Origin: Alphaproteobacteria bacterium
GTDB lineage: Bacteria > Pseudomonadota > Alphaproteobacteria > Micavibrionales > Micavibrionaceae
Direction: 5' to 3'
NCBI GenBank assembly: GCA_016757515.1
Contig: JAERIN010000001.1
Span: 1 to 64,000 of the forward strand
DNA: 64,000 nucleotides
Shown here: positions 1-64,000 of the stretch, in pieces
How the letters are laid out: each line of letters begins with the position of its first letter
Numbering within the stretch: position 1 is the first letter of the stretch
Notes under the pieces: model-generated
Databases searched by the model: none
What the model was told of the DNA's origin: nothing
Seen by the model: the letters and a program-made list of their open reading frames with translations, nothing else
Position numbers and translations under genes: made by a program

Positions 1-156
1 AGATATTTGGGCTGCTATATAATATTGGTATCTTGCAGACAGCCCCTGGCGGGATACCACACCCCAACCGCCCGCTTGGTCCGCATCCCATAGGTCCTCG
101 GGGGTTGCGGTTTCGCCCGCGATTGTAATTGTGCCGCTTGAATAGGTGATGGACAT
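1..156 (-). CDS. Phage-tail-like protein, N-terminal part (runs off the window)
   Basis: An open frame starts at the ATG at 156 and continues past the window's left edge. The visible 52 residues begin MSITYSSGTITIAGETATPE and show no stop. A strong ribosome binding site (GGAGGAGGG) lies about ten bases upstream, inside the end of the preceding small ORF, so the genes look translationally linked. It is the fourth gene of a co-directional run of very small genes starting near 719. The family is not recognised. The phage or gene-transfer-agent assignment is inferred from the neighbouring tail-fibre-like gene. Confidence 0.5.
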   Translation of the reverse strand, partial: MSITYSSGTITIAGETATPEDLWDADQAGGWGVVSRQGLSARYQYYIAAQIS

Positions 157-159
157 AGC

Positions 160-270
160 CTATCCCTCCTCCGGCGCGCGCGGGCCGTCATCGCACAGAC
201 TCGCCAGAGCGCAGAAGTGGTACGGCGCGTCGGCGGGGTCCTGTTTGGGAAGTGGGGCGGGGGTCAGCAT
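160..270 (-). CDS. Small ORF (36 aa) in phage-like run
   Basis: A 36-residue frame runs from ATG at 270 to TAG at 160-162. It begins MLTPAPLPKQDPADAPYHFC and is acidic and proline-rich at the end. A good Shine-Dalgarno sequence (AAAGGAGGG) sits about seven bases before the ATG, which is the main reason to believe it is translated. It sits 14 bases after the stop of the 98-aa gene and 3 bases before the next ATG. Phage accessory ORFs of this size are common, but no family is recognised. Confidence 0.45.
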   Translation of the reverse strand: MLTPAPLPKQDPADAPYHFCALASLCDDGPRAPEEG

Positions 271-284
271 GGCGGGGCCCTCCT

Positions 285-581
285 TTAGCTCACTGTAACG
301 CTTGTCATGCGCCCGCTGCCGTCGTACCCGAAGGTCCGGCTCACCGCGCCGTCGCTTGTGCCTGTCAGCACGCCGTCCGTGTAGGTGAAGGTCGTGGTCC
401 GCCCGGCCTTGGTGAGGGTGGCCATGGTGCCGTCGGGGTTGTAGGTCATGGCGGCATTCGCCAGGCCCCAATAGCGCAGGTCGGCCCGGTAGGTGGTTGT
501 CCCGTCGTCCACAACGCCCACCTCTCCGCCCGCGTAGGGCAGAGTCTTGGCTTGCAGGTCCGTGATGCGCTTGTTTGCCAT
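285..581 (-). CDS. Phage tail-fibre/RHS-like small protein
   Basis: 98 residues beginning MANKRITDLQAKTLPYAGGE. The N-terminus resembles the start of tail-fibre proteins (a short basic start, then ITDL and a DDGTTTYRADLR stretch). The second half has YxxDG-type repeats (NPDGTMATLT, YTDGVLTGTSDG, YDGSGRMTSVTV) like RHS/YD repeats or beta-rich fibre modules. The ribosome binding site GGAGG is 6-10 bases before the ATG. It follows the 44-aa gene directly and precedes two further small genes, a structural-cassette layout. Whether this is an active prophage, a gene transfer agent or a remnant cannot be told, because the rest lies to the left of the window. Confidence 0.6.
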   Translation of the reverse strand: MANKRITDLQAKTLPYAGGEVGVVDDGTTTYRADLRYWGLANAAMTYNPDGTMATLTKAGRTTTFTYTDGVLTGTSDGAVSRTFGYDGSGRMTSVTVS

Positions 582-584
582 GTT

Positions 585-719
585 TTACCTCCATATCAGC
601 AGGTCTCCGTTCTGAGTTTCCAGAAAGTCAAAGGCTTGCGTGAGAAGAAAGAAGGTATCTGGCGAGAGGGCCGCCCCCCCCGCCGTCAGCCCCGCCATGT
701 AGTAGCCCAGCCGGAGCAT
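585..719 (-). CDS. Small ORF (44 aa), first gene of the phage-like run
   Basis: A 44-residue frame from ATG at 719 to TAA at 585-587. It begins MLRLGYYMAGLTAGGAALSP and ends FLETQNGDLLIWR. A GAGGAGG ribosome binding site lies about nine bases upstream. The stop is four bases before the ATG of the 98-aa gene, and a promoter-like sequence lies about 60 bases upstream, so this is probably the first gene of the transcript. The first third is weakly hydrophobic. No family is recognised; a small phage protein is a guess from position. Confidence 0.5.
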   Translation of the reverse strand: MLRLGYYMAGLTAGGAALSPDTFFLLTQAFDFLETQNGDLLIWR

Positions 720-777
720 CGGCCTTGTCCTCCTCGCGCACCTCGCGACCCGCTCACCGCGAGCAGGCCATAGGCGC

Positions 778-807
778 GTTATAGGACAAGAGTCCTGTCT
801 TTGTCAA
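778..807 (-). promoter_or_regulatory. Sigma70-type promoter with embedded inverted repeat
   Basis: Read on the minus strand: TTGACA at 807-802, an 18-base spacer, then TATAAC at 783-778. It points at the small phage-like genes starting at 719. The 14-base sequence AGGACAAGAGTCCT at 783-796 has five-base inverted arms and touches the -10 element, so it could be a repressor site. This is motif reading only. Confidence 0.5.
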
Positions 808-837
808 GGACTTTTTTCCGCTTTAAGGATTTTTTTC

Positions 838-1689
838 TTATGAGAGGGGTCGCGGGGTCACGGAGCCGCCCACATGGAAGTCATAAAACGACTGCAATCC
901 CCCCTGTTCCTGCAGGAACTGGGCAATGGTGCCCAGGGTGGCCGTGCGAAACGGCCCATTGTGGTCAGAGACCGCGACACCCTTCACAAAAGCGGGGCCC
1001 AGGAGACTCTTAAAAAATCCCAGGCGCACCGTTTGGGGCGTGAAGTGAGTCGCCGCGTACGCCTTCACAGCATCATAATTGTCTATGCCCAAGATCCCGG
1101 CGATAATCACGTCCAGCACAAACTCCGTGCAGTTTTGAAACTTGGCGTTCAGCGGGTTGGCCAAGAGAGAGTATCTCTCCACATGCATGGCGGCATAACG
1201 GGGAGAAGAGATCACACCCAGAATCTTGTTCTGCATGTCGGGCGTGGGGATGATGACGCCCAGATACGGCTCGGCCATGTCGGCCACCATATTTATGGGA
1301 AAGTCCTGCTCTAAGTAGCTGCGGGCCTTATCGCCGTCCAGGCCCTGGTACAGGTTGTAGACCACATAGCCCGGTACCACGCGCCCGTCAGCCAGGGTGA
1401 TGTCAGAGTACACGAAAAATCCCGTGTGGGTGTAGGCGATGCCCTTGGGGAGATCCTCAGCCTTCCGCCCCGCGCGGGCCACGATGGCCACGCGGACCCT
1501 GTTGGCGGCCAAGTGCTTCTCTAGCGCCTTGGCAAAAGCCGCCGCATCATCCGGCTTGCCCGTCCAGAGCTTGCCCTCGCCCCCGTTCTGGCTGGAGGAG
1601 GACGCCACAGAGGCCGGGGTGGACCACTGCGCCGCTGCGGGCAGGGCCAGGCAGGCCAGAAACAGGGCGCACAGAACGCGGGTGGTCAC
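838..1689 (-). CDS. Secreted DUF2145 family protein
   Basis: 283 residues with a clear Sec signal peptide (MTTRVLCALFLACLALPAAAQ). The mature part carries the DUF2145 pattern: GKLWTGKPDDAAAFAKALEKHL, then VAIVARAGRK, GIAYTHTGFFVYSDI, and VPGYVVYNLYQ. A conserved NCTEFVLDVI segment near residue 185 contains a Cys that could be catalytic in a papain-like fold, which is my inference. The gene starts 12 bases after the stop of the small Ala-rich secreted gene, so the two are probably one transcript. Function is unknown; the location should be the periplasm or outside. The call rests on remembered family motifs. Confidence 0.75.
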   Translation of the reverse strand: MTTRVLCALFLACLALPAAAQWSTPASVASSSSQNGGEGKLWTGKPDDAAAFAKALEKHLAANRVRVAIVARAGRKAEDLPKGIAYTHTGFFVYSDITLADGRVVPGYVVYNLYQGLDGDKARSYLEQDFPINMVADMAEPYLGVIIPTPDMQNKILGVISSPRYAAMHVERYSLLANPLNAKFQNCTEFVLDVIIAGILGIDNYDAVKAYAATHFTPQTVRLGFFKSLLGPAFVKGVAVSDHNGPFRTATLGTIAQFLQEQGGLQSFYDFHVGGSVTPRPLS

Positions 1690-1701
1690 GCTATCGCCTC
1701 C

Positions 1702-2010
1702 TTAATTGTGGATTGTCTCGTCCGTCACCGGGAACTCCGCATCTATAAGAGCGTGACCAGCCTGCGCGGTGGATTGTCCGGCGGAGGCCGCGACTTCCCC
1801 CGCGGCCTGCGTGGAGGCCCCGACGCCCACGGAGGCCACGCCAACGGCGGTCGTGGTGGAGTCCAGCGTGGCCGCGACGGCAGCATCAGACGCCATGGCC
1901 GAGGCCGTTAAGCCCTGGGCGGAGGCCTGGCCAGACTCGTACAGGGGGTCACCCGCCAGGGCAGGCATGGCTAAGACAGAAGCGGTGAGGGCAAGGGCAA
2001 AAGCGCGCAT
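1702..2010 (-). CDS. Small secreted Ala/Ser/Val-rich protein
   Basis: 102 residues with a signal peptide (MRAFALALTASVLAMPALAG). The mature part is low-complexity, rich in Ala, Ser, Thr, Gly and Val, with repeated AxAxxVGVAS and AQAGHA-like stretches and no Cys, so it may be extended or fibrous. It lies directly upstream of the DUF2145 gene with a 12-base gap. The pairing suggests the two act together, possibly as partner and processing protein; that is inference. No family is recognised. Confidence 0.6.
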   Translation of the reverse strand: MRAFALALTASVLAMPALAGDPLYESGQASAQGLTASAMASDAAVAATLDSTTTAVGVASVGVGASTQAAGEVAASAGQSTAQAGHALIDAEFPVTDETIHN

Positions 2011-2045
2011 GGTTCTGGGTCTCCTTGTTTTGTGCAGGAGGCACG

Positions 2046-3809
2046 CTAGCCCCCTTTCACCGGCGGCACAACCCGGATGTGCAGGTCGGCCAGCTGCGCC
2101 GCATCCACAGCGGAAGGTGCGCCCATCATGGGGTCCTCGTACTGCCCGTTCATGACGAAGGCGTTCACCTCGCGCAGGTTGTCCTCCCCCGCCAGGAGCA
2201 TCAGGATGCGGTCAATGCCGAACGCGCAGCCCCCGTGCGGCGGCGCGCCAAAGCGCATGGCGTTCAGCATGCCGCCAAAGCGCGCCTCCAGGACCTCGGG
2301 CCCATAGCCCGCGATGGCAAAGGCCCTTTCCATGATCGCGGGGTCGTGGTTGCGGATGGCGCCGGAGGAAAGCTCGTGCCCGTTGCACACGCAGTCGTAC
2401 TGGTGCGCGAGGATGGCCAGGGGGTCTTGGGTGTTGAGGGCGTCCAGGCCGCCCTGGGGCATGGAAAACGGGTTGTGGGAGAACTCCACCTTGCCCGTCT
2501 TCTCGTCGCGCTCGTACAGCGGGAAGTCCACCACCCAGCAGAACGTGTATACGCCCTCCTCCCGCACGCCCATCGCGTCGCAGATCGCGTCCCGCGCGCG
2601 GCCGGCCAGGGCCGTGGGGTCCTCGCCCGCGATGAAGAACACGGCGTCGCCGTCGTGCGCCCCGGCCGCGTCGTACAGGGCCCCCAGGGCCCCCTCGGGC
2701 AGGAACTTCGCAATCGGCCCCTTGCCCCCCGCGCCCGCGCGCAGGATATAGCCCATGCCCGCCGCGCCCTCGCCTTGGGCCCAGGCGTTCAACTTATCAA
2801 AGAAACTCCGGGGCTTATCGGAGACTCCTGGGGCGCGGATGGCCCTGACCGTGACACCCTTAAACGCCTTGAACGCCACGTCCTCCCGCTGAAAAATGTC
2901 CGTCACATCCACAATCTCCAGCGGGTTGCGCAGGTCCGGCTTGTCGCTCCCGTACCGCGCCATCGCGTCCTTATACGTGATGCGCGGCCACGGCGCGGGC
3001 GTCACCGCCGCCCCGCCCCCGAAAGCTGCGAACACCCCTGCGACCACCGGCTCCATGGTGGCGAACAGGTCGTCCTGCGTGATGAAGGACATCTCCACGT
3101 CCAGCTGATAGTGCTCGGCCAGGCGGCTTGCCCGGCTGTCCTCGTCCCGGAAGCACGGGGCGATCTGGAAGTACCGGTCAAAGCCCGCGATCATGAGGAG
3201 TTGCTTGAACTGCTGCGGCGCCTGGGGCAGGGCATAGAACTTCCCCGGGTGCAGGCGGCTGGGCACCAGGAAGTCGCGCGCGCCCTCGGGGCTGGAGGCC
3301 GTTAGGATGGGCGTTTGGAACTCATGGAACCCGGCGTCCCACATGCGCCGGCGGATGTCCGCGATGACCCGGCTGCGCAGACGCACTTTGTCCGCCATCC
3401 ACGGGCGGCGCAGGTCCAAATAGCGATAGCGCAGCCGTGCCTCCTCCCCCGCGCCGTCGTCCTCCGCGACCTGGAAGGGCAGCACAGCCGCGGCGGAGCG
3501 CAGCACGGCCTCCTCCACGCGCAGCTCCACCGCGCCCGTGGGCATGTCCGGGTTGGCCGTGCCCTCGGGCCGCGCCGCCACGGGCCCCGTGAGGGTTAGG
3601 ACCGACTCCACGCGCCAGCGCGCCGCGTCGGCCAGCAGGGGTGAGCCCTCGTCCACCACGCACTGCGTCACGCCGTACGCGTCGCGCAGGTCTATGAACA
3701 GGACGCCCCCGTGGTCGCGCACGCGGTGGACCCAGCCGGACAGGCGCACGACCTGGCCGATGTGCTCGGCGCGGAGGTCTGCGCAGGTGTGGGTGCGGTG
3801 GGGGTGCAT
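2046..3809 (-). CDS. aspS: Aspartyl-tRNA synthetase
   Basis: 587 residues, the normal length for a bacterial-type enzyme. It has an N-terminal OB-fold anticodon domain ([19 protein letters not shown]) and class II motif 2 ([23 protein letters not shown]). The bacterial GAD insertion spans roughly residues 290-400. Motif 3 is near the C-terminus (GFGIDR equivalent, [20 protein letters not shown]). It charges tRNA-Asp, and in alphaproteobacteria usually also tRNA-Asn; gatC and gatA are in this window, which fits a transamidation route. The start at 3809 lies four bases after the stop of the upstream lipoprotein gene, so it is probably co-transcribed. Confidence 0.96.
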
Positions 3810-3813
3810 GGCT

Positions 3814-4275
3814 CTACTCTGTCTCCAGTGTGTCGTAGTCTAGATCTTCGCCCTCTATAGCTGCGCGCCCCTCTTCAGGTGCAACGATAGTGATGTCCGG
3901 CCTGGCGTCCCAGAAACCAAACTCTATACTGCCACGTATGTAATACGTCTCTCCTGGTTCTACGAGAAGCCTGCGACTCACGTCGTCGCGCAGGCCGTCT
4001 TCAGCAGAGAAGACATGTGCCCCAGGATCTGCCGGATAGGCAAAGTACGATCCGTTGTTCAGCGCGCCTATTCTCTTTCCATCATGAGCTATATACATGC
4101 TGCGGGCTATACCAGCGTAGGCGCGCTCCCTGTAGAAATATACGATTCCCTGTTCGGGGCCCACTGTGGACTCATCAAAGGGCCGGTCGTGCTCCTCGAG
4201 ATCTAGCGTAACGGGCGTTGCGCATGCCGCGAGGGCGGCACACGCCAAGAAGCACAAAAAGAAGCGGGTTTTCAT
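3814..4275 (-). CDS. DUF2846-like lipoprotein
   Basis: 153 residues with a lipoprotein signal ([19 protein letters not shown]; lipobox LAAC). The mature part resembles DUF2846: [50 protein letters not shown], and [16 protein letters not shown]. Such proteins are expected to be anchored to a membrane facing the periplasm; their role is unknown. Its ATG overlaps the TGA of the reconstructed ACT-domain frame (ATGA), which supports that frame as the original one. Base composition is lower in GC than the neighbouring aspS. Confidence 0.7.
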
Positions 4276-4696
4276 GGTTTGGTATCCTTTCTTTCCAACA
4301 GGGTGTTGCGGGCTGTTTCTCTTTCTACTGCAAACCCCGCTGCGCGCAGGGCCGCAACGGCGGGCTCCAGGGCCTCGGTTTTAACAAGTATGCAGTCCGT
4401 GTTAAAGGTTGAAAGTGCAAAAGGCTGATTTCGGCGGCGGCCAGGGGGGCGGTGAGGCTGGCCAGGACGCCCGTGAGTGCGAAATCCAGGGTGCCCGCGC
4501 CGCGCGGCGCGGCCCAGCCCCGCTCGGCCTGCACCCCCGGCGGCTTGTCAGCGTCCAGGCACACGAGGGAAGTCTCCTCCGGCGTGCGGATTAGGCTATA
4601 AAGCGCGCCATCCTGGCCCCACGCGGGCACCGCTGCACCGGGGGGCAGGCGCGCCACCGCATAGGTGCCCGGAACGCGCTCCAGACGCATCACCAT
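4272..4696 (-). pseudogene. ACT-domain (CASTOR-like) protein gene with a one-base frameshift
   Basis: The first ~95 residues (MVMRLERVPGTYAVARLPPG ... LIRTPEETSLVCLD ... DFALTGVLASLTAPLAAAEISLL) match small bacterial proteins with paired ACT domains. The frame then leaves the family and ends at 4325. In the next frame the expected C-terminus is intact: LSTFNTDCILVKTEALEPAV, then AALRAAGFAVE. It ends in a TGA overlapping the next gene's ATG. One base is missing near 4415-4424. It overlaps the 3' end of rseP by a few bases. It may be a real mutation, a sequencing error or, less likely, programmed shifting. ACT domains usually bind amino acids. Confidence 0.75.
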
Positions 4697-5982
4697 ATCA
4701 ACTGCACGATATCGTTCAGGTTGGTGAACAGCATCACGCCGATGAGGAACACGAACCCCGCCTGGAACGCCCAGTCCTGGACCTTCTCCGGCACGGGGCG
4801 GCCCAGGACGGCCTCAATGGCGTAGAACACAAGGTGCCCGCCGTCCAGCACGGGGATGGGAAACAGGTTGATAAGGCCGAGCGTCACGGACAGGAAGGCC
4901 GTCAGGGCGATGAGGGCGGGCAGGCCCCCCTCCACCATATCGCTGATCACCGCGCCGATGCGGATGACCCCGCCCAGCTCCCGCGGGCTGCGCTCGCCCG
5001 TGAAAATCTGACCGAAGGAGGCCAGGATGGTCGCGTTCACGGCCCACACCCGGGCCCCCGCTGCGGCTAGGGCCTGCACCGGCCCCAGACGCACTGGCTC
5101 CATCCCGTCCTTGTCCGTCACATACAGTATCTCCGCCGTGGCGCAGTCCGGGTTGCCCGCCACCGTGGGGCGGAGGATAAAGACGTCCTCCTCTCCCGCC
5201 ACGCGCAGGCGCACCTCCTGCCCCAGGCGGTCGCACACCGGCCCATCCCCGTCTATGACCTCCACCTTGTCCATCTTGAACGCGCCCTGCGGCCCCAGGA
5301 GGCCCAGGCGCGCCCGGCTGGTGGCGAAGCCCATATCGTCCTCGTGCTCCTCCACCTTTGGCGCGGCGGTGAGGTATAAGACCTGGTCCCCCCGGTGAAC
5401 CGTGAGGCGCTTGGCCTCCCCGCGCGCGAGGAGCATCACCCGCGTAATGTCGTCAAAGCTGTGCATCGGGCGCCCGTCTATGGCCACCACGGCGTCCCCG
5501 GGTGCAATTCCTATCTCCTCCGCCACAGAGCCCGCCATGACCCCTGCGGCCACGGGCGGGGCCATGGGCTTGCCCACAGTCGCGTACAGCCCGGCCAAGA
5601 GGACAAAGGCGAACAGGTAGTTCACCCCTGGCCCCGCCGCGATGACTAGGGCCCGTTTCCACAGGGGCTTGGCGTAAAAGGTGTCCTTTTGCTCCTCGGG
5701 CGTGAGGGAGGTGTCCTTGCCCGCGCTGGCTGCGTCTGTGTCACCGAACATTTTCACGTAGCCGCCCAGGGGCACCGCGCAGACCTTCCACCGCGTGCCG
5801 TGGCGGTCGCTCCAGCCGCACAGCTCCGGCCCGAAGCCGATGGAAAACGCCTCCACCCGCACCCCGGCCAGGCGCGCGACGGCATAGTGCCCCCACTCGT
5901 GCACAAACACCAGCGCGCTGAACACCGCCGCGATGGCCAGGGCCGCCAGGGCGTAGTCGAGGATGGTAGCCAGGTCGATCAC
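4690..5982 (-). CDS. rseP: RIP metalloprotease RseP (site-2 protease)
   Basis: The zinc site HEWGH is near residue 28 in the first membrane helix. A PDZ region follows (GIAPGDAVVAIDGRPMHSFDDI), and the C-terminus has the second S2P motif, LINLFPIPVLDGGHL. It cleaves anti-sigma factors and signal-peptide remnants in the inner membrane. I chose the GTG at 5982 (VIDLATILDYAL), giving 430 residues, because the longer frame upstream reads through another gene. It belongs to the conserved alphaproteobacterial block uppS-cdsA-dxr-rseP. The usual next gene, bamA, is absent and an ACT-domain gene follows instead. Confidence 0.92.
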   Translation of the reverse strand: MIDLATILDYALAALAIAAVFSALVFVHEWGHYAVARLAGVRVEAFSIGFGPELCGWSDRHGTRWKVCAVPLGGYVKMFGDTDAASAGKDTSLTPEEQKDTFYAKPLWKRALVIAAGPGVNYLFAFVLLAGLYATVGKPMAPPVAAGVMAGSVAEEIGIAPGDAVVAIDGRPMHSFDDITRVMLLARGEAKRLTVHRGDQVLYLTAAPKVEEHEDDMGFATSRARLGLLGPQGAFKMDKVEVIDGDGPVCDRLGQEVRLRVAGEEDVFILRPTVAGNPDCATAEILYVTDKDGMEPVRLGPVQALAAAGARVWAVNATILASFGQIFTGERSPRELGGVIRIGAVISDMVEGGLPALIALTAFLSVTLGLINLFPIPVLDGGHLVFYAIEAVLGRPVPEKVQDWAFQAGFVFLIGVMLFTNLNDIVQLIW

Positions 5983-5989
5983 GGAACTC

Positions 5990-6526
5990 TTATATAACCA
6001 CGGGGGCGGCGTGCGCCACCCGTGCGATGGCCTTATCCAGTTCTTCAAAGGGCACCTCCTGGGCCCCCAGTGCGCACAAGCGCGCCAGAGACAGGCTCTT
6101 TTGCGTCCCCAGACCGGCATCTAAATCTGCAGCAGACATAACATAGAACGTCCACTGGTCCATGTTCAGGGGGTCTATGCTCTCCCGCTCCCGGTGGTGG
6201 AGCAAACAGAAAACGTACACATCCGCCTGACGCCTTTGCGCCTGCGCATACGCGCCGCTTTGGGCGTCCCAGGCCCGCGAAGGCTTGATACTAAACGCAA
6301 TGCGCGAGGGGCCCTTCTGGGCCCAGCTCTGAACATACGCGGCGGATTTTACCTCTATCTTCACACCCTGCGGCGTTTCCAGGTCATAGGCCTCCCATTC
6401 CGTGCGGGTGGTATGGTGGGCGCGGGTGGCCAGGCCCACGATATACTCGGCCAGGATGCCGCGCAGGGCGTTGCCCGTTAAATCTCTCCGGGTCTCATTC
6501 CCCGCCCCTTGGGGCGCACCTCCCAA
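5990..6526 (-). pseudogene. C-terminal part of a split PD-(D/E)XK-like nuclease gene
   Basis: The frame is open from 6526 to 5990. Its first ~15 residues are encoded by the left direct repeat and are not family sequence. From TRRDLTGNALRGILAEYIVG onward it matches a conserved bacterial hypothetical family with a nuclease-like signature (WEAYDLETPQGVKIEVKSAA; QADVYVFCLL; QWTFYVMS). The missing N-terminus is present across the insertion at 7736-7837, and the two pieces join as ...FWQWSAS plus DLTGNALRG.... The fragment may still be translated because ATG codons exist near the break, but it lacks the conserved N-terminus. It lies seven bases upstream of the rseP GTG. Confidence 0.7.
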
Positions 6527-6606
6527 AAAAGGCAGACGACCAGGATAGCGCCGTAATACACCGCCGCTTGCGGCGGGGATAGGCGCTTCAGGCTGCCGGT
6601 TTATTC
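6481..6606. repeat. Left copy of ~125-bp direct repeat (element boundary)
   Basis: This 126-bp sequence recurs in the same orientation at 7617-7741 with about eight differences, including one single-base indel. It contains a perfect hairpin (CCGCCG-CTTG-CGGCGG, 6560s). On the minus strand it also has longer pairing arms (GGCAG...CTGCC and GCGCC...GGCGC). One minus-strand frame is open across most of it and reads TGSLKRLSPPQAAVYYGAIL before diverging. It carries the stop codon of the enclosed nuclease-like gene. The structure and size recall Rickettsia palindromic elements, but sequence identity to them cannot be checked here. Confidence 0.85.
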
Positions 6607-7604
6607 AGACGCAACTTTGTTTTTGCAAAAGCCTCGGACACGCTGTCACAAGTAAGCAATAGATCTATGAAACATTCACAACGTGCGGATCGCTGTATCT
6701 GCGTATAGCCTTTGGCTTTGTCAATCGTTCTCACCTCCCTGGGCGGACGAATTGCTGTTCCCAGCTCATAAAGATAGTGCTTTTCGCCGGTTGGGTGTGG
6801 AGATGACAGATTGAAAGCTTCCTGATAATCCTCAATCACCCTGTAAGATTCTATGTGATGAATTGATTGCAGTTTGCCGTAATATCGAAAGCCTATATAG
6901 TTTGGCGGCTCTATCGGCCAACGATTGCCGACCGGATGGAAATATTTCTGATGTTTTTCGATAACATCAACAAAGCTGATTCCTTTGTCTTTGAAAAACA
7001 CCTCATCGCTGACGGAAACAACATATACAAGGTTGGACGTTTGGTTTTGCATAATGGTTACCTTCTCTAAATATTCAATAAGCTGGCGGAGCAGCCTTTT
7101 CTCAGAATGCGCCATGGTTTTTGCCGCGCAAGTGATCGCCATTTTCTGAAATCGTCGCCACGAAATCGCCTGAACCACCACCTGTTTAACATGGGTTGGT
7201 GCACGCTGCGCAAGCCATTGCTCTTCGCGGTCTGATTCTGCCAGTACCAGCAGCATCTTCTCCGCTTTTGTGTCTGCGCTGGCGTGGAGCCTGTCTGCAT
7301 ATTTTTCCAGTTGTTCTCGAAAGGGAATGTTAAAGCCGCGCTTCGCTTCAATAATAATATGGAATCTACCGGGATCGATGATTTCAATGTCGGTAAATCC
7401 TTTTTCTTTGAAATGATCCTGCAAACGTATATGCACGGCGTCAGAAAAACCGTCTTGAATGCCCAACATCCCAGCTAGCCCCTGACAAAAGCCATTGCAC
7501 TTTGCAAGCGCCCAGCCAAGGCTATAGGTCATGGCGTTTTCGTCGTTCCCCAACAACTCAAAAACGGTATCCACTTTTTGACCATGCACCGTTAGCTGCG
7601 TCAT
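6588..7604 (-). CDS. PD-(D/E)XK nuclease-like protein, cargo of the repeat-flanked insertion
   Basis: 338 residues starting at ATG 7604 (MTQLTVHGQKVDTVFELLGN), with GGAGG just upstream; a longer frame exists but runs through the repeat. Near residues 90-110 is FTDIEIIDPGRFHIIIEAKR, a D...(E)xK pattern typical of the PD-(D/E)XK fold. RFHIIIEAKRGFNIPFREQLEKYADRL resembles nuclease domains seen in defence genes. The C-terminal half is a separate unrecognised domain (SNLVYVVSVSDEVFFKDKGI ... YIGFRYYGKL). GC is visibly lower than the neighbours, so recent acquisition is likely. The last residues (LNKPAA) and stop are encoded by the left repeat. A role in phage defence is inferred, not shown. Confidence 0.7.
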   Translation of the reverse strand: MTQLTVHGQKVDTVFELLGNDENAMTYSLGWALAKCNGFCQGLAGMLGIQDGFSDAVHIRLQDHFKEKGFTDIEIIDPGRFHIIIEAKRGFNIPFREQLEKYADRLHASADTKAEKMLLVLAESDREEQWLAQRAPTHVKQVVVQAISWRRFQKMAITCAAKTMAHSEKRLLRQLIEYLEKVTIMQNQTSNLVYVVSVSDEVFFKDKGISFVDVIEKHQKYFHPVGNRWPIEPPNYIGFRYYGKLQSIHHIESYRVIEDYQEAFNLSSPHPTGEKHYLYELGTAIRPPREVRTIDKAKGYTQIQRSARCECFIDLLLTCDSVSEAFAKTKLRLNKPAA

Positions 7605-7616
7605 GCGGCCTCCTTC

Positions 7617-7741
7617 AATCTCTCCGGGTCTTATTCCCCGCCCCTTGGGGCGCACCTCCTAAAAAAGGCAGCCGACCAGGAAGCACCATAATACCACGCC
7701 GCTTGCGGCGGGGATAGGCGCTTCAGGCTGCCGGTTTATTC
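7617..7741. repeat. Right copy of ~125-bp direct repeat (element boundary)
   Basis: This is a 125-bp copy of the 6481-6606 sequence in the same orientation. On the minus strand it is preceded directly by the broken N-terminal gene piece, whose reading frame ends in a TAA at the repeat border. The open minus-strand frame reads TGSLKRLSPPQAAWYYGASW in this copy. Arms GGCAGCC/GGCTGCC and GAAGC/GCTTC flank a GCCG-CTTG-CGGC hairpin. Arm changes between copies are partly matched (GGCGC in one, GGTGC in the other, against GCGCC), hinting that RNA or DNA secondary structure is kept. Confidence 0.85.
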
Positions 7742-7837
7742 CGATGCCGACCACTGCCAAAAGGACAAAAGGTCCGCGCCCAGCGGGCAGCCCCCGGCGC
7801 GGAAGGGCTCTTTGCCTGTTTTGCGGGATATGGCCAT
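7736..7837 (-). pseudogene. N-terminal fragment of the split nuclease-like gene
   Basis: 33 codons from ATG 7837 (MAISRKTGKEPFRAGGCPLG) to ...LLSFWQWSASE and a TAA created at the border of the right repeat. Intact members of this hypothetical family, as I remember them, start with a KTG...FWQWSASDL segment followed by the conserved RG(I/V)LAE(Y/F)IV segment that is found here at 6470-6440. The fragment begins seven bases after the dxr stop, so before the insertion the order was dxr - nuclease-like gene - rseP. Confidence 0.7.
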
Positions 7838-7844
7838 GCTAAGA

Positions 7845-8981
7845 TTACAGGGTTTCCTCTACTGCTTTCCTGGCAGTAGCGTCCAGGGCCTCAATGGCGT
7901 CCAGAGTATCCACGGGGCCTGTGGGCGCGGCCTCTAGCCCCCTGTCAATACAGCGTATTATCTCGGAAAAGGGTATGCGCCCGGCCAGGAAGGCCCCCAC
8001 CGCGACCTCATTGGCGGCATTGAACGCCACGCACGCCGCCGGCCCGGCGGCCAGGGCCTCGTACCCCCGCTGGAGGGCGGGGAAGCGCGCGTGGTCTGGG
8101 GGGAAAAACTCCAGGTTTGTGAAATCTCTGAGGCAAAGACGGCGGCCCGGCGTGGGCATCCGGTCCGGCCAGGCCAGGGCGTGCGCGATGGGCGTGCGCA
8201 TGTCGTTGGGCCCCATGTGCGCCAGGACGGAACCGTCGGCGTATTCCGCCATGCCGTGCACCACAGATTGCGGGTGGATGAGGACGTCTATCTTGTGCGC
8301 GGGCAGGCCAAAGAGGTGGTATGCCTCCATGACCTCCAGGGCCTTGTTCGCCATGGTCGCGCTGTCCACCGATATTTTGGCCCCCATGCGCCACTTCGGG
8401 TGGGCCAGGGCCTCCTCCGGCGTGGCATTGGCCATTTTTTTCGCGCTCCAGCCCCAAAACGGCCCGCCCGAGGCCGTGAGGGTAATGCGCTCCAGCCCTT
8501 TTTTATCAAAGACCTGGAACACCCCGTTGTGCTCGCTGTCCAGGGGCAGGATCGTTGTGTTGTGGCGGCGGGCGGCGGCCAGGACCAGGGGCCCGGCGGC
8601 CACCAGCGGCTCCTTGTTCGCGATGGCCACCGTGCGCCCCTGCTCCATGGCGCGCATGAGAGGGCGCAGGCCCGCGAGGCCCACGATGGCCGCGATGGTG
8701 ATGTCCGCCGGGAGCGCTGCGGCCTGCTCCACGGCCTCGGGGCCCGCTGCGACCTCTATGCCCGTCCCGGCCAGTGCGTCTTTAAGAGCTTGATAGCGCT
8801 CTGCTTCTGCCAGGACGGCCCGCTGGGCATTCAAAGACATGGCCATGGCCGCCAGACCCCCCGCGTCCCGCCGGGCCGTGACGGCCTGGACCGAAAACCG
8901 CCCCGGCGCGGACGCAATGACATCCGCCGCCGCGCGACCCACGGAGCCCGTCGCGCCCAGGATGGTGACGGTCCGAGTCAT
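7845..8981 (-). CDS. dxr: 1-deoxy-D-xylulose 5-phosphate reductoisomerase
   Basis: 378 residues from ATG 8981, which overlaps the cdsA TGA (ATGA). The N-terminal NADPH site reads TVTILGATGSVGRAAADVI. The catalytic region includes PLDSEHNGVFQ, LTASGGPFWGW, PKWRMGAKISVDSATMANKALEVMEAYHLFGL and IHPQSVVHGMAEY. It makes 2-C-methyl-D-erythritol 4-phosphate in the MEP isoprenoid pathway, feeding the undecaprenyl synthesis of uppS two genes upstream. Length is normal. Confidence 0.96.
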   Translation of the reverse strand: MTRTVTILGATGSVGRAAADVIASAPGRFSVQAVTARRDAGGLAAMAMSLNAQRAVLAEAERYQALKDALAGTGIEVAAGPEAVEQAAALPADITIAAIVGLAGLRPLMRAMEQGRTVAIANKEPLVAAGPLVLAAARRHNTTILPLDSEHNGVFQVFDKKGLERITLTASGGPFWGWSAKKMANATPEEALAHPKWRMGAKISVDSATMANKALEVMEAYHLFGLPAHKIDVLIHPQSVVHGMAEYADGSVLAHMGPNDMRTPIAHALAWPDRMPTPGRRLCLRDFTNLEFFPPDHARFPALQRGYEALAAGPAACVAFNAANEVAVGAFLAGRIPFSEIIRCIDRGLEAAPTGPVDTLDAIEALDATARKAVEETL

Positions 8982-9700
8982 GCGAGCAGGGCCCACAGGC
9001 CGAACAGCGCGCAGGGCAGGAGGAGGGAGTCCACGCGGTCCAGCACGCCCCCGTGCCCGGGTATCAGATCCCCGGAGTCCTTAACCCCCGCCGCGCGCTT
9101 GAGGGCGGAGATGAGGAGGTCGCCCGCCTGGCCTAAAAGGCCAACTGCACATCCAGCAAAGATTCCAACGACTGTGTAGAGTGCTATGAAGAGGCTGTCT
9201 TCCAAGGATCCGCACCCCCCCCAGAGACACATTCTCATATCACCATAAAGCCACCCGAAAAACGCTAGCGGCAAGGCAGGACCTACACACGCGCCAACAA
9301 CACCGCTCCAGGTTTTGTTTGGACTGATTCTAGGAAACACCTTAGGTCCCTTAAACAGTTTTCCGAATACATATGCGAATACATCGCTTAATATCAAACA
9401 GACAAAGAACCAGAAGGCAAAGTCGCCATCCATCATATAGAGGCCGGGTATCTTGATATGGTCTCCTATGCCATGGAGAAAGTGTGCGCCGTAGACGGCC
9501 AGTCCCACATAGGCAAGGCCCGTTGCTCCAAAGGCCCAGGGGCGGCGAGAGCGGCGAGCCAGGGCCGTCCACTCTATAAGGGCCAGTGCAGCCACCAAAA
9601 CAACCATGGCTGCAAACGGCCACCCGCCGTGCCACAGGATAATGCCCGCCAGAGGGGCCAGGACGGCGGCGGACGCAAGGCGTTTTTGAAGGGACGTCAT
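8978..9700 (-). CDS. cdsA: Phosphatidate cytidylyltransferase
   Basis: 240 residues, a multi-helix membrane protein. The CTP_transf_1 signature is near the C-terminus: GDLLISALKRAAGVKDSGDL, then IPGHGGVLDRVDSLL. It makes CDP-diacylglycerol for phospholipid synthesis at the inner membrane. Its start overlaps the uppS stop and its stop overlaps the dxr start. The middle third (around 9200-9450) uses noticeably more AT-rich codons than the ends, although the protein looks intact. Confidence 0.93.
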   Translation of the reverse strand: MTSLQKRLASAAVLAPLAGIILWHGGWPFAAMVVLVAALALIEWTALARRSRRPWAFGATGLAYVGLAVYGAHFLHGIGDHIKIPGLYMMDGDFAFWFFVCLILSDVFAYVFGKLFKGPKVFPRISPNKTWSGVVGACVGPALPLAFFGWLYGDMRMCLWGGCGSLEDSLFIALYTVVGIFAGCAVGLLGQAGDLLISALKRAAGVKDSGDLIPGHGGVLDRVDSLLLPCALFGLWALLA

Positions 9701-10383
9701 GTGCCTAGCCCTCCAAACCGCCGCTCACGCCTCGCGAAGTCGGCCAGGGCCGCGCGCCAGTCCGCCTCGCCAAAATCGGGCCACAGAACGTCCGTGAAGT
9801 GCAGCTCTGTGTACGCCAGGTCCCACAGCAGGAAGTTGGACAACCGCCGCTCCCCCGCCGTGCGGATCAACAGGTCCGGCGGTGGCAGGCCAGCGGTGTA
9901 CAGGTGCCCCGCCAGAGCGTCTTCGCGCCACGGGCCTCCGGCGGCGGCCAACCTCTGGCACGCCCGGAGAATGTCCGCGCGCCCGCCGTAGTTCAGCGCC
10001 ACGACCAGGACCAGACCAGCATTGCCCGCCGTCAAGGCCTCTGCGTCCTGAATAAGGGTCACAATATCAGGGGGCAGCGCCGCGCGATCCCCAATGACGC
10101 GCAGCAGCACATTGTTGGTGTGTAGCTCTGTCACTTCAGCCTTCAGATAGTGCCGCAATAGGGCCATCAGGCCCTCCACCTCCTGCGGCGGACGGTGCCA
10201 GTTCTCCGTGGAAAAGCCAAACACAGTCAGGGTCTTAACCCCGTCCCGGGCGGCGCAGCTCACAAGGCCAAGCAGCGCGCCTGCTCCGCGCCGGTGGCCC
10301 TCTATGCGCGGAAGACCGCGCCGCGCAGCCCACCGCCCGTTGCCGTCCATGATAAGGGCCACATGCTGCGGGAGTGCGGGCAT
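9697..10383 (-). CDS. uppS: Undecaprenyl diphosphate synthase
   Basis: 228 residues. Family motifs are in order: HVALIMDGNGRWA (catalytic Asp and first substrate loop), GHRRGA, LTVFGFSTENWHRP, then ALNYGGRADI, and the C-terminal DLLIRTAGERRLSNFLLWDLAYTELHFTDVLWPDF. It condenses isopentenyl diphosphates onto farnesyl diphosphate to make the lipid carrier for peptidoglycan and other envelope polymers. It is the first gene seen of the uppS-cdsA-dxr-rseP block; pyrH and frr, often upstream, are not here. Confidence 0.96.
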   Translation of the reverse strand: MPALPQHVALIMDGNGRWAARRGLPRIEGHRRGAGALLGLVSCAARDGVKTLTVFGFSTENWHRPPQEVEGLMALLRHYLKAEVTELHTNNVLLRVIGDRAALPPDIVTLIQDAEALTAGNAGLVLVVALNYGGRADILRACQRLAAAGGPWREDALAGHLYTAGLPPPDLLIRTAGERRLSNFLLWDLAYTELHFTDVLWPDFGEADWRAALADFARRERRFGGLGT

Positions 10384-10432
10384 ACGGGCGTTCTACACCA
10401 CCCCCGCAGCGCGGGGAAGGCGGGCCCGCACC

Positions 10433-11365
10433 CTACCGGAACAGCTCTGAGATAGAGCGCTCCTCGTGCACGCGCAGCACGGCCTCGCCCAGAAGGGCCG
10501 CCACGGACACGCGCTCTATGCCCTTGGCCGCAGAAACCGCCTCCGTCGCCGCGATGGAGTCTGTGATGACCAAGCTGTTGAGGGGAGAGGCGGCCACCCG
10601 CTCCAGCGCCGGGCCGGAGAGCACCCCGTGCACCACATAGGCGTAAACCGCCTTGGCGCCGTTTGCAGACAGTGCCGCCGCCGCCTGGCACAGCGTCCCG
10701 CCGGAGTCGATGATGTCGTCCACGAGGATGCAAACCTTGTCCGCGACATCCCCTATTACGTGCATAACCTTGCTCTCCCCGGGGGCGGAGCGGCGCTTGT
10801 CTATGATGGCCAGGTCCGCCCCCAGGCGGCCCGCCATGCCCCGCGCACGGACCACGCCCCCGACGTCTGGGGAGACGATGCACACCCGCTCCCCGTCAAA
10901 GCGGGTTTCTATGTGTGGGCGGAAGACGGGGGACACGATGAGATTGTCTACAGGTACGTCAAAAAAGCCCTGTATCTGCGCGGCGTGCAGCTCCAGGGTC
11001 AGAACACGGTGGACCCCCGCCGCAGTGAGAATGTCCGCCACCAGCTTGGCCGTGATAGGCGTGCGGGAGCCAGTCTTGCGGTCCTGCCGGGCGTAGCCGA
11101 AATACGGGATAACCGCCGTCACCCGCCGCGCCGAGCCGCGCTTAAGCGCATCCACAGCGATAAGCAGCTCCATCAGGTGGTCGTTCGCGGGGTACGACGT
11201 GGACTGGATGACAAACACATCTGCGCCCCGGACATTGCCCTCGATCTCCACAAAAATCTCGCGGTCCGGAAAGCGCTTAAACACCGCGCCGGTCAGCGGC
11301 GTGTGCAAATAGTCCGCAATTGCTTGGGCCAGGGCAGGGTTCGCGTTGCCGGAAACTAGCTTCAT
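10433..11365 (-). CDS. prs: Ribose-phosphate pyrophosphokinase
   Basis: 310 residues from ATG 11365 ([20 protein letters not shown]); the longer frame adds an unrelated leader. Recognisable are [20 protein letters not shown], the [10 protein letters not shown] motif, the metal-binding HAAQIQGFF, the catalytic flexible-loop region ([12 protein letters not shown]) and the PRPP loop [10 protein letters not shown]. It makes PRPP for purine, pyrimidine, histidine and NAD synthesis; purE, pyrB and hisB elsewhere in the window depend on it. Confidence 0.96.
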
Positions 11366-11478
11366 GGTGACGGAGGTATAGCACGCCCGTACGCACATAA
11401 AAAGCCATATCGTGTTTTGACGTCTGGGCGGCTAGCGTGTGCCCGCTCCGCTCCCTCCACCGCATTAGAGGGAAGGGG

Positions 11479-12888
11479 TCAGGCCACAGCGTCCAGGGTG
11501 CCGAGGCGGTGGTGGACCATCAGCTGTGCGAAGGATGCGCCCGCAAGGCGGGAAAGCAGGTCCCCGGCGCGGGAGGTGAGGATAATCGGGACCTTTGCAC
11601 CGAGGATGAGGCCTGCGGCCTCCGCACCGGAGAGGTAGATAAGCTGCTTGGCCATGAGGCTCCCGGCCTCTAGGTCCGGGGCGATAAGGATGTCTGCGTC
11701 CCCGGCCACGGGGGAATTAAAGCCCTTCATGGTTGCCACGGCGGGCGACACAGCGTTCTCAAAAGCGATGGGCCCGTCCAGGATGCCGCCCGTGATCTGC
11801 CCCCGGTTGGCCATCTGCCACAGGGCTGCAGCCTCCACGGTGGAGGGGATGCGCTCCACGACTTTTTCCACGGCAGACAGGAGCGCAACTTTCGGGCAGG
11901 GGATGCCCAGGGCGTGCGCGAGGTCTATGGCGTTTTGGATGATGTCCTTCTTTTTGGCGAGCGTGGGCCAACGGATCATGGCCGCGTCCGTGATGAACAG
12001 GGGCTTGGGGTAGTGCGGAACGTCCAGGACCACGGCGTGGGTCATGTACCGCCCGGTGTGCAGGCCCCTGCTCTCGTCGCGTATGGGGTTCAGAAATTCC
12101 TCTGTGTCCAAGACGCCCTTCATAATTGCGTCTACGCGCCCAGCCTTGGCCAGAGCCACGGCAGCTTCTGCGGCGGCGGCACCATTCGGTGCGTCTATGA
12201 TGGTTATGCCAGAAAGGGGCAAATCCGCCTGCCGCGCGGCGGCCCGTATCTGATTCTTTGGGCCAACAAGGACCGGGGTGATGATGCCCCTAGCCTGGGC
12301 CGCGAGGGCGCCGGACAAAGAGGCCTCGTCGCAGGGCTGGACAACGGCGACCGTGATCGGGTCCAGGTTGCTTGCACGGGCGATGATCTCGCGGTAGCGG
12401 ACCCCCCGCTCGTGCAGGTGGACGTCAGGCAGGGTGACGCGGGGGCGGCGAACTTTCTCCTTGGGCGCGATGACCTCGGCCTCCCCCGTGATGACCTCTT
12501 CCCCCTCTTGATTCAGGCAGACGCAGTCCAGGAGCACACGGCCCTTGTCCTTCTTCTCCCGCACGGTCACGCGCACCGTCACCTTGTCCCCGACATACAC
12601 CGGGCGGCGAAAAGCCAGGGACTGCTTCAGGTAGATTGTGCCTGGGCCGGGCAGCTCTGTGCCCAGAACGGCGGAGATAAGGGCCCCGCCCCACATGCCG
12701 TGGGCGATGACCTTCTGGAACATGCTGGCCTTGGCGTAATCGTCATCCAGGTGGGCGGGGTTTACGTCCTCAGACATGACGGCGAAAAGGTCTATGTCCT
12801 CGGCGCGCAGGACGCGAGAAATCTCTGCGCTCTGGCCCTCAACCATCTCGTCGTAAGTCGTATTCTCTATATAGGCGATGTCGGTCAT
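11479..12888 (-). CDS. MaoC-like enoyl-CoA hydratase / phosphate acetyltransferase fusion
   Basis: 469 residues from ATG 12888, placed by a GAGGAG ribosome binding site. Residues ~10-145 are a MaoC/hotdog domain (DIDLFAVMSEDVNPAHLDDDYA, FQKVIAHGMWGGALISAVLG) with the D...H active-site pattern. Residues ~175-465 are a phosphate acetyl/butyryl transferase domain (PVLVGPKNQIRAAA, VDAIMKGVLDTEEFL, HAVVLDVP, ITDAAMIRWP, DGPIAFENAVSP, ADILIAPDLEAGSLMAKQLI). This fusion is a known alphaproteobacterial protein type. No acetate kinase gene lies next to it. The exact acyl-CoA substrate cannot be judged. Confidence 0.88.
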   Translation of the reverse strand: MTDIAYIENTTYDEMVEGQSAEISRVLRAEDIDLFAVMSEDVNPAHLDDDYAKASMFQKVIAHGMWGGALISAVLGTELPGPGTIYLKQSLAFRRPVYVGDKVTVRVTVREKKDKGRVLLDCVCLNQEGEEVITGEAEVIAPKEKVRRPRVTLPDVHLHERGVRYREIIARASNLDPITVAVVQPCDEASLSGALAAQARGIITPVLVGPKNQIRAAARQADLPLSGITIIDAPNGAAAAEAAVALAKAGRVDAIMKGVLDTEEFLNPIRDESRGLHTGRYMTHAVVLDVPHYPKPLFITDAAMIRWPTLAKKKDIIQNAIDLAHALGIPCPKVALLSAVEKVVERIPSTVEAAALWQMANRGQITGGILDGPIAFENAVSPAVATMKGFNSPVAGDADILIAPDLEAGSLMAKQLIYLSGAEAAGLILGAKVPIILTSRAGDLLSRLAGASFAQLMVHHRLGTLDAVA

Positions 12889-12989
12889 GGCGCGGGCCTC
12901 CTCACGGGGCAGGGTAGGGAACAAAAGTTAACAAAGGGCAAAGCCACGCAAGGCATGGTAGCAGAGTTTTGTGCGTCGCACAACAAAGC

Positions 12990-13658
12990 CTACTCCCCGG
13001 ATGCACTCTCCCCGCCCAGCTCTTGGTTGGGCACGCCATGGCGGTAATCCTCCAGCATTTGGCCCACGCGCTGGCCGTGGCGGGGCGGCAGGGCTTTGTC
13101 CTCGCCCAGAAGATCCGCCGGATGGGCGATCTGCTTGGCGTGCGCCGTAGCCACGGCGCAGCCCATGGGGTAGTCGCGGTCCAGTTCCGCGCCCAGGCCG
13201 TCCACGCCGGGCATGGGATCACATTCCTCGGGGGCGCGGGCCGCGTAGGTGGTGAAGGAGAAGGTCACCAGGGCGGGGCCCTCTGCGGGCAGGGCTGCGG
13301 TGCGAACATCCCGTACACCGGCGCGGCGGAGGTCGCGGGCGATGATGTCTGCGCGGCTGCGGGCCTCTTGCGCAGCCTTGGCGCTCGTGGGGGGATACGT
13401 GACCACGAGGTCCAGGGGCCCGCCGCCCGCGTTGGCATAGGTCCGGGCGAGGTCGCCCACCAGGGCCGAGGTGACGTCCGCCGCTGCGACCTCGCGGTAC
13501 TCCCTGCCCTGGACAAGGCGGATTTTGTGCGGGTTCATATAGGTTGGGGCGTTCATGTCTATCCCGTGCTGCGGGTCCAGCATCTCCAGCACCCCGCACC
13601 CGCCCAGAAGGCACGCTGCGGGCAGAAAGAGGACCGCTTTACTCCACCAGGTAGCCAT
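12990..13658 (-). CDS. cpaD: Pilus assembly lipoprotein CpaD
   Basis: 222 residues with a lipoprotein signal (AVLFLPAACLLGGCG). It shows the CpaD pattern: IDMNAPTYMNPHKIRLVQGR near the N-terminus, LDLVVTYPPTS in the middle, and a conserved C-terminal DYPMGCAVATAHAKQIAHPADLL segment. It is thought to be an outer-membrane-associated partner of the CpaC secretin in Tad pilus export. Its 5' end overlaps the 3' end of cpaC by 20 bases. The ATPases and platform genes (cpaE, cpaF, tadB, tadC) and a flp pilin are not in the window. Confidence 0.88.
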   Translation of the reverse strand: MATWWSKAVLFLPAACLLGGCGVLEMLDPQHGIDMNAPTYMNPHKIRLVQGREYREVAAADVTSALVGDLARTYANAGGGPLDLVVTYPPTSAKAAQEARSRADIIARDLRRAGVRDVRTAALPAEGPALVTFSFTTYAARAPEECDPMPGVDGLGAELDRDYPMGCAVATAHAKQIAHPADLLGEDKALPPRHGQRVGQMLEDYRHGVPNQELGGESASGE

Positions 13659-15117
13659 ACCGCCCCCCTTCCGTCGTCAGTTTGGCCAGAGCCTTGGGCC
13701 CAAAGGCCTTTTGCACATTCGCCAGAAACGCCCGCTCCAGCGCGGGAGCCTGCGCGGGCTCTGGCGTGGCCTCGGCGTCCAGCCCCTTGTGCCCAAAGGG
13801 CTTGACCAGATAAGGCGTCACCATCACAACCAGCTCCGTCTCGCTACGCGTGAAGCTGTCTGAGGACATGAGATCCCCCAGGATAGGCGTATTCTTCACC
13901 CCCGGCAGGCCAGAAATGTTTTTCAGGGTCTCGGACTGCAAAATCCCCGCGATCATCAAGGTGGCCCCGCTGGGCACCTCCACCGTTGTGGACGCCTTGC
14001 GGACGTCCAGGCCAGGGATGGTCAGGTCCCCTGCTTGCTCTGCGTTGCTGAAGTCCAGGGAGGAGACCTCGGTCTTCAGTTGTAAGCTGATGCGGTCCTC
14101 AGAGAGCACGAGGGGGCGGAAGTTGAGCGAAACCCCGAACTGCTTAAACTCTATAATGATGTTTCCCTCCCGGTCCCGGCCCACAGGCACGGGGAACTCC
14201 CCACCGGCCAGAAACCCGGCTGTTTCGCCCGACACGGCGGTCAGGTTCGGCTCGGCCAAAATATTGACCAGGCCTTCGGTTTCCAGTGCCTTGAGGGTGA
14301 AGCCCAGGTACTGGAAGGCGTCCGCGCCTGTCCACAGAGCAAGGGATGTTTCCACTATGGGGTCATCCAAGGGCGCGGAAGAGCGAGAGATAAGGGACTG
14401 CCCCAAAACGCCGGGCGGCGCCCCCCGGGGCGCGCCGAAGGCCCACTGCCCGCCGGTGCCCGGCTCTGTGAACTCAAACCCCCCACCCTCTGTCGCCATC
14501 CCGTTCAGGAAAGTTTGCACGCCAAGATTGCGCGCAATGGACCGCGACGCCTCCACCAGGCGGACCTTGAGCATCACCTGCTGCTCTCCCTGCACCTCCA
14601 AAAGGATGGTGGCCTTGTCGCCCAGCGCCTCAAATTCTTCCCCGAAAACGCCCGAGAGGTAGTACGCCACCACGCTCTGCACCTTGTTCGCCACGCCGGG
14701 GCTAGAGACCGTGCCCTGGAGGATAAGCTGTGTGCCCATGGCGCTGACCGTGACGTCCTCGTCGGGGAAAAGGGAATCCAAAGAGCTTTGGAGTGTTTGA
14801 GTGTCCATAGCCACATGGACATCCAGGGTGTTCAGGGTGTTGCCCTCCGCATCCAGGGCGATGACGTTGGTGTTGCCCACGGCCAGGCCCACGACATAAA
14901 GCTTGTTGGACTGGACGGCCTGGACCTCCACGATGTTGGGGTCGGCGACCATGACGTCCGCCACGGCGGCGGGCAAAGAAACAATCTGGGCCTTACCCTG
15001 GCGGAGAGTAACGGGGGCCGCAGCCTGGGCTACGCTCGCAGACAAGATGAAGCAAACACACGCAATGGCAAGAGCCAGGCGGAAAGTGGCCACTGGGATC
15101 TGTTTACGCAGCATCAC
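13639..15117 (-). CDS. cpaC: Tad/Flp pilus secretin CpaC
   Basis: 492 residues with a signal peptide. The N-terminal pilus domain reads TLRQGKAQIVSLPAAVADVM, then VADPNIVEVQ. A central BON-like segment follows (QTLQSSLDSLFPDEDVTVSA). The C-terminal secretin domain contains LAEPNLTAVSGETAGFLAGGEFPVPV, VPSGATLMIAGIL and a final ELVVMVTPYLVKP. It forms the outer-membrane ring through which the Flp pilus passes. It overlaps cpaB by four bases upstream and cpaD downstream, so the block is one operon. Confidence 0.93.
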   Translation of the reverse strand: MMLRKQIPVATFRLALAIACVCFILSASVAQAAAPVTLRQGKAQIVSLPAAVADVMVADPNIVEVQAVQSNKLYVVGLAVGNTNVIALDAEGNTLNTLDVHVAMDTQTLQSSLDSLFPDEDVTVSAMGTQLILQGTVSSPGVANKVQSVVAYYLSGVFGEEFEALGDKATILLEVQGEQQVMLKVRLVEASRSIARNLGVQTFLNGMATEGGGFEFTEPGTGGQWAFGAPRGAPPGVLGQSLISRSSAPLDDPIVETSLALWTGADAFQYLGFTLKALETEGLVNILAEPNLTAVSGETAGFLAGGEFPVPVGRDREGNIIIEFKQFGVSLNFRPLVLSEDRISLQLKTEVSSLDFSNAEQAGDLTIPGLDVRKASTTVEVPSGATLMIAGILQSETLKNISGLPGVKNTPILGDLMSSDSFTRSETELVVMVTPYLVKPFGHKGLDAEATPEPAQAPALERAFLANVQKAFGPKALAKLTTEGGRYGYLVE

Positions 15118-16088
15118 CTCTCTCCTCCGTCGACCTTCTGGGCGTCGCCGCCCTCATAAACCATCACGGGATCGTTGCCCTTGCCCTGTTCTTCCAGGGC
15201 AGCTTTGATTTTGAGGTAGTTCTGAACCATCTCCTCGTTGATACCCGAGACCCGCGCGTCTGTGGGCGTGGGCCAATCACGCTCCACCTCTTCCTCATCT
15301 CCCAGGCCACGCAGGATCAAAGTCAAGTCTCCCATCTTCGCAGCAACGCCCAGGACTTCCGCTTGTTGCGTGGTCAGGGCCAGTGTGACGGTCTTGCCCA
15401 CCTGCCCCACCTCCCCGGCGGGCTTTTTGGCGTCCTGGTCAATAGCCAAAACGCGGACATTTTGCAGTACAACCTCAGACACCACAGAGCCCACAGTGCG
15501 ACCCTGCATAATTCTGACAGAGGGGTTCCTATCGTCAAAATCCAACTTCTTTGCGTACTTATAGGTCAGCATCACGTCCACATAGTCCCCGGGCCAGATG
15601 AATCCGGCAACGGAGGCCTCGGCGTCTATACCGATGGTCATGGCACGCATGCCCGGAGCCAAAGCGATAGACAGCACATTGTCGCCTTGGACCATATCGG
15701 CTTTTATCACCGGCTCTCCGGCCAGAACGTCTCGGCGCAGGCGGCCCTTCAAGCGTCCGCTCGTGGGTGCGTTGGCGTCCTTGCCTGTGATGGCCGCAAG
15801 CGGCAAGCGGGTGAGGTCGCGGGGGTCCGGCGCTTCACCGTCCTCAAGCGGCGCAGGCTCTCCTTCCGGCCTTTCCGCCCAGGTGAGGTCAGCCGCGCCC
15901 GGCTCTATGCCCCGGTTTAGGTCCCTAGCCGCAACCAAGACATACGTCTTGGGCACAGGCTTGGGGCCCTCAGCCACGACCTCCGGCTTCGGCGGGGGTT
16001 TCGCGCCGAGCATAAGGATGACCACAACGGCCACGAGGAGCACGACCACGGCCAGGGCCCCCGTGACGATGATGACTTGCTTGTTCAT
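15114..16088 (-). CDS. cpaB: Flp pilus assembly protein CpaB
   Basis: 324 residues with one N-terminal membrane anchor (VIIVTGALAVVVLLVAVVVIL). A SAF domain follows (YVLVAARDLNRGIEPGAADL), then the RcpC/CpaB region (LAPGMRAMTIGIDAEASVAG, FIWPGDYVDVMLTYKY, TVTLALTTQQAEVLGVAAKMGDLTLILRGL). It is a periplasmic component that works with the CpaC secretin. It overlaps cpaC by four bases. A 128-bp gap separates it from cpaA and carries a perfect DnaA-box sequence. Confidence 0.93.
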   Translation of the reverse strand: MNKQVIIVTGALAVVVLLVAVVVILMLGAKPPPKPEVVAEGPKPVPKTYVLVAARDLNRGIEPGAADLTWAERPEGEPAPLEDGEAPDPRDLTRLPLAAITGKDANAPTSGRLKGRLRRDVLAGEPVIKADMVQGDNVLSIALAPGMRAMTIGIDAEASVAGFIWPGDYVDVMLTYKYAKKLDFDDRNPSVRIMQGRTVGSVVSEVVLQNVRVLAIDQDAKKPAGEVGQVGKTVTLALTTQQAEVLGVAAKMGDLTLILRGLGDEEEVERDWPTPTDARVSGINEEMVQNYLKIKAALEEQGKGNDPVMVYEGGDAQKVDGGER

Positions 16089-16189
16089 TTAGGTCGCCCC
16101 CTCAGGAAGTCGATGAGGCCAGGAAAGGTAAACACACGCGAATCAGGGTAGCACAGCCGGGCAACAGACAAAAGGCGGGCGGGGAACGT

Positions 16190-16214
16190 TTATCCACAGG
16201 CTGCCCACAGATTC
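16190..16214. promoter_or_regulatory. DnaA-box-like site between cpaA and cpaB
   Basis: A perfect TTATCCACA at 16190-16198 is followed by CTGCCCACA at 16201-16209, the same motif that recurs near hemE, and by a GATTC (GANTC methylation-type site) at 16210-16214. It could bind DnaA, as a regulatory or titration site about 2 kb from the candidate origin. No experimental basis is available here. Confidence 0.45.
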
Positions 16215-16216
16215 AC

Positions 16217-16795
16217 CTACAGGCGGCTCGCGTCTATGGCCCCTATGGCCACGAAGTTAAAGTATCCGGCTTGTATTATGGCGATCACAAAGCCCGCCGC
16301 AATCGCCGCGCCATAGGGCACAGAGCCATCGCCTGCCTGGGCCCGGCCTACCCAGCTGCCCGCGTCTGGGTTGTGCAAGGGCTTCCATTGCCGAATCGCA
16401 AGGGTGGCCAGAGCCAAAACGCCCCCCGCGAGAGACGCCGCCACAAGAAAGGTGATAAGCCCGCCGGGTGCAGCGGTCCACAGAGCGCAAGCGCTGGCCA
16501 GCTTTGAGTCTCCAGCACCCAGCCACTTCAAGCCGAACATGGCCATAGTGACAACCAAAACGCCACCGCCGGAGGCGAGGTGCTGCCACAGAGCGCCGAA
16601 GGCCGCGCCGTCCTTCCCCGCACCCACAAGAGCCCCATACCCCACCACGAAGGCCACGGCGGTAAGGATGGAATAGATGTTGTCTATCACCATGCCCGAT
16701 ATGTCGGACCATGCTGCGAGAAGGGCCATAAGCGCGGCAAAGATCACCGCAAAGACGTAGAGAGTGAATAGGACCGCTTCCATGATGCACGCCAT
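16217..16795 (-). CDS. cpaA: Prepilin peptidase CpaA (A24 family)
   Basis: About 192 residues, strongly hydrophobic with several membrane helices. The two aspartates of A24 aspartic peptidases are visible: AAWSDISG near the N-terminus and GLKWLGAGDSKL (GxGD) in the middle. It cleaves the leader of Flp pilins and pseudopilins in the inner membrane. I take ATG 16795; ATG 16783 and an upstream TTG (16822) are alternatives. It is the first gene of cpaABCD and could also process the type IV pilin-like protein encoded at 23464-24267. Confidence 0.88.
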   Translation of the reverse strand: MACIMEAVLFTLYVFAVIFAALMALLAAWSDISGMVIDNIYSILTAVAFVVGYGALVGAGKDGAAFGALWQHLASGGGVLVVTMAMFGLKWLGAGDSKLASACALWTAAPGGLITFLVAASLAGGVLALATLAIRQWKPLHNPDAGSWVGRAQAGDGSVPYGAAIAAGFVIAIIQAGYFNFVAIGAIDASRL

Positions 16796-16876
16796 GGTAC
16801 AAGAGCCCCGTAATTCCGGCAAGCATATTTTTTGTGGTTGGGTCGCTTTTCGGTTGGGGCCCAGATAAGGGCGCGC

Positions 16877-17404
16877 CTACTCCACCTGCGCGAGGCGCAG
16901 CTGCCGGGCACGAGTCAATATGGCGTCCTCTATGGTTCGCCCAGTGGAGAGGTCCGAATCTGTATCGGCCCAGCCCCCGTCTTTGCGCACCTGGCGGAAC
17001 ACGCGGACCGTCACGCCCTCAGCGCGGAGCTGGGATCCTGTGATAAACACATTCAGCTTCAAGCGCTCCCCTGGTTCTTCGGGCGGGCTGTACCAGTCCG
17101 TGAGGATAACGCCGCCGAACGGGTCCACGCTGCTCAAAGGCGTGAAAGACACCGTGTCCAGCGCGGCCCGCCACAAGTACCCGTTGACTACAATGCCGTC
17201 CAGGTCTGCCTTCTTGCCTCTGTCCCCACCAAGGGTGAGGCCATCAGGGCCAAAAATCGAGTCGGGCTTGCTGTATATGTCAGGAGCCCCGGCCCGATCC
17301 GCACCTGTGGGGTACTTGGCTTCGGTTTTTATCGTGTCTCCACACGCGGGCAGGACAAGCGCGGCAGAGACCAGAGCACACAAAAAAGGACGATGCTGTG
17401 CCAT
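16877..17404 (-). CDS. DUF3576 lipoprotein
   Basis: 175 residues with a lipoprotein signal (LCALVSAALVLPACG). The mature part has the DUF3576 pattern: SIFGPDGLTLGG, then VNGYLWRAALDTVSFTPLSS, VDPFGGVILTDWYSPPEEPG and a basic C-terminal TRARQLR. The family is largely alphaproteobacterial and of unknown role, expected at the outer membrane facing the periplasm. It sits between cpaA and the gene flanking the candidate origin. Confidence 0.82.
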   Translation of the reverse strand: MAQHRPFLCALVSAALVLPACGDTIKTEAKYPTGADRAGAPDIYSKPDSIFGPDGLTLGGDRGKKADLDGIVVNGYLWRAALDTVSFTPLSSVDPFGGVILTDWYSPPEEPGERLKLNVFITGSQLRAEGVTVRVFRQVRKDGGWADTDSDLSTGRTIEDAILTRARQLRLAQVE

Positions 17405-17457
17405 ATGTCTCCCTTACCACCTGTGTTCACCTGTGTCCACCCGTGTCTCCGCAAACG

Positions 17458-18060
17458 CTAGCCCCACTCGCCCAAGGCCTCATCTCGGACAGGCAAGTTT
17501 TGAAGCATTACAGTCTCTTCGCTCAGATTGACCACCCCATCTGGGCCTACAGCGACGCGTGCCAAAAACAGACTCCGGGCAAGAACAAAGCACCCTGTGA
17601 GAAGAAATGTATCGCCCGGTCCACGGCCCAGCAGTGTGAGGGGGCGGAGTATAGCGGCCACCTCCCGTCGCACGGCGGTCAACATGTCCGAGACCCAGGC
17701 AAGGTCCTCTGGGCCCTCCACAAGGTGAAATCGCCCGTGGGGCCCGCGCGCCCAGGCGAAAAAAAACCGGGCGTAGGGCAGAATGGTCTCCTGCGTAATC
17801 GCGGGCCTAAGGGCATAAAGCGTCTGGGCCTGCCCGTCCTCAGGCACGACCTCTCCCGCTCTGTATAAAAAAGATCGCCGCACAGTCGTTCCACCCACAT
17901 CTCCGGACAAGTCCACCTGCCGCCAGCCTGGCAAAAAGGGCAACGTCCGCGCCAAGAGGGTGGTGGCGTGCGCCGGGGGCAAGGCCCCGTGCAGTCGCGG
18001 GGACGCTGCGTCCAGAATCGGGGTAGCCTCATGCAAAGACAGTTTCTCAAAAGCAGACAT
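17458..18060 (-). CDS. Unknown protein beside the candidate origin
   Basis: 200 residues, no signal peptide, starting MSAFEKLSLHEATPILDAAS. Visible are a hydrophobic N-terminal third (TTLLARTLPFLPGW), an FFFAWARGPHGRFHLVEGPEDL stretch and an ILRPLTLLGRGPGDTFLLTG stretch. I do not recognise a domain. In other alphaproteobacteria an uncharacterised gene (RP001/CC0001 type) lies across oriC from hemE. This gene is in that position and divergent from hemE, so it may be its counterpart; that is inference from position only. Confidence 0.65.
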   Translation of the reverse strand: MSAFEKLSLHEATPILDAASPRLHGALPPAHATTLLARTLPFLPGWRQVDLSGDVGGTTVRRSFLYRAGEVVPEDGQAQTLYALRPAITQETILPYARFFFAWARGPHGRFHLVEGPEDLAWVSDMLTAVRREVAAILRPLTLLGRGPGDTFLLTGCFVLARSLFLARVAVGPDGVVNLSEETVMLQNLPVRDEALGEWG

Positions 18061-18355
18061 GCTGTGGCCAAAACGGTGGGCGAATCGGGCCCAAAATCTG
18101 TGGGCAAAAGAGTGGGCAACTCTACCCCGAACTGATCCGCGCGGAAAGGGGGCGTGTATCCCCCCTGTGCACGGAACAAAGGGTCATTAACCCCAAAGCG
18201 GGGACGAATCGGGGCGAATCGCCGTGTATCCTGGATAGACCTGCGGGGCCAATCTGTGGGCACCCTGTGGGCAGCGATTCCTCCCCCGCAATCCCCAGCC
18301 CCAATAACAAGAACAACCTTTCTCTTAAAAGAAGGAAGATATAGGAAGGGGGGAC
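18061..18355. other. Candidate replication origin (oriC) upstream of hemE
   Basis: This is a 295-bp gap between divergent genes. The 12-mer AATCTGTGGGCA occurs at 18095-18106 and 18251-18262, with a further TGTGGGCA at 18266-18273 and a variant (AGTGGGCAAC) near 18111. GANTC sites are dense (18082, 18206, 18216, 18276), with repeats of the form GGGCGAATCGGG. An AT-rich stretch (18301-18345) lies just before hemE. A hemE-linked origin is established for Caulobacter and Rickettsia. All genes from 18060 down to the left window edge point left, while genes to the right are mixed. Classical TTATCCACA boxes are absent here. Confidence 0.5.
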
Positions 18356-19348
18356 ATGACCGCTCCAAACCTTTTGCGCGCCCTGCGTGGTGAGCGCCTG
18401 GATGCGCCCCCTCTGTGGCTTATGCGGCAGGCGGGGCGGTACTTGCCAGAGTACCGCGCGCTGCGCGCTAAGGCCGGGGGCTTTTGGGCCATGGCCTCTG
18501 ATCCCGTTCTCGCGTCTGAGGTAACCCTCCAGCCTGTTCGGCGGTTTGGCTTGGATGCCGCAATCCTCTTTTCTGACATTTTGGTCGCACCATATGCGTT
18601 GGGGCAGGACGTAGCATTTCACGAGGGGCAAGGACCTGTCCTGGGGCCTGTACCCCCATCTTTGGATTTTGATCTCTCCCGCATCGGCTTTGTGTATGAC
18701 ACCATCCGGCGCGTACGTGACGCACTCCCTGCAGACAAGGCCCTTATAGGCTTTGCGGGTGGGCCATGGACCCTGGCGTGCTATATGCTTTCTGGCCGTG
18801 GTGGGGATTTTATGCCCGCTCGTGCGGCGGCGTGGCGGGGGGAAATAGGCCCCCTTATGGCCGCCCTGGTGGAGACCACGGCGGGGCATCTGGTGGAACA
18901 GGCCCGCGTGGGGGCGGATGCGCTGCAGATTTTTGAGAGCTGGGCCGGGCTGTGCCCAGACGTGCCCCGCTGGGTGGTGGAGCCCACGCGGGCCGTGGTG
19001 GAGCGGGTCCGGGCCGCCGCACCCGATACGCCCATCATCGGCTTCCCCAGGGGTCTGACCCAGGGCTGGGCAACGTATGCGCAGACCACAGGCGTGGACG
19101 CTTTAGGGCTGGACGAGCGGGTGGACGCCGCATGGGCTGCAGAGCACCTTCAGCCTCGCTGGCCCGTGCAAGGCAACTTGGACCCCGCGTGCCTCTTGGC
19201 TGGGGGCCGGGCCCTGGACGCCGAAGTTCGGCGCATCCGCGCTGCCCTTTCCGGTGGGCCTTTCGTGTTCAACCTCGGCCATGGGGTGCACAAGCACACC
19301 CCGCCGGAGCATATTCACGCCCTTATCTCTGTCCTGCGCGGAGTTTAG
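18356..19348 (+). CDS. hemE: Uroporphyrinogen decarboxylase
   Basis: 330 residues. The N-terminal signature PPLWLMRQAGRYLPEYRALR contains the conserved Arg pair. FSDILVAPYALG, GFAGGPWTLACYML, LQIFESWAGLC and a C-terminal FNLGHGVHKHTPPEHI follow in the normal order. It decarboxylates uroporphyrinogen III in heme synthesis. A GGAAGG-type site precedes the ATG. Its 3' end overlaps the convergent rarA gene by about 25 bases. Its location next to the repeat-rich 18.1-18.35 kb region matches the alphaproteobacterial origin layout. Confidence 0.96.
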   Translation: MTAPNLLRALRGERLDAPPLWLMRQAGRYLPEYRALRAKAGGFWAMASDPVLASEVTLQPVRRFGLDAAILFSDILVAPYALGQDVAFHEGQGPVLGPVPPSLDFDLSRIGFVYDTIRRVRDALPADKALIGFAGGPWTLACYMLSGRGGDFMPARAAAWRGEIGPLMAALVETTAGHLVEQARVGADALQIFESWAGLCPDVPRWVVEPTRAVVERVRAAAPDTPIIGFPRGLTQGWATYAQTTGVDALGLDERVDAAWAAEHLQPRWPVQGNLDPACLLAGGRALDAEVRRIRAALSGGPFVFNLGHGVHKHTPPEHIHALISVLRGV

Positions 19349-20585
19349 CCCAGTAGGCTAGGCGCTTGGAGATTTCACGCTCAAAGCCCCGTTCGGCTGG
19401 GCGGTAGAACACCCGCCGCTCCATGCCCTCGGGGAAGTGGTCCTGGCCCGCGAAGCTCTCGGGCGTGTCGGGGTCATAGACATACCCTGCGCCGTGGCCC
19501 AGGGCCTTCATCAAGCGCGTGGGGGCGTTCACGGCGTGCCGGGGCGGGGGCAGAGAGCCAGACTCTTTTGCTGTGCGGTTCGCTGCCCCGAACGCCTTGT
19601 ACACCCCCACGGACTTTGGCGCGGTGGCCAGATACACCACCGCCTGGGCCAGGGCCAAGTCCCCCTCCGGCGTGCCCAGGCGCGCATACGCCTGCCATGC
19701 CGCTATGCACTGCGGCAGTGCCGCCGGGTCTGCCAGGCCGATGTCCTCCACCGCCATGCGGGTCATGCGCCGGGCGATGAAGTGGGGGTCCTCCCCCCCG
19801 GCTAGCATCCGCGCGAGCCAGTACAGCGCGGCGTCCGGGTCGCTCCCCCGTACGGACTTATGCAGGGCTGAGATCAAGTCATAGTGCCCGTCGCCACCCT
19901 TGTCGTACATGGGCGCGCGCCTTTGTGTGAGGGCGGCCAGGGCGGCCGTGTCCAGGGCTTCGTTCTGCGCAAAGACCTGCTCCGCCAGCGTCAGGGCATA
20001 ACGTCCGTCTCCGTCCGCCATGGCGATGAGGGCCGCCCGGGCCTCCGGCGTGAGGGGCAGCTCTTGCTCCGCGGTGCTCTCGGCGCGGCGCAATAAGGCG
20101 TCTAGGGCCTCTGGTCCCAGGCGGTGCAGCACAAACGTTTGGCAGCGGGAGAGAAGCGCAGCGTTGAGTTCAAACGACGGGTTTTCTGTCGTTGCGCCGA
20201 TGAGCACAATGGTCCCGTCCTCCAGCACGGGCAGGAAGGCGTCCTGCTGGGACTTCATAAACCGGTGGATCTCGTCCACGAACAGCAGGGTCGCCCCGCC
20301 CCGCTGGCGGGCCTCGTCAAACACGGCCTTCAGGTCCTTGACCCCCGCGAAAATGGCTGAGAGCTGCGCAAACGGCAGGCCAGCCTCCCGCGCCAGGATG
20401 CGGGCGATGGTCGTCTTGCCGCAGCCCGGCGGGCCCCACAGGATGAGGGAGGACAGGTGCGCGCCCGCGACCATCTGCGCCAGGCGGGTGGTGACGGCTT
20501 CTTGTCCCACAACTTCTGTCAGGGTCTGGGGTCGCAGGCGGTCTGCCAGCGGGCGAGGGGTGTCAGCGGTGAACAGGTCGGGCAT
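19323..20585 (-). CDS. rarA: Replication-associated recombination protein A (AAA+ ATPase)
   Basis: 420 residues. PLADRLRPQTLTEVVGQE opens the protein, followed by Walker A GPPGCGKTTIAR, Walker B LLFVDEIHRF, sensor 1 IGATTENPSFELNAALLSRC and the C-terminal MgsA tetramerisation domain (KSVRGSDPDAALYWLARMLAGGEDP, RMAVEDIGLADP, PTRLMKALGHGAGYVYDPDTP). It acts at stalled replication forks. Length is normal for the family. It converges on hemE. Confidence 0.95.
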   Translation of the reverse strand: MPDLFTADTPRPLADRLRPQTLTEVVGQEAVTTRLAQMVAGAHLSSLILWGPPGCGKTTIARILAREAGLPFAQLSAIFAGVKDLKAVFDEARQRGGATLLFVDEIHRFMKSQQDAFLPVLEDGTIVLIGATTENPSFELNAALLSRCQTFVLHRLGPEALDALLRRAESTAEQELPLTPEARAALIAMADGDGRYALTLAEQVFAQNEALDTAALAALTQRRAPMYDKGGDGHYDLISALHKSVRGSDPDAALYWLARMLAGGEDPHFIARRMTRMAVEDIGLADPAALPQCIAAWQAYARLGTPEGDLALAQAVVYLATAPKSVGVYKAFGAANRTAKESGSLPPPRHAVNAPTRLMKALGHGAGYVYDPDTPESFAGQDHFPEGMERRVFYRPAERGFEREISKRLAYWAKLRAGQR

Positions 20586-20594
20586 GGCCCTATC

Positions 20595-22286
20595 CTACAC
20601 ACATCCCCCGGCGTGCGTCGTGGCCCCCGTCCGCGCGGGGCCGACCTGGGCGGCGTATTTTGACAGGGTGCCGGAGGTATAGCGTGGCGTGGCGGGCTGC
20701 CAGGCCTTGCGCCGCGCGGCCAGATCGGCCTCGGAGAGGTCTACGTCCAGGGTGCCCGCTGCAGCGTCGATCCGGATGATGTCTCCGTCGCGCAGTAGGC
20801 CAATGGGCCCGCCGCACGCGGCCTCTGGCCCCACGTGGCCGATGCACAAGCCGCGCGTGCCACCGGAAAAGCGCCCGTCGGTGACGAGGGCGACCTTGGC
20901 CCCCTGCCCGTACAGTGCAGCGGTGGTGGAGAGCATCTCCCGCATACCCGGCCCGCCGCGCGGCCCCTCTTGCCGGATCACGATGACGTCCCCGTCCTTG
21001 TACTGCCGGGCCAAGACGGCGGCCAGGGCGGCCTCCTCCCCCTCAAACACGCGGGCGGGGCCCTCAAACCGCAGGGCCTCCTCGGCCATGCCGGCGACCT
21101 TTACAATCGCCCCTTCTGGTGCGAGGGAGCCTTTGAGCGCCACCACCCCACCCGTGGGGCTGAGGGGCGCGGACAGGGGCCGGACGACGTCCTGCCCGGC
21201 GGGCAGCGCCACATGGGCATAGTTCTCGGCCAGGGTCTTGCCCGTGACGGTCAGGCAGTCGCCGTGCAGGTGCCCCCCCCGCAGCAGCTCCGCAATCACC
21301 ACGCCCACGCCGCCGATGTCGTAAAGGTCCTTGGCCACGTACCGCCCGCCGGGGCGCAGGTCCGCGATGTAGGGCGTGCGGGCGAACACCGCCCCCACGG
21401 CAAAGAGGTCAAAGTCTATCCCGGCCTCGTGCGCGATGGCTGGCAGGTGCAGCGCTGCATTTGTGGAGCCGCCTGTTGCGGCCACGACGGCAGCGGCGTT
21501 CTCCAGACTCTTGCGCGTCACAATGTCCCGCGGCAGGGGCCCGCTACGGTGCAACAGATCCACCACGGCTTGCCCGGAGGCTGCGGCGTAGGCGTCCCGG
21601 CTCTCATACTCCGCAGGCGTGCCGGCGGAGTTCGGCAGGGCCAGGCCCAGGGCCTCGCTCGCGCAGGCCATAGTGTTCGCGGTGAACTGCCCCCCGCAGG
21701 CCCCCCCGCCGGGGCAGGCGCAGCACTCCAGCTCGCGCAGGTCTGCGTCGCTCATCTTCCCTGCGGCGTGCTGGCCCACGCCCTCAAAGACCGTGACGAT
21801 GTCCGCGTCCTTGCCCCGGAAGCGGCCGGGCAGGATGGTCCCGCCGTAGAGGAACACGCTCGGCACGTTCAGGCGGACCATGGCCATCATCATGCCGGGC
21901 AGGGACTTGTCGCACCCCGCGATGCCCACCAGGGCGTCGTACCCATGGCCCAGCATGGTCAGCTCCACAGAGTCCGCAATCACCTCCCGCGAGGGCAGGG
22001 AGGCAAACATGCCCGCGTGTCCCATGGCGATGCCGTCCGTGACGGTGATGGTGCCGAAGATGCGGCCCGCAGCCCCAGACTCGCCCACGCCGCCCTGCAC
22101 CGCCTTGGCCTGGCGCATGAGGGTGATGTTGCACGGCGCGGCCTCGTTCCACGCTGTGGCCACACCGACGAGGGGCCCGTTTATCTGCGCCTCCGTCATG
22201 CCCATGGCGTAGAGAAACGCCCGCCGCGGCGCGGCCTCCGGCCCCAGATAGATGCGCGATGGCGCTTTGGATTTGTCCCAAGTCAT
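20595..22286 (-). CDS. ilvD: Dihydroxy-acid dehydratase
   Basis: 563 residues from ATG 22286 ([20 protein letters not shown]). The Fe-S ligands and active site are visible: [50 protein letters not shown], and near the end [22 protein letters not shown]. It makes the branched-chain 2-keto acids for valine, isoleucine and leucine; leuB lies at 33.2 kb. It ends 10 bases from rarA in the same direction. Confidence 0.96.
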
Positions 22287-22365
22287 GTCCACAGATTTAT
22301 ACCAAGGCAAAACGCATTGCCAAGGGGGCGGCGGGCGCGCTAAACAATCCCCCTGTCTGGGGCCA

Positions 22366-22442
22366 CGGGGTGTGGCGCAGCCTGGTAGCGCGCATCGTTC
22401 GGGACGATGAGGCCGGAGGTTCGAATCCTCTCACCCCGACCA
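22366..22442 (+). tRNA. tRNA-Pro (anticodon CGG)
   Basis: The acceptor stem CGGGGTG pairs with CACCCCG. The anticodon arm CATCG-TTCGGGA-CGATG gives CGG, and the T arm GGAGG-TTCGAAT-CCTCT is standard. The discriminator A is at 22439 and the CCA end is encoded (22440-22442). It lies in the gap between the divergently placed ilvD and ruvX genes. Confidence 0.95.
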
Positions 22443-22467
22443 CGCACGTCAAGACCTTTTATGCCGG

Positions 22468-22941
22468 TTATGCCGGCCCGATAAGGGCCGACAGGGCGCT
22501 CTCCAAAATCGCCTGCGCGGCCAGGGCGTCCAGGGCACCCCGCGCCTTTGCCCGCCGTGGGTGCGCCCCCCCCAGGGCCGTCAGGGCTGCGGCCGTGGTC
22601 AGGCGCTCGTCCACCAGGGCGATCCACGGGTCCCCGCCCAGCGCCCGGCGCAGCTCTGTGGCAAAGTCCCGCGCGCTCTGCGCCCGTGGTCCCACGGACC
22701 CGTCCATGCGCAGGGGCCAGCCCACGACCAGGCCCTCCGCAGCGTGCTGCGCCATAAGCCGGGCCAGCGCCGCTGCGTCCGCAGCGAACTTGCCCCGCCG
22801 GAGGGTCCCCACGGGCAGGGCCATGCGCCAGGATGCGTCGGACAGGGCCAGCCCGATGGTCTTGGCGCCCACATCCAGGGCCAAAAGGGCCCGGCCCCTG
22901 GGAGCGGCAGCTGCAATGTCCTTGATGGGCCCCACCGGCAT
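22468..22941 (-). CDS. ruvX: RuvX/YqgF family putative pre-16S rRNA nuclease
   Basis: 157 residues with an RNase H-like fold. ALLALDVGAKTIGLALSD carries the first acidic residue, LVVGWPLRMDGSVGPRA the middle motif, and LVDERLTTAAA the conserved DER acidic site. It is thought to trim pre-16S rRNA and may resolve junctions. It is divergent from gatC with an 18-base gap. The same protein is sometimes called YqgF. Confidence 0.92.
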   Translation of the reverse strand: MPVGPIKDIAAAAPRGRALLALDVGAKTIGLALSDASWRMALPVGTLRRGKFAADAAALARLMAQHAAEGLVVGWPLRMDGSVGPRAQSARDFATELRRALGGDPWIALVDERLTTAAALTALGGAHPRRAKARGALDALAAQAILESALSALIGPA

Positions 22942-22958
22942 GGGGTATGGGGTAGCAC

Positions 22959-23252
22959 ATGGACGCAGCCGCCGTGGAAAAAATCGCGCACCTGGCCCGC
23001 CTGGCCCTGGAGCCGGGGGAGGCCGAGGCCACTGCGCCGCACATGACCCGCATCCTGGGCTTTGTGGAGCAGATGGGCGCGGCGGACACCGATGAGGTGG
23101 AGCCCCTGGCCAGCCCGCACGGGACCACCACTACGCTGGAGCGCGTGGACGCGGTCACGGAGGGTGGGCAGGCGGCGGCGGTCCTGGCCAACGCGCCCGA
23201 GGCCCGCGCGGGTTTCTTCGTGGTGCCCAAAGTGGTGGAGCAGGAGGGGTGA
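22959..23252 (+). CDS. gatC: Aspartyl/glutamyl-tRNA amidotransferase subunit C
   Basis: 97 residues of normal length: MDAAAVEKIAHLARLALEPG, ILGFVEQMGAADTDEVEPLA, then VTEGGQAAAVLANAPEARAG and the terminal FFVVPKVVE. It stabilises the GatCAB complex that amidates Glu-tRNA-Gln and Asp-tRNA-Asn. gatA is 36 kb away at 59.1 kb and gatB is not in the window, so the usual gatCAB cluster is scattered here. Confidence 0.93.
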   Translation: MDAAAVEKIAHLARLALEPGEAEATAPHMTRILGFVEQMGAADTDEVEPLASPHGTTTTLERVDAVTEGGQAAAVLANAPEARAGFFVVPKVVEQEG

Positions 23253-23463
23253 GTCCGCACCGATGCTCTTCATTTTGTCCATATGAGGGCTCGCCCTGCT
23301 GCACTGGGGGTCAAAGGCCCCAAAATTCATAGACTGTTAACAAAATCCGCGCCATGCTGGAAGGAGGAAGGGGTGTTTCGCGGCGCAAGAATCGTGTACA
23401 CAGTACGCACGCCGCGCGTCCGCGAGGCCCCGTTCACGTAAACCAACTAGGGAGACCCAGACA

Positions 23464-24267
23464 ATGACACACCCAACACAAACCAGACGCGGGGAGCGCG
23501 GCTTTACGCTCGTTGAGCTGGCCATCGTCCTCGTCATCATCGGCCTGCTTATCGGAGGCGTCCTCCAGGGGCGGCAGATGATTGCAAATGCGCAGCTGAC
23601 CCGCACCGCGGCGGATATAGACGCCTTTGACGCGGCCTTCTCCAACTTCTATGACATGTTTGGGGGCATCCCGGGCGACATCGCAAACTCAACCCAACGC
23701 ATACCGAACTGTGCGGCGGCACCTTGTCTCACGCCGGCTGCTGGGGCTGGCAACGGTCGGTTGGAACAAGCCCCCGGGGCCGTTAAGCCCGCAAACTCTG
23801 AGGCCATGGCCGCTTGGCACCAACTGTCCAACGTGGATCTCATCAGCGCCGACTTCCAAGTTGGGAACGGAACCAACGGTTATGGTGCTGGCCTGCCTAA
23901 AGCCCCTATAGGGGGTGGCTCTATAGGCTTTGAGGTCGGAAGCACCGTGACCGGTGCGGCCAGTGATTTCCCGGGACTGATCAGTCTCGCCGGTGGTCCC
24001 ACCACCATGCAGGTCGGGCAGTACCTTGTGATCAAAGGCAGTGCCGGAGCGGTAGTGACCGCAGCACCCCCGGCTGCGGCCTTGACGCCCAAGGAGGCCG
24101 AGATCATAGACCGCAAGCGCGACGATGGTTCGCCTGCCTCTGGCTCTGTGCGGGGCTTTGGGGGCACCGGTAAGGCCAACTGCGCCACAGCTGCGGCGGC
24201 CGGGAGCTTTTACAACAGCGCCAACTCGGCCCCGCTCTGCGGCATCTATGTGCGCATGAGCAGCTAG
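23464..24267 (+). CDS. Type IV pilin-like (pseudopilin) protein
   Basis: 267 residues. A class III leader, RRGERG|FTLVELAIVLVIIG, is cut before Phe and followed by the hydrophobic helix with Glu at position 5. QGRQMIANAQLTRTAADIDAFDAAF and NFYDMFGGIPGDI then follow, typical of large pseudopilins of the PilE/prepilin-cleavage family. The C-terminal part is Gly/Ala-rich with Cys pairs (near CAAAPC and GKANCATAA...LCGIY) that may form disulfides. It stands alone with its own terminator. CpaA or another prepilin peptidase would process it. The system it belongs to is unclear. Confidence 0.82.
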   Translation: MTHPTQTRRGERGFTLVELAIVLVIIGLLIGGVLQGRQMIANAQLTRTAADIDAFDAAFSNFYDMFGGIPGDIANSTQRIPNCAAAPCLTPAAGAGNGRLEQAPGAVKPANSEAMAAWHQLSNVDLISADFQVGNGTNGYGAGLPKAPIGGGSIGFEVGSTVTGAASDFPGLISLAGGPTTMQVGQYLVIKGSAGAVVTAAPPAAALTPKEAEIIDRKRDDGSPASGSVRGFGGTGKANCATAAAAGSFYNSANSAPLCGIYVRMSS

Positions 24268-24291
24268 CCTAGGCCAATAGGCCACTTTCTG

Positions 24292-24327
24292 CCCGCCGGG
24301 GGTTTCGTGCCCCCGGCGGGTTTTTTG
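24292..24327 (+). terminator. Strong Rho-independent terminator after the pseudopilin gene
   Basis: The stem CCCGCCGGGGG pairs with CCCCCGGCGGG across a TTTCGTG loop and is followed by six T residues. It starts about 25 bases after the stop of the pilin-like gene and insulates it from thiG. Confidence 0.93.
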
Positions 24328-24373
24328 TGGCGGCCCTTCCCGCCGGGCCCCCCAGGCTCTACACTCTCTCCCC

Positions 24374-25150
24374 ATGGAAGGTGCTCTGGTGATAGACGGC
24401 GTGGCCTTGCCCACGCGCTTGTTCCTGGGTACGGCGGGCTACCCCTCCCCTGACGTCCTGAACCGCGCGATTGAGGCCGCTCGCCCCGGCCTTGTCACAG
24501 TCTCCCTCCGGCGGGAGCAGGCCGGCGGCGGTACAGGCGCGAAGTTCTGGGACCTCATCCGCGCCACAGGGGTGCCGGTCCTGCCCAACACGGCGGGCTG
24601 TGCCACAGCGCGGGACGCCATCACCACGGCCCACATGGCGCGGGAGGTGTTTGGCACGCACTGGATAAAGCTAGAGACCATCGCGGATGACTACACCCTC
24701 GCGCCGGACTCGTTTGCCCTCGCAGAGGCGGCGGGGGCGCTGGTGCAGGACGGCTTTACCGTGTTCCCGTACATGACGGAGGACTTGGCCCTGGCCCAGA
24801 AGCTATACGCTTTGGGCTGCCGCGTGCTCATGCCCTGGGGCGCGCCCATAGGGACGGGGCGCGGCGTGGAGGCACCGGGGCGCCTCAAGCGCCTGCGCGC
24901 GCGCTTCCCAGACGCGGCCCTGGTGGTGGACGCGGGGCTGGGCGCGCCGAGCCACGCCGCGGCGGCGATGGAGCTGGGGGCGGACGCGGTGCTGCTGAAC
25001 ACCGCCGTGGCGCGGGCCCGCGATCCGGTGGCCATGGCGCGGGCCTTTGCGCAGGCCGTGGAGGCCGGGCGGGCGGCCTATAGAGCCGGCCTCATCGCGC
25101 CCCAGGACGCCGCCCGCCCCTCCACGCCGGTGGTGGGCAGACCTTTATAG
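24374..25150 (+). CDS. thiG: Thiazole synthase
   Basis: 258 residues. It has [29 protein letters not shown], the [20 protein letters not shown] region, [10 protein letters not shown] with the Schiff-base lysine, [27 protein letters not shown] and [20 protein letters not shown]. It forms the thiazole phosphate of thiamine from DXP, dehydroglycine and ThiS-thiocarboxylate. Neither thiS nor thiO is adjacent. The other thiamine genes of the window (thiD, thiE, tenA) are at 31.8-34.9 kb. Confidence 0.94.
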
Positions 25151-25212
25151 CAAACCCTATAGGCACACACATACGCATTTCCGGGAAGTTTCGGGTGACA
25201 GCGCCACCAAAA

Positions 25213-25306
25213 CGGCATCACGGCGGTATCTGGGCGGTATCACGGCGGTGGCGCAGCGGCATCTCAGTGGTGGCTGGGCGGCGGCGCGGCGGTGGCGCAG
25301 TGGCAT
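25213..25306. repeat. 44-bp imperfect tandem repeat
   Basis: The 246-bp gap between thiG and metB holds two 44-bp units (25219-25262 and 25263-25306) plus the start of a third. The first 20 bases of the units differ at one position (GGCGGTGGCGCAG(C/T)GGCATC). Shorter GGCGGTATC repeats lie within one unit. No ORF or RNA is recognised. Function unknown. Confidence 0.7.
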
Positions 25307-25396
25307 CGCCCTCTCGTCGCGTTAAAGCAAGACTGGGGCAAGAGTCCCGCTCACGGGTCCGAGTATACACCATTTGTTCCTTTTGGCGGCAAAGAT

Positions 25397-26560
25397 CTAT
25401 GCTGCGGTGCAGCAAAGAGCTAGCGCCTGCTCCAGGTCCGCGATCAGGTCCTGCGCGGCCTCTATGCCCACGGACAGGCGCAACAGGCCCCGCGTCACGC
25501 CGGCGCGGGCCTGCGCCTCCGGCCCCATGGCGAAGTGCGTCATGGACGCCGGGTGATTGATGAGGCTCTCCACGCCGCCCAGGGACTGCGCAAGGGCAAA
25601 CAGGCGCGTGCCCTCGGCCACCTTCTGCACGGACTCCGGAGCGACCGCAAAGCTCACTATCGCGCCAAAGCCGGACTGCTGCGCCTTGGCCCGGGCGTGG
25701 TGCGGGTGGTCTTCCAGGCCGGGGTAATGCGTGGCGAGCACCGCAGGGTGCGCGTCCAGGAACCGCGCCACCGCCATGGCGTTGTCCTCTGCCTTGGCCA
25801 GGCGCAGGGGCAGGGTACGCGCGCCGCGCAGGGTCATGTGGCAGGAGTGCGCGTCGGCGGACAGGCCCAGGGAGTTGGCCCAGAAGTCCAGCTCTTCCCA
25901 CAGCGCCATGTCCGCGCAGGTGACGGCCCCGCCCACGACGTCAGAGTGGCCGTTCATGTATTTGGTGGTGGAACACAGGGCGATGTCCGCCCCGTGTTCC
26001 AGGGGCCGCAGGCGCAGGGGGGTCATGAAGGTGGTGTCGCACACGACGAGGGTGCCGACGGCCTTCGCGGCGGGCACCAGGGCTGGGATGTCCGCCACGC
26101 GCATCACGGGGTTGGAGGGCGACTCGACGAACAGCATCCGGGGTTTTTGCGTCGCCAGCGCCGCACGCATCGCATCCGTGTCGTAGGTGTCCAAGAACTC
26201 CAGCCGAAAATGGCCTTTCTCGGCCAGCGCGCGCATAAGGGCATACGCGCGGCCATAGCAGTCGTACGGCGCGAGCAGCAGGTCGTCGGGCTTTAACAGG
26301 TGCAGCACCAGGGTAATCGCGGCCATGCCAGAGTTCACTACATGCGTGGCCGCGCCGCCCTCCAGCTCCGCCAGCATGCGCGCCAGCGTGTCCCGGTTGG
26401 GGCAGCGCGTGCGGGCGTAGTCATAGGGATTTTTGTTGTCTAGCCCCGGGTGGATGAAGGTGGAGGAGGTGTAGATCGGCGGCATGACCGCGCCGTACGC
26501 CGAGTCCGCCCCCACGCCGGTGCGTGCCAGGATGGTGGCTGGGTCTCTGTCGGTGCTCAT
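25397..26560 (-). CDS. Cystathionine gamma-synthase / beta-lyase type PLP enzyme
   Basis: 387 residues of the Cys/Met metabolism PLP family. Visible are YTSSTFIHPG, YARTRCPNRDTLARMLAELEGG, VNSGMAAITLVL, the cofactor-binding region FVESPSNPVMRVADI and the lysine in CSTTKYMNGHSDVVGG. The C-terminus has SLGGVESLINHPASMTH and RLSVGIE. Most likely it is MetB-like, joining activated homoserine with cysteine, or MetC-like, cleaving cystathionine; the sequence alone does not separate them. The convergent gap after thiG holds the tandem repeats, and ssrA lies just upstream. Confidence 0.88.
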   Translation of the reverse strand: MSTDRDPATILARTGVGADSAYGAVMPPIYTSSTFIHPGLDNKNPYDYARTRCPNRDTLARMLAELEGGAATHVVNSGMAAITLVLHLLKPDDLLLAPYDCYGRAYALMRALAEKGHFRLEFLDTYDTDAMRAALATQKPRMLFVESPSNPVMRVADIPALVPAAKAVGTLVVCDTTFMTPLRLRPLEHGADIALCSTTKYMNGHSDVVGGAVTCADMALWEELDFWANSLGLSADAHSCHMTLRGARTLPLRLAKAEDNAMAVARFLDAHPAVLATHYPGLEDHPHHARAKAQQSGFGAIVSFAVAPESVQKVAEGTRLFALAQSLGGVESLINHPASMTHFAMGPEAQARAGVTRGLLRLSVGIEAAQDLIADLEQALALCCTAA

Positions 26561-26640
26561 GCGCCCCGTTTAAGCACAGATCGGGTGTGGAGGTAAGCCC
26601 CGGGTGGTTTCTGTTGCTGGGCCCACCCGGGAAAGCCCCA

Positions 26641-26978
26641 CCCGGCGGGGTCTAGCCGCCGGGGATTATCGCAGCAGAATGGTCACCCGATTAGGCGGCC
26701 ATTTTTTCGTCAGCGACGACGGCGAAGTCGTCGTTGGCGGCTACGCGTAAGACGATGTTGTCATTGGCAACTATCGCTTTGTGTCCCGATAACGGCGGGT
26801 CCAACCGAGCGCCACCGCGTGCCTTTACCGGGCCCTGTCGATCCTATTTCGGCCCCGCCGGAATGCGGCTATTGCCCCGCATTCTGGTGGAGCCGCCGGG
26901 TACCGCCCCCGGGTCCAAGGCCCCTATTCCGCACCGGCGTTGTCAACGCCATAGCCGCACCCCTTGCGAGGCACCGCA
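26641..26978 (-). ncRNA. ssrA: tmRNA, circularly permuted two-piece form
   Basis: Reading the minus strand, the acceptor piece comes first and ends ...CGGCTCC-A-CCA at 26885. A 28-nt spacer follows, forming the hairpin GAATGCGG...CCGCATTC. The coding piece then begins GGGGCCGAAATAGGATCGAC at 26856. The acceptor strands pair over seven bases (GGGGCCG with CGGCTCC, one G-U). The T stem is CCGGG/CCCGG with an unusual loop, GGCGGTA. The tag frame (26768-26691) starts at the GCC after TAGT, reads ANDNIVLRVA..., and ends DEKMAA then TAA, about 25 residues. An 8-bp hairpin (26641-26663) may end the RNA. The exact 5' and 3' ends are estimates. Confidence 0.9.
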
Positions 26979-26984
26979 CCTTTT

Positions 26985-27013
26985 AGTATAGCGCAGGGGG
27001 TGTAGATGTTCAA
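26985..27013 (-). promoter_or_regulatory. Promoter of ssrA
   Basis: On the minus strand, TTGAAC (27013-27008), a 17-base spacer, then TATACT (26990-26985). Transcription would begin about 26978, at the 5' end of the acceptor piece of the tmRNA. Confidence 0.75.
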
Positions 27014-27100
27014 GATCTTCAGGGCCTGGGGGTTGCAAAAAATCTCTTGAACGCATATCCCCGATTCCCAAACATCAAACACCTTGAGGAATCTTTTAGT

Positions 27101-27712
27101 ATGTTTTGCTCTCAGTGCGGATCGGAGTTGGGCGATGGGGCAGCTTTTTGCGCTAAATGCGGCACCCGTCTATCAAGAAAAGATAGTACAGAAAGAGAAA
27201 TCGTAAATGAAGATAGAAGACCCATTATGGTTCTTAAGCCCGTCTTTGTGGTATGGGTTGCTCTTTCTAGGTCTTTCGGTCCCGCCATAACAGCCTCTCT
27301 TGTGGCAGTATTTACAACAATTCCCTTTGCATTTTTACTTCAGGCTCTTGATATTGATATACCTATTTGGATAATTGTATCTTGCGCCTCTCTGATTATA
27401 TTCCTGTGTGTATTTCTCTGTGTATATTATTTATATAGAAAAACTTATGAAAAAACAGAGTATAGATTTTTCTCAAAAAATCTAGAGTACTATGAAGGTT
27501 TTTTGATGATAGAGAGAAAGATCATCAAATACGATAGAGTCACAGAAGTCAATTTAAGGCGTGGATTTTTGCAGAAGCTTTTTGGTCTAGGAACAATAAT
27601 ACTGTCGACACCTGCATCGGGTCACGATCTGCAGGCCAAAAGCGGGGTGCGTATCCGGGATATTAGAGATGCCGAGAAAATCTATGACAAGCTTGCTGGT
27701 CTCATCGGATAG
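27101..27712 (+). CDS. Zinc-ribbon, two-helix membrane protein with PH-like domain
   Basis: 203 residues from ATG 27101 (GAGGAA upstream). The N-terminus is a zinc ribbon (MFCSQCGSELGDGAAFCAKC) with four cysteines in two CxxC pairs. Two membrane segments follow (about residues 50-75, PAITASLVAVFTTIPFAFLL, and 80-105, IWIIVSCASLIIFLCVFLCV). The C-terminal ~90 residues (TEYRFFSKNLEYYEGFLMIE, YDRVTEVNLRRGFLQKLFGL, GTIILST) look like a bacterial bPH2 domain. GC content is far below the neighbours and A/T-ending codons dominate, so horizontal transfer is likely. The function is unknown. Confidence 0.75.
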   Translation: MFCSQCGSELGDGAAFCAKCGTRLSRKDSTEREIVNEDRRPIMVLKPVFVVWVALSRSFGPAITASLVAVFTTIPFAFLLQALDIDIPIWIIVSCASLIIFLCVFLCVYYLYRKTYEKTEYRFFSKNLEYYEGFLMIERKIIKYDRVTEVNLRRGFLQKLFGLGTIILSTPASGHDLQAKSGVRIRDIRDAEKIYDKLAGLIG

Positions 27713-28214
27713 GCTATACAAATATACATCTTTTCTCTTTATAGCATATTTCTTGCTGGCTCTTCCCGCCGCCGTGGCTACGGAGCCAGACCCGTTCCAC
27801 GTAACGGGCCTGCCCCTGCCGCGCTTTGCGTCCCTCGGCGCGGGGGAGGCCAACCTGCGCACCGGGCCGGGCACGCATTATCCGGTGCGCGTTGTGTATC
27901 GGCAAAAGGGCCTGCCCGTGGAGATCATCTTGGAGTACGACCACTGGCGCAAAGTGCGCGATGCCGACGGCACAAAGGGCTGGGTGCACAAGGCCTTGCT
28001 CTCTGGTCGCCGTATGGCCATCACGACCCAGGCTGCTGTCTTGCGCCGCACACCCAGCCCGGACGGGCGCGCCGCGGCCCGTGTGGAGCCAGGGGCCCTG
28101 CTGCACCTGGACGCATGTGAAGAGGGCTGGTGCCGGGCCGAGGCCGGCGGTTATTCCGGCTGGGTGGACAAGGCGTCCCTGTGGGGCGTGTACGCGGGGG
28201 AGGTGTTTGGGTGA
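27669..28214 (+). CDS. Secreted SH3-like domain protein
   Basis: About 181 residues. A signal peptide (YTSFLFIAYFLLALPAAVAT) is followed by two bacterial SH3 repeats: GEANLRTGPGTHYPVRVVYR with WRKVRDADGTKGWVHKALL, then QAAVLRRTPSPDGRAAARVE and GWCRAEAGGYSGWVDKASLW. The family is common in alphaproteobacteria and is thought to bind cell-wall material in the periplasm. The start overlaps the 3' end of the zinc-ribbon gene; ATG 27684 is an alternative. The first 30 codons share the low-GC style of that gene, while the rest is normal, so the boundary of the foreign segment may fall inside this gene. Confidence 0.8.
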   Translation: MPRKSMTSLLVSSDRLYKYTSFLFIAYFLLALPAAVATEPDPFHVTGLPLPRFASLGAGEANLRTGPGTHYPVRVVYRQKGLPVEIILEYDHWRKVRDADGTKGWVHKALLSGRRMAITTQAAVLRRTPSPDGRAAARVEPGALLHLDACEEGWCRAEAGGYSGWVDKASLWGVYAGEVFG

Positions 28215-28226
28215 GGTGCTGTTCGC

Positions 28227-28976
28227 TTATGCCTCCATCAGCCCCTCCATCAGGGCGTCGTCTATGTCCGCGTTGGTGGTGACGTGTTGGACGTCATCGC
28301 TGTCCTCCAGCGCGTCCACCAGCTTTAAGAGCGTCCGCGCGGTGTCTGCGTCTGTCACCGCCGCTGTGACGTTGGGCCGCCAGGTCAGGCCCGCCCGCCC
28401 CGGAGGGCCGAAGGCGGCGACAAGCGCGTCGCGCACGGCGGCGAAGTCCTCCACCGCTGTGGTGACAAGGTGCCCGTCCGCGTCGCTCTCCACATCCTGC
28501 GCGCCGGCCTCCAGCGCAGCCTCAAACACGGCCTGGGCGTCGCCCGTGGGGTAGAACACCTCACCCACCCGGTCAAACATAAAGCCCACGCAGCCGGTCT
28601 CCCCCAGGTTGCCCCCGTTCTTGGACAGAAGAGAGCGCACCTCCGCTGCCGTGCGGTTGCGGTTGTCGGTCAGAGCCTCAATCACCAGGGCCACGCCGCC
28701 GGGGCCATAGCCCTCGTAGCGCACGTCTTCATAGTCCTCGCCCTCGCCGCCGCCCGCGCCCTTGGCGATCGCGCGCTCAATGTTGTCCTTGGGCATGGAG
28801 TTGGCCTTGGCCGTGTCCACCGCTAGGCGCAGGCGCGGGTTTATCGCTGGGTCAGGGTCGCCCAGCTTGGCCGCGACGGCGATTTCCCGCGCCAGCTTTG
28901 AGAACAGGCGACCGCGCACGGCGTCCTGCTTGCCCTTCCGGTGCTGGATGTTTGCCCATTTGGAGTGTCCCGCCAT
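28227..28976 (-). CDS. YebC/PmpR family DNA-binding regulatory protein
   Basis: 249 residues of typical length. The N-terminus is the family signature [20 protein letters not shown], followed by [56 protein letters not shown] and [15 protein letters not shown]. Members are transcription regulators or translation factors easing ribosome stalling. It converges on the SH3 gene. Confidence 0.95.
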
Positions 28977-29015
28977 GCCGGGGAGTATACAGCGGCGGGC
29001 CTGCGTCTCAAGGCC

Positions 29016-30323
29016 CTAGCGGCTGCGCTGCCACCTCGGCCCGGCGGGGGTGTCCTCTATGGTAACGCCCTCGGCAGCAAGCTGATCGCGGATGGCGTCC
29101 GCGCGGGCGAAGTCTTTTGCCGCGCGGGCCGCTTGCCGTTCTTGCAGCAGCGCGTCTATGCGGGGGTCTGCGGCCTCCTTAGGCGCAGCGCGGTCCAAGC
29201 CCATCAGGTCCATGGTCGCGGCGACGCCGGCCCCGTCCCCGGCCTTGGCCGCGCGCAGCGCCTCAGAGATCGCTGCCGGCGTGTTCAGGTCGTCGCACAG
29301 CGCCCCCAGCACCGGCGTGGGGACCTCCCCCGGTTCTGTGGCCGCGCGGCGCAGGGCGGCCAGGTTTTTTGCCGCGGCGTGAAGCGTCCCGTCCGTCCAG
29401 TCCAGCGGCTGGCGATAGTGCGCAGACAAGAGGGCCAGGCGCAGGGCGGCCCCCTCGTGCGCGCGTAGCAAATCATGCGCGAGGAGGATGTTGCCCACAC
29501 TCTTGGCCATCTTCTCCCCCGCCACGGTGACAAACCCGTTGTGGACCCACATGCGCGCGTACGTCGCCGGGTCGTCCAAAACCCCGTGGGCGCAGCACGA
29601 CTGCGCGATCTCGTTCTCGTGATGCGGGAACTTCAGGTCCGACCCGCCGCCGTGGATGTCAAAGGGCAGGCCCAGGTGGTGCTGCGACATGGCGCTGCAC
29701 TCAATGTGCCACCCGGGCCGCCCCCGGCCCCAGGGGCTGTCCCAGCCCGGCTCATCGGGCGCGGCGGGCTTCCACAGCACAAAGTCGGCGGGGTCGCGCT
29801 TGTACGGGGCTACCTCCACGCGGGCCCCCGCGACCTGCTCCTCCCGGCTGCGGCCGGACAGGGCCCCGTACCCCGCATAGGACGGGACGTGGAACAGAAC
29901 GTGCCCGTCCGCAGCATACGCATGGCCCCTGTCCAACAGGCCCTGGACAAGTGCCACCATGTCCCCGATGTGCGCCGTCGCCCTGGGCTGAACGTCCGGC
30001 GGGGCGCAGCCCAGGGCGGCCATGTCCTCATTATATATGAGCGTGTATTTTTCGGTGATGGCTGCGATGTCCTCCCCCGATGCGCGGGCGGCGGCGATGA
30101 TCTTGTCGTCCACGTCCGTGATGTTGGAGACATAGGTGACGCGCGGGAACAGGGCCCGCGCCACCCGCACCAGCAGGTCAAACACCACCGCCATGCGCGC
30201 ATTGCCGATGTGCGCGGGTCCATAGACCGTCGGCCCGCAGGCGTACAGCCGCAGGTGGCCTGGCTCTATGGGCGCCACGGCTTCCTTCCGGCGCGTGAGG
30301 GAGTTATAGAGGGTGAGGTCCAT
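29016..30323 (-). CDS. cysS: Cysteinyl-tRNA synthetase
   Basis: 435 residues from ATG 30323 ([20 protein letters not shown]), slightly shorter than the ~460 usual. Class I motifs are present: [17 protein letters not shown] (HIGH) and EKMAKSVGN (the KMSKS loop, with Ala replacing Ser). The zinc ligands are the Cys of the first motif, WHIECSAM and [17 protein letters not shown]. It charges tRNA-Cys. A longer frame upstream is antisense to purE and tsaD and is not real. It is divergent from purE. Confidence 0.96.
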
Positions 30324-30341
30324 AACCCTGGAGCATAGACT

Positions 30342-30830
30342 GTGCCGCAAAAAACCGCAAAACCCCTTGTGGGCGTCATCATGGGCTCGCGCAGTGACTG
30401 GCCCACCATGGCCGCCGCCGCAGAGGTTCTGGACGCGCTGGGCGTGCCGCATGAAGCCAAGGTGGTCTCTGCCCACCGCACGCCGGAGCGTCTGTACACC
30501 TATGCGCGCAGCGCGGCAGCGCGTGGCCTGAAGGTCATCATCGCGGGCGCAGGCGGCGCGGCGCACCTGCCCGGCATGGTGGCGGCCCTGACGCACCTGC
30601 CTGTTCTGGGCGTGCCGGTGAAGTCCAAGGCCCTGAAGGGCATGGACTCCCTTCTGTCCATCGTGCAGATGCCTGCAGGCGTGCCCGTGGGGACCCTGGC
30701 TATAGGTGGTGCGGGGAACGCCGCCCTTCTGGCGTGTAGCATCTTGGCCCTGGGGGACGACGCCCTGGCCGCGCGCCTTATCGCCCACCGGGCGGCGCAG
30801 ACCGACGGTGTCCCAGAAGACGCTCAGTAA
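30342..30830 (+). CDS. purE: N5-carboxyaminoimidazole ribonucleotide mutase
   Basis: 162 residues. The class I PurE pattern is clear: [78 protein letters not shown] and [10 protein letters not shown]. It moves the carboxyl group of N5-CAIR to make CAIR in purine synthesis. The purK partner is not next to it; the stop is followed at once by the tsaD ATG. Confidence 0.96.
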
Positions 30831-31820
30831 ATGCGGGTTTTGGGCATAGAGACCAGTTGCGACGAGACCGCAGCGGCGGTTGTGACGGGGGACCGGCGCA
30901 TTCTGTCCAACTGTGTGGTGTCCCAGCTGGCCGAGCACGCGCCCTTCGGCGGCGTGGTGCCAGAGGTTGCCGCGCGGGCGCACATTGCGCACCTGCCCGG
31001 CGTGGTGACGCGCGCCCTGGCCGAGGCGGCGTGCGGCATGGCTGGCGTGGATGCCGTGGCCGCCACCTGTGGGCCGGGCCTTATCGGCGGGGTGATGGTG
31101 GGGTCCGTGCTGGGCAAGGCGATCGCCGCCGCGCGGGATGTGCCGTTCGTGCCCGTAAACCACCTGGAGGCGCACGCCCTGACGGCGCGCCTGACGGACG
31201 GAATTGCCTTTCCCTATCTGTTGTTGTTGGTGTCCGGCGGGCACACGCAGATTCTGGAGGTGCGGGGCGTTGGCGCTTACCGCCTCTTGGGCCAGACGCT
31301 GGACGACGCTGCGGGGGAGTGCCTGGACAAATCGGCCAAAGTCATGGGCTTAGAGCAGCCTGGCGGCCCGGCGGTGGAGCGCTTGGCGGCCGAGGCCCGC
31401 GATGGTGGTGTCTTCGTCCTGCCCCGTCCGATGCGGGGGCGGCCTGGGTGTGATTTTTCCTTTTCTGGCCTGAAGACCGCCGTGCGGATAGCTGCGGAAG
31501 GTCTGCCCAAGGCGCGGGCCGCCATGGCCCCCCTGGCCCGTGCGCTGCAGGACGCCGTGGCCGAGGTTCTGGCTGACCGGTGCGGGCAAGCGCTTAACGC
31601 CACAGGCGCAAGCACTCTTGTGGCCGCCGGGGGTGTGGCCGCGAACGGGGCTGTGCGTGCGGCACTGGGGGCCCTACCCGCCCGCTTTGTTGCGCCGCCG
31701 CCCGCGCTGTGCGGGGACAACGCGGCGATGGTCGCCTGGGCCGGGACGGAGCGCCTGCGCGCGGGCCTGGTGGAGGCGCATAGCCTGTCCGTGCCCGCGC
31801 GGCCCCGCTGGCCGCTCTAG
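30831..31820 (+). CDS. tsaD: tRNA N6-adenosine threonylcarbamoyltransferase
   Basis: 329 residues. It has the Kae1/TsaD motifs LGIETSCDETAAAVV, HIAHLPGVVTRALAEA, VNHLEAHALTARL, LLLVSGGHTQIL, GEAFDK-equivalent AGECLDKSAKVMGL, FSFSGLKTAV and AAGGVAANGAVR, with a C-terminal CGDNAAMVAWAG. The iron-site histidines are in HIAH and HLEAH. It transfers the threonylcarbamoyl group to A37 of ANN-decoding tRNAs. It starts directly after purE, and its stop overlaps that of thiD. Confidence 0.96.
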   Translation: MRVLGIETSCDETAAAVVTGDRRILSNCVVSQLAEHAPFGGVVPEVAARAHIAHLPGVVTRALAEAACGMAGVDAVAATCGPGLIGGVMVGSVLGKAIAAARDVPFVPVNHLEAHALTARLTDGIAFPYLLLLVSGGHTQILEVRGVGAYRLLGQTLDDAAGECLDKSAKVMGLEQPGGPAVERLAAEARDGGVFVLPRPMRGRPGCDFSFSGLKTAVRIAAEGLPKARAAMAPLARALQDAVAEVLADRCGQALNATGASTLVAAGGVAANGAVRAALGALPARFVAPPPALCGDNAAMVAWAGTERLRAGLVEAHSLSVPARPRWPL

Positions 31821-32602
31821 GCCGTTTGCCACAGGTGGTTCACGGGCCCGTGGCCGGAGCCCACCTCCAGGGCGTCCGCGCCCGTGATGGCCCCGGTCAC
31901 AAAGGCCTTCGCCGCGCGCGCGGCACCTGGCCCGTCTGCGCCCAGGGCCAGATACGCCGCAAGAGCGGCGGCCAGTGTGCAGCCGGTGCCGTGCGTGGCG
32001 CGGGTGTCTATGCGCGGGGCGGACAGGTGCAGCACAGCGCCGGAGCGGTCAACGTAAACATCCGTGCTTTCTGCGCCCTGTGCGTGCCCACCCTTGAGCA
32101 GTACAGCCCGCGGCCCCAGGTCCAAAAGGGCCTTGGCGGCCTCTTCCTGCGGCAGGGCGCAGCCCAGGAACGCTGCGGCCTCGGGCAGGTTTGGGGTCAG
32201 CACGTCCGCCAGGGGCACCAGGTGCGTGCGCAGGGCCTGTGCGGACTCTTTGGATAGCAGCATGTCTCCGCTGGCCGCGACCATGACGGGGTCCACGACC
32301 AGGTGGGGGGGCTTCCGGGAGGCAAGGAGGCCCGCCAGGGCCTCTATGACTGCCGCTTCCCCGGCCATGCCGATCTTCGCCGCGTCCACGCGCACGTCGT
32401 CCAGGACGGCCTGGACCTGTGCGGCCACAAAGTCTGCTGGGAGGCCATGGACGGCCCGCACGCCCCGGGTGTTCTGGGCCGTGAGGGCCGTGAGCGCCGC
32501 CATGCCGTAGGTGCCCAGCGCGGCGAAGGTCTTCAGGTCCGCCTGGATGCCGGCTCCGCCGGAGGGGTCAGAGCCTGCTATGGTGAGAACATTGGGAATC
32601 AT
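31817..32602 (-). CDS. thiD: Hydroxymethylpyrimidine/phosphomethylpyrimidine kinase
   Basis: 261 residues of the ribokinase fold: [83 protein letters not shown] and the ATP/anion-hole motif [19 protein letters not shown]. It phosphorylates HMP twice for thiamine synthesis. Its start overlaps the thiE stop by four bases, giving the order tenA-leuB-thiE-thiD. Confidence 0.94.
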
Positions 32603-33186
32603 GGGTTTATGGCCTCCTGTATGACGCGCGCGCTCTCTGCAGCGCGCAGCACAGCCACACCCGCCGCACCGGCGGTGATAACGGGCGCGGCGTTGTCCGC
32701 CGTGATGCCCCCGATGCCCACCACGGGCACGGGGGATGCGTGCACTAGCGCAGAAAAGTCTACCAAGCCGAGCACGGGTTTGTTCGGCTTGGTTAAGGTT
32801 GGATAGACCGGGCCCGTGCCCGCGTAGTCTACGATGGCCGGGTCCAGGGCGGCAAAATGCTGCGCGATGAAGGCCGTTGCGCCTATGATGGCTTTAGGGC
32901 CCAGGATAGACCGGGCCGCAGCATAGGGCAGGTCGCTCTGCCCCAGGTGCACGCCGTTCGCACCGGCGGCCAGGGCCAGGTCAGCCCGGTCGTTTATGAT
33001 GAGGGGCACTCGCACTGCGGCCTTTATCGCGCGCCCGGCCTCTATAATGCTGCGCGCGTCCCAGCCCTTCGCGCGGAGTTGCAAGAGCCCAGCGCCGGCC
33101 GACGCCCGGTGCGCTGCGTTTACCACGTCGCCGTGCACGTCTGGGTCCAGAATGGCATAAACAAAAGGGCGAGGCGGGAGCGTCAC
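32599..33186 (-). CDS. thiE: Thiamine-phosphate synthase
   Basis: 195 residues from a GTG at 33186 that overlaps the leuB TGA (GTGA). It has [53 protein letters not shown] in place of the usual IIGx[23 protein letters not shown] and [26 protein letters not shown]. It couples HMP-PP with the thiazole phosphate. Some family members degrade the substrate loops; here the NDR and HLGQ motifs are intact. Confidence 0.9.
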
Positions 33187-34244
33187 AGCCGCGCCACCAC
33201 CGCATCGCCCATCTGCGCCGTAGAGACAACAGGTATACCATCCGCAGCAATATCGGGCGTGCGCGCACCATCCAGCGCGCCCTGAACCGCGGCCTCCACC
33301 CGGTCGGCGGCTTCGGGCAACCCCAGGGAATAGCGCAGGGCCATGGCCAAGGACAAAATCATCGCGCACGGGTTGGCCACCCCGCGCCCAGCAATATCAG
33401 GGGCCGAGCCGTGCACGGGTTCGTAGAGTCCTGGTGCCCCCGGCGCGCCCAGGGACGCGGAGGGCAGCATGCCCAGGGAGCCCGTGAGCATCGCGGCCTC
33501 ATCGGACAGCATGTCGCCGAACAGGTTGTCCGTGGCGATGACATCGAACTGCGACGGGTTGCGCAACAATTGCATGGCGCAGTTGTCGGCCAACATGTGC
33601 TCCAGCGTCACGTCAGGGTACTCCGCAGCATGGAGCGCGGCCATCTCCTCGCGCCAGAGCAGACCGGCCTCCATCACGTTGGACTTTTCGCAGGACGTGA
33701 CCTTGCTCCGCCGCTTGCGTGCGAGGTCAAAGGCCACATGGCCCAAGCGCGTGATCTCACCTGAGGTGTAGACATGGGTGTTCACGCCCCGCCGCTGCCC
33801 ATCGGGTAAGGTCTCCACTCCTCGCGGCTGCCCAAAATACACCCCGCCGGTCAGCTCGCGCACAATCAGGATGTCCAGACCGCGCACAATGTCGGGTTTT
33901 AATGTGGAGGCGTCCACCAGGGCGTCAAACACGATCGCCGGACGCAGATTCGCGAACAAGTCCAAGTCTTTGCGCAGGCGCAGCAGCCCGGCTTCCGGAC
34001 GCTTGTCATAGGCCACGTTTGTCCAGCGTGGGCCGCCCACGCAGGCCAGCAAGACCGCGTCTGCCGCTCGGGCCTGGGCCAGGGTCTCGTCCGTGAGGGG
34101 CACGCCGTGCGCGGCTATTGACGCGCCGCCGACCAGGCCATGCTGCACCGCGATGTCGCCGCCCAGGGCTGCGATGACCTTCTCGGCTTCGGCCATAATC
34201 TCGGGGCCGATGCCGTCGCCAGGCAGGAGGACAACACGGCCCAT
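33183..34244 (-). CDS. leuB: 3-isopropylmalate dehydrogenase
   Basis: 353 residues from ATG 34244. [20 protein letters not shown] opens the protein. The substrate and metal sites read [28 protein letters not shown], the [13 protein letters not shown] segment, [39 protein letters not shown] and [24 protein letters not shown]. It oxidises 3-isopropylmalate in leucine synthesis. It sits inside a thiamine gene run: its ATG is two bases after the tenA stop and its end overlaps thiE. Confidence 0.95.
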
Positions 34245-34245
34245 A

Positions 34246-34941
34246 TCAAGCGCCCAATCGCTTGCCGGCGGATACATCGGGCCAGTCTTCCTGGTTATAG
34301 GCCGCGTTCCAGAACATCCATTCGTAGCGCGTAGACACCACAAAGCGTTCCAGCATGCGCGCCCGCGCCTCCGCGCCGACCGCAGCGGCGGCCCTGTTGG
34401 CCACGGCCTGGGCGTCGGACGACATTTTCTGGAATCCAGGGTCGACATAGGTGTCTATCCAGGCCTGATAGGGGTTATCCGGCGCAGCGATGGCGGCGAT
34501 GTGCTTTCCGGCCTCGGCGTAGATCCATATGCAGGGCAGAACAGCCGCAACGGTCTCGCCCCAGCTGCCTTCCTGCGCGCTGGCCAGCAAAAAATTGGTG
34601 TAGGCCGCACAGGAGGGGTTCATCTCTGCCGCTGCGGCCTGGGCGGGATCAACCCCAAAGCGCCGAAAATAACTCTCGTGCAGCATGCGCTCCGCAACCA
34701 AAACTTCCCGCGCGGCGTGCGTCAGGGTGTCCATGGCAGCCACATCGCCAGACGGGGTGCGCGCTGCGGCCAGGGACAAAGTCCGGGAAAACGCCACCAA
34801 ATACAGAGAGTCTTGGATCATATAGGTGGCAAACCGTTCTTGGGAGAGCGTCCCGGAAGCCAACTCCTGGTTAAAGGGTAAGTCGTATATAGCGTCAATC
34901 ATGCTGCGCACGCGGGCCCATGCGGTGTCACAGAAGGTCAT
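34246..34941 (-). CDS. tenA: TenA family thiaminase/aminopyrimidine hydrolase
   Basis: 231 residues, all-helical. TenA features are [20 protein letters not shown] and [20 protein letters not shown] near the N-terminus, a central [30 protein letters not shown], and a C-terminal [16 protein letters not shown]. The expected cysteine lies in the [11 protein letters not shown] segment. It hydrolyses aminopyrimidine breakdown products of thiamine, or thiamine itself. It heads the tenA-leuB-thiE-thiD run. I looked for a TPP riboswitch in the 32-base gap upstream and see none. Confidence 0.9.
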
Positions 34942-34973
34942 AGGCGTGTCTCCTTTGAGATCTCGGGCGGACC

Positions 34974-35678
34974 CTATACGGCCCCCTTACCCCCCGTCAA
35001 GGCGGTGACGATGCCGTGCCAGGTGCGCACCTCCTGTGCACTGGGCGCGGCGCGGGCGAGGCAGGCCCGGATGTTGCGTATCATCGCCGGGCGCATGTCC
35101 GCAGAGCGGAAGAAGTGCGCGCGGCCCAGCGCTTCCTCCAGACGGGAGAAGAACCCCTCTAGGTCAGACTGTTGCGCGGGCCTTTCATTGGCCGAAGGCG
35201 CTTGCGGCGCGGCGCGCTGGGCCCACTCATACGCCGCGACCATCACGGCCTGCGCGAGGTTTAGGGAGGTAAAATCGCCCGCCGTGGGGATGTGCACCAG
35301 GGCTGTGGCGCGCGCAACCTCATCATTCGTCAGCCCCTCGCGCTCCGCGCCGAACACCAGGGCGGTTTTGTGCTGCACGGCTGCCATGGCCCCGCGTGGG
35401 GCGAAAAAGGGTTTGGCGATGTCCCGACGCCGGGCCGTGAAAGCATAAACCGCGCGGCAGTCCGCCACAGCATCGGGCAGAGCCGCGCACACCTGCATGT
35501 CCAGGCCGTCCAGCGCACCGGCGGCCATAGCCTGTGCTGCTGGGTGGGGCCAGGAGCCGGGGCGGGGCGCAACCAAGCGCAGCGTTTTTATGCCCCCGCA
35601 CCGCGCCGCCCGCGCCGCAGCGCCGATGTTCTTGGCCAGTTGCGGGCGCACCAGGACGACAACGGGCGCCTCGCTCAC
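34974..35678 (-). CDS. trmJ: TrmJ-type tRNA/rRNA methyltransferase (SpoU family)
   Basis: 234 residues from a GTG overlapping the thrB stop (GTGA); ATG 35696 is an alternative. SPOUT knot motifs are present: VVLVRPQLAKNIGAAARAAR near the N-terminus, TALVFGAEREGLTNDEVARA and IPTAGDFTSLNLAQAVMVAAYE. The C-terminal helical part is short but normal. It probably 2'-O-methylates position 32 of tRNAs. The exact substrate is inferred from the closest family type. Confidence 0.86.
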   Translation of the reverse strand: MSEAPVVVLVRPQLAKNIGAAARAARCGGIKTLRLVAPRPGSWPHPAAQAMAAGALDGLDMQVCAALPDAVADCRAVYAFTARRRDIAKPFFAPRGAMAAVQHKTALVFGAEREGLTNDEVARATALVHIPTAGDFTSLNLAQAVMVAAYEWAQRAAPQAPSANERPAQQSDLEGFFSRLEEALGRAHFFRSADMRPAMIRNIRACLARAAPSAQEVRTWHGIVTALTGGKGAV

Positions 35679-36607
35679 GCCTCCCCCCGTAGGCATAGGA
35701 GTTTGTCTATATATTCACCGGGATCCTTGGGAGTCATCATCGTGGCTGGATCGTGCTGCGTCAGCTCCTCTAGACGGGTTAGGACAAAGCGCAAGGCTGC
35801 CGCGCGGCGCAGGACTGGCAGGGCCGCGCGCTCCGCTTCAGACAGAGGCCGCACGGCCTCATAAGATTCCAGGAACGCAGCCTGCGCCGGCCCCGGACCA
35901 AAGCACCACGCGTTGAGTGTGACGGACAGATCGTAAGCGTAAAAATCTGTGCAAGACATATAGAAGTCTATAACCGCAGCGAGCCCTTCGTCTTCAAAAA
36001 ACACGTTGTCTGGGAACAGATCGGCGTGCACCACCCCTGCGGGCAGGTTCCGTGGCCAGTGCTGCGCGATGTGTACAAGCTCTTCATCCACAAGGGCTCT
36101 GAGACCGCGGCTGTGAAGGCCCATATGGGGTTGGAGCGCATGGGCCATACCAGCAAGGCACGAAGCGCCCATTGGATTCACGCGCCTCTGGGGGAAATCC
36201 GCTGCGGCCAGGTGCAGGCGCGCCGTCAAGGCACCCATTTGCGCACAGTGGTCGGGCGTTAGGTCTGCGTCCAGGATCTCCCGCCCCGGCAGGAAGGGCA
36301 AAAGCACCGCCGGTTTGTCGGCCAGTGTGCGCAGCGCCGCTCCGTCCCGCGCCGTGATGGGTTGCGGGCACGGGATGCCGCGCGCGCCCACATGCGCCAT
36401 GAAGTCCAGGAAGAACGGCGCCTCGGCGGCCTTCATGCGCCGGGGCTCAAACAACGTCAGGATGTAGCGCCCCCGGCTCGTGAAGACGTGGTAGTTCGTG
36501 TTGGACACGCCCTGGGCGATGCCCTCGTGCCGCTCCAGCGCGCCTAGGTCATAGGCCGCGAGAAAGGCCGCGACCTGGGCGCGTGTGAGAGGGGTGTAGA
36601 CGGCCAT
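35675..36607 (-). CDS. thrB: Homoserine kinase (APH-fold ThrB)
   Basis: 310 residues of the alphaproteobacterial ThrB type, which has an aminoglycoside-phosphotransferase fold rather than the GHMP fold. It begins MAVYTPLTRAQVAAFLAAYD, with GIAQGVSNTNYHVFTSRGRY for ATP and HADLFPDNVFFEDEGLAAVIDFYMSC carrying the catalytic Asp and metal ligands. It phosphorylates homoserine on the way to threonine. It is followed by trmJ with overlap. Confidence 0.9.
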   Translation of the reverse strand: MAVYTPLTRAQVAAFLAAYDLGALERHEGIAQGVSNTNYHVFTSRGRYILTLFEPRRMKAAEAPFFLDFMAHVGARGIPCPQPITARDGAALRTLADKPAVLLPFLPGREILDADLTPDHCAQMGALTARLHLAAADFPQRRVNPMGASCLAGMAHALQPHMGLHSRGLRALVDEELVHIAQHWPRNLPAGVVHADLFPDNVFFEDEGLAAVIDFYMSCTDFYAYDLSVTLNAWCFGPGPAQAAFLESYEAVRPLSEAERAALPVLRRAAALRFVLTRLEELTQHDPATMMTPKDPGEYIDKLLCLRGEA

Positions 36608-36662
36608 GGGCCAGACGTAGCACCACCGGCCTCATACCTCCAGACACCGTCCTGCGCTCGTT

Positions 36663-39557
36663 TCACCCCAACGCCGCATCCACGATGGCCTTCTGCTCCG
36701 CCATATGCCGGGCCATGAGTCCGGTGGCGGGCGCGGCGGCGGCGGGCCGCCCGATGTAGCGGGGGCGGCGGCCGTCAAGGCCTTCAATCAAAGGGGCCAC
36801 AAAGGTCCACGCGCCCTGATTTTGGGGCTCTTCCTGGCACCACACGACCTCTGCCCGCGCGTGCCGCCCGATTTCCTTGGCCAAAGCGTCTGCGGGGAAG
36901 GGGTAGAGCTGCTCCACGCGGATTAAGGCGACATCGCGGGTTCCCCGCGCCCGCCGAGTCTCCAGCAGGTCATAATAGACCTTTCCGGAACACAGCACCA
37001 CCCGCCGGACCTTGTGCAGTGTGCCGTTGTCATCGTCCCACAGGAAGCGGTGAAAGGCGGAGTCGCCGGTGAGGTCCGCCAGGGGGGAGGTGGCCAATTT
37101 GTGGCGGAGCAGGCTTTTGGGCGTGAAGAGGATGAGGGGCTTGCGGAAATCCCGGTGCATCTGCCGCCGCAGGGCGTGAAAATAGTTCGCCGGGGTAGTG
37201 CAGTTGCACACCTGCCAGTTGTCCTCGGCGGAGAGCTGGAGGAAGCGCTCCACACGGGCGGAGGAGTGTTCTGGCCCCTGTCCCTCGTATCCGTGGGGGA
37301 GGAGCAGGACAAGGCCCGACATTTGGCCCCACTTGCTCTCCCCGGCGGCCAGGAACTGATCAATGTGCACTTGTGCGCCGTTGGCGAAGTCTCCGAATTG
37401 CGCTTCCCACAGCACCAGGGCGTGCGGATCGGCCAGGGTGTAGCCGTATTCAAAGCCCGCCACGGCGGCCTCGGACAGGGGGCTGTCGTGGATGTGGAAC
37501 AGGCCGTTGCCCCGGCGCTCTGGCTTGCGTCCACTGGGGATTAGGCCGATATGCGCAAGCGGTATGTGTTTGGCCTCTGTTTCTTGATCGTACCATATGG
37601 CGTGTCTCTGGCTGAAGGTCCCCCGGCCCACGTCCTGGCCTGAGAGGCGCACGATATGCTCCTCCGTCACCAGGCTGCCCATGGCCAGGGCCTCCGCCGT
37701 GGCCCAGTCTAGGGGCGCGTCACCGGAGAGCATGTTTTCTTTTGCTTTCAAGAGCCTCAGCAGCTTGCGGTTCGCCCTGAATCCCTCCGGCACGGTGGTC
37801 AGGGCCCGGCCCACGCTCTCCAGCACTTCTGGCGCGACGGCCGTGGTTCCTCGGCGAGGCCCCGCGCCGGGCCGCGTTAGGCCTTTCCACGCGCCACCGA
37901 ACATGTCTGGGCTTTCTGGGGCGTAGTGCTCTGTGTCTGCAAACGCGGCTTCAAGCGCCGCCACCGCTTCGCTCTCCATGGCTTCTGCTCTGGCTTGGTC
38001 CAGCACGCCCTCGGCCACAAGGTGTCGCGCGTAGAGCGCCCGTGAGGTCTCTGAGGCTGCAATCTTGGTGTACATGCGGGGCTGAGTGAACATAGGCTCG
38101 TCCCCCTCGTTGTGGCCAAAGCGGCGGTAGCACACGATGTCTACCACCACGTCCCGGCCAAAGGTCTGCCGGAACTCTGTGGCGATGCGGGCTACGTGCA
38201 CCACGGCCTCTGGGTCATCCCCGTTGACGTGGAAAATGGGCGCTCCCAGCATCTTGGCCACGTCCGTGGGGTACGGCCCGCTGCGGGTGTATTGCGGCAT
38301 GGTGGTGAAGCCGATTTGGTTGTTCACTACGATGTGGATGGTCCCCCCCACGCGGTAGCCGGGGAGCTCCGAGATCATAAGGGTTTCTGCAATAATCCCC
38401 TGCCCGGCGAAGGCCGCGTCCCCGTGGAGCAGAAGGGGCATGACGCCCTTGCCCCCCCGGTCTAGGGCCCGAACCTGCTTGGCCCGGACGCTGCCCTCCA
38501 CCACCGGGTTCACGGCCTCTAGGTGAGAGGGGTTGGGCACGAGAGACAGGCACACCAGGTTCTCGTCAAACGTGCGACAGCCAGAGGCCCCCAGATGGTA
38601 CTTGACGTCGCCAGAGCCCAAAATGTCCTCCCCCGCGCGTGGGCCGCCCCGGAACTCTGAGAATATGGCCGTCATGGGCTTGTTCAGCACGTGCGCGAGG
38701 ACGTTTAGGCGCCCCCGGTGAGACATACCGATGACGACCTCTTTGAGTCCCAGCTGCCCCCCCCGCTTCATGATCTGTTCTATAGCCGGGATAAGGACCT
38801 CTCCCCCGTCCAGGCCAAAGCGCTTTGTGCCGGGGTATTTCTTGTGCAGGAAAGACTCAAACAGCTCGGCTTCCGTCAGCCGCTTCAAGATCGCCTGCTT
38901 GCCCGTATGGGTGAAGTCCGTCTTGTTGCGCGGCTCCTCAATCCGCCGCTGTATCCAGCTTTTCTCCGCCGGGTCATAGAGGTGCAGGAACTCCACCCCG
39001 ATTTTGCCGCAGTACGTCTGCCGGACGACATCCAGGATCTCCGTCAGGGTCCCGTGCTCCATGCCCAGCACGCCGTCCAGGAAGATGGGACGGGTGTAGT
39101 CTGCACCGGTGAAGCCGTAGTGCGCCGGGTCCAGCTCTGGGTGGTAGCCAGGATCCTTCAGGCCCAGGGGGTCCAGGTCTGCCAAGAGGTGCCCGCGTGC
39201 GCGGTAGGCCCGGATGAGCATGAGGGCCCGGACGGAGTCCAGCGCGGTGGCCCGGGCCTCTTGGGTGATGGGCCCCGCGCGCGGGGCGGCAGAGGCCTCC
39301 AGCGCGCGGCTGGTCTCCCCGGCCATGCCCGCGCCCGCGCCCAGGCGGTCAAAGCTCTGGGGCGTGACCCGCCGCGCTGGTGGGGTCCAGGATGCCCCTG
39401 CCATGTCTCTAAGCAGCGCGGCCTGCGTCGTGGGCAGGGCATCAAACACCGCCCGCCAGCTCTCGTCCACCTTGGTCGGCGCGGCCAGATAGCGCGCGTA
39501 CATCTGCGCCACATACGCCGCGTTTGTGCCGGTCAGAATGTCTTCAATTTGGGTCAT
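36663..39557 (-). CDS. sucA: 2-oxoglutarate dehydrogenase E1 component
   Basis: 964 residues from ATG 39557 (MTQIEDILTGTNAAYVAQMY). It has the small N-terminal segment for E2 binding, RALMLIRAYRARGHLLADLDPLGL, GMSHRGRLNVLAHVLNKP, LVCLSLVPNPSHLEAVNPVVEG, HGDAAFAGQGIIAETLMISE and the ThDP motif GDDPEAVVHVA...DIVCYRRFGHNEGDEP. It decarboxylates 2-oxoglutarate in the TCA cycle. The usual partner sucB, which often follows directly, is not adjacent. Confidence 0.96.
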   Translation of the reverse strand: MTQIEDILTGTNAAYVAQMYARYLAAPTKVDESWRAVFDALPTTQAALLRDMAGASWTPPARRVTPQSFDRLGAGAGMAGETSRALEASAAPRAGPITQEARATALDSVRALMLIRAYRARGHLLADLDPLGLKDPGYHPELDPAHYGFTGADYTRPIFLDGVLGMEHGTLTEILDVVRQTYCGKIGVEFLHLYDPAEKSWIQRRIEEPRNKTDFTHTGKQAILKRLTEAELFESFLHKKYPGTKRFGLDGGEVLIPAIEQIMKRGGQLGLKEVVIGMSHRGRLNVLAHVLNKPMTAIFSEFRGGPRAGEDILGSGDVKYHLGASGCRTFDENLVCLSLVPNPSHLEAVNPVVEGSVRAKQVRALDRGGKGVMPLLLHGDAAFAGQGIIAETLMISELPGYRVGGTIHIVVNNQIGFTTMPQYTRSGPYPTDVAKMLGAPIFHVNGDDPEAVVHVARIATEFRQTFGRDVVVDIVCYRRFGHNEGDEPMFTQPRMYTKIAASETSRALYARHLVAEGVLDQARAEAMESEAVAALEAAFADTEHYAPESPDMFGGAWKGLTRPGAGPRRGTTAVAPEVLESVGRALTTVPEGFRANRKLLRLLKAKENMLSGDAPLDWATAEALAMGSLVTEEHIVRLSGQDVGRGTFSQRHAIWYDQETEAKHIPLAHIGLIPSGRKPERRGNGLFHIHDSPLSEAAVAGFEYGYTLADPHALVLWEAQFGDFANGAQVHIDQFLAAGESKWGQMSGLVLLLPHGYEGQGPEHSSARVERFLQLSAEDNWQVCNCTTPANYFHALRRQMHRDFRKPLILFTPKSLLRHKLATSPLADLTGDSAFHRFLWDDDNGTLHKVRRVVLCSGKVYYDLLETRRARGTRDVALIRVEQLYPFPADALAKEIGRHARAEVVWCQEEPQNQGAWTFVAPLIEGLDGRRPRYIGRPAAAAPATGLMARHMAEQKAIVDAALG

Positions 39558-39619
39558 AAGGCGCATACTAGCCTAGCACCCTATGCGAATAAATGGGGCC
39601 TGCGCACGACTAAGGGCCG

Positions 39620-40033
39620 TTAAGGGCCGTCGCGGCGGACGATGGCGGGCTCGGGCCTGTGCTGTTCCGCCGTCTCGCCCAGAGGAGGGCTATAGGCGCT
39701 CCCCTCCGGCTGGCTTGGCCCACAAAACAGCCAGTAAACGGCTTCTGGCTTGAGGCCTTTGGTGGCGAGCGCCTCACCCCAGGACCGCCCCGTGTCGTGG
39801 AGGCGCACGATCATAGCCCACTGATGCAAGAGCAAAAGAAGGGCGCACGCCACGACGAGCGCCCACTTAAACCAGGTTGCGTACGTGGCCAAAGTCGCTT
39901 TGCGGGCAAGATCCGTCTCAGACTCCACGCGGGCCTCCACAAACCCCAAAACGAAATAGAAAGCCAAAAAAGCCGCCGCGCAGGAGAGCACAACGGCCAT
40001 GTACTGCACACGGTTGATGCGTTTTGGCGGCAT
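39620..40033 (-). CDS. Small membrane protein, DUF805-like
   Basis: 137 residues with two clear membrane helices (about 10-32, [20 protein letters not shown], and 55-75, [20 protein letters not shown]). The GRxxR-type start ([11 protein letters not shown]) and the [15 protein letters not shown] segment resemble DUF805. The C-terminal tail is hydrophilic. Its start overlaps the 5' leader of the divergent cobS-like gene. Function unknown. Confidence 0.6.
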
Positions 40034-40101
40034 GTGCTGAGGACACTACCCCCTTCATCGCCCTTGGCACAACGCCCCACAGGCCCTATGTTGGCCGCAT
40101 T

Positions 40102-41097
40102 ATGGCGCAACAGCCCGACGCACCCCCCCCGCTCTACGGCCTGTCCACCATTCCGGATTCGGAGGTGGACCCAAAGGCAGTTTTTGGCGTGACTGTCCCG
40201 TGGCGCGTGCCGGCGTTCTCCGCTCCACCGGGTATAGCCGTGCCGGAGGTGGACCAGGCCTACCGCTTTGACCCGGACACGACTCTGACCATCCTCGCGG
40301 GCTTCGCGCACAATCGGCGCGCCCTTATCCAGGGTTGGCACGGTACGGGTAAGTCCACGCATATCGAGCAGGTGGCCGCCCGCCTGAACTGGCCGTGCTT
40401 GCGAATCAACCTGGACTCCCACGTCTCGCGCATGGACCTTTTGGGCAAAGACACTATTGTCCTGCGCGAGGGCAAGCAGGTGACGCAGTACATGGAGGGT
40501 CTGTTGCCCTGGGCGGTGCAGCGCCCGGTTGCGCTGGTCCTGGACGAGTACGACGCCGGGCGCCCGGACGTCATGTTTGTTATCCAGCGCCTCCTTGAGG
40601 ACAACGGGTGCCTGACCCTGCTGGACCAGAACCGGGTCATCCGCCCGCACCCGGCATTTCGGCTGTTCGCCACGGCAAACACCGTGGGCCTGGGGGACGC
40701 CTCGGGCCTCTACCACGGCACGCAGGCGCTCAACCAGGCGCAGCTGGACCGGTGGCACATCGTCACGACCTTGAACTACCTGCCAGAGGACGCGGAGGTC
40801 GCCATCATCTGCGCCCGGGTGCCCGACCTGGGCGAGGAGGACGCCTGCCGGATGGTCCGCGTTGCGGACCTCACGCGGCAGGGCTTCGCGGCAGGGGACA
40901 TCTCCACCGTCATGTCGCCCCGCACCGTCCTCACCTGGGCCGAGAACGCGACCCTGTTCGGCGGGGACTGGGCCCAGGGCTTCCGCACAGCCTTTTGGAA
41001 CCGCTGCGACGAGGCCGAGCGCCCCATCGTGGCCGAGTACTACCAAAGGGCGATGGGGGAGCATCTAGACTGTAAAGGAGAAAACCCATGTGGATGA
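40102..41097 (+). CDS. cobS: CobS-like AAA+ ATPase (cobaltochelatase type)
   Basis: 331 residues from ATG 40102. [20 protein letters not shown] at the N-terminus is followed by Walker [38 protein letters not shown], Walker [12 protein letters not shown] and the [20 protein letters not shown] sensor region. With CobT, CobS forms the ATPase of aerobic cobaltochelatase, or acts as a MoxR-like chaperone. The last nine residues (DCKGENPCG) are encoded by the ribosome binding site and start of the Mrr gene, so the original C-terminus seems to have been replaced. cobT is not here. Confidence 0.88.
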
Positions 41098-42077
41098 TAC
41101 GCAGTGACGGCGGTCGCCTTGCGCAAGAATTCATAGAACGCGGAGTGGTGAGCGTTGGCTGGGAAGACATGGAGTCTCTCCAGCCTCTGGCATCGCGAGA
41201 GCAGATGATTGCCAAGGTGCAGGCCACCTGGCCGGGCTATAAGCCTATGAAGGCTGTGGTTGTTGGGAGCCAACTTCACAAGTTTGCCCACGCGATCCGT
41301 CCTGGCGACCGCGTGGCGACCTATGACCCCTCGGCCCGTACCTATCACCTGGGCACTGTGGAGGGGTCCTATATCTACGACCCTGCCGGGCCTATAGGGC
41401 TAAGGAACCAGAGGCGCGTGCGCTGGACGCACCAGGTCGGGCGCGATGGTCTGTCCGTCCCGACCAAAAACTCTCTGGGCGCCATCCTCACTGTCTTTGA
41501 AGTGCCGGAGGCCGCTGTGCGTGAGATAGACGCAGCCATAAGCGGCGAGGCAGTGCCCTCGCAGGATTTTCCGCAAGACCAGAATGCCGCAGTAGATGAA
41601 GGCGAGCTTCTGGAGGATCTACGCACAAAGGCGCGTGAGTTCATCAAGGATAGGCTCGTAAAACTGGACTGGGAGGAGATGCAAGAGCTGGTGGCCGGGG
41701 CTCTACGCGCCATGGGCTACAAGACGCAGGTCTCGCACCCTGGAAGCGATCGCGGCAAGGATATTATCGCCTCGCCCGATGGGCTGGGCCTGGAGCAGCC
41801 CAGGATTGTGGTGGAGGTCAAACACCGGCCCAACTCACAAATGGGCTCGCACGAGGTGCGCAGTTTTCTGGGCGGGCGGCACAAGGACGATAAGGGGCTG
41901 TATGTAAGCACGGGTGGCTTTTCCAAAGAGGCCCGGTATGAGGCCGAGCGGGCCTCTATTCCTCTCACGCTTATAGATATAGATGATCTTGTGGAGCTTG
42001 TGTTGGTCAACTACGAGGCCATGGACATGGAATCCCGCGCTCTCCTGCCCCTGACCAAAATCTGGTGGCCTGCGTAG
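41088..42077 (+). CDS. Mrr-type restriction endonuclease
   Basis: 329 residues with AAAGGAG upstream. The C-terminal half has the Mrr catalytic pattern: [32 protein letters not shown]..., IVVEVKHR, and [20 protein letters not shown] near the end. D...(E)VK and the later helix fit a PD-(D/E)XK fold. The N-terminal ~150 residues ([49 protein letters not shown]) look like an EVE/PUA-like modified-base reader, by inference. Such proteins cut modified foreign DNA. It overlaps the cobS end by 10 bases. Confidence 0.82.
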
Positions 42078-42105
42078 GGGCGTGAGAGCACCTAACATTT
42101 CCCCC

Positions 42106-42134
42106 TTGCGCGGGGGGCGGGGGGTGTGTATAAG
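42106..42134 (+). promoter_or_regulatory. Promoter for rpsF-rpsR-rplI
   Basis: TTGCGC (42106-42111), a 17-base very G-rich spacer, then TATAAG (42129-42134). It lies about 90 bases before the rpsF ATG. Confidence 0.5.
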
Positions 42135-42221
42135 CCTCCCTGACCTTGCTGGCGGCGCGTGCCCGTCGGCTGCCCCCCGGCTCGTGAGGGCCGGGACAAA
42201 CCGAGAGGAGGATCGCTGGCC

Positions 42222-42590
42222 ATGCCGGTGTATGAGACTGTTTTTATCGCGCGGCAGGACTTGGGCGAGGCCCAGGTGGAGGAGCTGTCGGTGGCCCTGC
42301 AGAAGGTCATCACCGACCAGGGCGGCAAGATCCTCAAGACGGAGTCCTGGGGCCTGCGCACCCTTGCTTATCGCATCAATAAGAACCGCCGTGGGCACTA
42401 CGTCCTGATAGAGCACGAGACTCCCGGCGTGGCCGTGGCGGAGCTGGAGCGGCAGATGCGCCTCAACGAGGATGTGCTGCGCGCCCTGACTGTGAAGTTG
42501 GAGGCCCCGTCCACCGCTCCCTCGCCCATCATCGCCCGACGCGAGAGGGACGACGACCACAAAGACACCCGCAAGAGGGAGGCAGCGTAA
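42222..42590 (+). CDS. rpsF: Ribosomal protein bS6
   Basis: 122 residues from ATG 42222, placed by GAGAGGAGG upstream. [55 protein letters not shown] and [15 protein letters not shown] are the S6 pattern. The C-terminal tail is charged ([17 protein letters not shown]), as in other alphaproteobacteria. It is first in the conserved rpsF-rpsR-rplI operon. Confidence 0.97.
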
Positions 42591-42595
42591 GACTC

Positions 42596-42871
42596 ATGAC
42601 GGCCACAAACGCCCCCACCGCAAAGCGCCCCTTTTTCCGCCGCCCGAAGTCTTGCCCCTTCTCGGGCGAGGGTGCACAGACCATAGACTGGAAGGACCCC
42701 CGGACCCTCCTGCGCTATATCTCTGAGCGGGGCAAAATCACCCCCAGCCGGATGACCTATGTGTCCGCCAAAAAGCAGCGGGCTCTTGCGCGGGCCATCA
42801 AGCGCGCGCGGTTCATGGGCCTCATGCCCTATCTCCGGTCCGAGGCGGAGCCCCTCCGGCGCAGCAGCTAG
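42596..42871 (+). CDS. rpsR: Ribosomal protein bS18
   Basis: 91 residues: [24 protein letters not shown], then [45 protein letters not shown]. It binds next to bS6 on the 30S platform, and the genes are five bases apart. It keeps a Cys (SCPFSG) as in many alphaproteobacterial S18 proteins. Confidence 0.97.
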
Positions 42872-42886
42872 AAAGGACGCACGGCC

Positions 42887-43486
42887 ATGGCCGCAACAGA
42901 ACTCATCCTTCTCCAGCGTGTGGACAAGCTGGGCGCCATGGGAGACCTCGTGCGCGTCCGTCCCGGTTACGCCCGCAACTGCCTTCTGCCGCAGGGGAAG
43001 GCCCTGCGCGCTACACCCGCGAACAAGGCCTATTTTGAGGCGCAGCGCGCCCGGCTGGAGGCCGAGGATGCCGCCCGCCGCGACGCCGCCGCCGGACAGG
43101 GTGCAGAGCTGGAGGGGGCCCTCATAACCCTTATCCGCCAGGCCGGGGAGCGGGGGCAGCTCTACGGTTCCGTCACCGCCCGGGACATCGCCGCCGCCTT
43201 GTCCGAGCAGGCAGGTCACGCGGTGGGCCGCGCCCAGGTGGACCTGAAGGCCGGCATCCGCTCCATCGGCCTGTTCCCCGTGGAGATCTCCCTCCATCCT
43301 GAGGTCCGTGCGATCGTGACGGTGAACATAGCCCGCACCCCTGCCGAGGGGGAGATGCAGGCCAAGACGGGCCGGGCCGCCATCTCCGCGGATGACGAAG
43401 AGGAGCGGGCCTCTCAGCCGGAACAATGGCACGCAAAAGAAGAACAGCCCGACGCTGAAGAGGCCGCCGCCTCGTCCGCAGCGTAG
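42887..43486 (+). CDS. rplI: Ribosomal protein bL9
   Basis: 199 residues. The L9 N-terminal domain is ELILLQRVDKLGAMGDLVRVRPGYARNCLLPQGKALRAT. The long connecting helix and C-terminal domain (LYGSVTARDIAAALSEQAGH, IRSIGLFPVEISLHPEVRAIVTVNI) follow. An acidic tail (SADDEEERASQPEQWHAKEE...) extends beyond the usual end, typical of alphaproteobacteria. It is third in the rpsF operon. Confidence 0.97.
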   Translation: MAATELILLQRVDKLGAMGDLVRVRPGYARNCLLPQGKALRATPANKAYFEAQRARLEAEDAARRDAAAGQGAELEGALITLIRQAGERGQLYGSVTARDIAAALSEQAGHAVGRAQVDLKAGIRSIGLFPVEISLHPEVRAIVTVNIARTPAEGEMQAKTGRAAISADDEEERASQPEQWHAKEEQPDAEEAAASSAA

Positions 43487-43596
43487 GGGCCCCCATTGGG
43501 GAATCGCCCTAGACTCTGGCGTAGCCGCGGGGCCCGCTCTGCCGCTGCATAGGCAGTCCGCAGTCCCCCGCTGCGGCCGGCCCTTGGGCATGCCTT

Positions 43597-46143
43597 TTAG
43601 GCGGTGTCGGTCCCCTCGTCGTCCTCTTCGGCATCGTCTTCTTCAACGAGGCGGGCGGCGGAGACAACGCGCTCCCCCTCGGCGAGGCGGAAGAGGGTGA
43701 CGCCCTGGGCGGCGCGGCCTGTGACGCGTATGCCCGCCACGGGGGTGCGGAGCATCTGGCCCTGGTCGGTGACGAGCATGATCTGGTCTCCATCGGCCAC
43801 GGGGAAGGCGGCCACGAGGGCCCCGCCGTTCTTCTCTGTCAGGGACATGGCGGCCACGCCGCGCCCGCCGCGCTTGGTCATGCGGTAGTCGCCCACGGGG
43901 GTGCGCTTGCCGAATCCGCCCTCGGATATGGTCAAAAGGACCTCTGCGCCCGCGTCGCGGACCACGGACATGGCGATGACCTCGTCCCCGGCGGCCAAGG
44001 TGATGCCCCGCACACCTGTGGAGGTGCGCCCGGCGAACACGCGGATGTCCGCCACGGGGCAGCGCATGGCCTTGCCCAGGCGGGTGGTGAGCAGGATCTC
44101 CTCCCCCTCGCGCGCGAGGCGCACGGACACCAGGCGCTCTCCTTCGCCCAGTTTCATGGCGATGAGGCCGGAGGCGCGGATGTTGGCGAAGTCCGTCAGG
44201 CGGTTGCGGCGGACTGTGCCGTGGGATGTGGCGAACAGGATGTCCAGGCCCTCCCACGCGGCCTCGTCTTCTGGCAGGCGCATATAGACCCCCACGCCCT
44301 CGCCAGGCTCCAGAGGCAAAAGGTTTACCAGGGCCTTGCCTCGCGCCTGGGGCGTGGCCAGGGGGAGATGATAGACCTTCAGGCGGTGGACGATGCCGCG
44401 CGTGGTGAAAAACAAAATGGGCGTGTGGGTGGAGGCGACGAAGAGGTCGGCCACGAAGTCCTCGTCCTTCAAGTTGGCGGCTGAGCGGCCCTTGCCCCCG
44501 CGGCGCTGCGCGCGGTAGGTGGCCAGGGGCACGCGCTTTATATACCCCCCGTGGGTGAGGGTGACGACCATGTCCTCCCGCTGGATGAGGTCCTCCATGT
44601 CTACCTCAAACTCTGCGTCCACCAGCTGTGTGCGGCGGGGGGTGGCGAATTTCTCCTTCACCTCCAACAGCTCTGCGCGGGCCACGGCTAGAAGTTTTTC
44701 GTGGTCGGCCAGGATGGCCAAGCATTCGGCGATGGTGTCTGTGATGGCGCGGAGCTCCTGCCCGATTTTGTCCCGCTCCAGGCCGGTCAGGCGGTGTAGG
44801 CGCAGGTCCAATATGGCCTTGGCCTGTGTCTCTGACAGGCGGTAGGTGCCGTCTGCGGCCACGGGGTGGGCTGGGTCGTCAATGAGGGCAATCAGGGGCG
44901 CTACGTCCCCCGCTGGCCAGGCTCGGGCCATCAGGCCCTCCCGCGCCTCGGCCGGGCTCTTGGCACCCCGGATGAGGGCGATGATGTCGTCTATGTTTGC
45001 CACGGCTACGGCCAGGCCGGCCAAGACATGCGCCCGCGCCCGGGCCTGGGCCAGCTCAAACGCCGTGCGGCGGCGGATGACCTCCTGCCGGAATGCCACA
45101 AAGGCCGTGAGCATGTCCCGCAGGGTCATGGTCCGGGGGCGCCCGTGGTCCAGGGCCACCATGTTGCAGGAAAAGTTCGTCTGCAGCGCGGTGTATTTGT
45201 ACAGCTGGTTGAGGATGACCTCCGCGTTTGCGCCGGGCTTCACCTCTATGACGATGCGCACCCCCTCCCGGTCGCTCTCGTCCCGGACGGCGGCGATGTC
45301 GTCCACGATTTTTTCCCGCGCGACCTCCCCCAGGCGCTCCAGAAGCCGGGCCTTGTTTACCTGGTAGGGTACCGCGTCCACGATGATGGCCCCGCGCCGG
45401 CCTATCTCTTCCATGTGCGTGGTGGCACGCATGGTGATAGAGCCGTGTCCCGTGGCGTACGCCGCGCGGATGCCCGCCCGGCCCAGAATCTGCGCCCCGG
45501 TGGGGAAGTCCGGGCCAGGCACCAGGGCCTCCACGTCCGCCTCTGGGTTGTCCAGCAGGGCACAGCACGCGCCCACAATCTCCCCCAGGTTGTGGGGGGG
45601 GATGTTCGTGGCCATCCCCACGGCGATGCCCCCCGCGCCGTTCACCAGCAGGTTGGGGATGCGCGCGGGCAGGACCACGGGTTCACTCGCGCTTTCGTCG
45701 TAATTCGGGCAGAAGTCCACCGTGTCTTTGTCGATGTCCTCCAGCAGGGCCATGGCGGCCTTGGCCAGGCGCGCCTCTGTGTAGCGCATCTGCGCGGGCG
45801 AGTCCCCGTCCATGGATCCGAAGTTCCCCTGCCCGTCGATCAGGGGCAGGCGCATGGAGAAGTCCTGCGCGAGGCGCACAAGGGCGTCGTAGATCGCCTG
45901 ATCTCCGTGCGGGTGGTACTTGCCCATGACGTCCCCCACGATGCGGGCGGATTTTTTGTACGCCTTGTCGGGGGTGTAGCCCCCCTCGCGCATGGCGTGA
46001 AAAATGCGCCGGTGGACGGGCTTCAGGCCGTCGCGCACGTCCGGGAGGGCCCGGCTGACGATGACGCTCATGGCGTAGTCCAGGTAGGACTGCCGCATCT
46101 CGTCTTCCAGCGCGATCGGGGGGTGTGTGGGGGTGTCGTCCAT
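43597..46143 (-). CDS. gyrA: DNA gyrase subunit A
   Basis: 848 residues from ATG 46143 ([20 protein letters not shown]). [71 protein letters not shown] with the catalytic Tyr, and C-terminal beta-pinwheel blades ([23 protein letters not shown] carries the GyrA box) are present. It ends in an acidic tail. The residue at the quinolone-determining Ser83 position of E. coli is Gln here (residue 82), while the Asp87 equivalent is kept. Confidence 0.96.
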
Positions 46144-46247
46144 GGCCCCAGTCCATAGCACCCGCTAGGGCCTTACGGCAAGGGCAGGGCCGTCCCCGTC
46201 CAGGGGAAGGCGTGACACGCCCGCCCGCGTGCACTATACTCACCCTC

Positions 46248-46730
46248 ATGCCCCGGTTTTTGCAAAACCTTTTCCTGGTGGAGATTGTGCGGGGCTTCGC
46301 GCTCACGCTGCACTACATGCTCTTTGTCCCCCGAGCGACCATCAACTATCCATACGAGAAAGGCCCCCTGTCTCCGCGCTTCCGGGGGGAGCACGCGCTC
46401 CGGCGGTACCCGAATGGGGAGGAGCGGTGCATAGCGTGCAAGCTGTGTGAGGCCGTTTGCCCCGCGCAGGCCATTACCATTGAGGCTGCCCCCCGCCCCG
46501 ATGGCTCCCGCCGGACCACGCGGTACGACATAGACATGACCAAGTGCATCTACTGTGGTCTATGTGAGGAGGCGTGCCCCGTGGACGCCATCGTGGAGGG
46601 CCCGAACTTTGAGTACGGGACGGAAACGCGCACGGAGCTTTTCTACACAAAGGACAAGCTCCTGGAAAACGGGGACAAGTGGGAGGCGCAGATCGCCATG
46701 AACCTGGCCCAAAAGGCCCCCTACAGCTAA
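46248..46730 (+). CDS. nuoI: NADH-quinone oxidoreductase subunit I
   Basis: 160 residues from ATG 46248. Two [4Fe-4S] motifs are intact: [20 protein letters not shown] and [61 protein letters not shown] and [18 protein letters not shown] are family-specific. It passes electrons within complex I toward the quinone site. It stands alone, with gyrA divergent on one side and an unrelated gene downstream, so the nuo operon is not intact at this locus. Confidence 0.95.
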
Positions 46731-46783
46731 CTTCTGGGCCCTCCCTTGGCCCGCCCGCACGCACGGGCTATGCTGGTCCCACG

Positions 46784-47572
46784 ATGGTGCCAAACCTCCT
46801 TACTTTCCTGCTCTTGCTGGCTGCGGTGGCGATCGTGGGCTTTTTCGTCTGGAGCCTGGTGATTCTCTTCCGCCAAAGGCGTGTGTGGCGGGCCTTCGCC
46901 GCCGCGCGGGGCCTGGCCTACGCGCTCCCCTCGCGCTTGATGGAGTGCCCGACGGTTTCTGGCACCTTGGGCGGGGTGCCCTTTGCGCTTTTTGGGAGCG
47001 CGCATGTCCGTCCCGGCGGGCGCGGCACGGCCACGAAGCGCACGACCATAGAGGTCTCTGTCCAGGGCCACATGCCCAGCGCTGGGGTCTTGGCCACGGG
47101 TGACATGACGACCCTGGCCGCCGCGCCGGACCTGAACGTGGGCGGGGTCGTCCCCGTCCGGTTGGAGGGGTTTGACGGCCCTTTCGTGGCCCGGGCGCGC
47201 GACGGAGAGGCCTTTGCGGCCTACTTCACGCCGGAGCGCCTGGCCCCCTTTGTGCGCCTGGCACAGGCCAGGGGGGCCTGGGTGATCTTTCTGATGCAGG
47301 AGGGGGAGGCGCTCTTGCGCCTGGACACGCCGGACCCCCTGGACGACCGCGTGCGCCTTGAGGCGGCGGCGCGGTCGATGGTTGGCGCCGCGCGGGCGCT
47401 GGCCCCCGCGCGGGAGGGCCTACAGTCGGACGACGCGGGCGAGGGTGAGGACGTGGACAGCGCGGGCCCCCGCCCCCAGGAGGGCCCTGGCGCAGCTGCG
47501 GGCGGTGGCCCCGCTGGTCAAAACGTCGTCCACCAGGACCAGGGTTCTGCCCGCGACAGCGGCCCGCGCTGA
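46784..47572 (+). CDS. Unknown membrane-anchored protein; 3' end overlaps comF
   Basis: 262 residues from ATG 46784. There is one N-terminal membrane helix (LLTFLLLLAAVAIVGFFVWSLVILF) and a cytoplasmic-type remainder without Cys (RRVWRAFAAARGLAYALPSR, VPFALFGSAHVRPGG, KRTTIEVSVQGHMPSAGVLA). No family is recognised. The last ~50 codons (after ALAPAREGL) lie antisense to the conserved C-terminus of comF and are Gly/Ala/Asp-rich, so they probably are not original. Another frame has a stop near 47450, and a small shift may have removed the true end. Confidence 0.5.
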   Translation: MVPNLLTFLLLLAAVAIVGFFVWSLVILFRQRRVWRAFAAARGLAYALPSRLMECPTVSGTLGGVPFALFGSAHVRPGGRGTATKRTTIEVSVQGHMPSAGVLATGDMTTLAAAPDLNVGGVVPVRLEGFDGPFVARARDGEAFAAYFTPERLAPFVRLAQARGAWVIFLMQEGEALLRLDTPDPLDDRVRLEAAARSMVGAARALAPAREGLQSDDAGEGEDVDSAGPRPQEGPGAAAGGGPAGQNVVHQDQGSARDSGPR

Positions 47573-48151
47573 GTCCCGCACGGCGAAGGCCCCCTCCACA
47601 TTCGCCGCCCTCTGCCCGGCGCTTAGGCCCACCTGGTGCGGGGTGTGGCGCGTGCGCACGAGGGCCCTGGGCCAGTGCGGCACCCCAGTGGCTCCGGACA
47701 GGGCGTTGGCCATGAGGGCGGCCTGGTTGTACCGGCGGGCCAGGATGCGCCTGGGGTGGAGGGGCACGGGGACAAGAGCATCCGCGCCCGAGAGCGCCCC
47801 CGCCCCCGCGCGGGCTAGCCAGGGGGTGAAGGCCGCAACGGCGTGGGTGCGGTCTGCGTGCTTGAAGGACAAGACGAGGTCCCGCCCCGTGCCATCGTAC
47901 GCGATGGCCGCGCGGGCCGTGACGAAGGGCGGCGGGTCGGCCACGCAGCGGTCGCACAGGCCGCCCCCCGCCTCCACACCGCCAAAGCCGAACATCTCTC
48001 CGCAGCAGCGGCAAAAGGGGGGCGTGATGAAGGTGATCTGCGCCCAGGCCCCCGGGGCGACCATCCCCTGCGCGTCCACCGGCGCGCCGGACAGGGCGCA
48101 GCGTGGGGGCAGGACCATGTGCAGCAGGGTGCGCGCGGCGTGGGCGAGCAT
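47420..48151 (-). CDS. ComF family phosphoribosyltransferase-like protein
   Basis: 243 residues. The N-terminal zinc-finger region has FCRCCGEMFGF and GGGLCDRCVADPP. A central ALVPVPLHPRRILARRYNQAALMA follows, then the PRTase motif TLVLVDDVLTSGATARSCARALLGAGA. ComF proteins take part in DNA uptake, helping single-stranded DNA enter; some are only PRTase homologues. It is four bases from pyrB and in the same direction. Confidence 0.9.
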   Translation of the reverse strand: MLAHAARTLLHMVLPPRCALSGAPVDAQGMVAPGAWAQITFITPPFCRCCGEMFGFGGVEAGGGLCDRCVADPPPFVTARAAIAYDGTGRDLVLSFKHADRTHAVAAFTPWLARAGAGALSGADALVPVPLHPRRILARRYNQAALMANALSGATGVPHWPRALVRTRHTPHQVGLSAGQRAANVEGAFAVRDSARAAVAGRTLVLVDDVLTSGATARSCARALLGAGARAVHVLTLARVVRL

Positions 48152-48154
48152 GGC

Positions 48155-49048
48155 CTACCGCTCCGCCAGGAGTAGGTCCAGGACGGCCATCCGCACAAAC
48201 ACGCCGTTTGCGACCTGTTTCAAGATAAGGCTGCGAGCCGGGTCGTCCGCCACCGCGCCGTCTATCTCCACGCCCCGGCGGATGGGTCCGGGCGCCATGA
48301 CCAGGGCTCCTGGCGCGGCCAGGGCCAGGCGCTGGGGCGTGAGGCCCCACGCGGCGGCGTAGCCCGCGTCGTCGATAAGGGCGGTATCCATGCGCTCGTT
48401 CTGGGGGCGGATGGGTATCACGACGTCCGCGCCGGGCATGCCGTCCTCCATGCGCGTGAACGCCTCCACACCGGGGGGCAGGTCCATGGGCATAAAGGCC
48501 GGCGGTGCCACGATGCGGATGCGCGCTCCCAGGCGGCGGAAAATCTCCATACCGCTGCCCGCCACGCGGCTGTGTGCTATGTCTCCGCAATAGACCAGGG
48601 TCAGGCCCTGAACCTGCCCTCGCGCCTGGCGCAGGGTCAGGGCGTCCAAGAGGGCCTGGGTCGGGTGCGCCCGCGTGCCGTCCCCGCCGTTGATGACGGG
48701 GCACAGCGCGCGCTCCGCCACCATATGCGGCGCGCGATTCTCGGTGTGGCGCATGATAATGGCGTCCGGGCGCATGGCGGCCAGGGTTGCGATGGTATCC
48801 GCGAAGCTCTCACCCTTGGCGACGGAGCTCGCCCCGGGGGACCAATTCACCACCTCCGCGCCCAGGCGCTTGGCCGCCGTTTCAAAGGACACGCGGGTGC
48901 GGGTGGAGTTTTCAAAGAACAGGCTGAACACGATGCGCCCCCGCAGCAGCTCGGGCTGGCGCAGACCGTCGGCATAGGCCTGCGCACAGTCCAAAATGGC
49001 CGTGATATCTGCGTCCGAAAGGCCGTCTATGCCCAAGATGTGCTGCAT
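48155..49048 (-). CDS. pyrB: Aspartate carbamoyltransferase catalytic subunit
   Basis: 297 residues from ATG 49048. SLFFENSTRTRVSFETAAKRLGA holds the carbamoyl-phosphate site. GESFADTIATL, MRHTENRAPH, NGGDGTRAHPTQALLDALTL, YCGDIAHSRVAGSG and a C-terminal GPIRRGVEIDGAVADDPARSLILKQVANGVFVRMAVL complete the family set. It makes carbamoyl-aspartate in pyrimidine synthesis. It begins two bases after the histidine kinase stop. pyrC, often next to it, is not here. Confidence 0.96.
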   Translation of the reverse strand: MQHILGIDGLSDADITAILDCAQAYADGLRQPELLRGRIVFSLFFENSTRTRVSFETAAKRLGAEVVNWSPGASSVAKGESFADTIATLAAMRPDAIIMRHTENRAPHMVAERALCPVINGGDGTRAHPTQALLDALTLRQARGQVQGLTLVYCGDIAHSRVAGSGMEIFRRLGARIRIVAPPAFMPMDLPPGVEAFTRMEDGMPGADVVIPIRPQNERMDTALIDDAGYAAAWGLTPQRLALAAPGALVMAPGPIRRGVEIDGAVADDPARSLILKQVANGVFVRMAVLDLLLAER

Positions 49049-49050
49049 AC

Positions 49051-52000
49051 TTATGACTCCCTGTCTACCCACTGGTCAAAGGCCGTATGTGCGGTGTGCA
49101 GAGCCTCCGGCAGGCGCTCGGCCAGGGCCGCAGCCTCCTCCGCTTGCCCGATTTTGGCTGTACGTTCTATCTGTGCGGCTATTTGGCTTAGCGCCTCCAT
49201 ACCAAAGTTCCCGGCCATGCCCTTAAGCTCATGCCCGCGTGCGCCCATGGCAGGTCCGTCCCCCTTGGCCGCAGCGGTTGTGATGGCGGCGATGAGTTCT
49301 TGCGCCTTGTCCCAGAATCCCTCCATGAGAGCCAGGACATGGTCCCGCCCAACAGATTCTGCCAGGGAGCGCAGCATGGGGAGGCTCAGCGCGCCCGTTG
49401 TGCTCGGCGCTGGGGGTGGGGCCTTTGCCTCCGGCTCCGGGTCTCTGCTGAGGTCCCCCCATATCTCTTGGGCCGTTCTGTACGGCTCTGCACCAAGAGT
49501 CTGCGCGTTCGGCGCCAGCACAAAGTCCAGAGTCAGGTCGCTGTCTGCGGGGTCGACTTCCCCGTCCTCCTGGCGACTCAAGGGGCTGTCCAGGCGACCC
49601 TCGTGGACCTTGGCCAGCGCCTCGTAGAGTTCCAGAGGCCGGACGGGCTTGGACACAAAGCCGTTCATCCCCGCAGCATAGCAGGCTCGGACGCTTGCCT
49701 CTCCTACGTTGCCGGTGAGTGCAATCACGGGCGCGTTGGCGGAGGCCGCCATGGGCATGGCGCGCAAAGCGCGTGTGGCCTCCAGCCCGTTAATGCCGCC
49801 CAAGTTTACGTCCATGAGTATGGCGTCAAAGGCCTCTTTCCGCGCCAGATCCAGCGCTGCTTCTGCCGTGGGGGTCGGGGTTGGCCTGTGGGCGTGCGCC
49901 TCCAGGAGAGAACAGACAATTTTTTGGTTCACCGCGTTGTCCTCCACCACCAGGATGCGCATGGACGGAACGGGCGGTGCGTGCAGCTCTTCCTCCGCAT
50001 CTGGGGCATCTGTGTACGCACGGTCGGCCTGGCCCTCGGGCAGGGTGAGGGTAAAGAAAAAGGCCGTTCCCCGCCTGGGCGTACTCTCGATGTGGATCTC
50101 GCTGCCCATGGCCGCGATGATCTGCTTGCAGATGGCCAGGCCCAGGCCTGTGCCGCCGTATTTGCGAGAGGTGGAGCTTTCGGCCTGGGCAAAGGGGACA
50201 AAGAGGCGTTCCTGTGCTTCCGGCGGGATGCCTATCCCCGTGTCCCGCACGGCGAAGGTGATGCCGCCCTCTGCGGCAAGCCGGGCGGAGATGGTGATTC
50301 CGCCCTTGGCGGTGAATTTTATGGCGTTGGAGACCAGGTTCAAAAAGACCTGCCGCAGGCGCGCCGGGTCCCCCACCACATAACGTGGCAAGCTCTGGGC
50401 GCACTCGGCCTTGAGGTATAGGCCCTTCTCCGCTGCGTGGGCGGACATGAGCGTCACAACGCTCTCAATAAGCTGGGACAAATCAAAGTCTATGGCCTCC
50501 ATTTCCATCTGTCCTGACCCAACCTTTTCCAGGTCCAAAATGTCGTTGAGCAGCTTCATCATCGTGTCGCCTGAGCGGCGCATTGTGGTGACATAGTCTT
50601 TTTGCTCCCGCGTAAGGCCGGAGCCCTCCAGGAGTCGGAGCATGCCCAGAACGCCCGTCATGGGTGTGCGGATTTCATGGCTCACCACGGCCAGAAAGGC
50701 CGATTTTGCCCTGTTGGCCTCATCTGCAGCCTCCTTGGCCAGGCGCATTTGCTCTGTCCGATCGTGCTCGCGTTCGCGCAGTTCGGCCATCAGTGCCCGC
50801 TCCCGTTCTATGGTGCGCAGGAGGTGGGCTTGGCCTTGAGACTCTTCTTCCCGCTTTACCTGGGCCAGGGCTTGGGCCCGCCGGAGCTTTTGCCTCCGCA
50901 GGAGGACCGCCCGGCGGCGCATGGCCAGGTCCCACAGGAGAAGACCAACGGTAAACAGGACCCCCTGCACCGCCAGGCCTGCGGCCAGGGTCCAGGCCCC
51001 TGTGGGCAAGGGCCAGAACATGGCCCCCAGGGTGCCCAGGGCTGATGCAAGCCACCCCCCAAAGGGGGCCCACAAGGCTCTGTTGTCTTTCAAGAGCGCC
51101 GTGACGGCCGTGGCGATTGCCGCACCCACGGGTGGCAGCAGGAGTGCTGCGCCGAACAGGGCGGGGCTGTTTGGCCCGGGCAAGAGGCCCCCCGCAAGCG
51201 CCGCGAGGGCGGCCAACACACCAGCAGCGGCCAGGACGAAGAGTCCAGACTGCGCGCGGTGTGTGCGCCAGAGAAAAAGGGCGCACGCGGCCAGAGCGCT
51301 TAGCCCCACGAGGCCGACCAAGAGGAAGGCCACAAGCGGTGCGTTGGGGGGACCGACGAGGACGGCGGACAAAAGAAGGGCGAGGGCCCCCCAGGCCATG
51401 TAGTGGACGGCCAGAGCCCACGCCGCCACCCAGCGGCGCAAGAGCCCCATGCTGAACAGGGCCCCCCCCACTATGGCGAAGGCCAGTGCCCAGGCTATGG
51501 GGAGGGGCGGCATGGGCACTGGCGCGCCGGGCACAAGGCGGGGCGTGAAGCGGGGAGAGACGGGTGTGCCTGGCTCCGGCTCCACGAAGATAGCCACGCG
51601 AAAGGCTTTCTGCTCCAGGCTATGGGTGGGTATGGGGATACGCCTGCCTGCCCAAGACCCTACGCCGCCCAGGTGGGTTTTGCCCAGGGGGGCGCCCGTT
51701 TGGCGATCCAGAATGTAGATGGCCAAGCCACGCATAAAGCCCACCCGGCCCTCCAAAAGCCCCCCAAAATCCAGGAAGAAGTCCCGGTCTTCTGCTCCGC
51801 GCGCGTCGAACACAAGCCAAAAGGGACCCTGCGCGGCAGAGACCAGAACGGGCCCCTGGGTCTCTCCTCCCAGGATTTGCCCTCCTTGCCCAGAAAGGTT
51901 GGCAAGGGTCAGGTTCCGCCCAGGGTCTGGCACGAAGCGCATGGCCGCTGGGGTTTCCTGCGCCCGCGCTGTGGGGCACAAGACGCACAGCACAAAGAGG

Positions 52001-52068
52001 AGCACCGCGCCTGCGGCAATTATGGGGTGTCGGGGACACAAGCGCACATCTTGTGGAGGCGGGCACAT
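49051..52068 (-). CDS. Hybrid sensor histidine kinase (DISM-like sensor, HisKA, HATPase, REC, Hpt)
   Basis: 1005 residues. A signal or anchor segment is followed by a periplasmic domain (~40-190) resembling the 7TMR-DISM extracellular type, then about seven membrane helices (~190-390) and a coiled coil (~400-465). HisKA has SHEIRTPMTGVLGMLRLLEG (phospho-His), HATPase_c has NLVSNAIKFTAKG, DTGIGIP and KYGGTGLGLAICKQI. REC reads RILVVEDNAVNQKI with AILMDVNLGGINGLEA, and the C-terminal Hpt has GHELKGMAGNFG. It can run a full internal phosphorelay. A GGDEF gene lies divergently next to it, suggesting a shared pathway. The signal is unknown. Confidence 0.92.
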   Translation of the reverse strand: MCPPPQDVRLCPRHPIIAAGAVLLFVLCVLCPTARAQETPAAMRFVPDPGRNLTLANLSGQGGQILGGETQGPVLVSAAQGPFWLVFDARGAEDRDFFLDFGGLLEGRVGFMRGLAIYILDRQTGAPLGKTHLGGVGSWAGRRIPIPTHSLEQKAFRVAIFVEPEPGTPVSPRFTPRLVPGAPVPMPPLPIAWALAFAIVGGALFSMGLLRRWVAAWALAVHYMAWGALALLLSAVLVGPPNAPLVAFLLVGLVGLSALAACALFLWRTHRAQSGLFVLAAAGVLAALAALAGGLLPGPNSPALFGAALLLPPVGAAIATAVTALLKDNRALWAPFGGWLASALGTLGAMFWPLPTGAWTLAAGLAVQGVLFTVGLLLWDLAMRRRAVLLRRQKLRRAQALAQVKREEESQGQAHLLRTIERERALMAELREREHDRTEQMRLAKEAADEANRAKSAFLAVVSHEIRTPMTGVLGMLRLLEGSGLTREQKDYVTTMRRSGDTMMKLLNDILDLEKVGSGQMEMEAIDFDLSQLIESVVTLMSAHAAEKGLYLKAECAQSLPRYVVGDPARLRQVFLNLVSNAIKFTAKGGITISARLAAEGGITFAVRDTGIGIPPEAQERLFVPFAQAESSTSRKYGGTGLGLAICKQIIAAMGSEIHIESTPRRGTAFFFTLTLPEGQADRAYTDAPDAEEELHAPPVPSMRILVVEDNAVNQKIVCSLLEAHAHRPTPTPTAEAALDLARKEAFDAILMDVNLGGINGLEATRALRAMPMAASANAPVIALTGNVGEASVRACYAAGMNGFVSKPVRPLELYEALAKVHEGRLDSPLSRQEDGEVDPADSDLTLDFVLAPNAQTLGAEPYRTAQEIWGDLSRDPEPEAKAPPPAPSTTGALSLPMLRSLAESVGRDHVLALMEGFWDKAQELIAAITTAAAKGDGPAMGARGHELKGMAGNFGMEALSQIAAQIERTAKIGQAEEAAALAERLPEALHTAHTAFDQWVDRES

Positions 52069-52144
52069 CTCTTTCTTGAATATCCTGCGCAGCCCCCGGT
52101 GGCAATTGCCAAGGGCCCCTGTGCAGGGTTAACTAGGCAGGCAG

Positions 52145-53071
52145 ATGCAGCACAGACTCCAGGACGCACACAGCGACAAGCGGATGGCCGCCCTTATGCG
52201 GGTCCAGGCGGACTACGCTGTCTGGTTCTGCGCTGTGACGGAGGCCGCGTTCTATGGCACAAGTGCTGAGGCACCTGACCCCCCCCGCTCTTTTGGTCTG
52301 TGGATGCAGGCCGCGCAGATGGAGCGCATACTGCACCCCAAGCGCATAAACAGGGCAAAGGCCGCCGCGCACAAGACGCAGCAGGCAGCACAGGCCTTGG
52401 TCTCTGGCCCACGGGACGATGCTGGGCGCCCCACGCAGGAGGCCTTTTCGGCCTTCACGGGTGCCATGGAGGGCCTGCGGGAGCATATGCGTACCCTCAT
52501 CCGCATCAGTGTTCTGGAGGACCACGGCATAGACCACCTGACAGGCCTGTACAGCACCCACGCCATGCACGCAGCGCTGAAGGTGGAGCTGGACCGCCTG
52601 GCGCGCCGGGGGCAGAGCTTTGTCTTAGCCCTGGCCTGCATAGACAACTATCCCCTCATAGCCTCTGGTCTGGGCGACGCGGGGGAGGCAAGGGCCATGC
52701 GGGCCGTGGCAAGCGCGGTGAGGCGCACCTTGCGCGTGTACGACGACGGCTATCGCTCTGGGAACGGGGAGTTTGTTTTGTGTTTGAAGGAGGCCGATAT
52801 CCACGCTGGCACGGCGGCGATGGACCGCCTGCACGGGGCCGTGGCCAGGGCTGGGGTGTCCTTTGCTGTGCCAGAGCGGGCCGCGCCCCTGCCGCTTACC
52901 ATCACCTCTTGCCTCCTGGCCCCCCTGCCGGGAGACTCGTTGGAGGAAATCTTGAAGGCCCTGCGTCACGACCTGGACACGTCGGGGCAGGAGCCAGGGT
53001 CGGTCCTGGCGCACCACGAGATCAGCCCCCTGGAGCGCGCCCTCCAGGACCACGCCGAGGGCGGCGGGTAG
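52145..53071 (+). CDS. GGDEF-domain protein with altered active site
   Basis: 308 residues without membrane helices. The N-terminal ~140 residues are helical (VQADYAVWFCAVTEAAFYGT, FGLWMQAAQMERILHP) and may be a CZB-like sensor module; that is weak. The C-terminal domain starts DHLTGLYSTHAMHAALKVEL and fits GGDEF. At the signature site it reads RSGNGEFVLCLKEAD, so GGDEF has become GNGEF, losing the second Gly and the Asp. Catalysis is therefore doubtful and it may bind c-di-GMP or GTP instead. It is divergent from the hybrid kinase with a 76-base gap. Confidence 0.8.
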   Translation: MQHRLQDAHSDKRMAALMRVQADYAVWFCAVTEAAFYGTSAEAPDPPRSFGLWMQAAQMERILHPKRINRAKAAAHKTQQAAQALVSGPRDDAGRPTQEAFSAFTGAMEGLREHMRTLIRISVLEDHGIDHLTGLYSTHAMHAALKVELDRLARRGQSFVLALACIDNYPLIASGLGDAGEARAMRAVASAVRRTLRVYDDGYRSGNGEFVLCLKEADIHAGTAAMDRLHGAVARAGVSFAVPERAAPLPLTITSCLLAPLPGDSLEEILKALRHDLDTSGQEPGSVLAHHEISPLERALQDHAEGGG

Positions 53072-53083
53072 ACAACGCCAGGG

Positions 53084-53680
53084 CTACAACACGCCCTTTG
53101 TGCTCGGCACCGCGCCCGCCGCGCGGGGGTCCGGGGCCACTGCGGCCCGCAGCGCCCGCGCGGCGGCCTTAAAAACCCCCTCCACCCGGTGGTGGTCATT
53201 CGTGCCGTACAGGCTCGCCGCGTGGAGGCTCAGCCCCCCGGCCTGCACAAAGCCCCCAAAAAACTCCCGGAACAGTTCTGTGTCCATGCCGCCCAGGCGT
53301 TCCCGCGCCAGGGGCACGTCCCACGTGAGGCCCGGCCGCCCTGAGAGGTCCACCGCCACGCGGGCCAGGGCCTCATCCATGGGCACCAGGGCCCAGCCGT
53401 AGCGCGTGATGCCCCGCCTCTCGCCCAGCGCCTCCCGCAGCGCCTGGCCCAGGGCGAGCCCTGTGTCTTCCACCGTGTGGTGCCCGTCAATGTGCAAGTC
53501 CCCCTTGGCCTGCACGGTCAGGTTCATCAGGCCGTGCCGGGCCAGCTGCTCGAGCATGTGGTCAAAAAAGCCGATGCCCGTGGCGACCTCCGCGCGGCCC
53601 TGGCCGTCCAGGTCCAGCGTCACCGTGATGTCGGTCTCCTTCGTCGCGCGGTGGACGGTGGCGGTGCGGGGGGCGGTCAT
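53084..53680 (-). CDS. hisB: Imidazoleglycerol-phosphate dehydratase
   Basis: 198 residues from ATG 53680. [41 protein letters not shown], the metal-binding [21 protein letters not shown] equivalent [44 protein letters not shown] and the C-terminal SxKG motif (STKGVL) are intact. It carries out the sixth step of histidine synthesis. It stands apart from other his genes, which are not in the window. The long frame upstream is spurious. Confidence 0.96.
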
Positions 53681-53775
53681 CCCCCATTGTCCGCCCCTTT
53701 GGGGGCCGCGGTCAAGGCCGCCTAACGCCAGAGGCCCGCACAGGAAACAATTTCGCTTTTTAGTGCACAAAACTG

Positions 53776-53802
53776 TTGACACGGCCCGCGATATGGTATA
53801 AA
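53776..53802 (+). promoter_or_regulatory. Promoter-like sequence before the AG-tract orphan gene
   Basis: TTGACA (53776-53781) with TATAAA (53797-53802), spacing 15; a 16-base spacing to ATAAAT is also possible. It lies about 55 bases before the ATG at 53855, in a low-GC patch following hisB. Confidence 0.45.
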
Positions 53803-53854
53803 TGCTGCACCGCAGGGATGTTCCTGTGGCTTTTTTAGGGAAAGGAGTAAGGAT

Positions 53855-54350
53855 ATGGCGGACGCAGAGAGAGAGAGGATTATTCGGGACTTTAGCTGAA
53901 GGTTTTAGTGGTCTAGCGACTGCTTTTGCAGATAAGCGAGCTACCGGGCGCCTAAATGCGGAGATCCGGCGAGCAGATGCGGAGACCCGGCGAAAGAATG
54001 CCCAAAGGGACGCGTCTGAAAGGCAGAAACAAAGGATAAAGGCCAAAGCCGCCGCGCGCGAAGCCAAGGCTGTCCTGCAGATTGAAACGGCACCTGCCCG
54101 GGCGCAGTTGATTAGCGCATGGAGCGGAGCGGCCGCCAAAGTTGGTGCCCTGGGACTAGCGATCTGGATCGCGATCGTTCCCGGCCAAGGTTACCTGAAA
54201 GACCTTGGTGAGGCACACCGGACGGAGGCCAATGCCGCCAATGCGGCTGCGTGGGCGGCGCTCGCCCAAGTCTCGGTGGATGCTGCAGATAGGCTTGAAC
54301 ATCCAGACGTACAACAAGCTGTGGATCTATTGCATACCCTAACCCAATAA
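53855..54350 (+). pseudogene. Orphan coiled-coil/one-helix protein, frame broken at an AG tract
   Basis: The ATG at 53855 has a strong ribosome binding site (AAAGGAG), but its frame ([14 protein letters not shown]) stops at 53897-53899. The frame that stays open to 54350 joins after the dinucleotide tract (AG)6 at 53866-53877. One extra AG unit would give [20 protein letters not shown] and a ~165-residue protein. That protein has a charged coiled coil ([20 protein letters not shown]), an Ala-rich stretch and one membrane helix ([13 protein letters not shown]). Either phase variation by slippage, decay, or use of a different upstream start is possible. No family is recognised. Confidence 0.55.
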
Positions 54351-54352
54351 CC

Positions 54353-54973
54353 CTAACCCCCCCTGGCGGGGCCCAGCCTTTTCAGGGCCAAGGTCAATAT
54401 CTCCGCCGCCAGGGCGTCCGGGTCCTGCGCGGCGTTGACCAAGGCGCAGCGCTCTGGGAAGGACGCCGCCACGGCGCGGTAGCCCCTTCGCAGCGCCTCA
54501 TGGAACGCGAGGGCCCGCCCCTCAAACCGGTCCCCGTTCCCGCCGTGGATGCGCGCAAACGCGGCCTCCACGGGCAGGTCCAGGACGAAGGTCAGGTCCG
54601 GCCCGAAGCCCTGCAAAACAAGGCGGTCCAGGGCCTCCACCGCCTCCGGCCCTAGGTCGCCCGCGTGGCCCTGGTACGCCCGGGTGGAGTCCGTGAAGCG
54701 GTCGCACACCACGACCTCCCCCCGCGCCAGGGCGGGGCGGATGACTCGCTCCACATGCACCCGCCGCGCAGCGAACAGGAGCAGCGCCTCCTCCATCGCG
54801 CCCCAGCGCGACCCTGGCCCCAGCAGCAGGGCCCGCAGCGCCTCGCCCTCCGGCGTGCCCCCGGGCTCCCGCGTGGTGGTGACCTTGCGCCCCCGCGCCC
54901 GCAGAGCCTGGGCCAGCGCCCGCGCCTGGGTGCTCTTGCCCGCGCCCTCCCCGCCCTCAAAGGTGATGAACAT
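54353..54973 (-). CDS. tmk: Thymidylate kinase
   Basis: 206 residues. The P-loop is FEGGEGAGKSTQARALAQAL, the DRY-type motif VCDRFTDSTRAYQGHAG, and the TREPGGTPEGEALRALLL substrate segment is typical. The lid region (RIHGGNGDRFEG) is short. It makes dTDP from dTMP. It ends two bases from the stop of the orphan gene, in convergent orientation. In many bacteria it pairs with holB; that gene is not here. Confidence 0.95.
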   Translation of the reverse strand: MFITFEGGEGAGKSTQARALAQALRARGRKVTTTREPGGTPEGEALRALLLGPGSRWGAMEEALLLFAARRVHVERVIRPALARGEVVVCDRFTDSTRAYQGHAGDLGPEAVEALDRLVLQGFGPDLTFVLDLPVEAAFARIHGGNGDRFEGRALAFHEALRRGYRAVAASFPERCALVNAAQDPDALAAEILTLALKRLGPARGG

Positions 54974-55037
54974 GGGGCGGAGTGTAGCGGCTGGGCGTAG
55001 GGAACGCCACGCGCCTCAACAGCTTTTACAAAAAAAC

Positions 55038-55066
55038 TTGACACCCCCCCCCCGCGTGGGACGATG
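55038..55066 (+). promoter_or_regulatory. Promoter-like sequence with C tract
   Basis: TTGACA (55038-55043) is followed by a run of ten C and then GACGAT/ACGATG 16-17 bases later. It precedes two overlapping orphan ORFs. The -10 match is weak. The C run could vary in length and alter spacing. Confidence 0.35.
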
Positions 55067-55123
55067 AAAGGGTGCACATGGTGCATGACGATAACCAACA
55101 ACAAAAAACGAAGGAGGGTGACT

Positions 55124-55453
55124 ATGACAGAACAAACAGAAGCCAATCTGGTCCAGGGCTGCGCCCCCGCATGGGACGTCACGGCCACAATCCCTGTGAA
55201 TGCCGCCACAGATGCCATAGAATCCACGGCCGGTGGAGGGGTTGCGACGAGAGGCCTTTCACACCCGACACCAGACCCGGCAGGGCCGCTCGGCGACGAC
55301 AGTATAGCCCTTATACAAGCAACCGGCCTCCGTGCGGAGATGACAAGCCACAGATGCATAGGGCCACAGAGAGGGGCGATAAGTTTTCAGATTCCCGGTG
55401 GACCTCTTGATGCGGTCTCCGCAGATCAGAGCGTTCGCACTGCCGTTTTTTGA
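55124..55453 (+). CDS. Orphan ORF, 109 aa
   Basis: It starts at ATG 55124, which has a strong AAGGAGGG site seven bases upstream, so translation is likely. The protein begins MTEQTEANLVQGCAPAWDVT and has a TPDPAGPLGDDSIALIQATG stretch. There is no signal peptide or membrane helix and no recognised family. Its last 18 codons overlap, in another frame, the start of a second ORF that ends at 55658. The two may be one gene with a frameshift or two overlapping genes. Composition is more AT-rich than the surroundings. Confidence 0.5.
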   Translation: MTEQTEANLVQGCAPAWDVTATIPVNAATDAIESTAGGGVATRGLSHPTPDPAGPLGDDSIALIQATGLRAEMTSHRCIGPQRGAISFQIPGGPLDAVSADQSVRTAVF

Positions 55454-55658
55454 CTTTAACGGCGCTGCCCCGAACGGCCAATGCCCAAGGATCGGGGTTG
55501 GCGCACCGCACTTTGAGCCTGTCCAGAACCCAGATGGGAGCTACACGGTACAGCCAGAGGGCGGTATGGACCCTTATGGACCCAACGCCCTGACGGAGGA
55601 AACCATAGAAAGAATAGAGCGGGCTGGGTGCATTGGCATGGATTTTAAGCTTCACTAA
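55398..55658 (+). CDS. Orphan ORF, 86 aa, overlapping the previous one in the +1 frame
   Basis: It is open from GTG 55398 (or ATG 55410) to 55658. RSPQIRAFALPFFDFNGAAP, then GVGAPHFEPVQNPDGSYTVQPEGGMDPYG and an amphipathic C-terminal helix (LTEETIERIERAGCIGMDF) look protein-like. It has no convincing ribosome binding site of its own, so it may be the C-terminal half of the ORF at 55124 after a one-base shift near 55420. No family is recognised. Confidence 0.4.
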   Translation: MDLLMRSPQIRAFALPFFDFNGAAPNGQCPRIGVGAPHFEPVQNPDGSYTVQPEGGMDPYGPNALTEETIERIERAGCIGMDFKLH

Positions 55659-55703
55659 GTCCTGGGCGATTAACCCTGGCGTTGGGCCATGCGAGGCGGA
55701 GTG

Positions 55704-56642
55704 CTAGGGATGGCCCGTGAACCAGTCCCAGGTCTGGGCCAGGCCGTCCTCCAGGGGGATGCGCGGCGCCCAGCCGAGAGCCCGGATGCGGGCGCAGTCC
55801 ACGACCTTGCGCGGCGCGCCGTCGGGGCGCGTTGCGTCAAAAGCGGGCGTGAGCCCGGCCAGGTCGGCAATGTGCTCCGCCAGCCAGGCTATGGTGACCT
55901 CCTGCCCGCAACTCCCCACGTTCACGGGCGGTTCGTCGTCGTACCGGGCCAGGAGCAGGGCCAGCGCGCGGGCCAGGTCGTCCGCGTGCAAAAACTCCCT
56001 GAGCGCCGCGCCGGTGCCCCAGATGGGCAGGGTCTTCTCCCCCGCCGCAGCAAGCCTGCGCGCGCGGGCCATAAGGGCGGGGATTACGTGCCCGGCGGCC
56101 TCATCAAACCGGTCGCCGGGGCCATACAGGTTGCACGGGATAGCCGTGATGTACGCCCGCCCGTGCTGCGCGCGGTAGGCCGCCACCATCTGCGCCCCCG
56201 CCAGCTTGGCCAGGGCATAGGGCGCGTTCGTGGGCTCCGGCGGGCCGGACAGCAGGGCGCTTTCGGCCATGGGCTGCGCGGCCCCCCGCGGGTACATGCA
56301 GGAGGAGCCCAGGAACAGGAGGCGGTGCACACCTGTGATATGCGCCCCGTGGATGAGGTTGCCCGCGATGGCCAGGTTGTCCCGGATGAAGTCCGCCGGG
56401 GCGGCCATGTTGGCCCCGATGCCCCCCACGCGCGCGGCGGCCACAACCACAGCGTCGGGGGCGTGCCGGGCCAGGAAGCGCTCCACCGCGTCCTGCCGGG
56501 TGAGGTCCAAGTCCGCCCGCGCGGGGGTGATGAGGGTACAGCCCTCGGCCTCCAGCCGCCGACACAGCGCCGCGCCCACCAGGCCGCTGTGCCCGGCGAC
56601 ATAGACCCGCTTTCCGGACAGGGGGAAGACGTCCGCCGCCAT
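55704..56642 (-). CDS. fcl: GDP-L-fucose synthase
   Basis: 312 residues of the extended SDR fold. KRVYVAGHSGLVGAALCRRL binds NADP, VGGIGANMAAPADFIRDNL is a family segment, and the catalytic set is LFLGSSCMYP (Ser) and NAPYALAKLAGAQMV (YxxxK). IPCNLYGPGDRFD, LREFLHADDLA and VNVGSCGQEVTI follow. It turns GDP-4-keto-6-deoxymannose into GDP-L-fucose for surface polysaccharide. The usual partner gmd is not in the window. Confidence 0.92.
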   Translation of the reverse strand: MAADVFPLSGKRVYVAGHSGLVGAALCRRLEAEGCTLITPARADLDLTRQDAVERFLARHAPDAVVVAAARVGGIGANMAAPADFIRDNLAIAGNLIHGAHITGVHRLLFLGSSCMYPRGAAQPMAESALLSGPPEPTNAPYALAKLAGAQMVAAYRAQHGRAYITAIPCNLYGPGDRFDEAAGHVIPALMARARRLAAAGEKTLPIWGTGAALREFLHADDLARALALLLARYDDEPPVNVGSCGQEVTIAWLAEHIADLAGLTPAFDATRPDGAPRKVVDCARIRALGWAPRIPLEDGLAQTWDWFTGHP

Positions 56643-56689
56643 GGGGCCTTATGGCCCCGCCGCGCGCTGCGGGCAAGGCCGCCGCGACT

Positions 56690-57151
56690 TCACACGTCCC
56701 GGACCATCCACTGCATGGGGTTTAGGGGGTCTTCCGCGTTGTACTCCACCAGGGGGGAGAAGCCCACGGCGGCGTAGAAGGCCCGGGTGGCGGCGTAGAA
56801 CGGGTCTGGGGAGCGGGCGCTGAGCGTGCTGACGGCCATGCGGGTCAGGCCCTGCGTCCGGGCCTAGTCCCGCGCGGCGGCGATAAGGCACCGCCCCGCC
56901 CCGCGCCGGTGGTGGGCTGGCAAGACCCCTGCCCACCAGACCTCCGGCGTGGCGCCGCAATGTTCCTGCCCCACCAGGGCGCCGATGAGGGCCCCGTCCG
57001 CCCCATACGCGCCCCATGTGGGGCGGGCGGCGGCCCCGGCGATATAGGCCGCATTGGACTCCGGCATTCAGAACCAGTCTCCCAGGTGGGGCAGGAGGGC
57101 CGGCCAGTGCGGCGGAGCGGTCCGCAGGGTTTCTATGACGCAGACGTGCAT
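56690..57151 (-). pseudogene. GNAT acetyltransferase gene with two in-frame stop codons
   Basis: A continuous GNAT-like frame runs from ATG 57151 (MHVCVIETLRTAPPHWPALL) to TGA 56690-56692 but is interrupted twice. A TGA at 57068-57070 comes after GDWF, where Gly would be expected before MPESNAAYI. A TAG at 56864-56866 comes after IAAARD. Family features are on both sides: WWAGVLPAHHRRGAGRCLIA (acetyl-CoA loop RRGAGR), then AFYAAVGFSPLVEYNAEDPL and MQWMVRDV. Since TGA and TAG end intact genes nearby, this is most likely a dead gene. It overlaps the end of the gene at 57133. Confidence 0.8.
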
Positions 57152-57822
57152 GGGGCCACCCAGTCCACCTTGTCCTTCCAGAGGGCCGCAAAGGCATGGA
57201 CGGCGGTGGCAATGCCCGGAGTCATGTTCAGGAGGAAGAAGGTTCGCGGTTTCCAAGGTCGGGCGTACAGGGCGCGGGAGTCTGGGGACATCTGCGCGAG
57301 CCAGTCCTTGATCTGGGCCGGATGCGGCTTGTGTTGTCCGTTGTGGTGGTAGACGACCATGGGCCGCCCGGCGGCCAGGGCCAGGGCCTCGTCCAGGGGG
57401 ACGTGCTTTTGGCTCCGCGTGGCCAGGGCCGTCTTGCCCGCCAGGCCCACGTCCGGGTCCGCGAACACCCAGCCGCACGCCTCAAAAGCCTCCTGCACAC
57501 GCCCGCAGCACGCCGTGCGCTCGTCTTTGTCCGCCGGGAGGGGCTCCCCCGCGAAGACCGTCCCCGTGGGCAGGATGCCGCTGCGCTCCACGGCCCGGAT
57601 GCTGCGCTCCGGCAGAGCGCGCAGCGCGTCAAACAGTGCGGGGTCGTACCGCCGCCAGTCCCCCGGTTTGTCCAGATAGGCCCGGTGCTCACCGTTGTGC
57701 GTGTCACCCCCCGGTCCCACATACCACGCTACGCCCAGAGGCCCCGGCGCGGCGGGGGCCAGCGCTCGCAGCAGGGCATACTTAATATAGTCTCCGATGT
57801 CCGCCACATAGTGATCCTGCAT
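57133..57822 (-). CDS. Conserved hypothetical protein (DIGDYxKYxLLR family)
   Basis: 229 residues. The N-terminus MQDHYVADIGDYIKYALLRA and LGVAWYVGPGGDTHNGEHR, then the middle GWVFADPDVGLAGKTALATR, MVVYHHNGQHKPHPAQIKDW and FFLLNMTPG match a hypothetical family known from scattered bacteria. The invariant-looking D, K and HH residues suggest an enzyme or nuclease-like role, but I cannot name one. It lies seven bases downstream of the GS-like gene. Confidence 0.65.
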   Translation of the reverse strand: MQDHYVADIGDYIKYALLRALAPAAPGPLGVAWYVGPGGDTHNGEHRAYLDKPGDWRRYDPALFDALRALPERSIRAVERSGILPTGTVFAGEPLPADKDERTACCGRVQEAFEACGWVFADPDVGLAGKTALATRSQKHVPLDEALALAAGRPMVVYHHNGQHKPHPAQIKDWLAQMSPDSRALYARPWKPRTFFLLNMTPGIATAVHAFAALWKDKVDWVAPCTSAS

Positions 57823-57829
57823 GGTGGGT

Positions 57830-58729
57830 CTACCCCTCCCCCAGACCCTGCGCTACGGCCTGGGCATAGGCGGTGGTGAGGTCCTGGGGCAGGAGGGTAG
57901 AGGCAGTCAGAGCCGCGAGGGCCTCGGGCAGGCTTGCCGGGGGCGGCCCTTCTTGCGCCCGCGTGGCTGTCAGGGCCAAGAGGACGAGGTAGGGGTTGCA
58001 CGCGCCCGAGGCCTCTGACGGTGGAGGCAGCTCTGCGCGATAGGCCGTAGGGCAGGGGTGCAGCACGGCGGCCAGGGCCGGGCCTGCGGCCGGTGCCGGG
58101 CTGGGCAGGGCAAAGGTGACGGCGTGGACGCACACCCGCTTGCCATAGCTGGCCGCGACGTTGGCCAGGGCATAACGCCCGAGCACCGCCCCGTCCGCCG
58201 CGCGCAGGAGGGGCGCGGGCTCTATGCCGACAACACCGGCCCCGGGCCCCCCGCCCGCGTGGTGGTGCCAGGCCGCCGGAACGCCCATGGCGCGCAGGAC
58301 GGTCACGACCTCCCCCCGGATGTCTGCGTACGCGTCCGCCGGCGACTCCGCAAAAGGCGGCACCGAGGACTCTGTCGCTGCGCCGGGCTCCGCAAGGGTG
58401 AAGCGCAGCGTGGCCCCGGCCTGCGCCTCTGCGCCGTGCGCCGCGAGGGCCGCGCGGGCGTCCGGGCCCGGGCCGTGGCAAAGAATCTTGTACGTCCCCT
58501 GCGCGGCGAAGGGGTCCCGAATGACGCAGGACAGGTCCAGCGTGAGGTCCAGCCCGGCCAGCGTGAGCGGCCCCCGGTCTGGGAGGCCCTCTGGCACCAC
58601 CCCCACGTGCCGTAGCCGCCCCCGGATGTCCGTCCAGGCCAGGTCGCAGAGCGCAACCCCCTCCGCAGCCGCCGCCGCGCGGAGGTCTTTGGGGCTCTTG
58701 AACGACAGGGGCGCTGGCCATGTGCTCAT
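57830..58729 (-). CDS. Divergent, shortened glutamine synthetase-like protein
   Basis: 299 residues from ATG 58729, against ~470 for a GlnA. LCDLAWTDIRGRLRHVGVVP matches the GS N-terminal beta-grasp strand, TVLRAMGVPAAWHHHAGGGP the HHE region, PLLRAADGAVLGRYALANVAASYG the AD...K.vv..vA..hG region, and SGACNPYLVLLALTAT the GsaNPYL motif. The KPL/FMPKP strand and most metal-binding glutamates are replaced or lost (HHHAGG instead of HHEVA.GQ). A non-catalytic or repurposed role is likely. This is by eye; family membership needs a profile search. Confidence 0.6.
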   Translation of the reverse strand: MSTWPAPLSFKSPKDLRAAAAAEGVALCDLAWTDIRGRLRHVGVVPEGLPDRGPLTLAGLDLTLDLSCVIRDPFAAQGTYKILCHGPGPDARAALAAHGAEAQAGATLRFTLAEPGAATESSVPPFAESPADAYADIRGEVVTVLRAMGVPAAWHHHAGGGPGAGVVGIEPAPLLRAADGAVLGRYALANVAASYGKRVCVHAVTFALPSPAPAAGPALAAVLHPCPTAYRAELPPPSEASGACNPYLVLLALTATRAQEGPPPASLPEALAALTASTLLPQDLTTAYAQAVAQGLGEG

Positions 58730-58854
58730 GTCCGCAAACGCATAGCACACCCCCCCCCGGCAGGAAAGCGACAAAACGGGCGCTGGGCGGCAGGCGTGAC
58801 AGGGGCGCGCAAGTGCGCTAGCGTGCGTGCGCTTAACAAGATAGGAGGCACGCC

Positions 58855-59130
58855 ATGCCCATAGGACCAACCTCCGAGGGTGCCAAGGCCCTAAAAGCCA
58901 TTGCGCCTATGATGATCGTCACCGGCCTGGCCTTCCTGGGCCTAGGCGTCCAGGGCCTTATCGTAGGCGAACAAAGTGTTCTTGGTCAGATAGTGTTTTA
59001 TGACCCCATGTTTTGCGGTGCATTAATCTTTGTCGGCCTTCAACAGGTGGGTGTGGGCGTGTATTGGTTGTTCTGGCTGCGGGTAAAGGACGATACCCAG
59101 GACAAGGGGCCGGTTGATCGCAATGACTGA
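58855..59130 (+). CDS. Small two-helix membrane protein
   Basis: 91 residues with two membrane segments (about 17-38, [20 protein letters not shown], and 52-75, [20 protein letters not shown]). AGGAGG-type sequence precedes the ATG. Its stop overlaps the gatA start region, so the two genes are probably translated together. No family is recognised. Confidence 0.6.
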
Positions 59131-60577
59131 CCTCACCGACCTGACGATTGCGGGGGCCCTGGAGGGTTTAGAGCGCGGAGACTTCACGGCTGTGGAGCTG
59201 GCCCGCGCGTACCTGGACGCGATGGCCGCGCGGCGGGACTTAAATGCGTACATTACCGAGGTGCCGGATGTGGCGCTGGAGCAGGCCGCGGCCTCGGACA
59301 CGCGCCGCAAAAAGGGCACGGCGGGTCCCCTGGAAGGCATCCCCCTGGCCGTGAAGGACATGTTCTGCACGCGCGGCCTGCGCACCACCGCAGCGAGCCG
59401 CATACTAGGCGACTTCACCCCGCCTTACGAGTCCACCGTCACCCAGAAGCTTCTGGACGCGGGCGCGGTGTTCCTGGGCAAGACCAACCAGGACGAGTTC
59501 GCCATGGGCTCGTCCAACACAACCAGCGCGTTCGGCCCCGCTGTGAACCCGTGGAGCCGCGAAACCCCGCTCACGCCGGGCGGGTCCAGCGGGGGCAGCG
59601 CCGCAGCCGTGGCCGCCCGCCTGGCCCTGGGCGCGACGGGCACAGACACCGGCGGCTCCATCCGCCAGCCCGCCGCCTTCACCGGCATTGTGGGGGTGAA
59701 GCCCACCTATGGCCGCTGCTCCCGCTGGGGCATCGTGGCGTTCGCGTCCTCCCTGGACCAGGCCGGGCCCTTCGCACGGACGGTGGAAGATGCCGCGCTC
59801 TTGCTGCAGGTGATGAGCGGGCACGACCCAAAGGACAGCACCAGCGCAGACCGCCCTGTGCCGGACTTCCCCGCCGACCTGCGCGAATGCGTGAAGGGCC
59901 TGCGCGTGGGCGTACCAAGACAGTACCGCGTGGACGGCATGCCCGCCGAGATAGACGCCCTGTGGGAGCGCGGGGCGCAGTGGCTGCGCGACGCGGGGGC
60001 CCATGTCGTGGAGGTCTCTCTGCCTCACACGCATTATGCCCTGCCCGTCTATTACATCATCAACCCCGCCGAGGCGTCGTCCAACCTCGCCCGGTACGAC
60101 GGCATGCGCTATGGCGCGCGGGTGGAGGGGGCGGACCTCCTGGAGACGTACTGCCGCACGCGGGGCCAGGGCTTTGGGGCGGAGGTCAAGCGTCGCATCC
60201 TCGTGGGCACCTATGTGCTCTCCTCTGGATACTATGATGCCTACTATGCCAAGGCGCAAAAGGTGCGCCGCCTGATTCTGAACGACTTCGCAAAGGCGTT
60301 TGAGGCCTGCGACGTGCTCCTCACCCCCACCACGCCGGGCCCGGCCTTCGCGATTGGGGAGAAGGAGGACGATCCCGTCACCATGTACCTGAACGACGTG
60401 TTCACTGTGACAGCGAATCTCGCGGGCCTGCCGGGGGTGAGCGTGCCCGCCGGGCTGTCCGCCGGTGGCCTGCCCCTGGGGCTGCAGGTCATTGGCCGCG
60501 CGTGGGATGAGGCCACGATGCTGCGCGTTGCGCGGGCGCTGGAGACCGCGGCGGGGTTTACTCTTCCGAGATTTTAG
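59123..60577 (+). CDS. gatA: Glutamyl-tRNA(Gln) amidotransferase subunit A
   Basis: 484 residues from ATG 59123. The amidase triad is visible: the Lys in [11 protein letters not shown], and the serines in [20 protein letters not shown] and [35 protein letters not shown] and [11 protein letters not shown] complete the pattern. It releases ammonia from glutamine for GatB. It is separated from gatC (22.96 kb); gatB is not in the window. Confidence 0.95.
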
Positions 60578-60592
60578 GGGTTGTGGCTAGCT

Positions 60593-61216
60593 CTAGCCAC
60601 TGTGCTCGAGCGCCGCCCGGGACTCCGAATCCTTTGGCCCAAAGCCTGGTACGTGGCCGGAAGCCTCTAGACTTGCGCGATTCCAATCCGGAAGTTCTTC
60701 AACCCACGGATCCCCGCCCCACCGAACGTATCCAGCTCCAGCGTCTCTGGACCAGCACTTATCTCCTTGGATAAAGGCGTCTTTTGCTCCAGAGGCGTCG
60801 AGAAGACGGTTAATGGTTGCATACGAAATGACCCCAGCGCATGGAGCCTCAATATAGCGCTTTCCCCGCCCTAACATCACCGCGTTACTCCAAGATATGG
60901 GCATATCTGCGACCAAGTAGGCCGCATTTATACCGATACCTCTCACCAGGCCTTCGGTAGGTGCGTTTGTGTTTTCCCATGCCTCGAGTTTTTCTCGAAG
61001 GTCATTGATCCATCTTCTTGAGGTGTGAGCGCGAAGAGCATTATAGGTTATAACAACACTTCCATTCCATCGGGGCTGCCTCTCCACCGCTTCAACTTCC
61101 CGATCAAGCGCGGGAAGGGCGTCACGAATTTCCTGAACAAGGGGCTCAAGCGCCTCCTTGTCTACCAGTGCAGGGGGGGGGGGCGGATTTCTGGAATGCG
61201 TTGGATGGCATGGCAT
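60593..61216 (-). CDS. Unknown protein behind a promoter with palindromic operator
   Basis: 207 residues, lower GC than neighbours. A Pro run (NPPPPPALVDKE) near the N-terminus is followed by helical, soluble sequence (LEPLVQEIRDALPALDREVE, WINDLREKLEAWENTN) and a second half with AYLVADMPISWSNAVMLGRG and a C-terminal CWSRDAGAGYVRWGGDPWVE. No domain is recognised. The promoter 50-75 bases upstream has a perfect 18-bp palindrome in its spacer, so expression is probably controlled by a dedicated repressor. The protein itself does not show a helix-turn-helix I can point to. Confidence 0.6.
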   Translation of the reverse strand: MPCHPTHSRNPPPPPALVDKEALEPLVQEIRDALPALDREVEAVERQPRWNGSVVITYNALRAHTSRRWINDLREKLEAWENTNAPTEGLVRGIGINAAYLVADMPISWSNAVMLGRGKRYIEAPCAGVISYATINRLLDASGAKDAFIQGDKCWSRDAGAGYVRWGGDPWVEELPDWNRASLEASGHVPGFGPKDSESRAALEHSG

Positions 61217-61264
61217 GGGCCTTTCTTGTTAATCGGTTTGCAAAAAATTGAACTAAGGGAGCTT

Positions 61265-61292
61265 ATTTTATACAAATAGACCTATTTGTCAA
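61265..61292 (-). promoter_or_regulatory. Promoter with perfect 18-bp palindromic operator
   Basis: On the minus strand, TTGACA (61292-61287), 16 bases, then TAAAAT (61270-61265). ACAAATAGACCTATTTGT at 61272-61289 has 8-bp perfect arms and fills the spacer, overlapping the -35. This is a classic repressor layout in an AT-rich patch, and points at the unknown gene at 60593-61216. Confidence 0.7.
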
Positions 61293-61313
61293 GAGAAATA
61301 TGATGTGGGCGCA

Positions 61314-61781
61314 CTATCCCCGTCCATTGGGCAGTTTGCGTGCCTGGGCCAGGAAGGCGTCAAAGTCCCCTGGATCGCGGAAGTCCTTGTACACGCTCGC
61401 GTAGCGGATATAGCCCACGGCGTCCAGCGCGGCCAGGGCATCCATCACCCGCGCACCGATCTCCGCCGCGCTGACCTCCGCCTCGCCCGTCCGCTCCAGG
61501 GTCTGCACAATCCCGCGCGCGGCGGCCTCAATTGCGTCTCCCTCCACCGGGCGCTTGCGCAGAGCGACGGCCATGGAGCGCACGATTTTGTTTGGGTCCA
61601 GGGGCTGGCGCCGTCCGCCGGCCTTGACGACTGTCATGTCCCGCAGCTGCACCCGCTCCACGGTCGTAAAGCGCTTGTCGCACGCGGGGCACGCGCGCCG
61701 CCGCCGCACGGCCGCACCGTCCTCCGCCCAGCGGGAGTCGCGGACTTGCGTTTCCTCATTGCCGCAAAAGGGACAGCGCAC
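61314..61781 (-). CDS. nrdR: Transcriptional regulator NrdR
   Basis: 155 residues. The zinc finger MRCPFCGNEETQVRDSR...RRRRACPACDKRFTTVERVQ is followed by the ATP-cone (VVKAGGRRQPLDPNKIVRSMAVALRKRPVE) and VGYIRYASVYKDFRD. It represses ribonucleotide reductase genes in response to dATP/ATP. It is six bases downstream of glyA, a standard alphaproteobacterial pair. Confidence 0.96.
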   Translation of the reverse strand: MRCPFCGNEETQVRDSRWAEDGAAVRRRRACPACDKRFTTVERVQLRDMTVVKAGGRRQPLDPNKIVRSMAVALRKRPVEGDAIEAAARGIVQTLERTGEAEVSAAEIGARVMDALAALDAVGYIRYASVYKDFRDPGDFDAFLAQARKLPNGRG

Positions 61782-61787
61782 CGGACG

Positions 61788-63104
61788 CTACGCCCTCTCA
61801 TACACCGGGAAGCGCTGGAGCAATTGCGCCACCCTGGCGGCCGTTGCGCCCTCGACCTCCGTGTCGCCGCTCTTGCCGCCGCTCTTCACCAGACCATCCA
61901 GGACGTCGGCGATCCAATGTCCAACTTGTGTGAACTCAGCCACGCCTAGGCCTCGGGTCGTGCCAGCGGGAGAGCCAAAGCGCAGGCCAGAGGTGTACCA
62001 CGGCTTTTGCGGGTCGTTGGGGATGGCGTTGCGGTTGCAGTTCAGGTGTGCGCGGTAGAGCGCCCGTTGCGCGGGTAGGCCGACGAGGCCCTGCTTTTGC
62101 AAGTCCACGAGGAAAACGTGCGTATCCGTTCCGCCTGAAACAATGGTGTAACCGCGCTCGGCCAAAGCGCCGGCCAGGGCGCGGGCATTGTCCACCACTG
62201 CCTGGGCGTAGTCCTTAAATGCGGGCTCCAAAGCCTGCCCGAAGGCCACGGCCTTGGCTGCGATGACATGTTCCAGCGGGCCGCCTTGCATGCCGGGGAA
62301 GACAGCCGAATTGATCTTCTTACTTAGCTCCTCGTCATTCCACAGGATCAGACCACCGCGCGGCCCGCGCAGGGTTTTGTGCGTGGTCGTTGTGGCGATG
62401 TGCACGTGCGGGAAGGGGCTCGGGATCGCCCCACCAGCGACAAGTCCGGCATAGTGGGCGATGTCGGCCAGGAGCCACGCGCCTACCTTGTCCGCGATCT
62501 GGCGGAAGCGTGCCCAGTCTATGATGCGCGCGTAGGCGCTGGCCCCGCACACGACCATGTCGGGTTGTGTCTCGAGCGCCATGCGCTCGACTTCATCGTA
62601 GTCAATCTCCCCATTATCGTCCCGGATTCCGTACTGCGTGACGTCGAACCATTTGCCCGACACGTTCACGGGACTGCCATGGGTCAGGTGCCCGCCGTGA
62701 TCCAGGGCCATGGACAGGATTTTGGCACCCGGCTTGATAAGGGCGAGGTAAACCGCCTGATTGGATTGTGAGCCGGAGTTGGGCTGCACATTCGCAAAGT
62801 TGCACCCAAAGAGGGCTGTTGCCCGGTCAATCGCGATCTGCTCTATCGTATCGATATGGTCACAGCCGCTGTAGTACCGCTTGCCGGGTAGACCCTCTGC
62901 GTACTTGTTCGTCAGGATTGTGCCCTGCGCATCCATCACGGCGCGTGAGGTCATGTTCTCAGACGCAATCAGCTCCAGATACGCCGCCTGGCGCGCGCGC
63001 TCGGCTTCAATCGCTTGAAAAATAGCGGAGTCTGCCTCCCGCAAGGGCTGATTGTAAAAATCCCAAGTCGTGCGCGCATCGCGCTTTGCGGCCAGATTGG
63101 TCAT
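61788..63104 (-). CDS. glyA: Serine hydroxymethyltransferase
   Basis: 438 residues from ATG 63104, with AAAGGAG upstream. [72 protein letters not shown], the PLP lysine in [14 protein letters not shown] and [27 protein letters not shown] are all intact. It interconverts serine and glycine and feeds one-carbon units. The codon style is slightly more AT-rich than the neighbours. It is followed by nrdR. Confidence 0.97.
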
Positions 63105-63169
63105 GACGGGGCTCCTTTCGTTGTGAGGGGCCCCATATAGCACGTTCGTGCGGCCTACGTGCAAGGGGC

Positions 63170-63997
63170 TCAGAGCTTGGCCACCCGTGCGGCGTGGCGC
63201 CCGCCGTCAAAGGGCGTGGTCAGGAACGTCTCCACGATCTCCAGCGCCAGCTCCGGCGCAATGAGGCGCGCGCCCAGGGCCAGGACGTTGGCGTCGTTGT
63301 GCTCCCGCGCGAGGCGGGCCATGGTCGTGTTGGTAGCCAGGGCGCAGCGGACGGCGGGGCTGCGGTTGGCGGCGATGGAGATGCCGATGCCCGTGCCGCA
63401 GATGAGGACGCCCCGCGCCGCGCGGCCCTGTTCTATGGCTTGCGCCAGGGCGCGTCCAAAGTCTGGGTAGTCCACGGGGTCGCGGGCGTTGTCTGTGCCC
63501 AGGTCCTCCCAGGCGTGCTGCGGCAGGGCGGCCTTGATGGCCTCCTTCAGAGCATAGCCCGGGCGGTCCGCGGCGATGAGGATGGATCGATTGTCACACC
63601 TCCTAAGAGGAAAAATCCAAACTTTGCGCTTTTTGCCTGCCGTGTCAGTTTGGTCCTCCTGGTACGGCACCCCAGATAACTCTACCTGTCCAATATAGGT
63701 GTATTGTCTCTCGGCCCGTGCTTCAAAGAGGTGTATGCAGACGCCGTTCTGTCTGGACTCTGCAAGAGTCTTGTTCTGCCTGGAATTAATACTCTGGTCT
63801 CCCAATTGTCCCATGCCCGTGTAATGAAGAATGTCTCCCTCCCACCGATCCTCATAAAGTCCCGTATAGGGATTAGAGATGAGAACAAGAACATTGTTCT
63901 TTTTGCTGCGTCGCATGCCTCCCTGATTAGAAACAGAGAAGCGTTTCTGAATGTCCTTGTTTGTCAGAACATCTTCAGGAGAGGGCAGGGTATCCAC
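63170..63997 (-). CDS. rpiB: RpiB-type ribose-5-phosphate isomerase fused in frame to an SRA-like domain (start outside the window)
   Basis: The frame is open to the window's right edge. Residues after ~130 are RpiB/Lac[22 protein letters not shown], the VDYPDFG strand, [20 protein letters not shown] with the catalytic Cys, and [27 protein letters not shown]. The N-terminal part ([63 protein letters not shown]) resembles the SRA-like domain of HNH restriction enzymes and is low in GC. RpiB's usual ASDHAG is AADRPG here. At the junction (63590-63612) an AGGAGG site remains, but no in-frame start follows it. The upstream start is not visible. Confidence 0.75.
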
Positions 63998-64000
63998 TAT

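Follow-up and report, generated by a model that had tools for sequence, protein, structure and literature searches.

Within the window, a stretch of 64,000 nucleotides from an alphaproteobacterium of the Micavibrionaceae, a 1,257-bp unit made of one low-GC gene between two direct repeats interrupts a second gene. The locus is real and cleanly resolved. It combines two IS derivatives, neither with a transposase, in one composite and does not represent a new class. The repeats are best read, from their sequence, as non-autonomous elements of the IS200/IS605 type (PATE/MITE) that keep only the LE and RE hairpins. The features are as follows.

6484..7740, no strand assigned: whole inserted unit (1,257 bp, 2-base placement ambiguity, zero target-site duplication)
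6484..6605, plus strand: left repeat copy, non-autonomous IS200/IS605-type element (LE at 6484, RE at 6605), after host TTAAAT
7620..7740, plus strand: right repeat copy, non-autonomous IS200/IS605-type element (LE at 7620, RE at 7740), after TTCAAT
6503..6517, plus strand: LE hairpin of the left copy, CGCCCC..GGGGCG; the same in the right copy at about 7639-7653
6530..6597, plus strand: long RE hairpin of the left copy, with foot GGCAG...CTGCC and core GCCGCTTGCGGC, then a tail of about 9 nt
about 7666-7732, plus strand: long RE hairpin of the right copy, counterpart of that in the left copy
6588..7604, minus strand: cargo gene, 338 aa, PD-(D/E)XK-like; its end (about NKPAA and the stop) is encoded by the left-copy RE
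7742..7837, minus strand: 5′ part of the host gene, codons 1-32, MAISRK...FWQWSAS, defined by the joined ORF and uninterrupted homologues
5990..6484, minus strand: 3′ part of the host gene, codons 33-196 and stop, DLTGNALRG..., defined in the same way
6478..6483, plus strand: target motif TTAAAT in the host gene, within the codons of L34 and invariant D33

The inserted unit and the interrupted host gene

The left repeat is 122 bp long and the right one 121 bp. They lie in the same orientation and are identical at 114 of 121 aligned positions (94%), with one 1-bp gap in addition. Between them is a single gene, on the minus strand. Its GC content is 46.7%, as compared to 60-61% for the repeats, 61.8% for the host gene and 65.4% for the window, and by this composition the cargo is foreign. 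The preliminary description had reported direct repeats of about 125 bp, about 94% alike, around one low-GC gene, and no transposase inside the unit; all of this agrees with our data. No further copy of the repeat was found in the assembled source genome (1.75 Mb, 90 contigs), and a search for Rfam RNAs (self-splicing intron, riboswitch) gave no match.

When base 6484 was joined to base 7742, exactly 1,257 bp being removed, an uninterrupted ORF of 196 aa was obtained. Homologues carried on plasmids of Pseudoalteromonas, Bacillus and Rhodococcus, 46-51% identical, show no break at the junction, which reads FWQWS-x-SDL-x-GNALRG (FWQWS.SDL.GNALRGILAEYIV) with S32, D33 and N37 invariant. As judged from these alignments, the two flanking frames are one gene. 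The splitting of a nuclease-like gene by a repeat-cargo-repeat unit, as first described, therefore stands, and so do the expected FWQWS N-terminus of the host family and the assignment of both flanks to one protein. The initial coordinates were off by a few bases: the N-terminal part has 32 codons (7742-7837) and not 33, and the remainder spans 5990-6484. The uninterrupted gene was found as the plasmid homologues. None of the other 103 genomes searched in the same taxonomic family encodes a member of its family, so that these hold no empty-site orthologue and the host gene looks accessory too. No Pfam family was found for it, and its product may be termed nuclease-like solely from conserved D66 and E76-V-K78.

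The host gene sits between dxr and rseP, gene names being our reading of the ORFs. On the minus strand, at 7660-7735 and 6525-6600, each repeat has a strong hairpin with TTTTTT on its transcriptionally downstream side, and the repeats may cause transcription termination inside the dxr-rseP cluster. The orphaned 3′ part of the host gene is open into the left repeat (5990-6526) with a TTG start; a truncated host protein could be made from it.

Repeat ends, target motif and relatives of the repeats

The extreme ends of the repeats, CTCTCCGG and GGTTTATT, are non-complementary, and terminal inverted repeats are thus absent. Single-strand folds place subterminal hairpins at both ends, the LE fold alone being no better than shuffles (z -0.9). 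Neither the junction nor the alignment with homologues showed any target-site duplication, no host base being duplicated or lost. Since TTAAAT is present in the restored host gene, precisely at the junction, this motif belongs to the target. Of 23 distinct copies, the two of the window included, 20 have TTWAAT as the six bases ahead of LE, as compared to a background of 0.1% of positions in the same loci. The three exceptions, TTCAAT (inner window copy), ATAAAT and ATTAAT, are each one base off. The insertion is therefore a clean one, at the target motif of the element family. Insertion 3′ of a motif with neither duplication nor terminal inverted repeats reads as the IS200/IS605 signature. Members of this group have no terminal inverted repeats, make no target-site duplication and insert 3′ of a tetra- or pentanucleotide, and PATEs consisting of the ends only are documented (PMC7290912). 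They carry hairpins near their ends together with guide sequences (PMC6006769), and the ends of Borrelia IS605B lie 25 bp and 9 bp outside the stem-loops (PMC2775950). Candidate guide tetranucleotide pairings with the target and RE cleavage sites were seen by eye, in some copies only.

With the repeat as a query, relatives gave short matches that covered one end and often lay at the edge of a contig. Patterns made for either end then revealed elements dispersed over several genera. Complete copies, of about 50-180 bp, run from LE (TTWAAT^CTCTYYGGG..TTATTCCCCGCCCCTTGGGGCG) to RE (TRATACC.CGCYGCTTGCGGCGGGGTT.TTCATT^) with constant polarity, and occur as solitary hairpin elements. The RE hairpin of the two window copies is longer, with a GGCAGCC...GGCTGCC foot, and is followed by a tail of 9 nt; this extended RE variant was not seen in relatives. 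Searching the repeat against its genome and relatives, as had been recommended, thus yielded just two copies in the former and solitary LE-to-RE elements in the latter. For a solitary copy in one relative (G088), no other relative spans the site for an empty-site comparison.

In relatives, other palindromic repeats are often nested inside the elements. At L030, L034, L036, L047, L048 and L064, unrelated palindromes (CGTCATTGCGAG...CGCAATGACG and CCCTCACCCTAACCCTCTCCC types) are nested at the same place, which suggests a preferred landing site for one repeat family in another.

The link to a transposase comes from a relative, G001. In this genome, the N-terminus of a Y1 (IS200-like) transposase (EYIHKSHNVTVLLYHLVFPAKYRRVVF) comes after the same LE and its C-terminus (STVGKHGDEDMIKRYVQNQGKEY...) before the same RE, with STVGKHGDEDMIKRYVQNQGKEYNQLHEDRQLSMF and the stop ahead of RE. 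The window repeat is identical to the G001 ends at 20/20 positions of LE and 21/23 of the RE core; 0/2,000 dinucleotide shuffles were as good. Five G001 contigs (C1, C36, C55, C27, C39) break off within the element, as they would for an IS present in several copies, and the full transposase gene is absent from the assembly. The TnpA fragments of G001 match Y1 transposases of the same family. The 27-aa N-terminal fragment alone matched Pfam weakly (E 0.066), and comparison of both fragments with PDB sequences gave no informative match. Both fragments also align with a decayed copy in G101 (L190), at 81% and 73% over the parts that align, and this copy matches Pfam Y1_Tnp with E 3e-8. Among the Y1 loci of the family no complete autonomous element was found; L190, though decayed, alone has tnpA fragments together with RE-like sequence.

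Overall, the window repeats combine copies linked to a Y1 transposase, no target-site duplication, insertion 3′ of a fixed motif and subterminal hairpins, all features of IS200/IS605 membership. Sequence comparison shows that their ends are common to a Y1-transposase element in relatives, just as it shows that the host gene is split. No Y1 transposase (PF01797) was found in the assembled source genome, a point against mobility of the unit there. TnpA may have worked in trans, may since have disappeared, or may lie in a part missing from the assembly. A mobilising TnpA in the same genome is not required for PATE/MITE membership.

The cargo gene

The PD-(D/E)XK-like motif first noticed in the cargo was confirmed, residues D72, E74, E86, A87 and K88 being invariant in 35 homologues. 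Pfam PDDEXK_4 remained sub-threshold, with E 0.09 for the window cargo and 4e-4 for a homologue 75% identical to it. AlphaFold modelled the protein with confidence (pLDDT 90). With this model, Foldseek gave no match with E <1e-3 in the PDB; weak matches were mixed, comprising PD-(D/E)XK nucleases (EcoO109I, NucS, EndoMS, PD-T4-3) and ASCH/YTH-type PUA-like folds. The D...(D/E)xK motif is predicted to lie on an alpha/beta core, in agreement with a PD-(D/E)XK nuclease. As a guess, the protein might join a nuclease to a PUA-like reader, as in modification-dependent restriction enzymes. PADLOC gave weak matches only between the cargo and candidate defence proteins (PDC-M15A, E 3e-4).

The cargo family occurs at no fewer than 80 genome loci from many phyla (an alignment query gave 90 matches, 80 of which were kept); a single-sequence search with the cargo over genome contigs gave no match. 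No Pfam model passes its cut-off for this family, which is spread over many bacterial phyla (L085-L158). Its C-terminal half is conserved (YFHPVGxxGWPxEPPNYIAFRYxGKLQSIHHIE). In two gammaproteobacterial MAGs (L079 and L080, CAR1 and CAR2 bins), the cargo homologue has identical near flanks and a common downstream ORF, and the loci diverge farther out, as if the homologue were on a mobile segment.

In an alphaproteobacterial MAG (L082), a 64%-identical homologue lies between hsdS and hsdR, behind hsdM. There, as for the window cargo, the start overlaps an hsdS-type stop (KEAA*/ATGA): the window start context is AGGAGGCCGCATGACGCAG, as in L082, and the frame upstream reads KEAA-stop like the L082 hsdS tail. 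Because of this common start context and KEAA-stop, the cargo most likely comes from a type I restriction-modification operon. Another genome of the same family as the source genome (G031:C3, L017, 1500-1645) has an internally deleted cargo remnant that keeps its first and last codons and is placed between the hsdS tail and the hsdR start. The suggestion of a defence cargo is only partly borne out, by the operon in L082 and by this remnant at the hsdS-hsdR junction, but several cargo homologues are orphan genes. The relaxase-like gene that adjoins the G031 remnant gives the restriction operon a mobile-element context. A second remnant (L018, G102:C46, 1501-1572), of 24 residues near the cargo C-terminus only (83%), directly adjoins a helicase-like gene.

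Origin of the composite and comparison with known systems

The features of a composite transposon are present: two copies bound a passenger, the outer ends are intact and the insertion signature is there. We think it rather probable that two ends-only elements came to bound the gene, and that a Y1 transposase acting in trans moved the outermost LE-RE unit into the host TTAAAT. The flanked gene would have been part of a type I restriction-modification operon, probably that of a relative with lower GC; one copy would have lain in the hsdS tail, its LE following TTCAAT, and the other at the end of the cargo gene. For the transposase, the outermost LE (6484) and RE (7740) would have served as the two ends of a single element. 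The 1,257-bp unit would then have moved as single-stranded DNA and inserted 3′ of TTAAAT without target duplication. We infer movement in one piece, TnpA in trans, the donor and a cargo that would still be a functional nuclease. For Tn3-type TIMEs, it has been demonstrated that a composite of two miniature elements can move as a whole (PMC4133298). The two repeats being 6% diverged, the event is old or the copies were unlike from the start. Excision by recombination between the repeats is possible. Among relatives, about 460 kb of sampled sequence contained no second composite, and no second location of the 1,257-bp unit was found in the sampled genomes.

The observed DNA would also follow from capture in two steps, in which a single element inserted in the host gene and homologous recombination between the 121-bp repeats later brought in a circle with a repeat and the cargo. 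We hold this to be a serious, if unlikely, alternative. Sequence alone fits both, the structure, target motif and lack of duplication being equally expected. Solitary elements are common in relatives, and a history of this kind has been put forward for composites with MITESen1 in direct repeat, for which there are plasmids carrying one copy alone at that site (PMC13367494). It needs a second repeat-bearing circle, however, while the source genome has no other copy, and no relative is known with one repeat at this site, the host gene being absent from the other 103 family genomes.

Transposition of the unit was also weighed against readings that dispense with transposon ends. According to the preliminary description, the locus could be a new kind of passive island. 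In that case the repeats would be a plain duplicated terminator or spacer permitting recombination, and the hairpin with six T on the minus strand of both copies, like the count of just two copies in the source genome, agrees with this. The repeats, however, carry the ends of a known element type, IS200/IS605 (Y1 transposase), matching both the dispersed LE/RE elements and the Y1-transposase IS of relatives, and the insertion lies exactly at the family's target motif. The passive reading is largely refuted by these common ends, and we regard it as very unlikely. An assembly artefact joining unrelated pieces is slightly less plausible again: the genome is a draft and the repeats are near the assembly word length, yet 7 positions and a gap distinguish the two copies, one protein is restored exactly from the flanks, and a target-like motif is present at the inner as well as the outer junction. 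Least credible is an integron-like cassette, in which attC-like repeats would flank the cargo ORF. One ORF is indeed tightly trimmed between imperfect palindromic repeats of attC size, but the solitary elements of relatives, their polarity and the transposase fit IS200/IS605. No GTTRRRY or RYYYAAC core was present in either repeat on either strand, and the cassette was rejected.

If transposition of the unit is real, hairpin elements usually taken for inert intergenic repeats can carry genes without target duplication. Composites of this type would then be missed by tools based on inverted repeats and duplications, because no target duplication is left. The split host gene is an exact empty site, and the insertion rule is therefore directly testable. 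As a broader and doubtful proposal, paired transposase-less IS200/IS605 hairpin elements might mobilise single restriction or defence genes in this bacterial family, with scarless single-strand delivery into accessory genes at TTWAAT.

Three known systems come closest. The accessory gene of a type I operon, hsdM-hsdS-X-hsdR, is in L082 a full-length homologue of the cargo, whereas the window cargo stands alone, without hsdM, hsdS and hsdR. IS200/IS605-derived PATEs, for example those of Halanaerobium (PMC7290912), are like the window repeats ends-only, with subterminal hairpins, no target-site duplication, insertion 3′ of a short motif and a transposase supplied elsewhere. Borrelia IS605B (PMC2775950) has similarly asymmetric distances from end to stem-loop, and its end encodes the 3′ end of a neighbouring gene, as the left-copy RE does for the cargo. 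The window differs from PATEs and IS605B in that two copies bracket a gene as a unit and the target motif is TTWAAT. Composites with miniature ends are documented for Tn3-type ends, and in the open-access literature searched none was found bounded by miniature elements of the single-strand IS200/IS605 type. In Tn3-derived TIME-COMP (PMC4133298, PMC13367494), as in the window, a passenger gene lies between two miniature elements that lack a transposase; some of these composites have the elements in direct orientation, and they measure about 1-4 kb or more. TIMEs end in inverted terminal repeats and make 5-bp duplications, whereas the window unit belongs to another element family, with hairpin ends and zero duplication, for which transposition of the single-strand type is expected.
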